Position numbers and translations under genes: made by a program. Below the pieces are notes generated by a model. The model made no database searches. It was not told where the DNA came from and was given only the letters and a program-made list of their open reading frames with translations. A stretch of 52,936 bases of DNA from Patescibacteria group bacterium (GTDB lineage: Bacteria > Patescibacteriota > Patescibacteriia > JAXHNJ01). Shown here in pieces: positions 1-52,936 of this stretch. The stretch lies in contig JAXHNJ010000002.1 in the NCBI GenBank assembly GCA_034520665.1, forward strand, positions 126,230 to 179,165. The letters are read 5' to 3'. Within the stretch, counting starts at the first letter, position 1, and each line of letters opens with the position of its first letter.

Positions 1-1229
1 CTTTTAGCCACATACTGATAAGGAATCTCCTGATGCTCTAAAACATTAATAAATAAATCCGCCTGGTTATTAGCCCTGACCAAAATAGCAAAATCATTCC
101 AAGTTAAGCTTTTTTGTTTTTTTCTCAAATCAATTATTTTTTTAACCACACCTAAAGCTTCTTCATCCTGAGTTTTAAAGTGTAAATGCTTAATTTCACC
201 TCGGCCCTTTTTATTAGCTTTTAGTTTTTTGGTAATGCGTGATTTTAAATTCTTTTTTTTCTGGTTTATTTTGGCTTCCAAGCGGTTAGGATTATTAAGC
301 TGAATAAAGTTGTAAGACAAATCAAGAATGTTCTGCCGGTTGCGGTAATTTTGTTTTAGAACAATTTCTTTTGAGCCCGGAAAATCTTTTTTAAACTCAA
401 TGATATTAGAGACAGCCGCTCCCCGGAATTTATAAATAGCTTGATCATCATCACCGGTGACGGTTAAATTATTACGCGGCGCTGACAATAACTTAATTAA
501 TTCATACTGAGCGTAATTTGTGTCTTGAAATTCATCAACTAATATATATTTAAACTGCTTTTGGTATTTTTCTAGAATATTTTTTCTCTTTTGAAAAAGT
601 TCTAAGGTTTTAATAATTAAATCGCCAAAATCCAGATAACCTTTTTCTTTTAATAAATTTTCATAAATCTTAAAAGACCGGGCTACTTCTAAAATTCTTG
701 CCCTTTCCTCCTTGGCTGGTTTTGTTTTTTTTGTTAATTTTTTACCATATTCAATAAAATCTTTCGGAGATATATTTTCATCCTTAGCCCGGGAAAAAAC
801 TTTGATTAAAGCGTAAATAAAGCGCGTTGGGTTACCTCGGGGCTTATAATAATTAAGATCAAATTTTTCAAAATTCTGACGGATTAAACGCCACTGCTCG
901 GTCTGGTTTAAAAGTTTAAAAACAGGATCCAGACCGATATCTAAGGCATGATCTTTTAAAACTCTTTGGCCAAATGAATGAAAAGTGGAAATCCATAAAT
1001 CGGTATAACCGTAAGGTAATAGCTTATCTACTCTTTCTTCCATTTCCCCAGCCGCTTTGTCAGTAAAAGTAAGCGCTAAAATTTCCTCAGGTTTAGTCTT
1101 TTTTGATTTAATTAAATAAGCCAGCCTCTGAGTAATGACTGCCGTTTTGCCAGTCCCCGCCCCGGCAATAATTAAAAGAGGGCCTTTTTTATGAGTGATG
1201 GCCTTTTTTTGCTGGGCATTGGTTTTCAT
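1..1229 (-). CDS. UvrD/PcrA-type DNA helicase, 3' end cut by window
   Basis: Superfamily 1 ATP-dependent 3'-5' DNA helicase, expected in nucleotide excision repair and replication restart. The reading frame is open from the ATG at 1229 to the window edge, so the C-terminal part (later helicase motifs) is missing. Visible motifs are Walker A AGAGTGKT near residue 22-29, LTFTDKAA (motif Ia), a STFHSFG segment, DEFQDTN (motif II, DExQ), GDDDQAIYKFRGA (motif III) and QNYRNRQNIL (motif IV). About 410 of the usual 650-750 residues are present. No Shine-Dalgarno sequence precedes the ATG, but an extended -10 box sits 6 nt upstream, so the message may be leaderless. UvrD, PcrA and Rep cannot be told apart from this half. 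Family assignment is certain. Confidence 0.95.
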   Translation of the reverse strand, partial: MKTNAQQKKAITHKKGPLLIIAGAGTGKTAVITQRLAYLIKSKKTKPEEILALTFTDKAAGEMEERVDKLLPYGYTDLWISTFHSFGQRVLKDHALDIGLDPVFKLLNQTEQWRLIRQNFEKFDLNYYKPRGNPTRFIYALIKVFSRAKDENISPKDFIEYGKKLTKKTKPAKEERARILEVARSFKIYENLLKEKGYLDFGDLIIKTLELFQKRKNILEKYQKQFKYILVDEFQDTNYAQYELIKLLSAPRNNLTVTGDDDQAIYKFRGAAVSNIIEFKKDFPGSKEIVLKQNYRNRQNILDLSYNFIQLNNPNRLEAKINQKKKNLKSRITKKLKANKKGRGEIKHLHFKTQDEEALGVVKKIIDLRKKQKSLTWNDFAILVRANNQADLFINVLEHQEIPYQYVAK

Positions 1230-1235
1230 AATCTA

Positions 1236-1244
1236 ATTATAGCA
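1236..1244 (-). promoter_or_regulatory. Extended -10 promoter for the helicase gene
   Basis: On the minus strand TGCTATAAT (TGn plus a perfect TATAAT) lies 6 nt before the helicase ATG. The -35 position (TAGTAG at 17 bp) is poor, as is common for extended -10 promoters. Transcription would start at or next to the ATG, giving a leaderless mRNA. Confidence 0.45.
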
Positions 1245-1252
1245 AAAATAGT

Positions 1253-1281
1253 TTATAACTACTAAATGTTTATAGTTATAA
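1253..1281. repeat. Inverted repeat upstream of helicase gene
   Basis: TTATAACTA and TAGTTATAA form a perfect 9-bp inverted repeat with an 11-nt centre, 24-52 nt before the helicase start and overlapping its -35 region. No T-tract follows, so it is a possible operator or structural element rather than a terminator. Nothing else gene-like is seen in 1282-1378. Confidence 0.4.
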
Positions 1282-1378
1282 GGTTTGGCCGCCGGTATAG
1301 TTTTAAGGCTTAGGTTTAGTTTTTACTCTCCTATTCTCAGATTTATCTTTGGTAAAATCTTTAACTTTTTTATCTCTA

Positions 1379-1747
1379 TTATTTTTTCTTTTCTTCCTTC
1401 TCAGCCATTCTAATAATGCCTTCTATAGTTTTAGTATAAAACAACTTTTTCTTTTCCAGCTCTTCTTCTGGCAAAGATTGAGCCTCGTTTTCAAATTGGT
1501 TTCTAGCTTTTCTAATTTTTTCAATAGCCGCTTTTTTAATATCCGGATCGGATAAATCAGCGGCCAGTTCTTCAGGGGTCATAGTCAGTATTGAACGGTC
1601 CATCTCGGCCATTCTTTTTTGTAGTTTTTCAACTGCTGCTTTTTCATCCTTATCTGATCTAGCTTCAGTAAAAGCAGAGCCAGATTTTCTCTCCTCTCTT
1701 TTGGCTAAACGCTCATCAATTTTTGACCATTTATTCTCTTTATTCAT
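1379..1747 (-). CDS. Hypothetical charged helical protein, 122 aa
   Basis: Function not recognised. The product is very rich in Lys, Glu and Arg, has no predicted membrane segment or signal peptide, and should be almost wholly helical (coiled-coil-like), with a DxSDPDIKKAAIEK segment in the middle and a Lys/Glu-rich end. Such soluble charged proteins of about 100 residues are common as lineage-specific hypotheticals in Patescibacteria. It is transcribed in the same direction as the helicase gene about 150 nt downstream. No strong Shine-Dalgarno is seen before the ATG at 1747. Codon use matches the surroundings, which favours a real gene, but a plus-strand ORF across the same DNA is its shadow. 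Confidence 0.7.
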   Translation of the reverse strand: MNKENKWSKIDERLAKREERKSGSAFTEARSDKDEKAAVEKLQKRMAEMDRSILTMTPEELAADLSDPDIKKAAIEKIRKARNQFENEAQSLPEEELEKKKLFYTKTIEGIIRMAEKEEKKK

Positions 1748-1841
1748 GACTTTATCTTATCATTTTTAAAGTTATTTGACTAATTTATGCATTTTTAATA
1801 GTATTAACCCGGGTTTTCCGCACCTTAAAAAGGAGACCCAA

Positions 1842-2117
1842 ATGAAAGACAAAAAAGTATCTGTCGGCCATATCTGCCCTGACTGTCAGGTTGATTTAAA
1901 ATACCTGACACAGACTAAATCAATTGATTCTGGAGTCTGCGGTGAATGTGATGTTTATTTCATCAAAATTTGCCCTCAATGCGGCCTTATGTTCAGCTTC
2001 TGGAGTGACGGTGGAGTTTGGGATCCACCTTATGAAGAACAAAAAGGTTATGAAACTTCAGAAAAAGATCCGGAACTAGTTAAGGTAATGGCTAAAGCCG
2101 GTCACCGGCACTTTTAA
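1842..2117 (+). CDS. Small zinc-ribbon protein, 91 aa
   Basis: Hypothetical protein with three CxxC pairs (CPDC, CGEC, CPQC) in the first half, the pattern of a zinc-binding ribbon or rubredoxin-like knuckle; two or more pairs probably hold one Zn2+. The C-terminal third is acidic and aromatic (FWSDGGVWDPPYEEQ). A longer frame opens at 1776, but the ATG at 1842 is chosen because AGGAG at 1831-1835 lies 6 nt before it. It is a single-gene unit: a strong terminator follows 9 nt after the stop. Function unknown; RNA or protein binding is only a guess from the fold. Confidence 0.75.
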   Translation: MKDKKVSVGHICPDCQVDLKYLTQTKSIDSGVCGECDVYFIKICPQCGLMFSFWSDGGVWDPPYEEQKGYETSEKDPELVKVMAKAGHRHF

Positions 2118-2125
2118 ATGAACTC

Positions 2126-2158
2126 AGCGCCCACCAACCCCCCTGGGCGCTTTTTTTA
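2126..2158 (+). terminator. Rho-independent terminator of the zinc-ribbon gene
   Basis: AGCGCCCA pairs perfectly with TGGGCGCT across a 10-nt loop and is followed by seven T residues. Confidence 0.9.
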
Positions 2159-2163
2159 TTTTA

Positions 2164-2196
2164 TAAAAAAAGCGGCTTTTTAAAGTAAAGCCGCTT
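2164..2196 (-). terminator. Rho-independent terminator of the 93-aa gene
   Basis: Read on the minus strand, a 10-bp stem (AAGCGGCTTT with AAAGCCGCTT) is followed by a run of T. It lies 28 nt after the stop of the gene at 2225-2506 and faces the terminator of the opposite gene. Confidence 0.85.
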
Positions 2197-2224
2197 AAAA
2201 GAAATTAAAAAAAATATCTTAAAA

Positions 2225-2506
2225 TTAAGCCGGAATTTTTTCATCTCTGTGATTAAGTCTTATAACTTCATGTCTAGTCAAGCCATTAAGACAAGGCTCA
2301 CTAATAAGAAAAATATTTTCTTCTTCTTCAACCTTATCTTCCCAGTCTGCTAGATTGTATCTCCCGGCTCTAAAACAAAGTAAGGTCTGTTTTTTTGAAT
2401 CAAAGGGCAAATGAGCCCGCTGGAAAAGCTCTAAATAATTTGTTTCTCCCGGTTCGATCTCCACAGGGTTAACTGAATGACAAATTATGGCATAAGCTAA
2501 TTTCAT
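2225..2506 (-). CDS. Hypothetical protein, 93 aa
   Basis: No family recognised. A soluble, acidic protein with two cysteines that are not arranged as a metal site, an N-terminal hydrophobic strand (KLAYAIICHSV) and an acidic patch (DKVEEEENIFL). The start is secure: GGAGG stands 8 nt before the ATG, and a good promoter (-35 TTGACC, 17 bp, -10 TAAATT) lies 48-76 nt upstream. A strong terminator follows, so it is a monocistronic unit. The complete transcription unit argues strongly that this small gene is real even without a recognised function. Confidence 0.75.
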   Translation of the reverse strand: MKLAYAIICHSVNPVEIEPGETNYLELFQRAHLPFDSKKQTLLCFRAGRYNLADWEDKVEEEENIFLISEPCLNGLTRHEVIRLNHRDEKIPA

Positions 2507-2553
2507 TTTTTTACCTCCATTTTATTTTAAAAAGAACACATTATTTGTCTTAG

Positions 2554-2582
2554 AATTTATCAGAAAAATATTTTTTGGTCAA
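2554..2582 (-). promoter_or_regulatory. Sigma-70-type promoter for the 93-aa gene
   Basis: Minus strand -35 TTGACC, 17-bp spacer, -10 TAAATT. Confidence 0.7.
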
Positions 2583-2608
2583 GAATTAACCTAATAATAA
2601 TATAAACC

Positions 2609-2634
2609 GAAGATAGACTGATCAGTCTATCTTC
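2609..2634. repeat. Perfect 26-bp palindrome over a stop codon
   Basis: GAAGATAGACTGA is followed immediately by its exact reverse complement, with no loop. The second arm contains the TGA stop (2622-2624) of the DNA glycosylase gene. Downstream on the minus strand the DNA is T-rich but without a clean T-run, so it may work as a weak terminator or a protein-binding site. Confidence 0.75.
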
Positions 2635-3293
2635 TTATGAGTAGATGTTTTGTTCTGCCCCCACCGAACAATCAAAGCATGAAACTGATTATAAATTTTG
2701 TTTGACCAAGGCAGACGTTTTTCAAAAAATTCTTTGTATTGATCATAAGACTTAAACTCAATTCCGTGTTTTTTACACAAACGCACAGTGTAAGCATCAA
2801 TCATAAAATTTTTCTTCCGACCAGCATACAAAAGGATTGAGTCAGCGGTTTCCGGACCAATTCCATATACCTTCAATAATTCTTTTCGGCATTCTTTAAG
2901 AGGTTGTTTAAAAAATTTCTTTAACCGACCCTGATAATTTCCTAAAAGCCATTTTGAAAACATTTTCAGTTTTTTTGCTTTGACATTAAAATAACCTGAA
3001 GGCCGTACTAATTTTTTTAGATGTTTATGGTGACAATTCAAAATTTTTTGGGGACTTAAAAGATTTTCTTTTTTTAAATTTATAATCGCCTTCTCTACAT
3101 TCTGCCAATTAGTATTCTGAGTCAAAATAGCGCCCATACAAATCTCAAACATATTTTTCTCACTAAAAACTTTTACTTTCTTCCTTAATATCTTAATATC
3201 TTGATCACTTGATATCTTGAACCCTAAAATCGGCCACCAATCCTGTGGTCCGTATTTTTTTAATAATTTTTTATATATTTTTTCAGGATTCAT
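2622..3293 (-). CDS. Endonuclease III-like (MagIII-type) DNA glycosylase
   Basis: HhH-GPD superfamily base-excision repair glycosylase that removes damaged bases from DNA. Family marks are YGPQDWWP at the N-terminus, AILTQNTNWQNVEKAI, the helix-hairpin-helix LLKVYGIGPETAD and the catalytic Asp in IDAYTVR. The Lys of bifunctional endonuclease III (in GxGRKTA) is replaced by Glu, so it is probably a monofunctional glycosylase without lyase activity. The C-terminal four-cysteine iron-sulfur cluster of endonuclease III is absent, as in MagIII 3-methyladenine glycosylases. Odd: an extra segment of about 20 residues between WWP and the QNT motif is partly encoded by a 27-nt repeat (3192-3218) otherwise found between genes. 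Start ATG at 3293, without a clear Shine-Dalgarno. Confidence 0.85.
   Translation of the reverse strand: MNPEKIYKKLLKKYGPQDWWPILGFKISSDQDIKILRKKVKVFSEKNMFEICMGAILTQNTNWQNVEKAIINLKKENLLSPQKILNCHHKHLKKLVRPSGYFNVKAKKLKMFSKWLLGNYQGRLKKFFKQPLKECRKELLKVYGIGPETADSILLYAGRKKNFMIDAYTVRLCKKHGIEFKSYDQYKEFFEKRLPWSNKIYNQFHALIVRWGQNKTSTHKKID
3192..3218. repeat. 27-nt interspersed repeat, copy 1 (inside a CDS)
   Basis: Plus strand begins CTTAATATCTTGATCACTTG and ends ATATCTT. It matches 10124-10150 and 18051-18077 at about 22-24 of 27 positions. Here it is read in frame in the glycosylase gene, encoding part of the FKISSDQDIKIL segment. Confidence 0.7.
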
Positions 3294-3397
3294 AACTTTA
3301 ATTATACATTTTTTAGCTAAAATAAGCTATTTATTAGCTAAAAATAAACTAATTTTACTTAATTTTACATATTTTTTACTTATCCACACCAAAAACC

Positions 3398-3426
3398 TTG
3401 ATTTTTAGGCTAAAAGACAGTATAAT
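3398..3426 (+). promoter_or_regulatory. Promoter of the V-ATPase operon
   Basis: -35 TTGATT, exactly 17 bp, perfect -10 TATAAT. The predicted start near 3433 gives a leader of about 48 nt before the first gene (3482). No other comparable promoter is seen before 12293. Confidence 0.8.
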
Positions 3427-3481
3427 AAGAACTTGAATTTTTATATCTCATTAACATTTTATAAAATATTACTAAAAATAT

Positions 3482-3793
3482 ATGAAAAACTCTAATTCTA
3501 TTGAAAAAATAAAAAAAGAAGAAAAAGAAGCTGAAGAAAAAATCAATCAAGCTAAAGATCTGCAAGCTAAAAAGGTAGAAGTCATTAGGGCCAAATATGA
3601 GGAAAAATTAGCTAATATCAGCCAAGAAATATCTGAAGAAATTAAAGATATTTACAAAGAGGCCGAAGATAAAATAGAAGAGATGAAAAACATTTCTAAA
3701 AAAGAAATAGCCAAGCAATCAGAAAAAATAAAATCCTTGTCCCCAGCTAAAAAAGATAAAGGGGCCGACTTAATTATTGATAAAATAAGCTAA
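3482..3793 (+). CDS. V/A-type ATPase peripheral stalk subunit H-like
   Basis: First gene of the ATPase operon. The 103-residue product is a continuous Lys/Glu/Ala-rich coiled coil with no membrane segment. This length, composition and position immediately before subunit I match the stalk subunit called H in archaea and Thermus (AhaH/AtpH, NtpF in Enterococcus), which pairs with subunit E to form the peripheral stator. Identification rests on context and coiled-coil character, since sequence conservation in this subunit is always weak. The stop is 2 nt before the next start codon, so translation is coupled to subunit I. No Shine-Dalgarno is seen before the ATG. Confidence 0.75.
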   Translation: MKNSNSIEKIKKEEKEAEEKINQAKDLQAKKVEVIRAKYEEKLANISQEISEEIKDIYKEAEDKIEEMKNISKKEIAKQSEKIKSLSPAKKDKGADLIIDKIS

Positions 3794-3797
3794 ATTT

Positions 3798-5765
3798 ATG
3801 GCTATTAGCCCCGTTGCTAAATACAATTTAGTCTCTCTTAAATCAAAAAAGGAAGAGATTATTGAACTTCTCCATGATTTTGGTGTAGTTCAGATTGAAC
3901 AATGGCCGGAAAGAGAGGAGACAGCCGAAACTAGTGAAAAATCACCAGAGTATCTTTATGCTCAGGTTAATTTTGCTATTAATTTTCTTAATCAATACCA
4001 AGAAGAAAAACCCTCCCTTAAAGAAAAGCTGCTTGCCGGTAAAAAAGAATTTTCTTCGGAAAAACTGGAAAAAATGATCAAAGAATTTGATTATCAAGAA
4101 ATAGTTAAAAAGTGTGAAGATTATGAATCAGAATTAAATAAACAAAATAGTATTATTGATAAAAATAAAGCTGACAAAGAAATGCTTGGAAATTGGTCCT
4201 CGCTTGGTTTTATACCCAATGATGAAATCCAAACCGAAAAAACTATAACCCTTTTGGGCTCGGTTAATTTTGAAGCCTGGGAACGAATCATGATCAAGGC
4301 TAAAAAATTAAATAATATCAGCCTGCAAAAATCACATGAAGAAAACCGCGAAGTTTTTTTCTCTATCACTTTTTATAAAGATTTAGAAAAAGAAGTGCGC
4401 CAAATGCTCACTCATTATGATTTTAAACCGACTCAACTGCCTGAGATTGACTGTTTACCCGATAAAAAAATAAATCTCTGCGATAAAAATATTAAAAAAG
4501 CTAAAAAGGAAATTAAACAAATAAACAAAAAAATCAAACAACTGGTTCATTTTTCGGAAAAATTACAAATAACTTTAGACTATCTTTCCTGGAAAAAAGA
4601 GCAAAAACAAGCTTTAGATAAATCTATTAATACTAAAAAAACTTTTGCCCTTCTTTTCTGGATAGAAAAAAGATTTGTCAAAACTTTAAAAAATAAACTG
4701 GAAAAAATCACGGAAGATTTTGCTTTAGAAAAAATGCCTCTAAAAAAAGATGAATCTACGCCGATCACTTTACATAACCGTAATATGATTGAGCCATTTG
4801 AATCAGTGACCGGAGTTTATGGCATGCCTTTAAAATCAGAGCCAGACCCCACTCCTTTTCTAGCGCCTTTTTTCTTTATCTTTTTCGGCTTTTGTGTTTC
4901 TGACGCCGGCTATGGTCTGGTTATGACCGCTGTCATGCTTCTTATCTTAAAAATTTCCAAAAAGCCCAAAAAAGAGATGAAGCTGATTCGTCTGCTGGTC
5001 TTAGGCGGTATCTCCACTTTCCTGGCCGGAGTTTTATTTGGCAGTTGGTTTGGTATTGATATCTCTAGTATGGCTCCAGGTAGCTGGTTTAGAGAATTTG
5101 TTCTCACTTTCAAAATTATGGACCCGGTTAACGACCCGATTACTGTACTTTTAATTTCATTGGTTTTTGGCTTAATCCAAATAATGACTGGCTTGATTAT
5201 TAATACCTGGTGGAAGATAAAAAAAGAAAAGATCAAAGAAGCCCTGCTTGGTTCAGGTATGTGGTTTATAGCTCTTTTAACCCTAGGTCTTTGGGTTATG
5301 ACAAAAGTTGGTTTTTTAATTCCTGCTTCGGCTTCAGATATTATGACTTATGTCCTGCTGAGTGTAGCCGGACTTTTAATTTTAGCCAATACTACCAAAA
5401 CAAAAAATATATTTTTAAAGCTGCCTATTGGTATTTATAGCCTTTATGATCTAATCGGTTATCTCTCAGACACTCTTTCCTACTCCCGTCTTTTAGCCTT
5501 AGGTCTGGCTACTGGTATTATTGCTATGGTAGTTAATCTTATTGCTGGTCTGGCTATTGAAATGATACCTATTGCCGGTTATCTTTTGGCTTTATTGATA
5601 CTTATCGGCGGACACGCCTTCAATATCGGTATCAACGCCCTCGGTGCTTTTATTCACTCCGGTCGTCTGCAATTTGTTGAATTTTTTCCTAAGTTTATGG
5701 AAGGTGGCGGCACTAGATTTAAACCCTTTAAAAAACAAGCTAAATATATAAGAATAATTAAGTAA
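3798..5765 (+). CDS. ntpI: V/A-type ATP synthase subunit I (membrane stator, a-like)
   Basis: 655 residues, the normal length for subunit I. The N-terminal half (about 1-330) is a cytoplasmic, coiled-coil-rich stalk-binding arm; the C-terminal half has seven to eight hydrophobic helices that face the K ring and carry the ion half-channels. Conserved landmarks are the start of the membrane part (PTPFLAPFFFIFFGFCVSDAGYG), the helix LSYSRLLALGLATG with the Arg that contacts the ring carboxylate, and the terminal LQFVEFFPKFMEGGGTRFKPF segment with a second conserved Arg. Together with subunit K it forms the ion-translocating pathway. The gene is followed by a 59-nt gap and a good Shine-Dalgarno for subunit K. 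Confidence 0.95.
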   Translation: MAISPVAKYNLVSLKSKKEEIIELLHDFGVVQIEQWPEREETAETSEKSPEYLYAQVNFAINFLNQYQEEKPSLKEKLLAGKKEFSSEKLEKMIKEFDYQEIVKKCEDYESELNKQNSIIDKNKADKEMLGNWSSLGFIPNDEIQTEKTITLLGSVNFEAWERIMIKAKKLNNISLQKSHEENREVFFSITFYKDLEKEVRQMLTHYDFKPTQLPEIDCLPDKKINLCDKNIKKAKKEIKQINKKIKQLVHFSEKLQITLDYLSWKKEQKQALDKSINTKKTFALLFWIEKRFVKTLKNKLEKITEDFALEKMPLKKDESTPITLHNRNMIEPFESVTGVYGMPLKSEPDPTPFLAPFFFIFFGFCVSDAGYGLVMTAVMLLILKISKKPKKEMKLIRLLVLGGISTFLAGVLFGSWFGIDISSMAPGSWFREFVLTFKIMDPVNDPITVLLISLVFGLIQIMTGLIINTWWKIKKEKIKEALLGSGMWFIALLTLGLWVMTKVGFLIPASASDIMTYVLLSVAGLLILANTTKTKNIFLKLPIGIYSLYDLIGYLSDTLSYSRLLALGLATGIIAMVVNLIAGLAIEMIPIAGYLLALLILIGGHAFNIGINALGAFIHSGRLQFVEFFPKFMEGGGTRFKPFKKQAKYIRIIK

Positions 5766-5776
5766 TAAATATATAG

Positions 5777-6301
<525 letters not shown>

Positions 6302-6321
6302 TCAATTAATTAAATTAATTC

Positions 6322-6888
6322 ATGGCTCTAGAGAACATTCTCGAAAAAATTAAAAAAGAGGCCAGAGAAGAAATTAAAAAGATTGAACAGGAATCTGAGC
6401 AAAAAATCGAAGAGATAAAAGCAGACTTCAAAGAAAAAGAAGAAAAAGAAAAAGAAAGAATTATCTCTGAAAGTAAAAAACAGGCCGAAAAGAAAATCCA
6501 ACAAGCAAAATTCATTCTGGCTAACCAGAAAAAATCCAAGCTCTTACGAGAAAAACAAATGCTTTTGGATGAAGTTTTTACTTTGGCCGCTAAAAAAATG
6601 GACGAACTTGATCAGGAAAAACAAATTTCTCTTCTACAAAAGCTAATAAAAAATCTTCCCTCACAAAACAAGGCTGAAATTCAAGCTACAGAAAATTCTA
6701 AAGATTTGGTAAAAAAAGCCTTAGAAAAATCAGATAAATCTATCACACTTTCTTCAGAAAAAGTCAAAGGACAGGGAGGTTTTATATTTTCATCTGAAAA
6801 ATTAGAGATTGACAACCGCTACTCTACTCTAGTTCAAGGCCTCAGAGATGAAGTAGAAACCCAAGTAGCTAAAATTCTCTTTTCCTAA
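6322..6888 (+). CDS. ntpE: V/A-type ATP synthase subunit E (peripheral stalk)
   Basis: 188-residue soluble stator subunit. The first 90 residues or so form a long charged coiled coil (EKIKKEAREEIKKIEQESE) that pairs with subunit H, and the C-terminal part is the globular domain that binds the top of subunit B, including a GGFIFSSEKLEIDNRYSTL segment and the terminal helix LRDEVETQVAKILF, both typical of subunit E. The start at 6322 is the first ATG after the K gene stop (20-nt gap); no good Shine-Dalgarno is visible. Position between K and C matches the Enterococcus order (ntpKECGABD-like). Confidence 0.92.
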   Translation: MALENILEKIKKEAREEIKKIEQESEQKIEEIKADFKEKEEKEKERIISESKKQAEKKIQQAKFILANQKKSKLLREKQMLLDEVFTLAAKKMDELDQEKQISLLQKLIKNLPSQNKAEIQATENSKDLVKKALEKSDKSITLSSEKVKGQGGFIFSSEKLEIDNRYSTLVQGLRDEVETQVAKILFS

Positions 6889-6921
6889 AAACTAGGCAAC
6901 TAATTAACTACTTAACTAACA

Positions 6922-7908
6922 ATGTCTGACTATCCATACATTATGGGATTATTTCGCTCACTTGAAGGTAAGCTTCTAAATGCCGGCGATATTGAACGTA
7001 TGATTGACGCTCCGGACATAGAAGCCGCTTTCCGCGTTTTTAACGATACTGAATACGCGGACAATCTTTTGGAAGTGGAGCCGAAAAATTTTAAGAAAGC
7101 CCTAAATGATGATCTCAAACAAACCCGGGATTTGTACGAAAAATTTGTTGATGACCAAAAAATTCGGCAGTTTCTTTTTCTGCGCTATGATTTTCACAAT
7201 CTCAAGTTAATCTTTAAAGAAAAGTATTCTAAAAAGGATTTAAAAGAAGAGGAAAGTCAAGTCGGCACTATCACCTACTCTTCTCTACGCAACTATATTA
7301 TGGAAGACGCCCGGGTTGATTTATCTCCAAAACTAAAAAAAATTATTGACCAGGCTGCTCAGGAATTTGAAAATAATCATCAACCTCATTATATTGATAT
7401 TTATCTGGATAAAAAGATGTATAAATTACTGGCTGAAATTACTGACAAAATAAAAAATAAATTTATCTCTGATTTTTTGAAAATGAAAATTGATATGATA
7501 AATATTAAAGTTTTCCTGCGAAGTAAAAATCTGAAAAAAGAAATTAAGTGGCTCTCTAATCAGATAATTCCGGGCGGACGTATAGCTAAAAAAGAATTTG
7601 AAAATGTTTACGATAAAAATATTAAAGAAGCCTTGGACACTTTCTTAATCTATTTTAATAACAAATTTATTAGCATTATCTCTGACTTTGAGGAGGATCA
7701 TAATCTCTGGAAACTAGAACAAGAGTTTGAAAACTACGAAATGGATTATCTCAAGAAAACAAAAAGAATGAGTTTTGGTCCGGAAATGACTATCGCCTAT
7801 TATTTTGCCAAGAAAAATGCTCTTCGTAATGTTCGGCTAATTATGACTGGCAAACTTAATAAGGTAAAAAATAGTGAGATAAGAGAAAGGACAAGAAACT
7901 TATGGTAG
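6922..7908 (+). CDS. ntpC: V/A-type ATP synthase subunit C (rotor-ring adaptor)
   Basis: 328-residue helical, membrane-extrinsic subunit that caps the K ring and joins it to the central shaft (D and F); homologue of eukaryotic subunit d. The N-terminal pattern YPYIMGLFRSLEGKLL and the GPEMTIAYYFAKKNALRNVRLIMTGK region near the end are the conserved ring-contact and repeat-end segments of the family. Length is normal. Its last codons overlap the start of the F gene (7902), so the two are translationally coupled. The gene carries no membrane segment or signal peptide. Confidence 0.93.
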   Translation: MSDYPYIMGLFRSLEGKLLNAGDIERMIDAPDIEAAFRVFNDTEYADNLLEVEPKNFKKALNDDLKQTRDLYEKFVDDQKIRQFLFLRYDFHNLKLIFKEKYSKKDLKEEESQVGTITYSSLRNYIMEDARVDLSPKLKKIIDQAAQEFENNHQPHYIDIYLDKKMYKLLAEITDKIKNKFISDFLKMKIDMINIKVFLRSKNLKKEIKWLSNQIIPGGRIAKKEFENVYDKNIKEALDTFLIYFNNKFISIISDFEEDHNLWKLEQEFENYEMDYLKKTKRMSFGPEMTIAYYFAKKNALRNVRLIMTGKLNKVKNSEIRERTRNLW

Positions 7909-8240
7909 AAGAACAAAGCAAGAAATATAAATTAGCCATTATTGGTTCACCTGATTCAATTTTAGGATTTTCGGCCTTGGGTGTTAAAACTTTTGGTGTA
8001 ACCTCGCCTAAAGAGGTTAAAGAAGCTATTGAAAAAATATTGAATGACAATTACGCCATTTGTTTTATTACCGAAGACTGGTTTGAAAAGGTACCAGATG
8101 AGATTGAAAAACTCCAGCAAAGAACCATGCCGGCTGTTCTCTCTATCCCCTCTCAGCATGGTTCTACTGGGGCTGGACTGAAAAACTTAAGAAAAATTGT
8201 CGAGCAGGCTGTTGGCAGTGATATTCTTTTTAATAAATAG
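7902..8240 (+). CDS. ntpG: V/A-type ATP synthase subunit F (central shaft)
   Basis: 112-residue Rossmann-like subunit that binds subunit D on the rotating shaft; called F (NtpG in Enterococcus). The N-terminal strand-turn KLAIIGSPDSILGFSALGV, the middle YAICFITEDWFEKVPDEIE and the IPSQHGSTGAGLKNLRKIVEQAVG end are the family's conserved elements. Start overlaps subunit C by 7 nt. A 97-nt gap separates it from subunit A; a short T-poor stretch lies there and no terminator is seen, so the operon appears to continue. Confidence 0.93.
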   Translation: MVEEQSKKYKLAIIGSPDSILGFSALGVKTFGVTSPKEVKEAIEKILNDNYAICFITEDWFEKVPDEIEKLQQRTMPAVLSIPSQHGSTGAGLKNLRKIVEQAVGSDILFNK

Positions 8241-8337
8241 AGAATTGGACACAAAGACATAAAAAAAATATTATTTTTGTCCTTATGTTAAAATGTCGAG
8301 TTTCTTATAAAAATTAATAATCTAAATAAAAAATACT

Positions 8338-10128
8338 ATGGCAGAAAAACAATCACCGCGGAGTGGGACGCCGACCGCGGCAGGAAAAATTATAAAAGTC
8401 TCTGGCCCTTTAGTGGTGGCTTCAAACATGCAAGGCGCCCAAATGTATGAGGTGGTCAAAGTCTCAAAAGAAAAATTAATCGGAGAAATTATTGAACTAA
8501 ACGGTGATAAAGCCTATATCCAGGTCTATGAAGAAACTTCCGGCCTAGGGCCAGGCGCACCGGTCTATCGCACTGAAAAACCCATGTCAGTTGATCTAGG
8601 ACCAGGTCTGGTTACTTCTATTTACGACGGTATCCAGCGGCCCCTTTCTTCAATTTCTGATAAAGCCGGTGATTATATCACCCGAGGAATCTCGGTGCCG
8701 GCTTTAGATATGGATAAAAAATGGGAATTTAAAGCGATCGTAAAAACTGGTGATAAAGTGGTAGCCGGTGATATTCTTGGCCGAGTTAAAGAAACTTCCT
8801 TGATTGAACATAAAATTTTAGTGCCGCCTACTTTAAAAGAGGGCGAGGTCAAAAAAATATCAAATGGATCTTTTACTAATAAAGATATCGTGGCTGAAAT
8901 ACAGGATAATAAAGGTAAAACCCATAAATTAACCATGAAGCAAACCTGGCCGATTCGTGAGCCTAGACCAGTTAAGGAAAAACTGGTGCCAACCGAGCCT
9001 TTAATTACCGGCCAGAGAGTAATTGACGCCTTCTTTCCGGTCACTAAAGGCGGCACTGCCTGTGTACCCGGACCTTTTGGCTCTGGTAAAACAGTGGTTC
9101 AGCACCAATTAGCCAAGTGGGCTGACGCTGATATTATTATCTTTATTGGCTGCGGCGAACGCGGTAATGAAATGACTGATGTTCTCCAGGAATTTCCTGA
9201 ACTTAAAGATCCTAAATCAGGCCAACCACTTATGGAAAGAACTGTTTTAATAGCTAATACTTCTAATATGCCAGTAGCTGCTCGCGAGGCCAGTGTTTAC
9301 ACTGGCATTACTATTGCTGAATATTTCCGTGATATGGGTTACAAAGTAGCTCTTATGGCTGATTCTACCTCTCGCTGGGCAGAAGCTTTGAGAGAAATGT
9401 CGGGTCGCCTAGAAGAAATGCCGGGCGAGGAAGGCTATCCCGCTTATCTTGGTTCTAGAACCGCCTCTTTTTATGAAAGAGCTGGTCAGGTTAAATGTCT
9501 TGGTACCAATAATAACGAAGGTTCTTTAACTGTAGTCGGAGCTGTTTCTCCTCCGGGCGGCGACCTCTCTGAACCAGTTACTCAAAACACTTTGCGTGTA
9601 GTTAAAGTTTTTTGGGGATTGGATGATAAATTAGCCTTTAAACGCCATTTTCCGGCTATCAACTGGCTTAATTCCTATTCATTATATTTAGAAGATATTG
9701 AAGATTACGCCCGCAAAAGGGCTGGTCAGGATTGGCCCGAGATAAGAACTCAAGCTATGGGACTACTTCAGGAAGAATCATCTTTGGAAGAAATTGTTCG
9801 CTTGGTTGGTGTTGACGCTTTGTCAGCCCGTGAACAGCTTATTTTAGACACTTCAAAGTCTATTCGTGAGGATTTTCTACACCAAAATGCCTTTGATGAA
9901 GTTGATACCTATACTTCTTTAAAAAAGCAATACTGGATGCTTAAAATAATACTGACTTTCCATGAAAAAGCTTTAGAAGCTTTGAACCGTGAAGTCCAAC
10001 TCGATAAAATTATTTCCCTGCCAATTAAAGAAAGAATTTCCAAAGCTTCTCAAGTTCCAGAAGATGAGCTGGAAAAACTAGAAAAACTCAACGAGGAAAT
10101 TAAAAAAGAATTAAACTCGTTATCTTAA
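8338..10128 (+). CDS. ntpA: V/A-type ATP synthase catalytic subunit A
   Basis: 596-residue catalytic subunit that binds and hydrolyses or makes ATP at the A/B interface. Walker A is GPFGSGKT at about 245-252 (Lys251), followed by [13 protein letters not shown] (about 272-283, catalytic Glu region), [19 protein letters not shown] and the non-homologous-region insertion (about 110-200) that separates A subunits from F-type beta subunits. The N-terminus carries a short Ser/Pro/Thr-rich extension before [13 protein letters not shown]. Length and motifs are canonical, so the enzyme should be active. The next gene (B) begins 34 nt downstream, beyond an AT-rich spacer that contains copy 2 of the 27-nt repeat. 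Confidence 0.98.
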
Positions 10129-10150
10129 TATCTTAATCACTTAATATCTA
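10124..10150. repeat. 27-nt interspersed repeat, copy 2
   Basis: Begins CTTAATATCTTAATCACTTA and ends ATATCTA, between subunits A and B and overlapping the A stop codon. Compare copies at 3192 and 18051. Confidence 0.65.
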
Positions 10151-10162
10151 ATATCTAAATTT

Positions 10163-11575
10163 ATGCTAAAAGAATACAAAACCATCAAAGAAATTGCCGG
10201 ACCATTAATGGTGGTCGAAGGCATTAAAGAGGTCAAATATGAAGAAATGGTTGAAGTTGAGCTGCCTTCTGGTGAAAAAAGAAGGGGGCGTGTTTTGGAA
10301 ATTTCCGAGGATAAAGCTGTGGTACAGATGTTTGAAGAGACCCGAGGCCTGGAAATTGAAAAAACCAAAGCTAAATTCTTGGGCAAGACTATGGAGATCG
10401 GCGTTTCCCCTGATATGTTGGGTCGTGTTTTTACCGGGGCTGGCCAGCCCCGTGATAAAGGGCCTAAAATAATCCCGGAAAAAAAGCTTGATATAAACGG
10501 CTCGCCTATTAATCCTTACGCCCGTGATTATCCCAATGACTTTATCCAAACCGGTATTTCTACTATTGACGGACTTAATACACTGGTGCGTGGCCAAAAA
10601 CTACCGATTTTTTCTGCTTCTGGTCTGCCCCACTCTGAACTAGCTGCTCAAATTGCCAGACAAGCTAAAGTAATTGGCGCAACAGACCATCCTGAGCAAA
10701 AAGAAAAGGATCAAAGTGAAAAATCAGAATTTGCTGTAGTTTTCTGTGCTATGGGTATTACCTTTGAAGAATCTGAATACTTTATAAAAGAGTTTAAACA
10801 AACCGGCGCCATTGAAAGAGCTACTCTTTTTGTTAACTTGGCTGATGATCCAGTAGTCGAAAGAATTACCCTACCTCGGATTGCCTTAACTACAGCTGAA
10901 TATCTGGCTTTTGAAAAAGGCTTGCATGTTCTAGTTATTATGACTGATATGACTAATTATTGTGAAGCCCTGCGAGAAATATCGGCCGCCAGAAAAGAAA
11001 TTCCAGGCCGCCGAGGCTATCCCGGTTATCTTTATACTGATCTCTCTACTATCTACGAAAGAGCTGGTCGTATTCAAGGTAAAAAAGGCTCTATTACCCA
11101 GATTCCTATCTTAACTATGCCTGAAGACGATAAAACCCACCCGATTCCTGACCTGACTGGTTATATTACTGAAGGCCAGATTCTGCTCTCAAGAGAACTT
11201 CATAAAAAAGGCATTTATCCGCCGGTTGATGTTCTGCCTTCTCTTTCTCGTTTAAAAGACAAAGGTATTGGCGAAGGTAAAACCAGAGAAGATCATTCCG
11301 GAGTTTTGAATCAGTTATTTGCCGCTTACGCCCGCGGTAAAGAAGCTAAAGAACTAGCAGTAATTTTAGGCGAAGCGGCTTTATCAGAAGCTGATAAAAA
11401 ATTCTCAAAATTTGCCAATAGCTTTGAAGATAAATTTGTCCGTCAAGCCCCGGACGAAGACCGTACTATTGAACAAACTCTTGATCTAGGCTGGAAACTG
11501 ATGAGTATTCTACCCAAAAACGAACTTAAACGGGTTAAAGAAGAGCATATTGAAAAATATCTGCCTAAAAAATAG
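10163..11575 (+). CDS. ntpB: V/A-type ATP synthase regulatory subunit B
   Basis: 470-residue non-catalytic partner of subunit A. It has the same fold but, as expected, lacks a working Walker A; the equivalent position reads [18 protein letters not shown]. Family segments include [73 protein letters not shown] and the DVLPSLSRL end of the nucleotide-binding domain. An Arg of the family that reaches into the A site lies in the SLSRL region. No clear Shine-Dalgarno; start chosen from the conserved N-terminal [17 protein letters not shown]. The D gene follows after 88 nt. Confidence 0.97.
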
Positions 11576-11663
11576 ATTGTTGGGTAGTAATAATTTATTA
11601 ATCTAAAACCAAAAACCATAACCTTACTAGCAGCCATAACTAAACCATAAAACTAAAAAAAAC

Positions 11664-12293
11664 ATGCGTCTCAACGTCAACCCAACCAGAATGGAGCTGA
11701 TCAAGCTCAAAAAGAAAGTGGTTACCGCTCGTCGTGGACACAAATTGCTTAAAGAAAAACGTGATGGTCTGATGAAACAATTTCTGACCACTATTAAAAA
11801 AGCGAGGAAGCTCCGTGAAAATATTGAAAAAAAGCTGGGATCAGCTTTTAAGGCTTTTATTTTTGCCTCCGCTGATATGCGGCCTGAGGTCATGGCTGAA
11901 GCTTTGGCTTATCCGGCTAAAGAAACCTCACTCAAGGTAAAAACCGAAAACGTGATGAGCGTTAATGTACCTCGTTTTGATTATAAAGCGGAAGGTGATT
12001 TTCTAAGCTACTCACTAGCCACTACTTCAGCTGAATTAGACGCTTCTTTAGAAACTTTTTCCGAGGTCTTGGAAGATATGGTTAAATTAGCTGAAATTGA
12101 ACACTCAGCTAAACTGATGGCCGCTGAAATTGAAAAAACCAGAAGACGGGTCAACGCTTTAGAATATGTCTTTATTCCTAATATGGACGAAACTATAAAA
12201 TATATTACCGCTAAGCTTAACGAACAGGAACGCTCAACTATTACTGCTTTGATGAAAGTTAAAGATATTATTACTGAACAAGAAAATAATTAA
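11664..12293 (+). CDS. ntpD: V/A-type ATP synthase subunit D (central rotor shaft)
   Basis: 209-residue coiled-coil shaft subunit, the functional counterpart of F-type gamma. The N-terminal LNVNPTRMELIKLKKKVVTARRGHKLLKEKRD is the most conserved signature of the family, and the C-terminal helix RRRVNALEYVFIPNMDETIKYI is its partner in the two-helix rotor. Length is normal. It is the last gene of the operon: two closely spaced hairpin terminators follow at 12312 and 12402. No gene for an F-type enzyme occurs in the window. Confidence 0.96.
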   Translation: MRLNVNPTRMELIKLKKKVVTARRGHKLLKEKRDGLMKQFLTTIKKARKLRENIEKKLGSAFKAFIFASADMRPEVMAEALAYPAKETSLKVKTENVMSVNVPRFDYKAEGDFLSYSLATTSAELDASLETFSEVLEDMVKLAEIEHSAKLMAAEIEKTRRRVNALEYVFIPNMDETIKYITAKLNEQERSTITALMKVKDIITEQENN

Positions 12294-12311
12294 AACCAAA
12301 TAAAAATATAA

Positions 12312-12344
12312 AAAGCAGTCAATTGCTTATTGGACTGTTTTTTA
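12312..12344 (+). terminator. Terminator 1 of the V-ATPase operon
   Basis: CAGTC and GACTG (extended imperfectly by AA/TTG) enclose a short loop and are followed by six T. The flanking A-run may allow use in both directions. Confidence 0.65.
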
Positions 12345-12401
12345 ATGCCAAAGCTCAAAATCCAAAATTCAAAGTAAACACAAATAATAATAAATTTAAA
12401 A

Positions 12402-12434
12402 AGCAGCCGCAATAATTTAAACAGGCTGTTTTTT
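12402..12434 (+). terminator. Terminator 2, V-ATPase operon, probably bidirectional
   Basis: AGCAGCC pairs with GGCTGTT-type bases across an AT-rich loop; T-run after it on the plus strand and an A-run before it, so it can also end the minus-strand gene at 12459. Confidence 0.6.
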
Positions 12435-12458
12435 AATAAAATATTTAAATATTTAAAC

Positions 12459-12752
12459 TTAAATTCTTAACCAAACAGTGCAAATTAAAAATATTATTAA
12501 ACCAAAAATAGATAAAAATAAACCCTTATGCTTACCTTTTAAACCTAATATCAAACCAATAATAAGTAGAATAAATGCACTAATATATTCTAGCCACAAA
12601 ATAATATCTAATATAGTCATATTAATCGGTGAAGCAGAATTTTGAAAAACAAATAAAAAAACAGTAGCTATAAAAAATATAATAATAATGAAACCAGAAA
12701 TAGAAAACCAATTTCTTTTTTTAATTTGTATCTTTTGGTTATTTTCTTTCAT
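12459..12752 (-). CDS. Small membrane protein, 97 aa, three helices
   Basis: Hypothetical protein. After a basic N-terminus (KIQIKKRN, cytoplasmic) it has three hydrophobic helices: about 16-38 (GFIIIIFFIATVFLFVF), about 46-66 (ILDIILWLEYISAFILLI) ending in a Gly/Lys turn (GLILGLKGKHKG), and 75-95. No enzyme motif is visible. Start ATG at 12752 without a strong Shine-Dalgarno. It stands alone, convergent with the V-ATPase operon. The pattern resembles DUF4190/YrhK-like small membrane proteins only in general shape, so no family is assigned. Confidence 0.6.
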   Translation of the reverse strand: MKENNQKIQIKKRNWFSISGFIIIIFFIATVFLFVFQNSASPINMTILDIILWLEYISAFILLIIGLILGLKGKHKGLFLSIFGLIIFLICTVWLRI

Positions 12753-12811
12753 ATTTTTATTATACGTTTTTTTTATTAAAAAGTAAAAAAATTATTTTTT
12801 TATAAATAAAT

Positions 12812-13234
12812 CTATTTCTTCTCAATAGCTAGTAGATAGCCGCTTGATTTGAGCACATTACTATACCAGGCAAATAATAAATATTTTTCTTTAATTTTAT
12901 GGTTTTTTAAATCCCGAGAATCAATATAAGTATAAACTTTATTTTTATAGCCGTTAATAACAATAAAATGACCAAAATCTCTTGGTCGACTATCATCAAG
13001 TAAATAAGTCTTAACTGCTAAAATAACTGGTACTTCCTTTTTTAAAAAACGAATAATATTTCTTTTATCAGGTTTTTTGATTTTCGCTTTTCTTTTAGCC
13101 TTTTTCTTATTATAAGAATAACAAGTCACCTTAAAGCCCAGCTTTCTGGCTAATTCAGCTAATTTTATCATTTTAACACCATAACTTTTTAATCCACCAA
13201 CTTGTTTAGTAATTTCTTTTAAAGGCAGGCCCAA
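12812..13234 (-). pseudogene. C39-like peptidase fragment lacking the catalytic Cys
   Basis: The product resembles the C-terminal two thirds of a papain-like C39 family domain: IKLAELARKLGFKVTCYSY corresponds to the helix-strand after the catalytic Cys, and RDFGHFIVINGYKNKVYTYIDS has the His and the Asp of the triad in the family's usual spacing. The N-terminal Cys segment (Q...CGPA) is missing. There is no ATG; the only start in the frame is TTG at 13234, and a TAA stands two codons upstream. No Shine-Dalgarno is seen. Most likely a 5'-truncated gene remnant, although expression of a short non-proteolytic domain from TTG cannot be excluded. Confidence 0.55.
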
Positions 13235-13280
13235 TCTTTAATAAAGAAAAACCAGGAAAAAAGATAAATTTAAAATTAAC

Positions 13281-13313
13281 AACCCCAGAGTTTTCATAGC
13301 CTGGGGTTTTTTA
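13281..13313. terminator. Hairpin downstream of the GIDE-domain gene
   Basis: ACCCCAG and CTGGGGT form a strong stem. The T-run is on the plus side (TTTTTT); on the minus strand, where a gene ends at 13407, only a T-rich tract follows. Direction is therefore uncertain. Confidence 0.55.
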
Positions 13314-13406
13314 TTATAAGATAATAGATATTGAAAAACAAAAAAATAAAAATTAGAAATAGAAAAATCAATAACTTAATAACTTAACCCCTTAACAATT
13401 TGTTTC

Positions 13407-14102
13407 CTATATAAAAAACGAATAAACGGCTAATACCACCCCGCCAATTATACCAATAAAGCCCAAAACTTTAAATATCATAGCTTTTTTAGCCATTGAT
13501 TTTTCCACTTCTTCCTCTGAACGATAGCTAATAATAAAATCATTATTGCCTTTTTTAATAACTACTTCATCTTTATCTTTCATAGCCTGTCCGTAAATAT
13601 AAGTTCGTGTTCCGTTCAAAAGTGCTTTTTCTTCGGTTCGGTATTTGTCATTAGCGATAAAATCAAATATTTTGCCTAGAGTTGAATCACCCAAAGGCTC
13701 ACCCCGACCAATAAATTTTTCGCCTAAATCACGGGCTTCAATTTTAGCTTTTTCCGAAATAATTTTTATACTGCCAGTACCATCCCGTAAATTAAAATTA
13801 ATTCTTTCATGGCCTGATTTGACTCTTTCCCAATCATGCACTACTCTTCCCTCCTTATCCTCTTTCTCCACTTCTTTTTCCAATTCATATTCATAATAAA
13901 CACAATCTTGCTTGGAAAAAGGTGTTTGCAGAGGATGACTAGCTTCAATTTTTCCTTCTAGCTCAACTGTTTCCCCTGGCTTTATTTCCTTAACTGGCCG
14001 GACTTCAGTTTTAGCCAGTTTACTCTGGCTTTGTTTTTTTCTCTGGCTAATATAAATAAATAACCCGCCAAAGAGCAAAATAATAATACCGATCCAAATC
14101 AT
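13407..14102 (-). CDS. GIDE-domain (MAPL/MUL1-like) membrane protein
   Basis: 231 residues with an N-terminal helix (about 1-18, IWIGIIILLFGGLFIYI), a soluble central domain and a C-terminal helix (about 208-230). The central domain has the marks of the GIDE/BAM (beside-a-membrane) domain known from mitochondrial E3 ligase MAPL/MUL1 and from prokaryotic relatives: GKIEASHPLQTPFSKQDCVYYEYELE, the W..V.SG.E..NF.L.DGTG strand set, and ERALL-like EKALLNGTRTYIYGQA. There is no RING domain, so no ligase activity is expected. The fold probably sits against the outer face of the cell membrane between the two helices. Physiological role in bacteria is unknown. Flanking genes give no clear hint. Confidence 0.75.
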   Translation of the reverse strand: MIWIGIIILLFGGLFIYISQRKKQSQSKLAKTEVRPVKEIKPGETVELEGKIEASHPLQTPFSKQDCVYYEYELEKEVEKEDKEGRVVHDWERVKSGHERINFNLRDGTGSIKIISEKAKIEARDLGEKFIGRGEPLGDSTLGKIFDFIANDKYRTEEKALLNGTRTYIYGQAMKDKDEVVIKKGNNDFIISYRSEEEVEKSMAKKAMIFKVLGFIGIIGGVVLAVYSFFI

Positions 14103-14167
14103 AAATTTATAATTAATAATTATATCTAAATAATAGCACTTTCTTTTTGATTAAAAAAGTGAATCAA

Positions 14168-14764
14168 TTAAGTTTTACTAAATATTCTTTTCCCCTTTTC
14201 AAGCAGCTTTTCATATTCTAGAACAATATCATTATCCAGTCTTGATTTTAAAACCTTTAAAACCTCTTTATAATACCAAATTTTTTCCTCTTTTTTTGGT
14301 TCCGGAGCGTTAAAAACCGACCATATTTGATCTCCTTTTTCCTGATAATGTTTTACCAATGATTTTAGGTTATCAATCTTATCAGCGCAAGCCAACATTA
14401 AAGCCGCTTGGCTGGCTTTTTTCAAATTTTCAATATACTTTAATTTTCTCTTTTTCCAGGTCTTTCTTTTTTGGGCTAAACTTTCGTCCGCATCCTTATC
14501 TTCGCTTACTTGTTGGACAATATCAGCTATTTTCTGGTTAAAATCTTTTTTTAATTTTTTATAATTATAATCTTTTACATCTTCTAAAGTATCGTGTAGC
14601 CAACCAGCGCATAAACAGTCTTCATTAGTGGTATACTTTTTTAATATAGAAAAAACACCAATTGGGTGGACAATATAAGGCTGATCGCCTCTTTTTCTCA
14701 TCTGGCCCTGATGTAGCTTATGGGCCAAATTTTTAGCTTTTTTAATTTTTGGAGATAATAACAT
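14168..14764 (-). CDS. HD-domain ppGpp hydrolase-like protein
   Basis: 198-residue metal-dependent phosphohydrolase of the RelA/SpoT hydrolase type, here without synthetase, TGS or ACT domains (a stand-alone, MESH1-like form). Metal-site motifs are visible in order: AHKLHQGQ (His15, His18), YIVHPIGV (His33), and AGWLHDTLEDV (His57, Asp58, then Glu61/Asp62). A long Lys-rich loop follows, then CADKIDNLKSLV, the fourth conserved element with its Asp. It would lower (p)ppGpp or cleave a related nucleotide; substrate is inferred from family. A 23-bp palindrome with embedded TATAAT lies 9 nt upstream of the ATG. Confidence 0.85.
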   Translation of the reverse strand: MLLSPKIKKAKNLAHKLHQGQMRKRGDQPYIVHPIGVFSILKKYTTNEDCLCAGWLHDTLEDVKDYNYKKLKKDFNQKIADIVQQVSEDKDADESLAQKRKTWKKRKLKYIENLKKASQAALMLACADKIDNLKSLVKHYQEKGDQIWSVFNAPEPKKEEKIWYYKEVLKVLKSRLDNDIVLEYEKLLEKGKRIFSKT

Positions 14765-14772
14765 AAAAATAA

Positions 14773-14795
14773 ATGATATAATTAAATTATATCAT
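14773..14795. promoter_or_regulatory. 23-bp palindrome overlapping a -10 box
   Basis: ATGATATAATT and its exact reverse complement flank a single base. TATAAT occurs on both strands inside it. On the minus strand it sits 9-31 nt before the HD-hydrolase ATG, as expected for a promoter overlapped by an operator. Confidence 0.5.
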
Positions 14796-14809
14796 GAAGT
14801 TTTTATTAA

Positions 14810-14838
14810 TAAAAAACCCCTGTTCAGAAAAACAGGGG
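14810..14838 (-). terminator. Terminator of the guaB-purA operon
   Basis: CCCCTGTT and AACAGGGG form an 8-bp stem followed on the minus strand by six T, 22 nt after the purA-like stop. Confidence 0.9.
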
Positions 14839-14859
14839 TGGTTAAAGTTAAAAGTATTT

Positions 14860-16365
14860 TTAATACCGAAAAATCTTGCCTTTAGGTCCAGGCGAAAAAG
14901 AAAGACTTAAAGGACTGCCGATAAATTTCTCCATGAAATTTATCAATTGACAGAGATCAGGCGGCAGCTCTTCTTCTTTTTCAAGCCCAGCCAGTGAAAC
15001 ACCACTAAAATCCATTTCAAAAGAAGTATTAATAGTTTCCGCCCTATAGAGCAATTCAGCCGGGGTTGGAAAAACTAGATCAGGCACCTGACGATCACGG
15101 ATTTTGTAGCCGAGACAAAGCGGTAGTTTTATTTTCAACCCGGAAAGCAAATCAAGCCGAGTAAGAACAATACTGTCAGCTCCGTTAGTCTTAGCAGCAC
15201 ATCTAGTCAGATGAAGATCCGGATAGCCAACTTCTCTTCCCCGATGTGTTGTCGCTCCCAATTCATTACCTAAAGCCATAAAGTATTGCGCTATTTCTTG
15301 GTCACTGGCCTGATCAGAATTTATCTTTTCTTTCAACCGCGAAAGAAAAATTTCTCTTTCATTCTGGTCACACTCGTCCAGTCCAGAAAAAAGCTCTGGA
15401 TGCTCAAGGGAAAAATTCTCAGCTTCCTGGCGATCCCATAAGCCCGTAGGAAAAGGTCCAGCCCCAACTCTGGTTGGTAAAAGTTTAGTAACCATTATTG
15501 AAGGGCCAAAATACTTCATCGGTACTCCGGGGCAGTAAGCAGCGGCCGCAGAAATAGTTTCCGTGGAAGAAGACCAAGGGTAAGTGCCAGAAAAATGAAT
15601 GCCAAAGCCCTGAGTCAGACCAAAAAGGGTTGGCTTTTTCTTTTCAGCCAGGTCATGAATAATCGGAGCCGTATCAACTACATACTCTTTAATTCTTTTT
15701 CCCTGATCTATTAGCCGTTCAATCTCTTCTTGAGCCTTATAATCTTCCTTTCTGATCAATCCCTGATTATCCATAGCTTTTATTATTGGCTCCATAAACC
15801 TATAAGCCTCTTTAACATAGCGGGAAACAAGATCCGACTCAAAAAGATGTCCTATCAACAAATTAAGCTTTAGACAGCTAAACGCCGACATGGGACCGAT
15901 TCCTCGTCCGGTTGGTTTAACTCCGTGTTTGCCCTTAATATGCTCAATCCACATTTCACAGAGACGGTGAATAGCCAGATGAACCGGGGCTTTACGGCTA
16001 ATGTAAAGCGGCTGCTTTGGTGTTTGACAAACACTCAAAATTCCGCTTATTTCACTAATCAGTCTTTCTAAATCTGTCAGAACACGATCTCCAATTATGG
16101 CAATTTTTCCGTCAGCCCAGCCAGTGGGAACTTGATGAAAAACCAGTTTATGAAGTTTATTATCTTTTCCTCTGACATACCTTGTTCGACCGGTATTAGC
16201 TCCGCCGGAAACTCTGACCACAGCTTCGAAAAAATCAATGATAGCTGATTCAACCGCTCCTTTACCATTATCTCCAAATTGATCACCAGCCAAAACTGTA
16301 AAAGGACGGCTGTCATGCTTAAACCAGAGCCAATTAAGATATTCTTCAGCACTACGCTGCTTCAT
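14860..16365 (-). CDS. purA: Divergent adenylosuccinate synthetase (PurA family)
   Basis: 501 residues (classical PurA is about 430). The family normally joins IMP and aspartate using GTP in the first step from IMP to AMP. Recognisable landmarks: GDQFGDNGKG (27-36), PTGRGIGP (151-158), SGTYPWSSS (259-267), TRVGAGPFPT (298-307) and GATTHRGREVG (370-380). The catalytic Asp (E. coli Asp13) is kept as Asp32, but Glu14 is Asn33, His37 is Ala56, and the general-acid His41 is Arg60 (GGANTGRT instead of GGHNAGHT). The aspartate-loop Thr-Thr and two Arg are retained. About 40 extra residues lie at 309-363. It overlaps guaB by 4 nt, so translation is coupled. Either a divergent active enzyme or one with a changed substrate. 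Confidence 0.85.
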   Translation of the reverse strand: MKQRSAEEYLNWLWFKHDSRPFTVLAGDQFGDNGKGAVESAIIDFFEAVVRVSGGANTGRTRYVRGKDNKLHKLVFHQVPTGWADGKIAIIGDRVLTDLERLISEISGILSVCQTPKQPLYISRKAPVHLAIHRLCEMWIEHIKGKHGVKPTGRGIGPMSAFSCLKLNLLIGHLFESDLVSRYVKEAYRFMEPIIKAMDNQGLIRKEDYKAQEEIERLIDQGKRIKEYVVDTAPIIHDLAEKKKPTLFGLTQGFGIHFSGTYPWSSSTETISAAAAYCPGVPMKYFGPSIMVTKLLPTRVGAGPFPTGLWDRQEAENFSLEHPELFSGLDECDQNEREIFLSRLKEKINSDQASDQEIAQYFMALGNELGATTHRGREVGYPDLHLTRCAAKTNGADSIVLTRLDLLSGLKIKLPLCLGYKIRDRQVPDLVFPTPAELLYRAETINTSFEMDFSGVSLAGLEKEEELPPDLCQLINFMEKFIGSPLSLSFSPGPKGKIFRY

Positions 16366-17888
16366 CTTACACCTCCCCGGTAATTTTCTTCTTCTCGGAT
16401 AATATTAATATCATGCGGATGACTTTCACGCAGGCCTGAACCAGTAACTATTCTGAAACGAGCCTTTTCTTTTAGCTCTTTAATTATTTCGCATCCGCAA
16501 TAACCCATACCGGATCTAAGACCGCCAATTAGCTGATAAACTACACTAGCCATAGTTCCTGCATAAGAAATATTACCCTCAATCCCCTCGGCTACAAATT
16601 TATGTTCCGGTTGTCCTTCCTGACGATATCTTTCAGCTGAACCTTCTTTCATAGCTCCAGAGGAACCCATGCCACGATAGATCTTATAACTCTTACCCTG
16701 ATGATAAATTATCTCACCAGGAGCTTCATCAGTGCCAGAAAATAAGCTGCCAATCATAACACTACTAGCACCGCCAGCAATAGCTTTGACAATATCACCT
16801 GAATACTTAATACCGCCATCAGCAATAACTGGAACTTCTCCAGCTACTGCTACTGCTTCCATAATAGCCGTCATCTGCGGTATGCCAATACCAGCTACCA
16901 CTCTTGTGGTACAAATAGCACTGGGACCCTGACCTACTTTTATAGCGTCAGCTCCCCATTTAACTAAATCCTTAACTGCTTCGGGAGTGCTAATATTACC
17001 GGCAATCACTGGTATTTTTGGGTAAAATTCAGCCATCTTTGTTAACATATTTTTCATGTTAACTGTATGGCCATGAGCTGTGTCTATGACAATAACATCA
17101 ACACCAGCTTCAACCAAAGCCTCAACTCTTGCTTTGTGTTTATGCCAAATATCGCCTACTGCCGCTCCGACTAAAAGCCGTTTGTTTTCATCTAAAACGG
17201 CCTCTGGATGCTGCTGCCTTTTTTTAATGTCTACCGCGGTAAACATGCCAGCTAGTTTTCCATCTTTAGTCTTAATAGGCAGTTTTTCCACTCGGTTTTC
17301 CAGCATAATCTTCTGGGCTTCTTCTTCTTTCATTTCTTCACCAGCACAAATAACTTGACTGGTCATAACCTCTTTAACCTTAAGATTATCATTTTTACAG
17401 CTGGAAACATCCCGGTTGGTAATAATGCCGCAGAGATTATCATTTTTATCAAGAACCGGCAGTCCGGAAATTTTCTTACTTTTCATAACCTCTTTAACTT
17501 CTCCCACAGAAACTTCTTTATTAGTATAAATGGGGTCAGAAATTACCGAATTCATCCAGCGCTTTACTGATTTAACCTGGCTGGCCTGTTCCTCCAGTCT
17601 AAGATTTTTATGAATTATGCCGATACCACCAGCTAGAGCCAAAGCAATAGCTAATTCTTTTTCTGTTACTGTATCCATGGCTGCTGAAACCAACGGAATC
17701 TTAAGCTTAATTTCTTTTTTATTCTCACCACCTTTAGTTAATAATGTTTCAGTATTAATTTCCTTCGGTCCTACCCTAGAAAAATCCGGATAAAGAGTAA
17801 GATCATCAAAGGTTAAAGACGTCCTTACTGGATCAATAACTTTACCTTTAATATATTCTTTTGTCACTCTTCTCACATCTCTACTCAT
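16362..17888 (-). CDS. guaB: IMP dehydrogenase
   Basis: 508-residue IMPDH, which oxidises IMP to XMP with NAD+, the first committed step to GMP. The TIM barrel is interrupted by two CBS domains ([21 protein letters not shown] and [20 protein letters not shown]), which bind regulatory adenine or guanine nucleotides. The barrel carries [21 protein letters not shown], the active-site loop [14 protein letters not shown] with the catalytic Cys, the [13 protein letters not shown] phosphate site and the YRGMGS segment. AGGAGG lies 7-8 nt before the ATG and a consensus promoter is 69-97 nt upstream. First gene of a two-gene operon with the PurA-like enzyme, placing both arms of the IMP branch under one promoter. 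Confidence 0.97.
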
Positions 17889-17956
17889 AGCAGTCTACCT
17901 CCTTATTGTGTAAAACACTTTTTTTCAAAGAACTAACTTAAAAAATATTGTTCCTT

Positions 17957-17985
17957 ACTTTACCAATATTTAAATTATTTGTCAA
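17957..17985 (-). promoter_or_regulatory. Promoter of the guaB-purA operon
   Basis: Perfect -35 TTGACA, 17-bp spacer, -10 TAAAGT on the minus strand; leader of about 60 nt with a strong Shine-Dalgarno at its end. Confidence 0.8.
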
Positions 17986-18021
17986 CTCGTCAAAATTTCT
18001 TTGAAATTTATTCGGATCAAC

Positions 18022-18045
18022 AAAAAAAAGCCTTTTTCAAGGCTA
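18022..18045 (-). terminator. Terminator of the 65-aa membrane protein gene
   Basis: AGCCTT and AAGGCT flank a four-base loop and are followed on the minus strand by a run of eight T. It separates this gene from the guaB promoter. Confidence 0.85.
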
Positions 18046-18050
18046 AATTA

Positions 18051-18077
18051 CTTAATATCTCGATCACTTAGTATCTT
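18051..18077. repeat. 27-nt interspersed repeat, copy 3
   Basis: Begins CTTAATATCTCGATCACTTA and ends GTATCTT. Lies between a terminator and the stop codon of the 65-aa gene. Confidence 0.65.
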
Positions 18078-18082
18078 AATAT

Positions 18083-18280
18083 CTACCCCCTCCCCCATAA
18101 CTCAATACCCAAATCATCCCCAAAAAAATAAAGCAATACAATAACAATAATTAATAAAATAATAGCCCAAAATAATTTAAAAAATTTAAATCCCTTTTTT
18201 AGATTCTCTTTAATTGGATTATGCACTTCCCCTTGATAAAGCACTTTATCCTTAACTTTTTGGTATTGTTTTTGATCCAT
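18083..18280 (-). CDS. Small single-helix membrane protein, 65 aa
   Basis: Hypothetical. Charged N-terminal half (DQKQYQKVKDKVLYQGEVHNPIKENLKKGFK) followed by one strong membrane helix (FWAIILLIIVIVLLYFF) and a short Gly-rich tail. The longer frame from 18304 starts inside the terminator hairpin of the preceding gene, so the ATG at 18280 is preferred. No strong Shine-Dalgarno. Function unknown; orientation with the helix near the C-terminus suggests a tail-anchored topology. Confidence 0.6.
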   Translation of the reverse strand: MDQKQYQKVKDKVLYQGEVHNPIKENLKKGFKFFKLFWAIILLIIVIVLLYFFGDDLGIELWGRG

Positions 18281-18315
18281 AAAAAAAGAAACCCCAAGAA
18301 TCAAATCTTGGGGTT
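18281..18315 (-). terminator. Terminator overlapping the stop of the 91-aa gene
   Basis: AACCCCAAGA and TCTTGGGGTT form a perfect 10-bp stem with a 6-nt loop, followed on the minus strand by C plus seven T. The TGA stop at 18301-18303 lies inside the loop. Confidence 0.9.
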
Positions 18316-18576
18316 GAAATCATTGGCCGATTGGCTATCAGTAATAAAACACTGATGGTCATTTATAATAACCGGTATAAATAATGTATTACCGGGAATA
18401 TCTGATTTTGATATTTTAATCTTTTTCTTTAGAAGAATAAGAGACATCTTTTCAAATATCCTTTCGAATTTGGACAAAGAAAAAACTTTTAAAATATCAG
18501 TTTCCCGAACCGGGTCCTCTAATACGGCTTTTTTTGCCGCATCTACTATTTTTTTACCTACATTTAATTTAGCCAT
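18301..18576 (-). CDS. Hypothetical protein, 91 aa
   Basis: No family recognised. Basic N-terminal half (AKLNVGKKIVDAAKKAVLEDP), then an amphipathic region (FERIFEKMSLILLKKKIKI) and a hydrophobic strand (NTLFIPVIINDHQCFI). No membrane helix. A TTG lies two codons upstream, but the ATG at 18576 is used because GGAGG is 9 nt before it. The gene has its own promoter (18628-18656) and its stop codon is built into a strong terminator, so it is a complete single-gene unit. Confidence 0.7.
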   Translation of the reverse strand: MAKLNVGKKIVDAAKKAVLEDPVRETDILKVFSLSKFERIFEKMSLILLKKKIKISKSDIPGNTLFIPVIINDHQCFITDSQSANDFNPKI

Positions 18577-18627
18577 TTTCAATTTCCTCCATAACTATAA
18601 ATGATAAAGGGCACAATATTTCAATCT

Positions 18628-18656
18628 AGCTTAGCATAATATAATAATTATGTCAA
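18628..18656 (-). promoter_or_regulatory. Promoter of the 91-aa gene
   Basis: -35 TTGACA, 17 bp, -10 TAAGCT on the minus strand. The -35 box overlaps the last codons of the kinase-like gene. Confidence 0.7.
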
Positions 18657-19382
18657 GTTTCTTTCAATTAAGCCCTCTTGATTAAATTTTATCTTTAATT
18701 TTCTAATAAAATCGTCATCTTTGGGTAATTTTTCAGTTATTCTTTGGCCATTTCTTATAACTTCTTGAGTATAAATTTCATCCTCATCACCAGATAAACG
18801 GGTTTTTTTTGATTCTCCAAAATCAATTAAATAAACTTTATTCTCTGAATCAATCATTACATTTTTAAAATCCAAGTCCCTGTGATAAACTCCGGCTTGA
18901 TGAGCAATTTTAATTTGTTTTTTCAGGTCTTCAATAATATTATCAAAATCTTCTTTTTTTATTTTTTCATCTTTATCCTTTAATCTATCTATATATTCTT
19001 CAAAATTAGACCCGTCAACAGTTTCCATAACCATTAATTTTTCTAGATTATCATCACCATCCCCTTCAATATACATAAATGGCAAAGGAGTGCGACCGCC
19101 AGCTTCATAAAAATCTGTTTGTATATAGTATTCCTTCTCCAAAGAATTCATTGAGACTTCAGGACGATAATTATTTTTTACACAAACATTACACCCAAAT
19201 CTCTTCGCTGATGCATACCAAACTTCCCCAATATTACCCCTGCCTAGTTTTTCTTCTTTTTCATATTTTTCTTTCAAAAACTTAATAGCCTCACGAGCAA
19301 ATATTTCTTTTAGCTCTTCAGTTTCAATATTCAATGCTTTTTTTATTTCATCAGGTATATGTTCGGAGACTTCTACTCTCAT
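18648..19382 (-). CDS. Serine/threonine protein kinase-like protein
   Basis: 244 residues forming a compact kinase fold. Visible: Gly-rich loop LGRGNIGEVW (46-55), the ATP-binding Lys in NVCVKNN (Lys69), hinge MVMETVDG (118-124), catalytic loop HRDLDFKNVM (167-176; Asp169, Asn174) and metal-binding DFGES (187-191). The catalytic loop HRDLDFKN rather than HRDLKPEN and the lack of a long C-lobe point to a RIO/Bud32-like or atypical small-molecule kinase rather than a PASTA-type regulator; no membrane segment or sensor domain is present. The stop-to-start gap to the upstream rmuC gene is 3 nt, so the two are co-transcribed. Substrate unknown. Confidence 0.75.
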   Translation of the reverse strand: MRVEVSEHIPDEIKKALNIETEELKEIFAREAIKFLKEKYEKEEKLGRGNIGEVWYASAKRFGCNVCVKNNYRPEVSMNSLEKEYYIQTDFYEAGGRTPLPFMYIEGDGDDNLEKLMVMETVDGSNFEEYIDRLKDKDEKIKKEDFDNIIEDLKKQIKIAHQAGVYHRDLDFKNVMIDSENKVYLIDFGESKKTRLSGDEDEIYTQEVIRNGQRITEKLPKDDDFIRKLKIKFNQEGLIERNLT

Positions 19383-19385
19383 ATT

Positions 19386-20438
19386 TTATTCTTCCTTGGG
19401 TTTATCAATTTCCAGTGGCTCAATTTCCCCTCCCTCGCCGGTTATTTTTAAAATATCTTTATCAATTTTTTTAAATTCTTTACTAGTTTGATTATAACTA
19501 TTAACCGCTGTGCCTAATTGATTACCTAATTTTTGCATATAACTATCAAAATTAAGAATATGCTTGCCTAATTTTTCCACGTTTTTACGAATTTCCTTGG
19601 TAGATTCTTCAATTTGTAAAGCCCTCAACCCTTGAAGTACCATTTGTAAATAGGCCATAAAAGTAGTCGGTGAAACTACAATAACATGCTTATCTTTAAA
19701 GGCATATTCAATTAGGTCACGGGTGGAAATTTTGACCGCCCCTATTTTATTAACCAATAAATCATAATAAATGGCTTCGGAAGGAATAAACATAAAAGCA
19801 AAATCATAAGTCTTTTCATCCGGACGGACATACTTAGAGGTTTCATCAATACGGTTTTTTAAATCTTGTTTAAATAATTTTTCTAGCTCTTTTCTTCGCG
19901 TCTCATCATGCTCCTCAACGATTTTATTATAATTTTCCAGAGAAAACTTGGAATCAACCGGGATAATTTTATCTTTAACAAAAATAACAGCGTCTACGAT
20001 TTCCCCATTTTTAAATTTGTATTGCATCTGGAAGCTAGCTGGTGGCAGAACATTCTTTAAAACTGTTTCCAGATAATATTCGCCTAAAACTCCTCTTTGT
20101 TTGGGATTTTTCAAAATATCCTGCAAAGACTTAAGCTGGTCAGAAAAATTTAAAACCTGTTTATTGGTCTCATCCAATTTAGTTAATTTTTCGGTCACTT
20201 CACGGATAATCTGCGCGTCTTGACTTCTTTGCGAGGCAAACATTTTAGTTGATTCCGTTAGTTTGGTGTCAAGAGTTTTGTTGATTTCATTGATTTGATT
20301 CTGCAGCATAACTAAAGACTGGCTGTCTTTGTCCAGTTGACTAACCTTATTGAGGCGTTTATTTAACAAATAATAAACAAAACCTGCCAAACTAACTCCC
20401 ACTATAAAGATACTGATTATTATATATATTGTTTCCAT
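19386..20438 (-). CDS. rmuC: RmuC family DNA recombination protein
   Basis: 350 residues. N-terminal membrane helix (about 4-24, YIIISIFIVGVSLAGFVYYL), then a coiled coil (about 35-110), then the RmuC nuclease-like domain with QRGVLGEYYLETVLKNVLP, DAVIFVKDKIIPVDSKFSLENY (the PVDSKFP-like motif) and FMFIPSEAIYYDLL. In E. coli RmuC limits inversions at short inverted repeats; biochemical activity is predicted to be an endonuclease of the restriction-enzyme fold. Operon with the kinase-like gene immediately downstream. The ATG follows an AT-rich stretch without a clear Shine-Dalgarno. Confidence 0.92.
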   Translation of the reverse strand: METIYIIISIFIVGVSLAGFVYYLLNKRLNKVSQLDKDSQSLVMLQNQINEINKTLDTKLTESTKMFASQRSQDAQIIREVTEKLTKLDETNKQVLNFSDQLKSLQDILKNPKQRGVLGEYYLETVLKNVLPPASFQMQYKFKNGEIVDAVIFVKDKIIPVDSKFSLENYNKIVEEHDETRRKELEKLFKQDLKNRIDETSKYVRPDEKTYDFAFMFIPSEAIYYDLLVNKIGAVKISTRDLIEYAFKDKHVIVVSPTTFMAYLQMVLQGLRALQIEESTKEIRKNVEKLGKHILNFDSYMQKLGNQLGTAVNSYNQTSKEFKKIDKDILKITGEGGEIEPLEIDKPKEE

Positions 20439-20516
20439 ATTAATTTAATTTATCACATTATTATATTACAAAATAAATAAAGAATCAACTCCCCTAAGTC
20501 ACCAATTAACTAATTT

Positions 20517-20544
20517 CAGCCAAAGGCTGATTCGCCTCTGGCGA
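20517..20544. repeat. Two adjacent short hairpins
   Basis: CAGCCAAAGGCTG and TCGCCTCTGGCGA, each a 5-bp stem with a 3-nt loop, separated by two bases, in the 123-nt gap between tatD and rmuC. No T-run follows. Confidence 0.45.
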
Positions 20545-20561
20545 AAACTATTTAACTAATT

Positions 20562-21338
20562 TTATATTCTAAAAAATTCTTCAGCATTTTTGGTAGTTTG
20601 GCTGGCTACTTTTTGGTAACTAATACCTCTAATTTCAGCTATTTTTTTGGCTACTTCTTCCACATAAACCGGCCGACAACGTTGCCCCCGATAAGGCTCT
20701 GGCGATAAATAAGGCGCGTCAGTTTCGATAAACATTCTTTCCAAGGGCATTTTTTCAATCACTTTTATTAACTCTTTATCATCACTAAAAGTAATAATAC
20801 CGGTAAATCCTAAATATAAACCCAAATCTAAAAAATTCTGGGCAAATTTCATATTACCCAAATAACAATGAACCACTGCCTTTAAATCTTTTTCTTTTTT
20901 TAAAACGTTAAGTAAATCATTATAGGCATCACGGCAGTGTAAAATTAGAGGTTTTCTTAGCTCTTGAGAAATAATAATTTGTTTTTTCAGTAGTTCTTTT
21001 TGGTTTTCTTTAATCTCATTTTCTTCTTCCGGAGTATCCGCCCAAAGCTGATAATAATCAAGGCCGGTTTCTCCAATAGCCACTGCCTTGCTGTCTTTGG
21101 CCAGCTCTAAATATTCTTCCCTAATAAATTCTTCGTCGGTTAAATGAGTCGGGTGTAGCCCGACCGAAGCAAAAACATTTTCATATTGATGGGCAATGCT
21201 TAGAGCCTGACGGCTAGTTTCAATTTGTGAACCGACGGTTATCAATTTCATATTTTTAGCCATAGCTTCATCAACTACTTTTTGGTAGTCTTTGTTAAAG
21301 GCTTCAAAATTTATATGGCAATGGGTATCAATAAGCAT
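20562..21338 (-). CDS. tatD: TatD family metal-dependent DNase
   Basis: 258-residue amidohydrolase-fold deoxyribonuclease with 3'-5' exonuclease activity in characterised members. Metal-site motifs: DTHCHINF at residues 4-11 (HxH), GETGLDYY with the bridging Glu, LILHCRDA, VVHCYLG and ETDAPYLSPEPYRGQRCRP near the end. Length is normal. It lies 4 nt after cvpA and the order metG-cvpA-tatD suggests one transcript; metG-tatD adjacency is a widespread arrangement in bacteria. Confidence 0.95.
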   Translation of the reverse strand: MLIDTHCHINFEAFNKDYQKVVDEAMAKNMKLITVGSQIETSRQALSIAHQYENVFASVGLHPTHLTDEEFIREEYLELAKDSKAVAIGETGLDYYQLWADTPEEENEIKENQKELLKKQIIISQELRKPLILHCRDAYNDLLNVLKKEKDLKAVVHCYLGNMKFAQNFLDLGLYLGFTGIITFSDDKELIKVIEKMPLERMFIETDAPYLSPEPYRGQRCRPVYVEEVAKKIAEIRGISYQKVASQTTKNAEEFFRI

Positions 21339-21342
21339 ATTT

Positions 21343-21846
21343 TTACATTAAGTCATTAACTTTTCTTAAAGCTTTGGGAAAAAGAGGCACTATCCAGCTA
21401 GCAAAAGCAACAAAAAATCCCACTAAAGACGAAGTGGCAAAAGTATCTTCAAAAATAGTGCCGGTAGAAGCATTTTTAATAAAATTTAATACTATTCCTA
21501 AAAATAAAGCACCTTCAATAGCTCCTAAAATTAGACCGGTTATCCGGTTTAAAGATTTTAGTCCCGGTAAAAAAGCGGCAATATTAAAAGCTTTGTGAAT
21601 TATTTGAAATAAAAGCCCGGTCAGTTTAACAATCAAAATAAAAAGTAAAATAAATACAATAATCCGGGTAGCTGGAGTTTCATTCATACCCAGCATTGGT
21701 ATTACCTGGTCATACCAGCGGGAAGCCAATATAGCTCCTAAAAAAATGCCAACAATCGAGCCTAAGGTCTGAACTAAGCCCCGCCAAAAACCAAACCAGC
21801 AAAAGCCAAAGAAAATTATTAAAATAGCTAGATCAAAAAATTTCAT
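21343..21846 (-). CDS. CvpA family membrane protein
   Basis: 167 residues with four hydrophobic helices (about 5-25, 28-47, 62-85, 98-125) and a final amphipathic one. The opening DLAILIIFFGFCWFGFWRGLVQTLGSIVGIFLGAILA is the standard CvpA pattern (helix, Gly-rich turn, W/R-rich GFxRG). CvpA proteins are inner-membrane proteins linked to colicin V secretion and envelope homeostasis in E. coli; the molecular function is unsettled. Between metG (5-nt gap) and tatD (4-nt gap), hence in one operon. Confidence 0.85.
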   Translation of the reverse strand: MKFFDLAILIIFFGFCWFGFWRGLVQTLGSIVGIFLGAILASRWYDQVIPMLGMNETPATRIIVFILLFILIVKLTGLLFQIIHKAFNIAAFLPGLKSLNRITGLILGAIEGALFLGIVLNFIKNASTGTIFEDTFATSSLVGFFVAFASWIVPLFPKALRKVNDLM

Positions 21847-21851
21847 AATAT

Positions 21852-23306
21852 TTATTCTTTAATTCTCGGGAACAAAGCTTCCGACTTAGTTATTTTATCA
21901 CAAACTATTAAATTAGTAATCTTGGCCGAAGTATTGGGCATAAAGGGTTTTAAAGCTTTAGCTATATGACAAAGAAGACTAGCTAGAGAGCTTAAAAGCT
22001 TATTCAAATTTTCTTCATCTTTTTTCTCATCACTTTTGGCTAGTTGCCAAGGTTCATTTTTATCTATCTGCTGGTTAGCCCAGGTTACTGTTTTCATTAT
22101 TTCCAAAAGCGCCTGGTCAAAAGAGTAATCTTCTATTAATTTTGTCACTTTTTCTAAAGAGCGAGGCGATTTAACAAACTCGGGTATTTTTCCTTTACAA
22201 TACTTTTCTATCATGTTAGTTACACGGTTAACCAGATTACCCAGGTTATTGGCCAGATCAGCGTTGTATTTATCATGAAATCTTTTCTCATCCATATCTC
22301 CGTCAGAGCCAAAAGGAAACTGGGAAATCAGTAAATAGCGGGTAGCATCTACTCCGTATTTTTTTACCATTTCATTCGGATCAATAACATTACCCAGAGT
22401 CTTACTCATTTTCTGGCCATTAATGGTAAAAAAGCCATGGACAAACTGTTCATGTGGCACTTCTTCACCAGTAGCTATTAAAAGCGCCGGCCAAAAAAGG
22501 GCGTGAAATTTAAGAATATCCTTGGCCATCAAATGAACATCAGCCGGCCACCATTTCTTGAACTTTTTTTCATCATGGCCATAGCCAATAAAAGAAATAT
22601 AATTTTGCAAGGCCTCTACCCAGACATAAACGGTTTGCTTTTTATCAAAAGGCAAGGCAAGACCCCACTTAACTTTTTCCCGAGAGATAGAAAAATCCTC
22701 CAGACCCTGATCAATTAAAGATATAATTTCATTTTTGCGCCCTTCGGGCTTAATTTTCATCTCGCCTTTTTCTATTTTTTCTTTAACCTGATCCGCGTAT
22801 TTTGAAAGTTTGAAAAAATAATTTTTTTCTTTAACCTTATCCGGTTTTCGGTTATGATCGGGACATTTACCGTTAACCAGTTCTTTTTTGGTAATAAACT
22901 TTTCACAACCCGGACAATAAAGTCCTTCGTATTCTTTTTCATAAACCGCCCCAGCCTCTTTTAATTTTTTCATAAATATATCCACTGATTCTTCGTGCTT
23001 TTTATCAGTAGTACGGGCAAAATCATTATAATCAATATTTAAATTTTTCCAAGTTTTTTTAAAAAGACTGGCTACTTCATCAGCAAATTCCTGAGGTGTT
23101 TTATCTTCTTTCAGAGCACTTTCAGCAACTTTAGTGCCATGTTCATCTGTCCCGGTTAAAAAAAAGACATTTTCTTCGCCTAATTTATCTCTATAATAAC
23201 GAGCCAGTATATCAGCCGCCAAAGTAGTATAAGCATGACCAATGTGAGGTTTATCGTTCACATAATAAATGGGCGTAGTAATATAAAACTTATTTCTCTT
23301 TTTCAT
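21852..23306 (-). CDS. metG: Methionine--tRNA ligase
   Basis: 484-residue class I synthetase. ITTPIYYVNDKPHIGHAYTT carries the HIGH motif; the connective zinc-knuckle reads CPGCEKF...CPDH, a one-knuckle type; KMSKTLGNVIDP is the KMSKS loop and the anticodon-binding helical domain follows with NLVNRVTNM. No C-terminal EMAP/tRNA-binding domain is present, giving the short form. First gene of the metG-cvpA-tatD operon. About 70 nt upstream is a decayed copy of its own 5' end. Confidence 0.98.
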   Translation of the reverse strand: MKKRNKFYITTPIYYVNDKPHIGHAYTTLAADILARYYRDKLGEENVFFLTGTDEHGTKVAESALKEDKTPQEFADEVASLFKKTWKNLNIDYNDFARTTDKKHEESVDIFMKKLKEAGAVYEKEYEGLYCPGCEKFITKKELVNGKCPDHNRKPDKVKEKNYFFKLSKYADQVKEKIEKGEMKIKPEGRKNEIISLIDQGLEDFSISREKVKWGLALPFDKKQTVYVWVEALQNYISFIGYGHDEKKFKKWWPADVHLMAKDILKFHALFWPALLIATGEEVPHEQFVHGFFTINGQKMSKTLGNVIDPNEMVKKYGVDATRYLLISQFPFGSDGDMDEKRFHDKYNADLANNLGNLVNRVTNMIEKYCKGKIPEFVKSPRSLEKVTKLIEDYSFDQALLEIMKTVTWANQQIDKNEPWQLAKSDEKKDEENLNKLLSSLASLLCHIAKALKPFMPNTSAKITNLIVCDKITKSEALFPRIKE

Positions 23307-23377
23307 AAATTTATCCTATTTAATTTAACCTCGACCTGAGCTCCGCCTGCAGTGAGCAAAGTCAAATCGCCGAAGGG

Positions 23378-23430
23378 TGAGGCTTGTCATTCACATAATA
23401 AATGGGCGTGGTAATATAGAATCTATTTTT
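23378..23430 (-). pseudogene. Relic of a second metG 5' end
   Basis: Translates as NRFYITTPIYYVNDKPH, then diverges (PSAI) and stops, closely matching residues 5-20 of the adjacent MetG. Most of the roughly seven base differences from the intact gene are at third codon positions, as expected if both copies were once under selection. Only about 53 bp survive. The rest of 23307-23377 has no coding content; it is GC-richer than its neighbours. Confidence 0.65.
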
Positions 23431-23433
23431 TAT

Positions 23434-23629
23434 TTAATCAGTCATAATATTTGACTTATCGATAATTCCATCATCATAAGCTAAACATCTACAACTAGGT
23501 CTAATCCCGTTCTGCCTATAATTATTTTACCATGATCATTTAATATATTCTAAACTTCTCCTACATGTATTTAAGAATTTTTAATTCAACAAGAATGGTA
23601 ATTGAAGCTAAGTGTTTCTTGGTAGTCAT
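23434..23629 (-). pseudogene. Possible decayed small gene, several frameshifts
   Basis: Pieces of protein-like sequence appear in different frames: MTTKKHLASITILVE (frame 1), NILNDHGKIIIGRTGLDL (frame 3) and CLAYDDGIIDKSNIMTD with a stop (frame 2). Together they loosely resemble a small ACT-like regulator of the TM1266 type, with the IIxGRxG segment. This is a weak call based on recombining frames by eye; the stretch may also be meaningless AT-rich DNA. Confidence 0.3.
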
Positions 23630-23633
23630 ATAT

Positions 23634-24020
23634 TTATTTATTTTTATTAAATTCGTTAATTATATCTTCATCATATTTTATTTGACATTTTCTATCTTGA
23701 CAAAAAGCTGTGGCATATTCTAACTTTTCCCAAGGTGCTAAACCCTGACATAATCGACGTTCTTGTTTTTTTTCAACATAACTTTGCTGATCTCGTTCTT
23801 TCCATTCTCCATACCAATTTTTATTAATAGCATAAATATATCGACACCAACTTGTACTAACTGGCAAACAATCTTCATCTTTAACACAATCATGTATATT
23901 TTCTCCTCTGTATACTGCTTCTTCTGAAGAACTTCGCTGTGATAAATACCAAAAAATAGTCCAAAATAGACCAAATAAAAATATTATTAAAATTAAAAAT
24001 ATTAAATAACCCTTTTTCAT
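23634..24020 (-). CDS. Secreted or membrane-anchored Cys-rich protein, 128 aa
   Basis: Hypothetical. A basic start (MKKG) and one hydrophobic helix (YLIFLILIIFLFGLFWTIFWYL) form a signal anchor; the remainder is extracytoplasmic and holds five cysteines (DCVKDEDCLPV, SWCRY, RRLCQG, AFCQDRKCQI), a pattern that suggests disulfides. Proteins with a C-x5-C-type 'KDEDC' start and a C-terminal CxxxxC are common as surface hypotheticals in Patescibacteria. No lipobox is seen. No recognisable enzyme domain. Confidence 0.65.
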   Translation of the reverse strand: MKKGYLIFLILIIFLFGLFWTIFWYLSQRSSSEEAVYRGENIHDCVKDEDCLPVSTSWCRYIYAINKNWYGEWKERDQQSYVEKKQERRLCQGLAPWEKLEYATAFCQDRKCQIKYDEDIINEFNKNK

Positions 24021-24045
24021 AAATTTAATTTATTTTTGACACCCC

Positions 24046-24076
24046 TTGACAAAGTTATATATCATGATAGTATACT
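24046..24076 (+). promoter_or_regulatory. Promoter of the 128-aa plus-strand gene
   Basis: -35 TTGACA and -10 TATACT with a rather long 19-bp spacer. A second TTGACA begins 10 bp further upstream. Confidence 0.55.
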
Positions 24077-24133
24077 TGGTTAAAATCAGCTATTAGTTCT
24101 TTTTATTATTATCTCAGCAGAAAGGGAATGATC

Positions 24134-24517
24134 GTGGATAAAGATAGATCAACACTCGATATTATGAACTTCTTTACACAAGTACATGATAAGTTATCAC
24201 TGCACAAATTTTTTATTAATTGCCCTGAGGGCTCAATCTTTACTGAGGGTTTAAACTTATATGAAGCTAAAAAAGCTATTTGGTTTCATATCGGCTCACT
24301 TCATCATAGACTCTCAATCTCAAATCTTCAATTTATTATAAGAATCTGTGAAAGGGACATAGTACCACCGGGCGTAAAAATCTCTTTTAATAAATTAGGT
24401 TTCTGGCCTGATCACAAAAGAAATAATGATTTTTTGCACAAGTTGGCTCGAGAAAAAAGAATTGTGGCCAAGGAAATGGCTAAAAGAACTAAAAGCCAAA
24501 AGCACAAAACTCAGTAA
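24134..24517 (+). CDS. Hypothetical protein, about 127 aa
   Basis: No family recognised. Soluble, with an HDKLSLHKFFINCPEG segment, a middle rich in His and aromatic residues and a strongly basic end (KRTKSQKHKTQ), which could bind nucleic acid. Start: the ATG at 24128 would be only 1 nt from AAAGGGA (24121-24127), whereas the in-frame GTG at 24134 has a normal 6-nt spacing, so GTG is preferred; the two differ by two residues. It has its own promoter and a strong terminator. Confidence 0.65.
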   Translation: MDKDRSTLDIMNFFTQVHDKLSLHKFFINCPEGSIFTEGLNLYEAKKAIWFHIGSLHHRLSISNLQFIIRICERDIVPPGVKISFNKLGFWPDHKRNNDFLHKLAREKRIVAKEMAKRTKSQKHKTQ

Positions 24518-24535
24518 ATTCATAGAACCTTGAGA

Positions 24536-24569
24536 AAAGCCTTCTGTCTTATGGCAGAGGCTTTTTTTT
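24536..24569 (+). terminator. Rho-independent terminator
   Basis: AAGCCT..CTG pairs with CAG.AGGCTT (one bulge), followed by eight T. Confidence 0.85.
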
Positions 24570-24570
24570 A

Positions 24571-25251
24571 TTAAGCCGCAATCAAAACCACAAACTCTCC
24601 TTTAACCTTATCTTTATTATTTTCAAAGTAATTATAAACATAATCTATATCACCCCGAATAACTTCCTCGTGAATTTTTGTCATTTCCCGGGCTACCACC
24701 ACTTTTCTTTTTTTATCTAAATATTTTGATAAACTTTTTAAGGTTTTTAAAATACGATAAGGTGATTCAAAGAAAATTATGGTATGATCAGATTGTGCTA
24801 TTTCTTTAAAAAGTTTTTGCCGGCCTTTTTTATGGGGTAAAAACCCTAAAAACTCAAAATGATCACTAGGTAGGCCGGAAATTGAAACAGCCGCTGTTAG
24901 CGCTGAAGAACCCGGCACCGTTAAGACTTTAACTTTATCTTCTAACTTATTATATATTTCTTCCAGTAATTTTCCTCCCGGATCAGCTATACCCGGCGTA
25001 CCGGCGTCAGAAACCAAAGCGGCTGACTGGCCAGAAGATAATTTCTCAATTATTTTATCAATCTTTCCTATTTTTGAATGCTGATGATAGCTAACCAGCG
25101 GTTTTTTAATATCATAATAGTTAAGCAGCTTTAAAGTATGACGCGTATCCTCACAAATTATAAAATCAACTTTTTTAAAAACTAACAAAGCCCGTCTGGA
25201 AATATCTTTTAAATTACCAATGGGTGTCGAAACTATATAAAGTTTAGTCAT
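24571..25251 (-). CDS. rsmI: 16S rRNA (cytidine1402-2'-O)-methyltransferase
   Basis: 226-residue SAM-dependent methyltransferase of the tetrapyrrole-methylase fold that modifies C1402 in the ribosomal decoding centre. Family marks: TKLYIVSTPIGNLKDISRRAL at the N-terminus, ICEDTRHTLKLL, SDAGTPGIADPG (the SAM loop), VPGSSALTAAVSISGLP, FLGFLPHK, FFESPYR and VVAREMTKIHEEV. A longer frame begins at 25278, but the ATG at 25251 starts exactly at the conserved MTKLYIVSTPIG, so it is preferred. The stop lies just beside the terminator of the convergent gene. Confidence 0.95.
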   Translation of the reverse strand: MTKLYIVSTPIGNLKDISRRALLVFKKVDFIICEDTRHTLKLLNYYDIKKPLVSYHQHSKIGKIDKIIEKLSSGQSAALVSDAGTPGIADPGGKLLEEIYNKLEDKVKVLTVPGSSALTAAVSISGLPSDHFEFLGFLPHKKGRQKLFKEIAQSDHTIIFFESPYRILKTLKSLSKYLDKKRKVVVAREMTKIHEEVIRGDIDYVYNYFENNKDKVKGEFVVLIAA

Positions 25252-25316
25252 TTTAAAAATTAATAAATAATAACCCAAATTAATTAAAAGCTGGGATTTT
25301 TTTATTTAAATAATAT

Positions 25317-26375
25317 TTAGCCAATTTCATCTGGTTCCAGAGATTCATCTTTTTTCTTTTTTTCTTTGTAAAAATCCTTAATAAATTCATCGCCGATAAT
25401 AGTAATCGGAATAGCCAGTATTACTCCTAAAATACCCATCAGTCTGGCGCCAAGGAGCATCACAATAATGATCACAATTGGGTTTAAACCGGTGGTTCTT
25501 TGCATTATTTTAGGTACCAGCAAATTATTTTCAAGCTGCTGAATAATTATATACAAAATAATAACAAAAAGGGCTTTCCAGGGTGAAATAGTCAAGGCAA
25601 TTAAAACAGCCGGCACCGCTCCAATGATTGGCCCGGCATAAGGAATAAACTCAGTCAAACCAGCGATTAGGCCTAAAACCAAAGCATAAGGAATACCTAG
25701 AATTACTAAACCAATAAAAGAAGCCACCCCAATAATCAAACTTAATATCAGCTGCCCTTTTACCCACTTAGAAAGACGAACTTGAATACGGCTGAGCAAC
25801 TGCATTAAATAAGGCTGATAATGAGACGGCGAAACAGCTTGAATAAATTTATTTAATCCATCTTCAATTAAAGTAATATAAAAGGTTAAAACTAAAATTC
25901 CAATCAAAGAAAAAAGTCCGCCAAAAATACCCGAAAGACCAGCAAATATACTATTAGTAATATTCCCCAAGGCGGAAATAGTTGATTGCAAGCCCTGCTG
26001 AATAGTTTCAGCCAATTGCTGGCTTTGCTCTCCCCCACTAGTTAAGCTGTTGGAAATTTTATCATAAATGGCGGGAAAATTCTGGGAAAACTGAGCAATT
26101 TGATTAGTCATAGCCGGAATAATCAAGGCAATAGCCAAACTGACTAAGCCAAAAATAATAGTATATATAATAATAATACTTAAAATTCGGGGCACTCCCT
26201 TTTTCTGAAATTTATCCACCCAGGGGTTAATAGCCGTGGCAATAACAGCCGAAACAAAAACAATAATAATAACATCACGCACATAAAAAATGAAAAGCAA
26301 GGCTAAAATAACCAGGATAATCTTTATCAGGCTTTTCATGGAAATATCTACTTTTTTGTTTGTTATTTCCGGCAT
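25317..26375 (-). CDS. AI-2E family transporter (PerM/YdiK-like)
   Basis: 352-residue membrane protein with about eight helices: paired helices at 14-34 and 36-54, one near 65-90, a long hydrophilic segment (about 95-150), then the conserved C-terminal half with GILVLTFYITLIEDGL, VKGQLILSLIIG, LGIPYALVLGLIAGLTEFIPYAGPIIGAVPA and LENNLLVPKIMQ, the family signature. Some members export autoinducer-2, others are Na+/H+ exchangers; substrate is unknown here. Downstream of the M16 peptidase (21-nt gap) in an apparent GlyRS-M16-AI-2E operon. Confidence 0.9.
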   Translation of the reverse strand: MPEITNKKVDISMKSLIKIILVILALLFIFYVRDVIIIVFVSAVIATAINPWVDKFQKKGVPRILSIIIIYTIIFGLVSLAIALIIPAMTNQIAQFSQNFPAIYDKISNSLTSGGEQSQQLAETIQQGLQSTISALGNITNSIFAGLSGIFGGLFSLIGILVLTFYITLIEDGLNKFIQAVSPSHYQPYLMQLLSRIQVRLSKWVKGQLILSLIIGVASFIGLVILGIPYALVLGLIAGLTEFIPYAGPIIGAVPAVLIALTISPWKALFVIILYIIIQQLENNLLVPKIMQRTTGLNPIVIIIVMLLGARLMGILGVILAIPITIIGDEFIKDFYKEKKKKDESLEPDEIG

Positions 26376-26396
26376 AAACTTATCTATATTATAAAA

Positions 26397-27671
26397 TTAT
26401 TTAAGCTTTTGGTCAATAAATTTTTCAAATTTTGCCTTATCTCTAAAAGGTCCAATAATAGCCAAATTTAAGCGTTTCTTCTTTATTATTTTTCCAACCA
26501 CTCTTTTTATATCACTAGTTTTAACTTTTTCTATCTTTTTAATTTTTTCCTCCGGACTTTCAACCTTACCAGTTAGAACAAACTGCTTGGTAAAATAAGA
26601 GGCTATCTGGCTAGAGTCTTCCATAGAGAGTATCATTTTTCCTTTTAAAAATTCTTTGGCCTTTTTCAATTCTTTGGATTTAACTCCTTTGTACTTCAGG
26701 TTTTTTAGTTCCTGCCAAATAAGTTTCAGCGCCTGGAAAATTCTTCGCTTATCCAAGCCAGCCTGGATAAAAAGATTGCCGGTATCCTCATAAATATTAG
26801 GCGTGGATCTGATAAAATAACAAAGGCCTTTTCTTTCCCGAATATTTATAAATAAACGAGAGCTCATTGAACCACCTAAAATAATACCTAAAAGATAAAG
26901 CACATAAATATCTTTGTGAAAATAAGAAAAAGCAGGAAAACCTAAAGCCATTTGAACTTGGTCTGTTTCTTTGTAATTTATTTTAACCCGGCGTTTTTTT
27001 TGTTGGTGCCTATACTTTTTAAATTTACTTAAAGGCTTTTTATTTTTGCTGGAAAAGTATTTTTCAGCCAGACTTTTTATCTTTTTTTCAGAAAATCTTC
27101 CAGCCACCCCAATAGACATATTTTTCGGATGATAAAACTTATTTTTAAAACTAACTAAATCTTTTCTTTTAAAAGACTTGATATTTTCCTTGGGACCGGC
27201 AATAAAACGGCCTAAAGCACTTGAGCCATAAATTACCTGTTCAAAATATTCTTCCATATGCATCAAAGGATTGTCTTTATACATATTTATTTCTTCAATT
27301 ATTACTCCTTTTTCTTTTTCAAATTCATTTTTTTCAAATTTAGAATTAAATAAAATATCAGAAAGAATATCCAAGGCTAATTCTATTTTCTTATGCTGAA
27401 TCTTTATGTAATATCCCGTATAATCCTTACTAGTAAAAGCATTAAACTCGGCGCCCACACTATCAAGCTCTCGGGAAATATCTATAGTATTTGGTCTTTT
27501 TTTTGTTCCCTTAAACATCATGTGCTCAATAAAATGAGAAAGGCCGTTTTCCTTTTTTGATTCATACCGCGAGCCAATTTTAAAAATAACCAAAACAGTC
27601 ACCGCCTTAGTTTCATTTTTGGGGGCTAAAATTAAAGTGGCTTTGTTTTTTAATTTAATTTTTTTGTGCAT
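26397..27671 (-). CDS. M16 family zinc peptidase (pitrilysin/MPP-like)
   Basis: 424-residue metalloprotease subunit. The inverted zinc motif HFIEHMMFKG (HxxEH) is near residue 45-50 and the third ligand is the Glu in EEINMYKDNP. A C-terminal inactive half (from about 225) carries the Arg/Tyr pair typical of M16B (SMSSRLFINIRERKGLCYFI). This is the processing-peptidase/PqqL-like single-chain size, expected to act as a dimer on short or unfolded peptides. Start ATG at 27671; the gene is 2 nt from glyS, so translational coupling is likely. Confidence 0.95.
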   Translation of the reverse strand: MHKKIKLKNKATLILAPKNETKAVTVLVIFKIGSRYESKKENGLSHFIEHMMFKGTKKRPNTIDISRELDSVGAEFNAFTSKDYTGYYIKIQHKKIELALDILSDILFNSKFEKNEFEKEKGVIIEEINMYKDNPLMHMEEYFEQVIYGSSALGRFIAGPKENIKSFKRKDLVSFKNKFYHPKNMSIGVAGRFSEKKIKSLAEKYFSSKNKKPLSKFKKYRHQQKKRRVKINYKETDQVQMALGFPAFSYFHKDIYVLYLLGIILGGSMSSRLFINIRERKGLCYFIRSTPNIYEDTGNLFIQAGLDKRRIFQALKLIWQELKNLKYKGVKSKELKKAKEFLKGKMILSMEDSSQIASYFTKQFVLTGKVESPEEKIKKIEKVKTSDIKRVVGKIIKKKRLNLAIIGPFRDKAKFEKFIDQKLK

Positions 27672-27673
27672 TT

Positions 27674-29005
27674 TTATGCTAATTTCTCTTTAATATAATC
27701 TGGCAATTCTTTTATAAAAATCCGATCTTGTTTCATGGTATCACGATCCCGCACTGTTACTTTTTTATCATCTAAAGAATCAAAATCCACCGTCACACAA
27801 TAAGGCGTGCCAATTTCATCCTGACGGCGGTATCTACGGCCAATGGAAGCTGACTCATCATAAGTAATCATAAATTCTTTTCTTAAACTATGATGAATTT
27901 CTTTGGCTAATTTTTTCAAAGGCTCTTTTCTAGATAAAGGCAACACGGCCACTTTATAAGGGGCCAAATGCTTGTTTAGCCGTAAAACTACTTCTTTATT
28001 CTTAGTGCTTTTGGTAGTCTTGGTCCGGCCACCTTCCACTTCCTCATAAGCGTCCAAAAGAAAAGCTAAGGCCGGCCGCTCTACCCCAAAAGAAGGCTCA
28101 ATAACATAGGGTATAAATTCTTCTTTGTCTTCTTTATATTTAAAATTATGGGCTTTTAAATCATAATCAGTACGATTAGCAATACCAATTAATTCGCTAA
28201 AACCTTCGAAAGGCCAGTTATAAAGCAAGTCAATGGTTTCCTTAGCGTAATGGGCCAGTTCTTCTTTAGATTGCTTATGTTCTTTAAGGTTTTCCTTTTT
28301 TAATCCTAAGTCCAAAAACCATTTTTTAGACTCTTTAACCCAATAGTCAAACCATTTTTTATCTTCTTTGGGATGAATAAAATATTCCAGCTCCATTTGT
28401 TCAAACTCGCGCGTGCGGAAAATGAAATTACCTGGGGTAATTTCATTACGAAAAGCTTTACCTATTTGGGCGATACCAAAAGGCAGTTTTAAGCGCTGTG
28501 AATTCATCACGTTTTCAAAATTAACAAAAATATTCTGGGCCGTTTCTGGCCGCAAGTACGCAGTCGAAGCCGAATTTTCAGCTGGCCCAACAAAAGTCTT
28601 AAACATAGTATTAAAATCCTTAGCTTTTTCTAAATCTTCGCTACCGCAATAAGGGCATGTAAAGGGTGGGGCTGAATGATCTAAAATATTATGTTCCGGC
28701 TCCTTGAAACGCCGGTGGCATTTTTTACATTCAACCAATTTATCTCTAAAATTTTTCAAATGCCCTGACTTTTCCCAAACTTCTGGATTAGTAATAATAG
28801 CACTGTCTAAACCAACCACATTATCTTTTTGCTGAACAAATTTTTGCCACCACATTTTTTTAATATTGTTTTTCAGCTCCACTCCCAAAGGTCCCCAATC
28901 CCAAAAACCTTGAAGTCCGCCGTATTTTTCGGCCGTCGGAAAAATAAAGCCTCTTGTTTTACAAAGAGAAACTAATTTTTCCATAATATTTTTTGGTCTT
29001 GACAT
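27674..29005 (-). CDS. glyS: Glycine--tRNA ligase, alpha2 (eukaryote/archaea-like) type
   Basis: 443-residue class II synthetase of the homodimeric type rather than the bacterial alpha2beta2 type. Evidence: FIFPTAEKYGGLQGFWDWGPLGVELK at the start, the zinc-binding insertion CKKCHRRF...CPYCGSEDL, motif 2 with FRNEITPGNFIFRTREFEQMELEYF, motif 3 IEPSFGVERPALAFL, and a C-terminal anticodon domain (PLSRKEPL...RRYRRQDEIGTPYCVTVDFDS). First gene of the GlyRS-M16-AI-2E operon. Confidence 0.97.
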   Translation of the reverse strand: MSRPKNIMEKLVSLCKTRGFIFPTAEKYGGLQGFWDWGPLGVELKNNIKKMWWQKFVQQKDNVVGLDSAIITNPEVWEKSGHLKNFRDKLVECKKCHRRFKEPEHNILDHSAPPFTCPYCGSEDLEKAKDFNTMFKTFVGPAENSASTAYLRPETAQNIFVNFENVMNSQRLKLPFGIAQIGKAFRNEITPGNFIFRTREFEQMELEYFIHPKEDKKWFDYWVKESKKWFLDLGLKKENLKEHKQSKEELAHYAKETIDLLYNWPFEGFSELIGIANRTDYDLKAHNFKYKEDKEEFIPYVIEPSFGVERPALAFLLDAYEEVEGGRTKTTKSTKNKEVVLRLNKHLAPYKVAVLPLSRKEPLKKLAKEIHHSLRKEFMITYDESASIGRRYRRQDEIGTPYCVTVDFDSLDDKKVTVRDRDTMKQDRIFIKELPDYIKEKLA

Positions 29006-29092
29006 AATATAATTCTTTTGTTAATCTTATCAGTTATAAAATTGTTTAATTGTTCTTTATTCATTTAAATACCTTAAGGAGGTATAGTAGAT

Positions 29093-29425
29093 ATGACTTG
29101 TTTTACTATTTTTTCTAAAGTTAGTTTAGCTGGAGATCCTTGCCATCAGTCCGGAGATAAAATCGGTGGTAAAAAAACCGGAATAGCTAAAGAAGATGGC
29201 TGGGGTATTATTGGCCAAACTAATATAACCAATAACATTGAATTTACACCGGGTTCAATAATAGAAATTACCGGCCAGGGTATTGAAAAAAAGATAAAAA
29301 AAGTAGAAAATCCCAAAAAAGAGGAAAATAATACCTACCGTTTTGTCGGATTAGATGTAAGGAAATTTAATAACGGAGAAAAAACTCCGGTCATTACGGT
29401 TATTCCTCTTTCTCTAGAAAGATAA
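29093..29425 (+). CDS. Hypothetical protein, 110 aa
   Basis: Function not recognised. Soluble beta-rich protein with a DPCHQSGDKIGGKKTGIAKEDG stretch, a NITNNIEFTPGSIIEITG middle and a terminal VRKFNNGEKTPVITVIPLS. It is divergent from the GlyRS operon. AGGAGG stands 10 nt before the ATG and a strong terminator follows 22 nt after the stop. The Gly/Lys-rich, polar sequence argues for a cytoplasmic or nucleic-acid-associated role, but nothing specific can be claimed. Confidence 0.65.
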   Translation: MTCFTIFSKVSLAGDPCHQSGDKIGGKKTGIAKEDGWGIIGQTNITNNIEFTPGSIIEITGQGIEKKIKKVENPKKEENNTYRFVGLDVRKFNNGEKTPVITVIPLSLER

Positions 29426-29447
29426 ACTCTTACTTAAAATCTTACCC

Positions 29448-29478
29448 CCCTTCGCCCAAAAAGCGAAGGGATTTTTTT
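29448..29478 (+). terminator. Rho-independent terminator
   Basis: CCCTTCGC and GCGAAGGG form a perfect 8-bp stem followed by A and seven T. Confidence 0.92.
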
Positions 29479-29524
29479 ATAAATAACTATATCAATTATA
29501 CCTTTTTTTAGCTCTAAAATCAAG

Positions 29525-29560
29525 AAAAAACCATCAAATATTTAATATAATTTGATGGTT
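29525..29560 (-). terminator. Terminator overlapping the stop of a 55-aa gene
   Basis: AACCATCAAAT pairs perfectly with ATTTGATGGTT; on the minus strand six T follow. The TAA stop at 29559-29561 overlaps the stem. Confidence 0.85.
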
Positions 29561-29726
29561 ATTTATTCTGTTTTCTTTTTTTCAAATACACTTTTACTCC
29601 CATAATTGCTGCTATATAAAAAATATCATATTTTCCTTTTTCCTGAAAAGGTAATTTTGTCTTGCGAGGCCGTCTAAAAGGGGTAGTATGACTGCGCCAA
29701 ACTTCTAACTTTGTTGGTATTCTCAT
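29559..29726 (-). CDS. Small basic protein, 55 aa
   Basis: Too short for common ORF filters but well supported. The product begins MRIPTKLEVWRSH, continues with a basic middle (PFRRPRKTKLP) and ends in a Lys-rich tail after one weakly hydrophobic segment (YDIFYIAAIMGVKVYL). GGAGG lies 8 nt before the ATG and the stop is embedded in a perfect terminator hairpin. No family recognised. Basic character suggests binding to nucleic acid or membrane, which is inference only. The rest of the gap 29426-29840 holds terminators and AT-rich DNA. Confidence 0.65.
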   Translation of the reverse strand: MRIPTKLEVWRSHTTPFRRPRKTKLPFQEKGKYDIFYIAAIMGVKVYLKKRKQNK

Positions 29727-29792
29727 TACATAATCCTCCTTTTTAAAAATAGCAATTAATTTAAAATTACCTTAAAAAAATAAAATAGTCAA

Positions 29793-29821
29793 TAAAAAAA
29801 ACCCCACTTAATAGCAGGGCT
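29793..29821 (-). terminator. Terminator of the 384-aa hypothetical gene
   Basis: CCCTGC and GTGGGG (one mismatch) form the stem and eight T follow on the minus strand. Confidence 0.7.
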
Positions 29822-29840
29822 ATAAATTTAATAATTAATT

Positions 29841-30995
29841 TTAAAACCAGGTGATTATTTCTGAAACTTGCTTAAGAGTATGTTTAACTTCTAGCCATTT
29901 CCCTTTGTTAATTACCTGATAAATCTGAGGAAATTTATCCATTGCTTTCAAAACACTTTTCTTTTTAAAACCTCCTTCATCAATTAAATCAAGCGCTTCT
30001 TCAATAGCTCGAAGACGTACTTTTATAAAAAAGCTGCTTTGGTTGAGAAAACTTTGGCTATTAATTAAGTAGGTAATTTCCATAATCAAATCTTCAAGCT
30101 CACCCTGAATTTTTTTTAATTTAAGAGAATTATAAGAAAAAGTAATTTGCCTGATACCTTCTAAAATATCTCCAAATCTAATAAGATCTTTGGCTTTTTG
30201 AAGCTCTTTAATACTCAGCTGGCAATTAATCAAAAAAGGTTGGAATTTAATAGTTTCCAAATCACTGATAATAGCTGAGAGCCGACCGGCCATTCTTTTT
30301 CTTACTTGGTTTTCGACCTGATAATCTCTATTGAGAGCATAATCATAAATAGCATCAAGAAAATGACAAGATGAAGCCAGCACGTACTCAGTAAAATCAA
30401 AAAGAGCTTTGGAAGTGGTTAAGCGACTGACAATTTTAGTTTCAATTTTAAGAATTTCTTCTTTTCTTTCCTGAAAGCGATTAACACCGGCTATGGTCCG
30501 GGCTCGAAAAGCACCAGGGTTTACCTGGCCTCGACTATCGGTAATCTCAGCTACTGGTTCAATTACTTTAAGCCCGGCTCTTTTTCTTTGATTACGCACC
30601 AAGCCGACAATATTAAAAATTTCGTCCACTTTACTGGCTAGTTTTTTTTCGTACTCTTCTAGATTGCCTTTTTTCAAGCCAATAATCATTAAGTTCAAAT
30701 CTCGGGCTATTTTAATAGCCTCTCTCATTTTTGATTTCTCGCCATAAAAAGGCAGATTATATTGAGCCAGAATATTAACCGCCTGACGATGCACCAGATA
30801 AATAGAAGGTACTAACTGATAAAGCTTTTTCTTTTTTTTCTTTACCTGATGCCACTTTGGTACAGCCAATTGACCATTATAGGCTCCTTTTGTTATTAAA
30901 ATTACATCAGTATTAAGAAGACAATAACCGTTTATACGACCACGACTGCCATAAAGTGGCCCGCTAGCCTTTTCTCCCAAAAAACTATAAGTCAT
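29841..30995 (-). CDS. Hypothetical protein, 384 aa, mostly helical
   Basis: No family recognised. N-terminal about 60 residues are beta-rich with Gly and Tyr (SFLGEKASGPLYGSRGRINGYCLL). From residue 100 the chain is long amphipathic helices without Cys motif or membrane segment, and basic/acidic pairs typical of coiled coils (LEEYEKKLASKVDEIFNIVGL). A conserved-looking NQRKRAGLKVIEPVAEITDSRGQVNPGAF segment occupies about 138-166. GGTGAT precedes the ATG and a promoter with TTGACT/TAAGAT lies 60-85 nt upstream. It follows the membrane Clp-like gene but is separated from it by a terminator. Confidence 0.65.
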   Translation of the reverse strand: MTYSFLGEKASGPLYGSRGRINGYCLLNTDVILITKGAYNGQLAVPKWHQVKKKKKKLYQLVPSIYLVHRQAVNILAQYNLPFYGEKSKMREAIKIARDLNLMIIGLKKGNLEEYEKKLASKVDEIFNIVGLVRNQRKRAGLKVIEPVAEITDSRGQVNPGAFRARTIAGVNRFQERKEEILKIETKIVSRLTTSKALFDFTEYVLASSCHFLDAIYDYALNRDYQVENQVRKRMAGRLSAIISDLETIKFQPFLINCQLSIKELQKAKDLIRFGDILEGIRQITFSYNSLKLKKIQGELEDLIMEITYLINSQSFLNQSSFFIKVRLRAIEEALDLIDEGGFKKKSVLKAMDKFPQIYQVINKGKWLEVKHTLKQVSEIITWF

Positions 30996-31022
30996 TTTAT
31001 ATCACCTTTCTTTTTAAAGAAC

Positions 31023-31052
31023 AAAAAACTATCTTTTTTTCAAAGATAGTTT
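31023..31052 (-). terminator. Terminator of the Clp-like gene
   Basis: AACTATCTT and AAGATAGTT form a 9-bp stem, followed on the minus strand by six T. It lies just downstream of the promoter for the 384-aa gene, whose predicted start falls inside the hairpin. Confidence 0.75.
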
Positions 31053-31081
31053 ATCTTATTAAAAAATTATTTTTTAGTCAA
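31053..31081 (-). promoter_or_regulatory. Promoter for the 384-aa hypothetical gene
   Basis: -35 TTGACT, 17 bp, -10 TAAGAT on the minus strand, within 6 nt of the Clp-like stop codon. Confidence 0.65.
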
Positions 31082-31086
31082 ATTTA

Positions 31087-33870
31087 TTAAAGCTGTTTGG
31101 CTTTCTTCACTTTAATTCGGCCTCCTGGCTCTAAAATAGCTACATCGCGTCTTGATAACTCTCCCTTAAGTAAATAATTAGCCAGAGCGTTATCCACTAT
31201 TTCCTGAATTTTTCTCTTCAAGGGTCTGGCTCCGTAAATTGGATCATAGCCTTCTTTAGCCAATTCTTTAATAGCTTCTTTCGAGGCTTGCAAGGTAATA
31301 CCTTTGTCTGTTAGTCTTTTTTGTACATTTTTCAAAAAAAGTCCAACAATTTTTTCAATATGTTCCATTGATAATGGTTTAAATAAAATAACATTATCAA
31401 AACGGTTAATAAACTCCGGACGGAAAAAACGAAAAAGTACTTCCTCCATTAATTCTTTTTTAATCTCATCCATACTGGTTTTTTGAGCCAATCTTCTCTG
31501 AATATGTTCAGTGCCAGCATTAGAAGTAGCTATTAAAATAATATTGGTAAAATCAACTGTTCGGCCAAGACTATCCGTTAAACGGCCGTCATCCATCAGC
31601 TGTAAAAATAGATTTAAAACATCCGGATGAGATTTTTCTAACTCATCTAATAAAACTAAGGAAAAAGGGTTTTTTCTCACGGCTTCAGTCAAATAACCCC
31701 CCGAGCCAGAGCCAGTATATCCCGGAGACGCTCCTAAAATACGGCTAATAGAAGACTGATCTTGGTATTCAGACATATCCAGTCTAATCATATTTTCTTC
31801 TGAACCAAAATAAACCTCGGCTACAGTTTTAGCCAATTCAGTTTTACCGACACCAGTCGGGCCTAAAAATAATAAATTAGCAATCGGCCTCTGGATATCA
31901 CGCAATTCAACCCGGGCTCTTCTTAAGGCTCCGGAAACTGAATTAACGGCTTCTTCTTGATTAATAATCCTCTCATGAATTCTTTTTTCTAAATTAAGCA
32001 ACTTTTCACTTTCTTTTTCTGTAATTTTTGTCACCTGAACATTAGCTCTTTCGGAAACAATTTTGGCTACATCTTCTGATTTAACTGGATTTTTAGGACC
32101 TTTTGTTTTTCTGACATGCACCGCCACTTCTTGAATTAAATTAATAGCTTTCTCGGGTAAATATCTGTCATGGATATAACGCTGAGAAAGTTTAACTGCT
32201 TTTTCCAAGGCCTCATAGGAAAAGAAAACTTTATTTTTTACTTCAATCATTCCGGCTTTTGACTCTAAAATTTTGATAGCTTCATTAGTTTCCGGCTCTT
32301 CTATTTTTACGCTTTGGAAAATACTGGAAATACCGCCATGTCTTTCAATATAGCGCGAATAATCTATTGGATTAGTCGAAGCTAAGGCAGCAAAATATCC
32401 CTTTTGCAAAGCTTCGGTCAAAATTTCTGAAATATCCATAGTTTTACCGCCACCCGAAGAAACTCCGACCATATTTTGCAGATTATCAATAAATAAGACA
32501 ATATTGCCCGAACGCACCACTTCACTGATAATAGCACTTAACCTCTCTTCCAGCTCTCCCATAGCTCCAGCTCCGGAAACAAGTGAAGAAACAGAAAGGC
32601 TGACTAATCTTTTATCCCGCAAAATTTCCGGCACTTCTTCAGAAGCCATCATCGAAGCAATATTATGAATAATACTGGTTTTACCAACTCCGGGAAAACC
32701 AACTAAAAGCGGATAATTTTTACCTGATTCAAGAATTCTGAAAATTTCTTTGACTTCTTTTTCACGTCCGACACTTAAAGGTAAAGCGCCCTGGCTGGCT
32801 AAAGTAGTTAAGTCCCGTGAAAACTGATCCAAGACTGGTGTGGCAATAGCCGTCATAGCCCGGTTCATACCTCTTTTTGGTTTACGCGAAGCCTTGGCTT
32901 TAAATAAAGTCCACTTATGTCTTAATTTCTCCTCAATATTTATCCATTCAACTACATTTCTTAACTTATCAAAACTAATTTCCAAATCATAAAGTATTTC
33001 TTGAGTTAGAGTACCGGTCCTGGCCAAAGCAATAATTAAATCAGGCACTCCAATAGTTGAGCGACGGCCTTGATAAGCCTCTTGATAAGCCAGGTAAACC
33101 ATCTTGTTAAAATCCTGGGAAATAATAGTATCTGAACCTTTTATCTTTGGTAATTTACCTAGTGCATTTTTTATTCTTTTTATTAATTGATCCGGCATCA
33201 TAGCTAAGCGAGCCATAATTATCTTTACTTCCGAGCTAGAAATAACTGCCGCTAAAACATGGATAGGCTCTAAAGTAGTGTGTCCCAGCCGATCAGCTAG
33301 TTCCCAGGCTTTTTCAATAGTTTCCATAGCTGAAGAATTTAAATAATTTGATACTTCTTGTCTTATTTTCTTATTATCTAATACTTCTTTAAAATTTATA
33401 AGATTTTCTGGAAGAGGCACCTTTTCTACAAAATCTCTTTCAATATGGGGCACTCTGGTTCTTTCCCTTTCCAAACGATAATAAATATACATATCAACCA
33501 GTAAAGAAATCCAAAAAATTAAAAGTGAAGTGTTACGTATTTCAAAAAGGTGAGTTAAACCGTAACCAGCACTGGCATGCTGATAGAGCTGCCAAAAACC
33601 TAAAAATAATCCTAAAATACCAAAAGCAATTAAAAGTCCATTAATACCAGCTCTAACCATTTTTTCTGTCTTCTCTTCTAAAATTCTCAAATGAGTTATT
33701 CTTTTTTGCCAGATAAGATAACGCCCCTTAAAATAAGCCGCCACGCCCAAAGAGTCACAAGCAGCACAAGGAACCGCTTTACCTTTTTTATCAATATAAT
33801 AACTCTGTCCCTGACATTTAGGACATTTAATAAATTGCATTTCCTGATTTTTGTTTTTTTCTGAATTCAT
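31087..33870 (-). CDS. Membrane-anchored Clp/Hsp100-like AAA+ ATPase with degenerate D1
   Basis: 927 residues. Order: zinc knuckle CPKC/CAAC (Cys16,19,35,38), two membrane helices (about 75-95, 112-131), a Clp N-domain-like region (about 180-320), D1 AAA+ (about 370-600) and D2 AAA+ (about 630-900). D1 has Walker A GFPGVGKT (391-398), but Walker B is LFIDN (Glu replaced by Asn463) and the usual Arg-finger pattern ERRFQ is SSIFQ, so D1 probably binds but does not hydrolyse ATP. D2 is intact (GPTGVGKT, LVLLDELE, FRPEFINRFD). The M-domain coiled coil of ClpB/ClpC is absent, and no IGF/IGL loop for ClpP docking is seen after Walker B in D2. Co-transcribed with a membrane protein 2 nt upstream. 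Likely an unfoldase acting at the membrane. Confidence 0.92.
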   Translation of the reverse strand: MNSEKNKNQEMQFIKCPKCQGQSYYIDKKGKAVPCAACDSLGVAAYFKGRYLIWQKRITHLRILEEKTEKMVRAGINGLLIAFGILGLFLGFWQLYQHASAGYGLTHLFEIRNTSLLIFWISLLVDMYIYYRLERERTRVPHIERDFVEKVPLPENLINFKEVLDNKKIRQEVSNYLNSSAMETIEKAWELADRLGHTTLEPIHVLAAVISSSEVKIIMARLAMMPDQLIKRIKNALGKLPKIKGSDTIISQDFNKMVYLAYQEAYQGRRSTIGVPDLIIALARTGTLTQEILYDLEISFDKLRNVVEWINIEEKLRHKWTLFKAKASRKPKRGMNRAMTAIATPVLDQFSRDLTTLASQGALPLSVGREKEVKEIFRILESGKNYPLLVGFPGVGKTSIIHNIASMMASEEVPEILRDKRLVSLSVSSLVSGAGAMGELEERLSAIISEVVRSGNIVLFIDNLQNMVGVSSGGGKTMDISEILTEALQKGYFAALASTNPIDYSRYIERHGGISSIFQSVKIEEPETNEAIKILESKAGMIEVKNKVFFSYEALEKAVKLSQRYIHDRYLPEKAINLIQEVAVHVRKTKGPKNPVKSEDVAKIVSERANVQVTKITEKESEKLLNLEKRIHERIINQEEAVNSVSGALRRARVELRDIQRPIANLLFLGPTGVGKTELAKTVAEVYFGSEENMIRLDMSEYQDQSSISRILGASPGYTGSGSGGYLTEAVRKNPFSLVLLDELEKSHPDVLNLFLQLMDDGRLTDSLGRTVDFTNIILIATSNAGTEHIQRRLAQKTSMDEIKKELMEEVLFRFFRPEFINRFDNVILFKPLSMEHIEKIVGLFLKNVQKRLTDKGITLQASKEAIKELAKEGYDPIYGARPLKRKIQEIVDNALANYLLKGELSRRDVAILEPGGRIKVKKAKQL

Positions 33871-33872
33871 AT

Positions 33873-34265
33873 TTAATTAATAAAAAAACCTTTACTACCA
33901 GTAATATTTAAATAAATCATATAAATAATGAAAATAGGTAAAACAATCCAAAGTAAAAAGAGAAACAACAAAATAACCAGCCAGATAACCATAAACACTA
34001 ATTTAAAACCAAAAACAATTAATCGCATAAAAAGACTGATGATCCGACCGCTACGCGAATAATCCCCATACATTGGTTTAAGTAAATTTTTAAACAAAAT
34101 ACGTAAAGAAAGTCGATTACTCCAGCCAATTACTTCATTAATAAAAAAAACAGCCGCTTTTTTTACGCCCGTGGTATACCACCAAAATGGGAAATAAAGA
34201 ATATCAAATAATATTTCCTTGAATATATATTTAGCTGTTTTCCAAAAAATATTCTGAGACATCAT
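33873..34265 (-). CDS. Membrane protein, 130 aa, Clp-operon partner
   Basis: Hypothetical. Amphipathic, aromatic N-terminal half (IFKEILFDILYFPFWWYTTGVKKAAVFF) that could lie on the membrane surface, then a basic loop (SLRILFKNLLKPMYGDYSRSGR) and two tightly packed hydrophobic helices (about 77-97 and 99-122). It ends 2 nt before the Clp-like ATPase, so the two are certainly co-transcribed and probably functionally linked. The promoter -10 box lies 5 nt before the first ATG, so the mRNA may be leaderless; two ATG codons are in tandem. No family recognised. Confidence 0.7.
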   Translation of the reverse strand: MMSQNIFWKTAKYIFKEILFDILYFPFWWYTTGVKKAAVFFINEVIGWSNRLSLRILFKNLLKPMYGDYSRSGRIISLFMRLIVFGFKLVFMVIWLVILLFLFLLWIVLPIFIIYMIYLNITGSKGFFIN

Positions 34266-34270
34266 TCTAT

Positions 34271-34299
34271 ATTATATCATAAAATTTGACTTTTGTCTA
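34271..34299 (-). promoter_or_regulatory. Promoter of the Clp-like operon
   Basis: -35 TAGACA, 17 bp, perfect -10 TATAAT on the minus strand; start expected at or within 3 nt of the first ATG (34265). Confidence 0.7.
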
Positions 34300-34300
34300 A

Positions 34301-34342
34301 TAAAAAAGCCACCCCATTAAATATTATTTACTGAGTGGCTTT
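34301..34342 (-). terminator. Terminator of the 101-aa gene
   Basis: AAAGCCAC and GTGGCTTT form a perfect 8-bp stem; T-run on the minus strand. It abuts the -35 box of the next promoter. Confidence 0.85.
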
Positions 34343-34401
34343 GGGCAGATTTGGATTAAGCATTAAGCTTTTCAATTTAAAGGCCTCCTTTTATAAACAA
34401 A

Positions 34402-34707
34402 TTATAATAAACCTTCCTGACAAAGATCAATACGGGCACATAAAACATTAATCTCTTTATCAGATACTTCTATAAACTTATCATCTCCCTTATTTAATAG
34501 CTTAATTTTAAAAAAGAAATTTTTACCTTTTTTATCAAAACTGATAATAAGACACTTTTGGACTTCAGTTTGATACTTTATATCTAAAGATCCATTTTTT
34601 AAGCTTACTGGAATTTTCTTTTTAATTAAAGTCTTAATTTCTTCTTCAGAGAATTGGTTTATAGTCTCTAAAGGAGTTTTCTTCCGGTGATAAGTTCTAA
34701 GAGACAT
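34402..34707 (-). CDS. Hypothetical protein, 101 aa
   Basis: No family recognised. Basic, soluble protein with alternating strands (PVSLKNGSLDIKYQTEVQKCLIISFDKKGKNFFFKI) ending in CARIDLCQEGLL. An 'NGSLDIKYQT' hairpin suggests a small beta-rich fold. AGGAGGAGG lies 8 nt before the ATG, and -35 TTGACA and -10 TAATTA with 18 bp lie 50-79 nt upstream. Own terminator. Evidence for a real gene is good; function cannot be inferred. Confidence 0.65.
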   Translation of the reverse strand: MSLRTYHRKKTPLETINQFSEEEIKTLIKKKIPVSLKNGSLDIKYQTEVQKCLIISFDKKGKNFFFKIKLLNKGDDKFIEVSDKEINVLCARIDLCQEGLL

Positions 34708-34756
34708 GGCTAATCCTCCTCCTTAATTATCAAAGGTACTCTACTTAATCCACTTT

Positions 34757-34786
34757 TAATTAACCTTTTTATTAAACTTTTGTCAA
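34757..34786 (-). promoter_or_regulatory. Promoter of the 101-aa gene
   Basis: -35 TTGACA, 18 bp, -10 TAATTA on the minus strand. Confidence 0.55.
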
Positions 34787-34800
34787 GTCAAAAAATAAAT

Positions 34801-34829
34801 AAAAAAAGAGGCATTTTAAAAAATACCTC
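34801..34829 (-). terminator. Terminator of the frameshifted zinc-ribbon gene
   Basis: GAGGCATTT and AAATACCTC (one A-C mismatch) with seven T on the minus strand, beginning directly after the TGA at 34830. Confidence 0.8.
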
Positions 34830-35014
34830 TCAAATATCAATGGAACTGCCACAACAATCATCAGCCTCTTTTTTAGTATTAAATCTCATACCACAAACCG
34901 GACAGGCAAAAGCCCCACCAACTCGGCCCTTTTTTTTGGCCTTATTCAATAACTTTTCAAAGGTTGAATATTTTTTTCATCAGCCTTCTTTTTTGATATC
35001 TTTCCATCATTCAT
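34830..35014 (-). pseudogene. Zinc-ribbon small protein interrupted by a -1 frameshift
   Basis: AGGAGG at 35021-35026 precedes ATG 35014, which opens MNDGKISKKKADEKN and soon stops in frame 0. A -1 shift at the seven-A run (34971-34977, heptamer A AAA AAT) leads directly into YSTFEKLLNKAKKKGRVGG, then ACPVCGMRF and DDCCGSSIDI with stop TGA and a terminator at once after it. The combined product of about 61 residues has CPVC and CC pairs of a zinc ribbon. It is a real gene in outline: either an indel has just killed it, the assembly dropped one A, or it is read by programmed -1 frameshifting or slippage. Function unknown. Confidence 0.6.
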
Positions 35015-35047
35015 CTTTGTCCTCCTGCTTGGTAAAAAAGAGCTAGC

Positions 35048-36142
35048 TTAAATATTATTTCTTATCTTTTCCATTAATTTTAAATAAAATCTTAAATTAT
35101 GTAAAGTAGCTAAGGTTTGGCCTAAAAACTCACCAGACATAAATAAATGACGAAGATAAGCCTTTGAATAATTTTTACAACCATAGCACTGACAAGAAGA
35201 GTCAACTGGTTTTAAATCATTTTTAAATTTAGATTGTTTTATTTTTAGCTCTTGATAAAAATTTTTACTAGCAGCATATTTTTCTTTTTTCCAAGTGTAT
35301 AAAACCCCGTGCCGGGCGTTACGCGTGGGTAAAACACAGTCAAACATATCAATACCCTGCTCAACTGCTTTTGCTATTTGTTCTGGATAGCCCACACCCA
35401 TTAGATAGCGGGGTTTATTTTTTGGTAAATGAGGTTCAATCCATTCTATTACTTTATACATAATTTTAGCTTTTTCGCCGACAGCTAAGCCGCCAAGAGC
35501 CAAACCATCAAAATCCATTTTAGACAATTCTTTAGCGTGTTCTTCTCTTAAATCTTTAAAAACTGACCCCTGAATAATACCAAATAATTGCTGGCCTGGT
35601 TTTTTATGTTTTTTAAAATACTTTAAACCCCTTTTAGCCCAGTCAGTAGTAATTTTCATAGAATCATGGGCGTACTTTTTTGGACAAGGATAAGGCGGGC
35701 ATTCGTCCAGAGACATGATTATATCCACTCCCAAATCTATTTGAATCTGTATAGCTTTTTCGGGAGTCAACAAATGCTTTTGGCCACTGACATTATCTTT
35801 AAAAATTACTCCTTTGGGCGTAATTTTTCTGAATTTAGCTAGAGAAAAAACCTGGTAACCGCCCGAGTCAGTCAATATTGGTCCAGGCCAATTCATAAAA
35901 TGATGCAAACCACCAGCTTTTTTTATAATCTTTGCTCCTGGCCTTAAATTTAAATGATAAGTATTACCAAGTACTATCTGAGCCTTAATATCTTTTAATT
36001 GCTTCGGCGTAAGGGTTTTTACGGCCCCCTTAGTAGCAATAGGCATAAAAAAAGGGGTTTTTATTGATCCGTGCTTAGTTTTTAAAATTCCCCGCCGGGA
36101 TTTATTCTTTTTTGAATATTTTATTACTCTAAAATTTGACAT
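35048..36142 (-). CDS. tgt: Queuine/preQ1 tRNA-guanine transglycosylase
   Basis: 364-residue TIM-barrel enzyme that exchanges guanine-34 of GUN-anticodon tRNAs for a 7-deazaguanine (preQ1 in bacteria). Visible: GNTYHLNLRPG, LTDSGGYQVFSL (Asp nucleophile region and preQ1 loop), QIDLGVDIIMSLDECPPYP, GLALGGLAVGE, PRYLMGVGYPEQI, FDCVLPTRNARHG and the zinc site CQCYGC...H near the C-terminus. Length is normal. No preQ1 or queuosine biosynthesis gene is nearby, so precursor would be salvaged. ATG start at 36142, transcribed away from the CDP-alcohol transferase gene. Confidence 0.97.
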   Translation of the reverse strand: MSNFRVIKYSKKNKSRRGILKTKHGSIKTPFFMPIATKGAVKTLTPKQLKDIKAQIVLGNTYHLNLRPGAKIIKKAGGLHHFMNWPGPILTDSGGYQVFSLAKFRKITPKGVIFKDNVSGQKHLLTPEKAIQIQIDLGVDIIMSLDECPPYPCPKKYAHDSMKITTDWAKRGLKYFKKHKKPGQQLFGIIQGSVFKDLREEHAKELSKMDFDGLALGGLAVGEKAKIMYKVIEWIEPHLPKNKPRYLMGVGYPEQIAKAVEQGIDMFDCVLPTRNARHGVLYTWKKEKYAASKNFYQELKIKQSKFKNDLKPVDSSCQCYGCKNYSKAYLRHLFMSGEFLGQTLATLHNLRFYLKLMEKIRNNI

Positions 36143-36237
36143 ATTTATAATAATAAATTAAGCTGTAATACTTAAATACTATCGTACTTTTTACAATTTA
36201 ACAAACTGATTTGTGATTAAAAAAGAAAGGATTTTTG

Positions 36238-36906
36238 ATGAATTTCTTAGAAATAAGATTAGTGCTTATAGAATTAAAAAAGATACTCAAAGAAATTAAA
36301 CGAGCTCTTTTCAAAGAAGAGGGATTTCGTTTCAACACTCCGGCCAATTATGTCACTCTTCTAAGAGTAGTTATACTGCCTTTTATCCTCTGGTCCTTTA
36401 CTAAAAGATGGGAAACAACCGCTATAACTCTTTTGAGTATAGCTATTCTAAGCGATTTTGCTGATGGTAAATTAGCCGCTAAGTATGGCCGCACAGAAGT
36501 AGGTAAAATATTTGACCCAGTAGCTGATAAACTACTTTTTGGCTTTATCGTTGCCTGGCTATGGCCTAGTTTTTTATCTAAAGGAGAAATTGGTATTCAG
36601 ATTGTCCTAGAAGTTGTTCTTCTTTTTTCATCTTTTGTTAAGATTTTTGTAAAATCTAGCTATAAGAATGAAATTTCTTTAGGCTCGAACATTTTTGGCA
36701 AACTCAAATTTACTTTTCAGAGTGCTGAAATGACTTGCTTATTTTTAGTAAAATTTAACTGGCTGGAAAAGTACCCTCATCTAGTAAAGGCATGGATGGT
36801 TGATCCCGTAATTATTAGAAATATAGTTTGGATCGCCATTATATTGGCTTTAGCTAGTATTATTTTCCACGCCATAAAAGTTTACTGGGAATATACTCAC
36901 AATTAA
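36238..36906 (+). CDS. CDP-alcohol phosphatidyltransferase family protein
   Basis: 222-residue integral membrane enzyme of the CDP-alcohol family (phosphatidylglycerophosphate or archaetidyl-type synthases). The catalytic motif DFADGKLAAKYGRTEVGKIFDPVAD has the eight conserved positions (DxxDG...G...D...D). The first segment is a cytoplasmic, basic helix (ELKKILKEIKRALF), followed by about five to six hydrophobic helices. TTG and ATG stand side by side; the ATG at 36238 is used because AAAGG is 7 nt before it. Best guess is PgsA (PGP synthase), but related alcohols (inositol, glycerol, serine) cannot be excluded. Confidence 0.85.
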   Translation: MNFLEIRLVLIELKKILKEIKRALFKEEGFRFNTPANYVTLLRVVILPFILWSFTKRWETTAITLLSIAILSDFADGKLAAKYGRTEVGKIFDPVADKLLFGFIVAWLWPSFLSKGEIGIQIVLEVVLLFSSFVKIFVKSSYKNEISLGSNIFGKLKFTFQSAEMTCLFLVKFNWLEKYPHLVKAWMVDPVIIRNIVWIAIILALASIIFHAIKVYWEYTHN

Positions 36907-36926
36907 GCTTTTTTGCACAATTATAC

Positions 36927-36955
36927 AACGGGAACTAATTTGTTCCCGTTTTTTT
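36927..36955 (+). terminator. Rho-independent terminator
   Basis: AACGGGAAC and GTTCCCGTT form a 9-bp stem with T-run. Confidence 0.92.
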
Positions 36956-36975
36956 ATTTAAATTTATAATATTTT

Positions 36976-38910
36976 TTATTCTCCACTGACCACTATACCT
37001 TTTCCCTGGGCCTTAATATCGTTTTTCAGCTCTGAAGTTAATGAATCACAACTAGCCGTTAAAGTGGCTTCAGTAAAATTATCAACCGCCTCACTTTCGG
37101 TTTTGTCGCATAAAACCTTAACCAAGCCTAGATCATCTTCACTCGGCGTAGTCGAGACTTCAAAAGAGGCGCTTAGACCTGAATTTACCTCCCCGGCTCC
37201 AATAGGCACCCGGTTTATTTGCCAGGTTATCTGACGAGAAATGGGGTCAAAGCTTAAACTTCCGGCCGAGGTAACTTTATTTTTGCCGTTCCAAAAAATA
37301 TCTTCCGGCAGAGTTGAAGTTACTACCACCTGTCTAAGCTCATTACTAGTATTAGTTAAATACCATAATAAACGGTAAGTGGTGGTTTCATCCACCTCGG
37401 GCGGCAGAGGTCCGGACCCTAGTTTTTCATTTTCTTCAGAATAATACCGAGCCTCGCAGTCTAATTTCATCTGACTGTTTATTTTAACCATTACTGGCTC
37501 TTTTTCCACACTAATACTCTCACCGCCAAGCTCGCTCAAAGAAGAAGAAGTGGCTGAAAATATATTTTCAATCTGAAAATTTTTGTCATCTGAATTTTCT
37601 AAATCAATATCTTCTTTAATAGCCAATTTAAAAATTATTTCCCCTTCATTATCAGGCTTGATTGACTCTAAGCTCTCAATCTGATCTTTATTCCAGGTTA
37701 TTCCTGCCTCTTTAACCTCACCCTCTTGATCATCGTCTAGTGAGTTCCAGTTAATTTGATCTGAATTTATAGTCAAAGATAAAGACATATCTTTGAGTTC
37801 AATATCAGAGTTATTTTGATAACTTAAATAATAAGTTAATGTTTCGCCCGGGCTGGCGGTTATATTTTCATTTTTTCCGTTTATTTTAAGGTCTAAATTC
37901 AACTCCGGCTTAATCAAAAGAATAAGAGCTGACTCTTCTACTTGAGAACTGACCGAGCCATCTTCATCTACTAAGCCTAGCTTTATTTTCATCTCCCGCA
38001 TATCACCGGCTGTTCCCTGGTATTGACCTTTAACTTCTATTTCACCTTGATTAGAAGCTTCCAGTCTTTCAATCTGCCAAATATTATCATCTTCATAGGT
38101 TTTTGGGTCTGATGAAATAAATTCATAATCTTTGGGATAAATCGCTTCAATTCTGAATTTTTCTATAGGCTCTTTGGATTTATTTTTATATTTTATTTTA
38201 AAATTAGCTTCACGCCCTAAAATTACTCTTTTTGAGCCAGAAATTTCCAAATCAATAATTGAATCATCAATTTTACTCGAATAATTAGCCTTGGTTTCAA
38301 AGAGAGAATTAAAATTAGAGGGTTTATAGCTCATTTTAAAATTCAAAGTCTTAACACTACCCACTTCACCGACTAATTTCCCAGTAATTTTCAACTGGCC
38401 CTGTTTGCCCGAACCAAGATCCCCCATTTCCCAGTACTGATTATAAGTATTATCAACCTGTGGCACCGAGCTTTTAAAAGTGAACCCTTCCGGATAAGTA
38501 GCTGTTAATTTAACATTGCCTAAAAAAGCTTGACCCTGATTAGCGTAATTAATAGTATAAACTACTTCATCCCCTGAAGAAATATTCTCTGGACCGGAAA
38601 TATCTAAAACCACATCACCTTCTTGGTACTGTTGATTTCTATAAAAAATAAAAAATCCGGCCACAGCTGCTGCAAAAAGCAATAGTAAAACAATAATTAT
38701 TTTAATATAAAGTTTTATATTTTTAGTATTTTTAACCTTTTTAAGCTTGCTCAAATTCAGTGGTTTACCTTTATCATCCTGATACATCCTAGAAATAGCC
38801 GGTTTGTAATCTTTTGGCTTTTTTACTTGATTTTTCCTTTTTTCTTCAACCTTAACCACCTTTATTTTTTTGGTTTTGCTTTTACTTTTTTTCTTTTTTC
38901 TTTTAGTCAT
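36976..38910 (-). CDS. Membrane-anchored DUF11-repeat surface protein, 644 aa
   Basis: N-terminal about 65 residues are an extremely Lys-rich cytoplasmic tail, then one membrane helix (about 67-90), then about 550 extracellular residues with at least four immunoglobulin-like repeats of the DUF11/CARDB kind. Each repeat opens with PEN/SGDEVVYTINYANQG-like, RVILGREANFKIKYKNKS-like or SPGETLTYYLSYQNNS-like segments and ends near GSxxxxxIxG. There is no signal peptidase site or lipobox, so it stays anchored (N-in, type II). Acidic repeats rich in Ser, Asp and Asn suit an adhesin or cell-surface spacer. Downstream of recO by 28 nt in an ileS-recO-DUF11 operon. Host interaction is speculation. Confidence 0.75.
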   Translation of the reverse strand: MTKRKKKKSKSKTKKIKVVKVEEKRKNQVKKPKDYKPAISRMYQDDKGKPLNLSKLKKVKNTKNIKLYIKIIIVLLLLFAAAVAGFFIFYRNQQYQEGDVVLDISGPENISSGDEVVYTINYANQGQAFLGNVKLTATYPEGFTFKSSVPQVDNTYNQYWEMGDLGSGKQGQLKITGKLVGEVGSVKTLNFKMSYKPSNFNSLFETKANYSSKIDDSIIDLEISGSKRVILGREANFKIKYKNKSKEPIEKFRIEAIYPKDYEFISSDPKTYEDDNIWQIERLEASNQGEIEVKGQYQGTAGDMREMKIKLGLVDEDGSVSSQVEESALILLIKPELNLDLKINGKNENITASPGETLTYYLSYQNNSDIELKDMSLSLTINSDQINWNSLDDDQEGEVKEAGITWNKDQIESLESIKPDNEGEIIFKLAIKEDIDLENSDDKNFQIENIFSATSSSLSELGGESISVEKEPVMVKINSQMKLDCEARYYSEENEKLGSGPLPPEVDETTTYRLLWYLTNTSNELRQVVVTSTLPEDIFWNGKNKVTSAGSLSFDPISRQITWQINRVPIGAGEVNSGLSASFEVSTTPSEDDLGLVKVLCDKTESEAVDNFTEATLTASCDSLTSELKNDIKAQGKGIVVSGE

Positions 38911-38938
38911 AGCTATTTAATTATAGCAAAAAATCGAA

Positions 38939-39688
38939 TTATTTATAAGTTTTTAAACTTTTTATAAATTTAAAGCTGGAAAATTCTGTTTCAAAAATAT
39001 AAGTAACATAGTGGTAAGTGATTTTAATTATTTCTATTATATCTTCTTTTTTTGTCTTTAATTTGGCTACCTTTTTAAGTCTGTGACTTAAAAATAATCT
39101 TAGAATTTTTATTATATTAGCTGAAACTAAATTTTTTTTATTTTTAGCGCATGCCAAACAAAGAAGACCCTTATCTTTATAACTAAAGCCAGTTTTTTCG
39201 GGTTTTAAACTTTGGCCACATTTACGGCAGGAATAAAGCTCTGGCTTATAACCAAGCAAGGCTACTATTTGCCAAATTGAAGCTAAAATTATTATTTTTT
39301 GTTTGTTTTTATTGACCGTTCCTTCTAAAAGTTTAAAAAGTTCTGTTAAAAGATAAAATATTCTTTCATCCTTTTCTTTTTCTTTAATTTGTTTATTCAA
39401 TATTTCTATCAAAGGTCCCAGCCAGATATTTATTGCCGGATCAAAACTCGACTTTTTAAAATATTTAATAACATTAACACTGGTAATAGTATTAAAAAAA
39501 CGCCCCGGAATATAATTTATCTCGGCTAAGGATATCGGTTCAAGTAGTCCGGCCAGCTTACTCTTTTTCTTACGCGTACCCCGTCCTAATAACTCAAGCT
39601 TACCCTGATCCTTGGTAAAAACCAAATAAAAACGGTCATTTTCCCGAAAATTTTTTTTATTAAATATGATGGCTTTTTGTAAAACCAA
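38939..39688 (-). CDS. recO: DNA repair protein RecO
   Basis: 249 residues with the OB-fold N-domain (KAIIFNKKNFRENDRFYLVFTKDQGKLELLGRGTRKKKSKLAG), a helical middle and the zinc-finger segment SCRKCGQSLKPEKTGF...LLCLACAKN near 160-185. RecO binds SSB-coated DNA and loads RecA with RecR. Length is normal. A 6-nt gap to ileS upstream indicates one transcript. RecR is not in the window. Confidence 0.9.
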   Translation of the reverse strand: MVLQKAIIFNKKNFRENDRFYLVFTKDQGKLELLGRGTRKKKSKLAGLLEPISLAEINYIPGRFFNTITSVNVIKYFKKSSFDPAINIWLGPLIEILNKQIKEKEKDERIFYLLTELFKLLEGTVNKNKQKIIILASIWQIVALLGYKPELYSCRKCGQSLKPEKTGFSYKDKGLLCLACAKNKKNLVSANIIKILRLFLSHRLKKVAKLKTKKEDIIEIIKITYHYVTYIFETEFSSFKFIKSLKTYK

Positions 39689-39694
39689 AAATTT

Positions 39695-42562
39695 TTATTT
39701 AATGCTAATTATTACTTCTTGATGGTCCAACTTAAAACTTTTAGTCTTTGATAAATTTTCCGCTTCCTCCTTAATAACTAATCTTAAATCTTTGCTAGCG
39801 GTTTCTTTTTTTATCTCTTCTTTATAATTTTCAAATATCTTTTTAATCTTTTCTTCTTCAGTATAATAACTCAACTCAACTTTATCCCCAATAGTTAATT
39901 TAGCTTTTTTGCGCAGGGAATTTATATGGCGGATAACCTCACGCACCAGGCCCTCTTCTTTTAGCTGATCCGTAATTGTTATATCTAAAGCCACTTTTAT
40001 TTCCCCGGCTTCTTTTATTTTGAAATCAATATTTTCTTTAATCTCTTTTTTGTCTAGATGTACTTCATGTAGATTTAATTCCTTTTTAATAATTTCTTTA
40101 TAATCTTCTGGCAAATCATTAATGTTAGATAAAATCTGAGCTAAAGGCTGTCTTACTTTAATTGCGTTCTCAGCTCTTAAGGCGTGTCCCAGCTCAACTA
40201 ATTGCTGGACTTTTTCCATATTATATAAAACCTGATCATATTTTTCTGGTTCGGCTTTTGGCCAATCTTCCAAATGTACTGATTCTTTTTCTCCTTTTAA
40301 TTTTTTATATAATTCTTCGGCTAAAAATGGAGTAAATGGAGCCATTAGTTTGGATAATTTAAATAAAACCAAATATAAGGTAGCCAAAGCCCTTTCTTTA
40401 TCTTTTTTTTCGCCGGTCTTAAAACGGTCCCGGCTTCTTCTTAAATACCAGGTAGATAAATCATTTATAAAATCCGCTATCCGGCGAGCTGCTTTGGTCG
40501 GATCAAAACTTTCCAAATCTTGAGTCACTTTTTCTATTAAAAGATTTATTTTTGAATTTATCCATTGGTCCAAAACATGATCTGACTTAATTTTCTCCGG
40601 AATTTTGCTTTCAGCATACATCTGATAAAAACTGTGTACATTCATTAAAATCAAAAAAACTTTTTTTACTACTTCTTCCACTCCTTTCATATCAAAAAGC
40701 TTGGTCTCCCCAGGCTGGTTTAAGGTATAAAAATACCACCTGGCCGCGTCAGCCCCGTATTTTTCAAAAATATCATCCGGCTTCACAATATTACCCTTAG
40801 ACTTGGACATTTTCTGGCCGTTTTTGTCTAAAACCAAACCCAGGCAAATAACATTTTTATAAGAAGTTCCTTTACCTAATAAAGTAGAAATGGCCAAAAG
40901 CGTGTAAAACCAACCCCGGGTCTGGTCCATGGCTTCGGAAATAAAATCAGCCGGATAGCTCAAGCCCTGGTCAATTTTTTCTTTGTTTTCAAAAGGATAA
41001 TGCCACTGACTAAAAGGCATCGAGCCCGAGTCAAACCAGCAGTCTATAACATCCTGAACTCTTTTCATTTTCCCGCCGCACTCACAATCCAATTCAATTT
41101 CGTCAACATAAGGCCGGTGTAAATCGCCTTGATAACTATTTAACTCTTCTCTAGAGCCAAGACACTGATATTTTTTACATTTTTCACATTGCCAGATAGG
41201 CAAAGGCGTACCCCAGTATCTTTCACGGCTGATAGCCCAGTCTTTAACTTCATTAATCCATTCGCCAAAACGGCCTTCTTTAATATAATCAGGAATCCAA
41301 TTTATTTGCTGGTTATTTTGCTTTAATTGATCCCGCAGGGCTGACATCTTAATAAACCAAGAGTTCTTGGCATAGTATAAAAGTGGTGAATCACAGCGCC
41401 AGCAAAAAGGATAATCATGCTTATATTTTTCGGTTTTAAAAAGTAAATTCTTATCTTTTAAATAATCTAAAATTTCTTTTTCCAGCTTTTCTTCTTTAAC
41501 AAACCGGCCGGCCCAGGGTTTAACCAGTTTATTAAACTCTCCGTTTTCATCAACTGTATGCACTTTAGGCAAACCAATTTTTTCGCTTAAAATATAATCA
41601 TCTTCACCATACATACCGGCTGTATGAACAATACCGGTGCCGTCTTCAGTGGTCACAAAATTAGCTAAAGCCAAAATATAAGCTTTTTTACCGGTTTCTT
41701 TTTCCAGGTTTAAAAAATCAAACAAGGGTTTATATTTTTTACCGGCTAAATCCTTGCCTTTATAATTTTCTACTATTTGATAGTTGCCCTCCAAAATATC
41801 CAGTCGAGCCTTAGCTAATATTAAAAATTCATCATTCATCTTCACTTTGACATATTCAACATCCTCACCTAAAGCCAAAGCTACATTACCCGGTAAGGTC
41901 CAGGGAGTAGTCGTCCAAGCTAAAACATAAGTATTTTTCTCTTCTTCTAATTCAAACTTGATATAAACCGATTCTTCCTCAATATTTTTATAACCCTGAG
42001 CTACTTCGTGGGAAGACAAAGCCGTGCCGCATCTGGGGCAGTGAGGCACCACTTTATGGCCCTGATATAATAATTTTTTGTCCCAGACCTGCTTTAATAT
42101 CCACCAGACTGACTCTATATAATTATTATCATAAGTAACATAAGGATCCTCCAGATCAATCCAAAAGCCCAAGCGTCTGGTCATTTCTTCCCAGTCTTTT
42201 TTGTATTTCCAGACGTTTGACTGGCATTTTTTATTAAATTTCTCCAGGCCGTATTTCTCTATATCACCCTTGCCGGAAATTTCCAACTCTTTTTCCACTT
42301 CCAGCTCAACCGGCAGGCCATGGGTATCCCAGCCAGCCTTGCGCTCGACTAAATAGCCTTGCATGGTTTTAAAACGCGGAATAACGTCTTTAAAAGCGCG
42401 GGCCAGAACATGATGAACACCGGGACGGCCGTTAGCCGTGGGCGGGCCTTCAAAAAATACAAAACGCGTCCCCCTTTCATTTTTTTTCAGAGACTTTTTA
42501 AATATATTATTATCCTGCCAAAATTTGAGGACTTTTTTTTCTAATTCAGGAAAGTTTATCAT
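39695..42562 (-). CDS. ileS: Isoleucine--tRNA ligase, type 2, with GVHH signature
   Basis: 955-residue class I synthetase. Sequence around the N-terminus (GPPTANGRPGVHHVLARAFKDVIPRF) and the editing domain are of the eukaryote-like IleRS2 class, not the E. coli class. The HIGH motif is swapped to GVHH (Gly48-Val49-His50-His51): first and third positions exchanged. KMSKSKGNIVKPD is the KMSKS loop and the editing domain has AWTTTPWTLPGNVAL. A C-terminal anticodon domain (WYLRRSRDRF) and two zinc sites (CPRCG..., CEKCKKY...CECGGK) are seen. ATG at 42562 begins MINFPELEKKVL, the conserved start; the longer frame from 42589 is not used. First gene of ileS-recO-DUF11. Confidence 0.96.
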   Translation of the reverse strand: MINFPELEKKVLKFWQDNNIFKKSLKKNERGTRFVFFEGPPTANGRPGVHHVLARAFKDVIPRFKTMQGYLVERKAGWDTHGLPVELEVEKELEISGKGDIEKYGLEKFNKKCQSNVWKYKKDWEEMTRRLGFWIDLEDPYVTYDNNYIESVWWILKQVWDKKLLYQGHKVVPHCPRCGTALSSHEVAQGYKNIEEESVYIKFELEEEKNTYVLAWTTTPWTLPGNVALALGEDVEYVKVKMNDEFLILAKARLDILEGNYQIVENYKGKDLAGKKYKPLFDFLNLEKETGKKAYILALANFVTTEDGTGIVHTAGMYGEDDYILSEKIGLPKVHTVDENGEFNKLVKPWAGRFVKEEKLEKEILDYLKDKNLLFKTEKYKHDYPFCWRCDSPLLYYAKNSWFIKMSALRDQLKQNNQQINWIPDYIKEGRFGEWINEVKDWAISRERYWGTPLPIWQCEKCKKYQCLGSREELNSYQGDLHRPYVDEIELDCECGGKMKRVQDVIDCWFDSGSMPFSQWHYPFENKEKIDQGLSYPADFISEAMDQTRGWFYTLLAISTLLGKGTSYKNVICLGLVLDKNGQKMSKSKGNIVKPDDIFEKYGADAARWYFYTLNQPGETKLFDMKGVEEVVKKVFLILMNVHSFYQMYAESKIPEKIKSDHVLDQWINSKINLLIEKVTQDLESFDPTKAARRIADFINDLSTWYLRRSRDRFKTGEKKDKERALATLYLVLFKLSKLMAPFTPFLAEELYKKLKGEKESVHLEDWPKAEPEKYDQVLYNMEKVQQLVELGHALRAENAIKVRQPLAQILSNINDLPEDYKEIIKKELNLHEVHLDKKEIKENIDFKIKEAGEIKVALDITITDQLKEEGLVREVIRHINSLRKKAKLTIGDKVELSYYTEEEKIKKIFENYKEEIKKETASKDLRLVIKEEAENLSKTKSFKLDHQEVIISIK

Positions 42563-42649
42563 AATAATAAAAAAATGCTGATCAATCACTTTATATTTTA
42601 AAATAAATTAGCCTCTTTGGCAAGTTTGTTAATAAATTAACAACACCAA

Positions 42650-42862
42650 GCCACAACGGTCACGTGGGGGTCTGGGGGTAAAACTTCGAGCGCCAAGAAC
42701 TGCAATAATGATCAGCCATACACACGCGCGAGTTTTTACCCTCAGCCCTCTTTGGTTCTTTCTGGGGACAGAAAGAACAAATAAAATTAATAAACTTATA
42801 AAAAATATAAATTTTTTCTCTTTTTTGGCAAGTCTTAAATAAAAAGAAAAAACCCGCACCAT
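42650..42862. repeat. 213-bp direct repeat, copy 1 (downstream of cassette A)
   Basis: Begins GCCACAACGGTCACGTGGGG, runs through a GC-rich block and ends in the left arm of terminator A (CCCGCACCAT). By-eye comparison finds no difference from 43784-43996. On the minus strand a 72-codon frame crosses it, and the short ORFs it seems to offer are identical in both copies and not credible genes. This covers most of the gene-free gap 42563-42918. Confidence 0.9.
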
Positions 42863-42882
42863 TATAGATAATTGATGCGGGT
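42846..42882 (-). terminator. Terminator of cassette A
   Basis: ACCCGCACCAT and ATTGATGCGGGT (G-T and one mismatch) enclose an AT-rich loop and are followed on the minus strand by six T. Confidence 0.85.
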
Positions 42883-42918
42883 CGTTATTAAAAAACTAAG
42901 TGCTTAAGTCCCAAGGAC

Positions 42919-43578
42919 TTAGTTACTTGCGAGAACGGCGGCAGGACGGCCAGAGCTCCAGACGTCACGGTCGACCCAGTCGTAGAGCCAGCGCCAGGAA
43001 CCATCAACATAGCGGCAGAGATAGAGAACAAGGCGGCGGCCGACCGGGCCGCCGAGAATAGTTCCCCAGAACGATAGCCAGGTGATACCTTTTGTCTCGT
43101 AGAGCCAGTTCAAGGTAGTGTGGCCCTCCTCCTGCCATAGAGCGAGGAAATCCTCGGCGTCGAGCTGCAGATCTTGTTCACCCGCGACTTTAATGCGCCT
43201 GAGGCGCTCTTCGCCGTTGATATATGATTCCCCTTCTTTGAGATAATCATTTCGGGTGATCTGACCGGCTTCCAGATTGTCGCTGGAACGCTTTGATACC
43301 TGTTCGTTGACTGACCAGCCTTTTCCGATGAAATTCTCGACGTCGAAAGGCAGACGCTTGAGGATGTGGGGTTCGGCGACAAGCAGGCACGCTTCGACCC
43401 GATTACGGACGTCGGCCACGAAATTTGCGGCGATTTCCGCACCTTCTTTCTCGATTACAGACTGGATAACTGCGTGGGGTAACTCACTCTTTCTCAACCT
43501 CGCGATGACGAGATCGGCGATCTTTGCTGCCTGACCAGCAGAAATGATTTCTTCGGACGGGGACATGGATTTTTCCAC
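42919..43578 (-). CDS. Cassette A: GC-rich ORF, hypothetical, 219 aa
   Basis: Function not recognised. The frame also opens at ATG 43638 inside the leader hairpin, but AAGGAGG lies 8 nt before GTG 43578, so VEKSMSPSEE is taken as the N-terminus. Charged helical first half (EIISAGQAAKIADLVIARLRK), a middle NDYLKEGESYINGEERLRRIK and a Trp/Arg-rich end: LYLCRYVDGSWRWLYDWVDRD, then VWSSGRPAAVLASN. The end resembles cassette B (RWL...D..VWS...R). GC is 33-37 of 60 in sampled lines, far above the AT-rich neighbours. Promoter, leader and terminator are shared with cassette B. Probably transferred cargo in a conserved expression shell. Confidence 0.75.
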   Translation of the reverse strand: MEKSMSPSEEIISAGQAAKIADLVIARLRKSELPHAVIQSVIEKEGAEIAANFVADVRNRVEACLLVAEPHILKRLPFDVENFIGKGWSVNEQVSKRSSDNLEAGQITRNDYLKEGESYINGEERLRRIKVAGEQDLQLDAEDFLALWQEEGHTTLNWLYETKGITWLSFWGTILGGPVGRRLVLYLCRYVDGSWRWLYDWVDRDVWSSGRPAAVLASN

Positions 43579-43632
43579 GGCGACATCCTCCTTTTTCAAG
43601 ATTATTACCATCGGACCACTACTCTTTGCAGC

Positions 43633-43679
43633 AGCCATAGCCAGAAAACCTCAATTTTTAAGGCCTTTTGGCTATGGCT
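43633..43679 (-). promoter_or_regulatory. Conserved 47-nt leader hairpin of cassette A
   Basis: AGCCATAGCC and GGCTATGGCT (10 bp, perfect) enclose a 27-nt inner region that pairs imperfectly. The same outer arms and spacing occur upstream of cassette B (44790-44836), while the inner bases differ. It lies in the 5' leader, between promoter and Shine-Dalgarno. Confidence 0.8.
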
Positions 43680-43714
43680 ACTGATTAATAATATTAATGA
43701 GCAATAAACACTTG

Positions 43715-43743
43715 ATAATAGCGCAAATTCATCTCTTTGTCAA
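43715..43743 (-). promoter_or_regulatory. Promoter of cassette A
   Basis: Perfect -35 TTGACA, 17 bp, -10 TATTAT. Upstream CCCAAACA is shared with the promoter of cassette B. Confidence 0.85.
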
Positions 43744-43783
43744 TGTTTGGGATATGGATGGAATTTAAATAACTATAACCCAG

Positions 43784-43996
43784 GCCACAACGGTCACGTG
43801 GGGGTCTGGGGGTAAAACTTCGAGCGCCAAGAACTGCAATAATGATCAGCCATACACACGCGCGAGTTTTTACCCTCAGCCCTCTTTGGTTCTTTCTGGG
43901 GACAGAAAGAACAAATAAAATTAATAAACTTATAAAAAATATAAATTTTTTCTCTTTTTTGGCAAGTCTTAAATAAAAAGAAAAAACCCGCACCAT
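43784..43996. repeat. 213-bp direct repeat, copy 2 (between cassettes B and A)
   Basis: Appears identical to 42650-42862, 1,134 bp apart, ending in the left arm of terminator B. It explains most of the gene-free stretch 43744-44095, which also holds a GC-rich TCGACAAG-type hairpin and the 3' untranslated tail of cassette B. Confidence 0.9.
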
Positions 43997-44024
43997 CTCG
44001 AACTTGTCGAGAGACGATACGGGT
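43981..44024 (-). terminator. Terminator of cassette B
   Basis: ACCCG and CGGGT with an inner extended stem including CTCGA/TCGAG; six T follow on the minus strand. Same outer stem as terminator A but a different inner part, with matching changes on both arms. Confidence 0.8.
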
Positions 44025-44095
44025 CGTTGAGTTCAAGTCCCAAGAACTAAGGACAAAAGCCTAAGAGGTCAAAGTGCTTAAGTCTCAAGGACTAA

Positions 44096-44725
44096 TTACT
44101 TGCTGCGAACGAAGACGAAACGATGGTCAGGACTCCAGACGAAGTCAGGAAGGCCACAGTTGGTGCTGAGCCAACGACCGTAGGCACCGTGCCCGACGTA
44201 AAACAACTCGAGATCACCGTCAGAATCAGTAATAGATTCCATGGCTATGTACAGACATTCGTTGCTGGGCTGATCAGGGTACTGCAGACGCAGTTGTGGA
44301 CCAACCTCGGCAGGACAAAGTTCATAACCGAGCTCACGGATGCGAGTACAGATATTATTGAAGCAAGTGTGGCCGCTGAAGCCAAGTTCTGCCACCGTGG
44401 CGGTAAACAGCTCGACGGTAGTCTCACTATTCGCCAGTGTAAATGTAGGCTTGGACATGATATCACGAGACCAATCGCTGATTTTCATACCAGCATTTTT
44501 GATGGCCCGCTGGAGTGATTCGGTGTCCTTATTGCCAAGCTTGATGGTCTTGAAAACGGAGAATCTTGGGGCTTCCCAGGGATTCTCCTTGCGGAGAAAC
44601 TTTTTGAGAGCCCTGACCCACTGCGGATCAGACAGTTTCTCGAGAAGGTCGCAAACGCTTCCAAGCGTTTCGTTTGGAAGCGTCACGAGCTTTCTCACAG
44701 CGATACCGAGCATGTCTCTAGACAT
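44096..44725 (-). CDS. Cassette B: GC-rich ORF, hypothetical, 209 aa
   Basis: Function not recognised. AAGAAGGAGG stands about 7 nt before ATG 44725; the longer frame (to 44881) covers the leader and is not used. The protein starts MSRDMLGIAVRKLVTLPNET, has a basic helical part (DPQWVRALKKFLRKENPWEAPRF) and ends in an aromatic domain: ELFYVGHGAYGRWLSTNCG, then FVWSPDHRFVFVRSK. This C-terminal RWL...D.VWS...R pattern is shared with cassette A, while the rest differs. GC content is again high for the window. I have a general impression that similar LPNET-containing starts recur among Patescibacteria hypotheticals, but this was not checked. Confidence 0.75.
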   Translation of the reverse strand: MSRDMLGIAVRKLVTLPNETLGSVCDLLEKLSDPQWVRALKKFLRKENPWEAPRFSVFKTIKLGNKDTESLQRAIKNAGMKISDWSRDIMSKPTFTLANSETTVELFTATVAELGFSGHTCFNNICTRIRELGYELCPAEVGPQLRLQYPDQPSNECLYIAMESITDSDGDLELFYVGHGAYGRWLSTNCGLPDFVWSPDHRFVFVRSK

Positions 44726-44789
44726 GGTCAGTCCTCCTTCTTCGGGGTTATTGCCGTTATTGCCATCGGGGGATGTCACAATTTGCGAC

Positions 44790-44836
44790 AGCCATAGCCA
44801 GAAAACTCTAATTTTTAGGGTCTTTTGGCTATGGCT
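44790..44836 (-). promoter_or_regulatory. Conserved 47-nt leader hairpin of cassette B
   Basis: Same 10-bp outer stem (AGCCATAGCC/GGCTATGGCT) and total length as the cassette A leader; inner bases CTCTAA/TTAGGG are different but still able to pair. A CCGATGG.AATAA block between the hairpin and the Shine-Dalgarno is also shared. Confidence 0.8.
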
Positions 44837-44884
44837 ATCTAACAGCAAGTAAATAAATATACTTAAAAGAGCAATAAACATTAA

Positions 44885-44913
44885 ATACTAGCACAAATCA
44901 ACCTATTTGTCAA
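44885..44913 (-). promoter_or_regulatory. Promoter of cassette B
   Basis: Perfect -35 TTGACA, 17 bp, -10 TAGTAT. Confidence 0.85.
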
Positions 44914-44958
44914 TGTTTGGGATGTGGATAAAATTTTAATAGCCATAACTAAGTCCCA

Positions 44959-44995
44959 ACAGTCTCGTGAAGAGCCTGAAGGTAGAAAGAACAAA
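44959..44995. repeat. Decayed third copy of the cassette spacer repeat
   Basis: ACAGTCTCGTG followed by a degenerate block and GGTAGAAAGAACAAATTAAT resembles the start (ACGGTCACGTG) and the middle (GACAGAAAGAACAAATAAAATTAAT region) of the 213-bp repeat with a large inner deletion. It bounds the array on the upstream side of cassette B. Confidence 0.5.
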
Positions 44996-45217
44996 TTAAT
45001 ATATTAAAACTTCCACTCTCTTTATCCGACTCTTTTCTCCTTTTTTAATATGAACCTGACTTTTAGCCACCTTAAAATATTGACTTAATAAATTTATCAA
45101 AGCTTTATTGGCCTGGCCCTTCTCCGCTTTTTGAGTTAATTTTACTTTTAAAAAATCCCCTTGTCTGGAGATTTTTTCTTCTCTAGCATTAGTGATTACT
45201 TTAACTTGAAGAATCAT
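44996..45217 (-). CDS. DUF167 (YggU) family protein
   Basis: 73 residues. The pattern LQVKVITNAREEKISRQGDFLKVKLTQKAEKGQANKALINLLSQYF is the family signature (VxPxAxxxx..., then G.AN..L...L). Small alpha/beta protein of unknown biochemical role, often found near cell-division or membrane genes in other bacteria. The ATG overlaps the last codon of the glycosyltransferase gene by 4 nt, so it is translated with it. Its stop is at the edge of the cassette array. Confidence 0.85.
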   Translation of the reverse strand: MILQVKVITNAREEKISRQGDFLKVKLTQKAEKGQANKALINLLSQYFKVAKSQVHIKKGEKSRIKRVEVLIY

Positions 45218-46482
45218 TTCTTCTTTTTTCTTTTTTTAGAAGATTTCTTTTTATCTTTCTTTTTTGATTTTTTTGAAGACTTATTTTTAGAGCTTTTCTT
45301 TTTCTTCTTTTCTTTGTCAGTTTTGTTATAAACCTTTTCATACACTGCCAAAGTCTCTTCAGCCATTTTTCTCCAGGAGAATTTTTTAGCTTGTTTTAAG
45401 CCTTTCTTTTTCATGGAATTTCTCAACTTTTTACTGCCTAAAACTTTTTTTAAAGCGCGGGTAATGTTTTCCGAGCGAGAAGGATCAATATATTCAGCCG
45501 CCTCGCCACAAACTTCCGGCAAAGAAGAATTTTTCGAAGTAATCACCGGACAGCCTAAGGTCATAGCTTCCAAAACCGGCAAACCAAAACCTTCATAAAA
45601 GGAAGGAAAAACAAAGCAAGTGGCTTTTTTCATTAAATCTATTTTATAGTTATGCGGTATGTATTCTAAAAACTTAACCTTATTTTTTAATTTCAATTTA
45701 TTAATCAAACGAAATATATTCTTGCTTTTCCAGCCCCGCATACCAGCCATGACTAAGTCATACTGAGCAAACTTTTTATTATTTTTAATCAGGTCATTAT
45801 AGGCTTCAATTAGCCGCAGTAGATTCTTCCTGGGTTCTAGGGTACCGACAAAGAGAATATAGTCATTTTTTATTTTAAAGCGTTTTAAAGCTGACTTTTT
45901 GCGGCTGCTGGTAGAAACTTTTTTAGTCATGGCATTTTCATGAATAACTGAAATCTTTGAATTTTTTATTTTAAACAACTTTTTTATGTCCTTTTTAGTA
46001 GCTTTAGAAACGGCAATAATATGATCCGCTTTTTTAATACTCTTGGGTACTAAAAAGCGAGTAGAAAATTTCTGACCGGAAGGAAACCACTTTGACTCTT
46101 TATAAATAGCTAGATCATGAACAGTGACAATAGTCGGTCGGCGGTAGCTTAAAGGAATAACATTAGCCGGATTATGGAGAATATCCAGGCCCTCTTTGTA
46201 TAACTGAGCTGCTATTAAAATATGAGAATAAGTAAAAGGCAGGAATTTTTTATACTGGGAAAAAGGAAAATATTTTATCTTAACATTTTTCTGTTTAAAT
46301 TCACGAGTATCCTGTACCCGCCAATCAAAGAAAAGAACATACTCATTCTTTTTATCAATCTTCATCAAATTCTTAACTAGATAATAATTATAATGACCAA
46401 TACCAGCCTTCTCTCCCCTGGAGGGCGAAAGCATAGTCCGACAGTCAATGCCTATTCTCATTTTTTCTTTTTTCTTTGCCAT
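45214..46482 (-). CDS. Glycosyltransferase family 4 with poly-Lys tail
   Basis: 422 residues with a GT-B fold. RIGIDCRTMLSPSRGEKAGIGHYNYYLVKNL is the N-terminal donor side; VHDLAIY, HADHIIAVSKATKKDI, ILFVGTLEPRKNLLRLI and the EX7E motif EGFGLPVLEAMTLGCPVI (with DPSRSENI after it) mark GT4 (mannosyl- or glucosyltransferases). The last about 35 residues are almost only Lys and Ser, a disordered tail not seen in usual relatives. No membrane helix; the tail may bind membrane or RNA. The frame may start at MRIGIDCR seven residues further in. Between argS (9-nt gap) and DUF167 in one operon. Acceptor unknown. Confidence 0.88.
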   Translation of the reverse strand: MAKKKEKMRIGIDCRTMLSPSRGEKAGIGHYNYYLVKNLMKIDKKNEYVLFFDWRVQDTREFKQKNVKIKYFPFSQYKKFLPFTYSHILIAAQLYKEGLDILHNPANVIPLSYRRPTIVTVHDLAIYKESKWFPSGQKFSTRFLVPKSIKKADHIIAVSKATKKDIKKLFKIKNSKISVIHENAMTKKVSTSSRKKSALKRFKIKNDYILFVGTLEPRKNLLRLIEAYNDLIKNNKKFAQYDLVMAGMRGWKSKNIFRLINKLKLKNKVKFLEYIPHNYKIDLMKKATCFVFPSFYEGFGLPVLEAMTLGCPVITSKNSSLPEVCGEAAEYIDPSRSENITRALKKVLGSKKLRNSMKKKGLKQAKKFSWRKMAEETLAVYEKVYNKTDKEKKKKKSSKNKSSKKSKKKDKKKSSKKRKKKK

Positions 46483-46491
46483 TTTAAATTT

Positions 46492-48132
46492 TTACATAGT
46501 TTTGGGCGCTGATAGACCCATTATTTTTAAAGACTTTCTTAAAACAAATTTAGTTGATTTAATTAATTTATACCTTTTAAGGTTGAGTTGATCATCTTCA
46601 ATAACTTGGCACTTGTTGTAAAAATTATGAAATTTGGTAGCTAAGCCAGTGACGTAAAGAGGTAGTTTATTCACTTCATAGCTTAAAGCAATTTCCTCAA
46701 GAATTTCCGGAAATTTTAAAATTTCTTTAAATAGATCAAAAGCTGCTTTTTCTTCTATGGCTTTTTTATTATGGGCAGACTTTTTTCTAACCAATTTCTG
46801 GGCCTTTTTCATTATACTACATATCCGAGCGTGCGCATACTGGACATAATAGACCGGATTTTTCTGGGATCTTTCTTTGGCTAGATTTAAATCAAAATCC
46901 ATATGCCGGTCAGCTGAATACATGAGAAAAAAGAAACGAACCACATCATTACCCACCTCATCAACCAATTCTTCCAAGGTTACAAAAGTACCACTACGCT
47001 TTGACATTTTAACTTCTTTTCCGTTTTTTATCAAACGCACTAATTGATAAATAATAATATCTAAACAACCTTCAAAGCCTAAAGCTCGCATCATAGCCTG
47101 CATACGGCCCTTATGACCGTAATGATCGGCCCCCCAAATATCAATAACTTTATCAAAATTCCTCTGTTCGATTTTGTTATAGTGATAAGCAATATCTGAA
47201 AGAAAATAAGTCGGCTGATTATTTTTTTTTACCAAAACCCTGTCTTTATCGTCGCCGTAAAGAGTAGTTTTAACATAAATAGCTTCTTTAGATTTATAAA
47301 GTAAATTTTTCTCTTTTAAAATCTTAAAAACTTTTTCTACTATTCCTCGTTTATATAAATCTTTTTCTGAATACCATTTATTAAATTTTATTTTTAACTT
47401 TTTGCTAATTAAATTTTTGATTGATTTTATCATCAGCTTTAAAGCCCGGTCCCGTATTCTTTCTTTAACCTTTTCTACATTTTTTAATTTATATTTGTCC
47501 ACTCTTTTCATTTTACTAGCCAGATCATCAATGTATTTTCCTTTATAGCCATATTCTGGGAAATCTAAATTAATACCCTGTTTTTGAAAATATCGGATGC
47601 GCACTGATTCGCCTAAAATATCCACCTGCCGGCCCATGTCATTAAGATAGTACTCTTTTTGCACCCGAAAGCCAACTCTTTGCAAAACATTACCTAAAAC
47701 ATCGCCAGTAAAAGCCCCCCGGCCATTGCCGACATGAAGCGGGCCAGTCGGATTAGCTGAAATAAACTCTATCTGAACTTTCTTATTTTCGCCTATATTT
47801 GAATTGCCAAATTTTCTGTTTTTAACTGTGCGAGCTAGTTGTCTTTTGAGCCACTTTTCTGACAAATAAAAATTAATAAAACCAGGCGGGGCGGCAATTG
47901 TCTTACCTACTGCGGCCGGCCATTTTATTTTATTCTTTAACTTTTTAGCTATCTTTATTGGATTTTCTTTAATTTCGCCAGCCAACTGCATGGCAATGTT
48001 AGAAGAATAATCACCAAATCTTTTTTCTTTGGGCCTCTCAACTTGAAAATTAATTTTTTCATAAATATCAGGCCATTTATTTTTAACTTCTTTTTCAATC
48101 TTTTCCCGAATTTGTTGCTTTAAAGTTTTCAT
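46492..48132 (-). CDS. argS: Arginine--tRNA ligase
   Basis: 546-residue class I synthetase. N-terminal Add-1 domain with GDYSSNIAMQLAGE (about 39-52), catalytic ISANPTGPLHVGNGRGAFTGD (HVGN as the HIGH motif), HYGHKGRMQAM, SKRSGTFVTLEELVDEVG with the KMSKR loop, and the C-terminal anticodon helices with YVQYAHARICSI and the terminal KIMGLSAPKTM. Length is slightly short but complete. First gene of argS-GT4-DUF167. The ATG is at 48132 and lacks a strong Shine-Dalgarno. Confidence 0.97.
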   Translation of the reverse strand: MKTLKQQIREKIEKEVKNKWPDIYEKINFQVERPKEKRFGDYSSNIAMQLAGEIKENPIKIAKKLKNKIKWPAAVGKTIAAPPGFINFYLSEKWLKRQLARTVKNRKFGNSNIGENKKVQIEFISANPTGPLHVGNGRGAFTGDVLGNVLQRVGFRVQKEYYLNDMGRQVDILGESVRIRYFQKQGINLDFPEYGYKGKYIDDLASKMKRVDKYKLKNVEKVKERIRDRALKLMIKSIKNLISKKLKIKFNKWYSEKDLYKRGIVEKVFKILKEKNLLYKSKEAIYVKTTLYGDDKDRVLVKKNNQPTYFLSDIAYHYNKIEQRNFDKVIDIWGADHYGHKGRMQAMMRALGFEGCLDIIIYQLVRLIKNGKEVKMSKRSGTFVTLEELVDEVGNDVVRFFFLMYSADRHMDFDLNLAKERSQKNPVYYVQYAHARICSIMKKAQKLVRKKSAHNKKAIEEKAAFDLFKEILKFPEILEEIALSYEVNKLPLYVTGLATKFHNFYNKCQVIEDDQLNLKRYKLIKSTKFVLRKSLKIMGLSAPKTM

Positions 48133-48169
48133 AACTTTATTATAACTGAAATCCTCTTTTTTATAAAGG

Positions 48170-48199
48170 AAAAAGGGAGCTTATAAATTTAAAGCTCCC
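48170..48199 (-). terminator. Terminator of the 61-aa gene
   Basis: GGGAGCTT and AAGCTCCC form an 8-bp stem; five T follow on the minus strand. Confidence 0.85.
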
Positions 48200-48207
48200 T
48201 TCGGGTT

Positions 48208-48393
48208 TTATGGTCCATAATCATAAGGATTAGGATCACCACCGATATGAAATCTGTGAATTGAGGTATTAAACCGGCGGCGAGTGCCCGGGTCAAGTTG
48301 GCCAAGAATTTTCTCAACTTCTACCCGGGTTATTTTACCCTGCTGGCATCTTTCAATAGCTTCCTGAATTACTTTATCATCATCGTGACACAT
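48208..48393 (-). CDS. Hypothetical protein, 61 aa
   Basis: No family recognised. Acidic start (MCHDDDKVIQEAIERCQQGK), one amphipathic helix pair, and a polar C-terminus (GGDPNPYDYGP). GGAGG lies 9 nt before the ATG. Upstream is the structured leader 48427-48560 with a terminator only about 34 nt before the ATG, so expression may depend on reading through that terminator. The two helices with a TRVEVEKIL turn could be a small DNA-binding motif, which is a guess. Confidence 0.65.
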   Translation of the reverse strand: MCHDDDKVIQEAIERCQQGKITRVEVEKILGQLDPGTRRRFNTSIHRFHIGGDPNPYDYGP

Positions 48394-48426
48394 GATTATT
48401 TACCTCCTGAAAAAAGAGCTCAAAAC

Positions 48427-48560
48427 AAAAAAACCTAGCCTTTTAAGCTAGATTTACTTTTTATTAATATATGAATAACTTAACCTAGCCGCTGGCTGTC
48501 ATAAAGAAAACAAGCTGGAGGAACTGGCAGGTTGTAGACTATTGATAAGTTATTCATAAT
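48427..48560 (-). ncRNA. Candidate small RNA or attenuating 5' leader
   Basis: About 134 nt between a consensus promoter (48568-48597) and a hairpin with seven T (48427-48452). Near the 5' end ATGAATAACTTA and, 63 nt away, TAAGTTATTCAT form a perfect 12-bp closing stem; inside lie AGCC-AGC-GGCT and other short helices, leaving a large open bulge. The whole looks like a discrete transcript with 6S-RNA-like rod topology or, since a Shine-Dalgarno and the 61-aa gene follow directly, a regulated leader. No known Rfam motif was recognised by eye; the conserved loops of the common riboswitches were not seen. Confidence 0.55.
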
Positions 48561-48567
48561 ACAATCT

Positions 48568-48597
48568 ATATTATAATTAATTCTAGATAATTGTCAA
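48568..48597 (-). promoter_or_regulatory. Promoter of the candidate ncRNA/leader
   Basis: -35 TTGACA with TATAAT at 16 bp or TAATAT at 18 bp. Its -35 overlaps that of the smpB promoter on the other strand. Confidence 0.75.
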
Positions 48598-48619
48598 ATT
48601 AACGCAAAAATGATAAAAT
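48591..48619 (+). promoter_or_regulatory. Promoter of smpB
   Basis: -35 TTGTCA, 17 bp, -10 TAAAAT. Divergent from, and overlapping, the ncRNA promoter. Confidence 0.65.
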
Positions 48620-48666
48620 TATTCTCCACTAAATTATATTTATATGCTAATCTAAGAATAGATATT

Positions 48667-49116
48667 ATGAAACTTATCCAAAAAAACAAGTTTGCCTATT
48701 TTAACTATAAAATACTGGAAAAATTTGAAGCTGGTATTGTTTTAACTGGAGCCGAAGTTAAGTCAGTGAAAAAAGGACAGGTAGATTTAAAGGGTTCTTA
48801 CGTTACTATTCGTAATAATGAGGCCTGGTTAATTAATGCTCACATATCACCTTACAAAATGGCTAGTCATCAAAAAGATTATGATCCTAACAGGCCTAGA
48901 AAATTATTACTTAAACAAAAAGAAATAAAATCATTAATTGGTAAAGAAAAAGCTCAGGGCTTGACAATTGTACCCTTATCTGTTTATATTATAAGGAGGC
49001 TCGTTAAAATCAAGCTTGGACTAGCACGTGGTAAAAAGAAGGCGGATAAAAGAGAAACTATTAAAAAACGTGAGGTTAACCGAAAAATTCGCCGTGCTAT
49101 GCGACAAAAGCTATAA
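48667..49116 (+). CDS. smpB: SsrA-binding protein SmpB
   Basis: 149-residue OB-fold protein that delivers tmRNA to stalled ribosomes. Landmarks: NKFAYFNYKILEKFEAGIVLTGAEVKSVKKGQVDLKGSYV (family signature GxEVKS, DLKxSF-like), WLINAHISPYKMASHQKDYDPNRPRKLLL, LTIVPLSVYIIRRLVKIKLGLARGKKKADKRETIKKREVNRKIRRAM (basic C-terminal tail that enters the decoding path). A longer frame starts at 48610, but the ATG at 48667 opens at the conserved KLIQKNKFAYFNY. The tmRNA gene begins only 40 nt downstream, so both partners are together. Confidence 0.96.
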   Translation: MKLIQKNKFAYFNYKILEKFEAGIVLTGAEVKSVKKGQVDLKGSYVTIRNNEAWLINAHISPYKMASHQKDYDPNRPRKLLLKQKEIKSLIGKEKAQGLTIVPLSVYIIRRLVKIKLGLARGKKKADKRETIKKREVNRKIRRAMRQKL

Positions 49117-49156
49117 AATAGCTGAACGGGTCCAATAGTTACAACATTAAATGCAT

Positions 49157-49556
49157 GGGGATGTTATAAATTCGATAGAATACCCAAGCCTATAAAATGT
49201 GTCAGATCGAGGCTCGGTAACACCTCGTTAATCATATTACCAAAGGATAAGTGCAAAAAACTTATTCGCAAAGTTGAAAAACGCTTTTCGCGTGCCAAAC
49301 TTTGCTTTTGCTACCGCTTAATTTAACCGGTTAGCCATCCGTCTACTGACTTCTGTTAGGTAGATCCGGGTGTCATTTTAGCAGAATCGGTTAGATACTG
49401 GCCTTGGTATCTGACTTAAAAATTATCAAGGTTCAGGGATAAAAAGTTTTTGCTTCTTTATTACTTTCTATTACCTTTAAATTAAAAGGAGCTATATCTG
49501 TAGATCACTTTATGGCTTTATTCTAGACGCGGGTGTGATGCCCGCCATCTCCACCA
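49157..49556 (+). ncRNA. ssrA: tmRNA (ssrA), tag ends FAFATA
   Basis: About 400 nt. 5' GGGGATG pairs with 3' CATCTCC, and the RNA ends in encoded CCA (49554-49556). The 5' half has the ATTCGAT block and ACCCAAGCC of canonical tmRNA starts. The tag frame runs from GCA at 49253 for 22 codons to TAA at 49319: it begins AKNLFAKLKN and ends FAFATA, twice as long as E. coli's tag. After it come the pseudoknot-like segments and the acceptor arm. Odd: the T-arm is GCGGG-TGTGATG-CCCGC instead of the nearly universal TTCGANT loop, so positions 55, 56 and 60 are altered. Confidence 0.93.
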
Positions 49557-49690
49557 TCCTTCGTTTCTTCGTGACTACGGATGGCAAGCCATTATTAACG
49601 ACGGAGGATGTCCTTCGAAACTTTATGTGCAGGAGAACATAAATAACAGACTATTTAAAATCCTATCATCTAATAATTAAATAAAAAACT

Positions 49691-50203
49691 ATTACTAAAA
49701 AATTAAGAATTAACCATCAAATTCGTATTCCTGAAGTTATTGTTATTGATGAAAATGGAGAAAATCTAGGAAAGATAAATACTCATGAAGCTAAAGATAT
49801 GGCCAAAGAACGCGGGTTTGACTTAGTTGAGGTTAATCCCAAAGCCAGACCTTCGGTTTGTAAACTGATGGACTATGGCTCTTACATGTATAAACAGGAA
49901 AAACAGGAAAGAAAAGCCAAGGCCAAGCAGAAAAAAACTGATGTTAAGGGAATTAGACTCAGTTTTAAAATCGGCGATCATGATCTGGAAATCAGAAAGA
50001 AAAACGCTCTTAAATTTCTCGATCAAGGTCACAAAGTAAAAATAGAAATGCTCTTAAGAGGCCGTGAAAATGCCCATAAAGATATAGCTAAAGAAAGAAT
50101 AGTAAATTTTGTAAAAAGTCTTGGTGAGGAAGCAAAAATTGAACAACCTATTACTAAACAAGGTCGCAAATTTTTTACCATCGTTTATAAAAAAAGTAAT
50201 TAA
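49691..50203 (+). CDS. infC: Translation initiation factor IF-3, ATT start
   Basis: 170 residues with both IF3 domains: RINHQIRIPEVIVIDENGENLGKINTHEAKDMAKERGFDLVEVNPKARPSVCKLMDYG in the N-domain and FKIGDHDLEIRKKNALKFLDQGHKVKIEMLLRGRE in the C-domain. The frame is open only from 49685; no ATG, GTG or TTG comes before the conserved RINHQIR segment, and the first usable codon is ATT at 49691. An AUU start is the classic rare codon used by infC for autoregulation, so the sequence fits. Followed by rpmI and rplT, the universal infC-rpmI-rplT cluster. A shorter ATG frame at 49799 would delete half the N-domain. Confidence 0.95.
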   Translation: MTKKLRINHQIRIPEVIVIDENGENLGKINTHEAKDMAKERGFDLVEVNPKARPSVCKLMDYGSYMYKQEKQERKAKAKQKKTDVKGIRLSFKIGDHDLEIRKKNALKFLDQGHKVKIEMLLRGRENAHKDIAKERIVNFVKSLGEEAKIEQPITKQGRKFFTIVYKKSN

Positions 50204-50216
50204 AACAAGCAAATAC

Positions 50217-50435
50217 ATGCCTAAGATGAAAACTCATAAAGCTACTGCTAAACGCTTTAAGGAAACTAAAAAAAACAAATTTCTTCACCGAAAAGGCGGA
50301 CAAGATCATTTTAATGCCCGCGAGTCTTCTAATAAGACCATGGAAAAAAGAAGTGATAAAAAAATTTCTAAACACAATAAAAAAGCTATTAAAAAATTAA
50401 TTCCTTATTATAGAAAGAAAAAACATGCGCGTTAA
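50217..50435 (+). CDS. rpmI: 50S ribosomal protein L35
   Basis: 72 residues, highly basic. [30 protein letters not shown] is the classic N-terminus (family usually KxKTxKaaaKRFkvTgsGK...HR). ATG at 50217, 13 nt after infC; the end overlaps rplT by 11 nt, which makes strict translational coupling likely. Confidence 0.97.
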
Positions 50436-50811
50436 AAGAGGTAAAATCCGAACCAAAAAAAGAAAAAAAGTACTCAAAAAGACTAAAGGCTATAAATGGG
50501 GCCGTAAAAATATTTATCGTCTGGCTAAAACTGCCGTTACTAAAGCCGGGGCTAATGCTTATAAAGATCGTAAAAGAAAAAAAAGAGATAAGCGAAAACT
50601 CTGGCAGATTAAGATTAATGCGGCTGTTCGTCATTATGGTCTTTCTTATTCAAAATTTATTAATCTTCTCAAGAAAAATAAGATAGAGCTTGACCGAAAA
50701 ATATTAGCAGATTTAGCGGAAAATGAGCCAAAAGTCTTTGAGGCTATTGTTAAAGAAGTAAAACCAGAAAATAAGAAAAAAACTTCTTCAGATAAAAAGA
50801 GTAAAAAATAA
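50425..50811 (+). CDS. rplT: 50S ribosomal protein L20
   Basis: 128 residues. [101 protein letters not shown] is a canonical L20, except for the N-terminal RVKRG (R-x-K-R) with slight changes. The C-terminal tail ([16 protein letters not shown]) is a Lys/Ser-rich extension of about 16 residues beyond the usual end. Translation coupled to L35. L20 usually autoregulates rpmI-rplT by binding its own leader; no such structure was identified. Confidence 0.97.
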
Positions 50812-50820
50812 CTCAAATAA

Positions 50821-50854
50821 AAAAACTATTTAATTATTTTTAGATAGTTTTTTT
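50821..50854. terminator. Bidirectional terminator between rplT and DUF559 gene
   Basis: AAACTAT and ATAGTTT form a stem with A-run before and T-run after, so it can work in both directions; the DUF559 stop codon lies inside it. Confidence 0.8.
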
Positions 50855-51204
50855 ATGGTCAAAATTAATTTTTCTATCACCCCATCAATATTATGATAAA
50901 CATCATCATTGGTTATTCTGTAAAATATAACTCCAAATGACTCAATATATCTCCGTCTTCTTTTATCATATTTTTTAGTTTTAGCTTCGAAATGTGAAGG
51001 TCCATCAACCTCAATAGCTAATTTTAACTCTGGACAGTAAAAATCAACAACATAATAGCCTATACTATGTTGCCTTCTAAACTTATAACCAAGTACTTGT
51101 TTTTTCTTTAATCTCATCCAAAGAGATATCTCTGCCTTTGTCATAGAATTACGCAACTGGCGCCTTCTTAACTTCATTTCTTTTTTTGTAAAAATAAATC
51201 CCAT
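50830..51204 (-). CDS. DUF559 domain endonuclease-like protein
   Basis: 124 residues of the PD-(D/E)xK/Vsr-like DUF559 family. RQLRNSMTKAEISLWMRLKKKQVLGYKFRRQHSIGYYVVDFYCPELKLAIEVDGPSHF shows the conserved R-x-Q.IG.Y.vDFycp.l.L.iEvDG block with the catalytic Asp and Glu. The family is related to very short patch repair nucleases and is common as solitary genes or in mobile DNA. The ATG is at 51204. A 20-bp palindrome follows upstream at 51265. Substrate unknown. Confidence 0.85.
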   Translation of the reverse strand: MGFIFTKKEMKLRRRQLRNSMTKAEISLWMRLKKKQVLGYKFRRQHSIGYYVVDFYCPELKLAIEVDGPSHFEAKTKKYDKRRRRYIESFGVIFYRITNDDVYHNIDGVIEKLILTIKKLSKNN

Positions 51205-51264
51205 ATAACTTTATCCACCCCTTAAATATACTACCCTAAACCAAAAAACCAATATCTAAATCGT

Positions 51265-51284
51265 CCCCTCCTTATAAGGAGGGG
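51265..51284. repeat. 20-bp perfect palindrome CCCCTCCTTATAAGGAGGGG
   Basis: Ten-bp arms with no loop, in the 142-nt gap upstream of the DUF559 gene. No T-run on either strand, so it is not a terminator; more likely a REP-like unit or a protein-binding site. Confidence 0.7.
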
Positions 51285-51346
51285 AAATTAAAGGAGTGAC
51301 CTTAAAAGCCACCATACCTAAAAATTATCAAAAACCGCCATAAAAG

Positions 51347-51721
51347 TCAATCCTTCTTGACTGATAAATAAAGTCCGCTGCCCAGCACTATACCGATAGA
51401 ATCAATTAAAGTATCATATAAACTGCTGCTGCGGCCGACAATAAAGCTTTGATGATATTCATCTAAAAAAGCGTAAAATACTCCAAATATTAAAGTCATA
51501 ATAAAAACTATTTTTTTATTTGGAGCATCTTTTTCTTTTCTTAAACCAATTCTTAAAATTAAAATAGCCAAAATAGCGTATTCAAAAATATGGGCTGCTT
51601 TCCTTAAAATTAAATCATAAACATCAACCAGACCACTTTTTAAATTAGGAATACCTGATAAAATAAATATTAAAAAAACCCATAAAATCAGGGGTAAGTA
51701 ATATTTAAGAAAAATTTTCAT
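51347..51721 (-). CDS. VanZ-like membrane protein
   Basis: 124 residues with four helices and the VanZ family motifs: KAAHIFEYAILAIL in helix 2 (HxxEY), DEYHQSFIVGRSSSLYDTLIDSIGIVLG in helix 3/4 (DExHQxFxxGR, D...D..G...G). VanZ proteins are small integral proteins linked to glycopeptide tolerance in enterococci but widespread without that role. Start ATG at 51721, 16 nt after the stop of the trehalose gene. Function here unknown. Confidence 0.85.
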   Translation of the reverse strand: MKIFLKYYLPLILWVFLIFILSGIPNLKSGLVDVYDLILRKAAHIFEYAILAILILRIGLRKEKDAPNKKIVFIMTLIFGVFYAFLDEYHQSFIVGRSSSLYDTLIDSIGIVLGSGLYLSVKKD

Positions 51722-51736
51722 GAAATTTTAATAAAT

Positions 51737-52936
51737 TTATTTATACAAATCTCTTAAAAAATCCTTTAATTTTTGGATAGAGCTGACATTATATTTAGCC
51801 TTAGAAAAACCATAACCCATTTTAAAAGAATAGGTTTTATCATCTAAAACCTCAAACACATCTTCATCAGTTATATCATCACCAGCCGCAAATATAAAAT
51901 CTTTTTTGTAACCGTTTAAAAACTGCTGAACGGCTCGACCTTTATTTATACCGGCATTTTTTACTTCTATTACTTTATTACCGTCCATAATATCAAGATT
52001 TTCATGTGTTATTCTCGGAAAAAGGCGATTTTTTAATTCCCGACTTCTAACTTTAGCCAACTTAGGATCCACTTTTCTAAAATGCCAAACTAATGAATAC
52101 TCTTTTTCTTCAATCAAAGAGCTCGGGGTACGGTCAACCACAATTTCCATAACCTCTTTGACACTCTCTTTCCAGTCATCCTGCAAATTTTCAATTAAAT
52201 GCCACTTTTTATCTTTTTCTTTAATCCAGAGACCGTGCTCAGCTATTAAATTAATTTTTAAATCACCAAACCAGTCATCTAAAGTTTTTCTGTCTCGTCC
52301 GCTGATTAAAACCAAATTATTTTTTTTATCCTTGGCCAGATTCTTTAAAATAGAAATAATATTTTTGTCTGGAGAAACTTGTTTAATATTTTTATTAAAA
52401 GAAGTTAAGGTGCCGTCATAATCCAGTAAAAACAAACGTTTCTTGCTTTTTTTATAATGAGAAATTATTTTCTTTTTTTCTTTTTTAGAAAGCTGCCTTT
52501 CTCTCAGTTCTTTTTCTGTTTTCTTAACTTGATCAAAACTAGCAATAAAATCATTAGCCCATGACTTTATATCATATCTTTTCAGTCTGGCTCTCATTAT
52601 CTGATTCCTTTTTTTCTTTTCTTTTTTTGGTAAAGTCAGAGCTTCTTTAATAACATCAACCATAGCCTGATGATCATTAGGATTAACTACTAAAGTTTCT
52701 CCCAGTTCCATAGCTGTGCCGGCCATTTCTGAAAGAACTAAAACTCCGTCTTTTTTCTTCTTGGTAGCTACGTATTCCTTGGCTACCAAATTCATACCAT
52801 CTCTTAAAGGTGTGACTAAAGCCACATCAGCCAGTTTATACATGGCTGCTAGACCATAAAAAGGGAAGGAACGGAAAAAATAACGTACCGGCACCCAGTC
52901 TATAGAGCCAAAATCAGCGTTGATACTACCGACTAA
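51737..52936 (-). CDS. Trehalose-6-phosphate synthase/phosphatase, 5' end cut
   Basis: 400 codons of a bifunctional OtsA-OtsB fusion; the N-terminal part of the synthase domain lies beyond the window (the frame stays open to 52936, and the apparent GTG start at 52894 is internal). The remaining synthase end has VPVRYFFRSFPFYGLAAMYKLADVALVTPLRDGMNLVAKEYVATK and LSEMAGTAMELG, the donor-binding C-lobe. The phosphatase domain (from about residue 165) has the HAD nucleophile motif LLDYDGTL, SGRDRKTL, and FAAGDDITDEDVF. It makes trehalose from UDP-glucose (or similar) and glucose-6-phosphate. A single-chain fusion of both steps is known in eukaryotes and some bacteria. Confidence 0.93.
   Translation of the reverse strand, partial: LVGSINADFGSIDWVPVRYFFRSFPFYGLAAMYKLADVALVTPLRDGMNLVAKEYVATKKKKDGVLVLSEMAGTAMELGETLVVNPNDHQAMVDVIKEALTLPKKEKKKRNQIMRARLKRYDIKSWANDFIASFDQVKKTEKELRERQLSKKEKKKIISHYKKSKKRLFLLDYDGTLTSFNKNIKQVSPDKNIISILKNLAKDKKNNLVLISGRDRKTLDDWFGDLKINLIAEHGLWIKEKDKKWHLIENLQDDWKESVKEVMEIVVDRTPSSLIEEKEYSLVWHFRKVDPKLAKVRSRELKNRLFPRITHENLDIMDGNKVIEVKNAGINKGRAVQQFLNGYKKDFIFAAGDDITDEDVFEVLDDKTYSFKMGYGFSKAKYNVSSIQKLKDFLRDLYK

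Follow-up and report, generated by a model that had tools for sequence, protein, structure and literature searches.

Organization of the locus

In the window analysed here, a stretch of 52,936 nucleotides, the minus strand from 44995 to 42646 carries two tandem units, each consisting of a promoter, a hairpin leader, a Shine-Dalgarno sequence, a GC-rich open reading frame (ORF), a tail, a terminator and a spacer (Table 1). The locus is bounded by a short ORF (44996-45217) and by an ORF of 964 aa, which in our reading looks like an isoleucyl-tRNA synthetase. A preliminary description of this DNA had named these parts, and every one of them was located. It had also placed a decayed spacer upstream of gene A; what can be recovered of this is a 25-nt match of 84% (44984-45008), beside the match between the promoter regions of A and B, which are 79% alike over 91 nt. 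Terminator A was missed by a simple terminator scan, the permitted loops of which were 3-8 only.

By blastn, the two spacer copies form a direct repeat of 217 nt with 1 mismatch. No further copy was found elsewhere in the organism's own genome or in the related loci that were fetched, and because it occurs only at this locus the spacer is, by its distribution, a local duplication outside the general shell; it had been described as a conserved part of that shell, and of this claim the repeat itself stands. On both strands the spacer has the potential to fold as a long hairpin (GGGTAAAAACTCGCGCG..CGCTCGAAGTTTTACCC), and no relatives of it were found.

Table 1. Positions of the features of the two units in the window
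Feature	Position	Strand	Basis
Promoter A, TTGACA-17-TAGTAT, TG ahead of the second hexamer	44885-44913	-	promoter scan
Leader element A: 47-nt hairpin (44790-44836) and downstream segment	44757-44842	-	covariance model R1 and fold
Shine-Dalgarno of gene A, AAGGAGG	44733-44739	-	sequence
Gene A, DGR variable protein, 209 aa	44096-44725	-	homology, clustering, structure model
VR of gene A, limits approximate	44096-44229	-	alignment to TRs of relatives
Post-VR tail A, CTT motifs about 7 nt apart	44027-44095	-	
Terminator A (GACCCGTATC..GATGGTGCGGGTTTTTT)	43981-44026	-	sequence
Spacer copy 1, overlapping the 3' half of terminator A	43780-43996	-	direct repeat
Promoter B, TTGACA-17-TATTAT	43715-43743	-	promoter scan
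Leader element B: 47-nt hairpin (43633-43679) and alternative-pairing segment	43602-43685	-	R1, fold, alternative pairing
Shine-Dalgarno of gene B, AAGGAGG	43587-43593	-	sequence
Gene B, DGR variable protein, second C-terminal class, 219 aa, GTG start	42919-43578	-	homology, clustering
VR of gene B, limits approximate	42919-43059	-	alignment to TRs of relatives
Post-VR tail B with hairpin AAGTCC-TTG-GGACTT (42906-42920)	42895-42920	-	
Terminator B (ACCCGCATC..GGTGCGGGTTTTTTC)	42845-42882	-	sequence
Spacer copy 2	42646-42862	-	direct repeat

Genes A and B encode DGR variable proteins

A search with protein A across 380 genomes of the phylum yielded relatives in 45. Often there is a further match to the C-terminus at a distance of about 0.5 kb; those of these further matches that were examined are template repeats (TRs). 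In many relatives a VR of about 130 bp ends the gene and a TR lies nearby. The VRs and TRs of nine such loci are 123-137 bp long and their mismatches are concentrated at adenines of the TR (14/15, 12/13, 25/26, 10/11, 17/18, 18/19, 26/27, 14/15 and 11/14); further VR/TR pairs give 14/16, 19/20, 20/21, 14/16 and 10/11, and adenine-directed pairs occur in 13 of the 53 loci that have the leader pattern described below. Reverse transcriptases (RTs) with the motif YIRYADDF adjoin many of the target relatives, as do Avd proteins, the single tested example of which matches bAvd PF22296 and DivGenRetAVD. Gene B represents a second C-terminal class, which is also found in genomes G465, G432 and others. 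By homology, A and B are targets, or variable proteins, of diversity-generating retroelements (DGRs), which are bacterial hypermutation systems.

The short C-terminal pattern that had been noticed in both proteins (RWL...VWS...R) is real and sits in the VR. As had also been claimed, the two ORFs otherwise differ; they fall into distinct N-terminal (N4, N5) and C-terminal (C1, C2) clusters, which were built by single linkage and are hence coarse. Of 59 proteins associated with the leader, those of N1, the most frequent N-terminal cluster, carry C-terminal domains of four clusters, and those that share A's N-terminal cluster carry domains of two, so the domains of the targets have been recombined; in a target of genome G331, a B-type C-terminus follows an N-terminal module that has 80% identity to the module of A.

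Neither protein matched a family in Pfam or NCBIfam (none above the cut-off) or in PADLOC, and an enterocin-like match of B (E 0.095) was taken as chance. Protein A is predicted to have a helical N-terminal module (residues 1-51) followed by a C-type-lectin-like domain (residues 55-209). Its AlphaFold2 model has a pLDDT of 85.5, with high confidence over residues 55-209 and low confidence in the N-terminal helices, and the 24 best PDB matches returned by Foldseek are all C-type-lectin domains, none of them significant (E ~0.06 or worse). Viral contigs searched with protein A and the leader pattern gave no match, and so there is no sign in them of a phage source of the targets.

The GC content of genes A and B is 51% and 55%, as against 33% in the flanks, which bears out the reported contrast between the cargo and its AT-rich surroundings. 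Since target ORFs are GC-richer than their surroundings in 30 of 30 loci (0.549 vs 0.398), the contrast at this locus is a general trait of targets. At 42919-44725 the enrichment spans the whole genes, not the VR alone.

Adenine signature in the VRs of A and B

Both VRs were compared with heterologous TRs of relatives, and tests against different TRs are not independent of one another. In the strongest case for VR-A, against the TR of locus L147, 20 of 35 adenine positions differ as compared with 18 of 87 others, and most, but not all, of the relatives' TRs give the same excess. Against the TR of locus L085, VR-B differs at 25 of 38 adenine positions and at 23 of 95 others. Comparisons of TR with TR show the opposite trend, with 19% differences at adenines and 32% elsewhere. 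Because of this excess, and the reverse trend in the controls, both VRs were probably written by adenine mutagenesis at some time.

A conserved leader RNA

The leader hairpins of A and B are 88% alike over 56 nt, and both leaders are predicted to fold more stably than dinucleotide shuffles (z -7.9 for A, -6.0 for B). The covariance model R1 scores them at 74.5 and 81.9 bits respectively, both being in its training set. In an alignment of seven leaders 10 of 23 pairs show compensatory change, and the covariation score was reached by 0 of 500 shuffles. No match to the leader was found in Rfam. The model built on this alignment has matches in 65 of 381 genomes of the class at E 0.01, the weaker ones being less certain, and the leader often precedes a DGR RT of the same strand by 1.5-1.7 kb.

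A search of 84,980 species for the exact leader pattern gave 53 stretches, almost all from Patescibacteria. In about 45 of the 53, judged from the table of loci, an ORF of the modular target family follows. The targets behind the leader represent no fewer than four C-terminal module types and several N-terminal ones. The expectation that a search of other Patescibacteria with the hairpin would find the same leader ahead of many different ORFs is borne out. The modular system of shells and cargo that had been proposed survives in this respect, as one leader precedes many ORFs and their modules recombine; the cargo consists of DGR variable proteins and does not make up a novel integron-like array. 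Three pattern matches outside Patescibacteria (a Bacteroidetes MAG, L145; Bdellovibrionaceae, L175; Psychrobacillus, L180) lack a target ORF and were put down to chance or misbinning.

Some copies precede other kinds of protein. In L137 and L130 the leader stands ahead of a protein that combines an N-terminal module with an Hpt domain and has no VR, and in L138, L142 and L153 ahead of proteins without a recognisable VR, those of L142 and L153 having hydrophobic N-termini and no Pfam match. Given these copies, the range of genes served by the leader may be wider than the targets. In L149 the pattern (1317-1370, minus-strand coordinates) lies immediately 5' of a DGR RT reading frame.

In 70 distinct leaders there are 203 G-U cells and 36 A-C cells; two nearly fixed columns give 119 of the 203, and without them the counts are 84 and 34. 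An A.C mismatch is kept in 60 of the 70. An alternative helix (H2), in which the 3' arm of the hairpin (H1) pairs with the downstream segment, can be formed by 48 of the 70 leaders where 13.6 are expected; it was not found in the other 22, and the best H2 pairing in the leader of gene A is poor. As G-U pairs far outnumber A-C, the leader appears to be under selection as sense RNA, and these patterns point to an RNA acting in sense for which two states are possible. A role as terminator was rejected, there being no U-run after the hairpin, and in the folds predicted for A and B the Shine-Dalgarno sequence is not sequestered by H1.

The tail and the RNA upstream of the template repeat

Downstream of the stop codon, CTT motifs recur with a spacing of 7 nt: in 32 tails the lag-7 count is 39, whereas shuffled tails give a mean of 2.2 and a maximum of 6. 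Inspection by eye found no such periodicity after the TR. A post-stop hairpin is present in 8 of the 32 tails. In the Bordetella phage BPP-1 a hairpin is required at the corresponding place, which makes it plausible that the 7-nt tail serves as a target-recognition element.

A conserved RNA domain upstream of the TR shows compensatory change in 24 of 39 pairs, has no match in Rfam and is probably the 5' part of the template RNA. The model of it, R2, describes a strongly covarying domain of about 135 nt upstream of the TR in Patescibacterial DGRs (L121 2392-2528, L114 644-780 and other loci).

Search for the retroelement in the genome

The genome is assembled in 3 contigs and is 98.25% complete, so that about 2% of it may be missing from the assembly. 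Targeted searches, on which the absence of the machinery rests, detected in it no DGR RT, no Avd and no further copy of VR-A or VR-B that could be a TR; the DGR-RNA domain, found in 10 of 10 RT-positive control genomes, was likewise not found. The single RT of the genome (C2:252445-252996; L036 6281-7258) is of the retron type, its best PADLOC match being RT_III-A, and was rejected as a DGR RT: its best matches are retron-type models, there is no TR near it and its similarity to DGR RTs is weak. Since RT, Avd, TR and DGR RNA all went undetected, A and B look like orphan targets, the VRs of which are probably frozen.

The same condition is frequent in the class. In a sample of target-bearing genomes, 43 of 95 have no DGR RT match (E 1e-10), as do 16 of the 33 that are at least 95% complete and in at most 30 contigs, counts in which some weak target matches may be other proteins. 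The DGR-RNA domain was also missing from 22 of the 25 other RT-negative target-bearing genomes tested, with the qualification that RT and RNA queries may miss more distant DGRs. The preliminary description had recorded the lack of a reverse transcriptase; no DGR RT was found here, and the lack is a trait of this genome and not of the system.

Discussion

We consider it highly probable that A and B are DGR target genes in a genome from which the retroelement has been lost or which acquired the targets alone. The sequence evidence for this comprises target homology, the adenine signature, covariation of the leader, periodicity of the tail and the lack of a detectable core. A DGR RT together with Avd would have reverse-transcribed a template-repeat RNA, making errors at its adenines, and the mutated cDNA would have replaced the 3' end, the VR, of each gene. 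The outcome would be a C-type-lectin-like domain with a variable, presumably ligand-facing end, attached to an exchangeable helical N-terminal module. Transcription from the promoter would yield a structured leader (H1, in most copies also H2) whose most likely role is to control translation or the stability of the mRNA, and the 7-nt-repeat tail most likely marks the VR as recipient, as does the hairpin downstream of the VR in BPP-1. In A and B the VRs would now be frozen, with expression still under the common leader. The chances are about even that this leader is a new RNA family which acts as a two-state regulator (H1 versus H2) of DGR variable proteins and of a few other Patescibacteria genes, frozen repertoires included.

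The strongest alternative, which we nevertheless regard as unlikely, is that an overlooked DGR continues to diversify A and B in trans, whether from the unassembled 2% or so of the genome, from a plasmid or phage, or through intermittent supply. An assembly completeness of 98.25% leaves room for this, the ORF, leader and tail of both genes are intact, and in G432 a B-type target and the DGR RNA lie on contig 3 with the RT on contig 54. Against it, RT, Avd, TR and DGR RNA would have to be missing together, two VR classes would require two TRs, and the same joint absence recurs in those 22 of 25 other genomes.

Far less probable is a cassette-exchange system apart from DGRs, in which the leader hairpin would be an integron-like recombination site. 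Such a system would explain why many cargos stand behind one leader and why N- and C-terminal modules are recombined, and the near-identical spacers that flank gene B could recombine and excise it; but almost all of the cargo consists of DGR-type variable proteins, in many cases with a TR in the locus, and the spacer is not common to other loci. The leader, moreover, lies between the promoter and the Shine-Dalgarno sequence, and the preference for G-U over A-C indicates a sense RNA instead of a DNA site, which counts against a role as attC. Least credible of all is a plain tandem duplication of one gene followed by ordinary divergence: the two units have promoter, leader, terminator and spacer in common, and their shells probably did arise by duplication, but the coding sequences belong to different clusters at both ends and relatives of each are found separately.

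The DGR targets of Patescibacteria lack recognisable domains and an assigned function. A conserved leader RNA offers a handle on the timing of target expression, and a sequence tag for targets, including those distant from an RT or in RT-less genomes. Orphan targets, being frequent in the class, suggest that finished variants outlive the machinery that made them. Should the two-state leader prove true, a common signal would control a repertoire of hypermutated proteins, frozen ones among them. Two candidate recognition elements are the 7-nt tail and the covarying RNA that precedes the TR; no experimental system for the Patescibacterial DGR clade was found in the literature searched.

Among known systems the closest is DGR clade 2 of Patescibacteria/CPR, whose targets lack recognisable domains and are modular and whose RT and TR have been described in uncultivated Patescibacteria (Roux et al. 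2021, PMC8144416). The present targets resemble these in their lack of domains and their modular organisation, and differ in having a common structured leader and a 7-nt tail, also where RT, Avd, TR and DGR RNA are absent; the word 'hairpin' does not occur in a text search of that paper. In BPP-1 a hairpin-forming element directly after the VR, outside the TR/VR homology, is required (Guo et al. 2011, PMC3240598); it has a GC-rich 8-bp stem and a GRNA loop, and nothing upstream of the VR is needed (PMC3240598). The tail described here, by contrast, consists of successive repeats of 7 nt that include small stems, and a conserved 5' leader is present. In C-type-lectin-fold DGR variable proteins, such as those of Thermus aquaticus (PMC6328139) and archaea (PMC5006420), the variable residues lie near the C-terminus of a small domain. 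The predicted fold of A is like these, though the fold match is weak, and unlike them A and B match no Pfam or NCBIfam family above the cut-off. With integron gene cassettes the locus shares variable cargo in constant surroundings, but here every unit carries a promoter and an RNA leader of its own, and variation arises through DGR mutagenesis and recombination of domains. No description of the leader family, of the tail or of retention without the retroelement was found in the literature searched, a provisional statement, since that literature included few subscription journals. The kind of gene is already known, that of DGR targets; what appears to be new is the common RNA leader and tail and the retention of targets without the retroelement.
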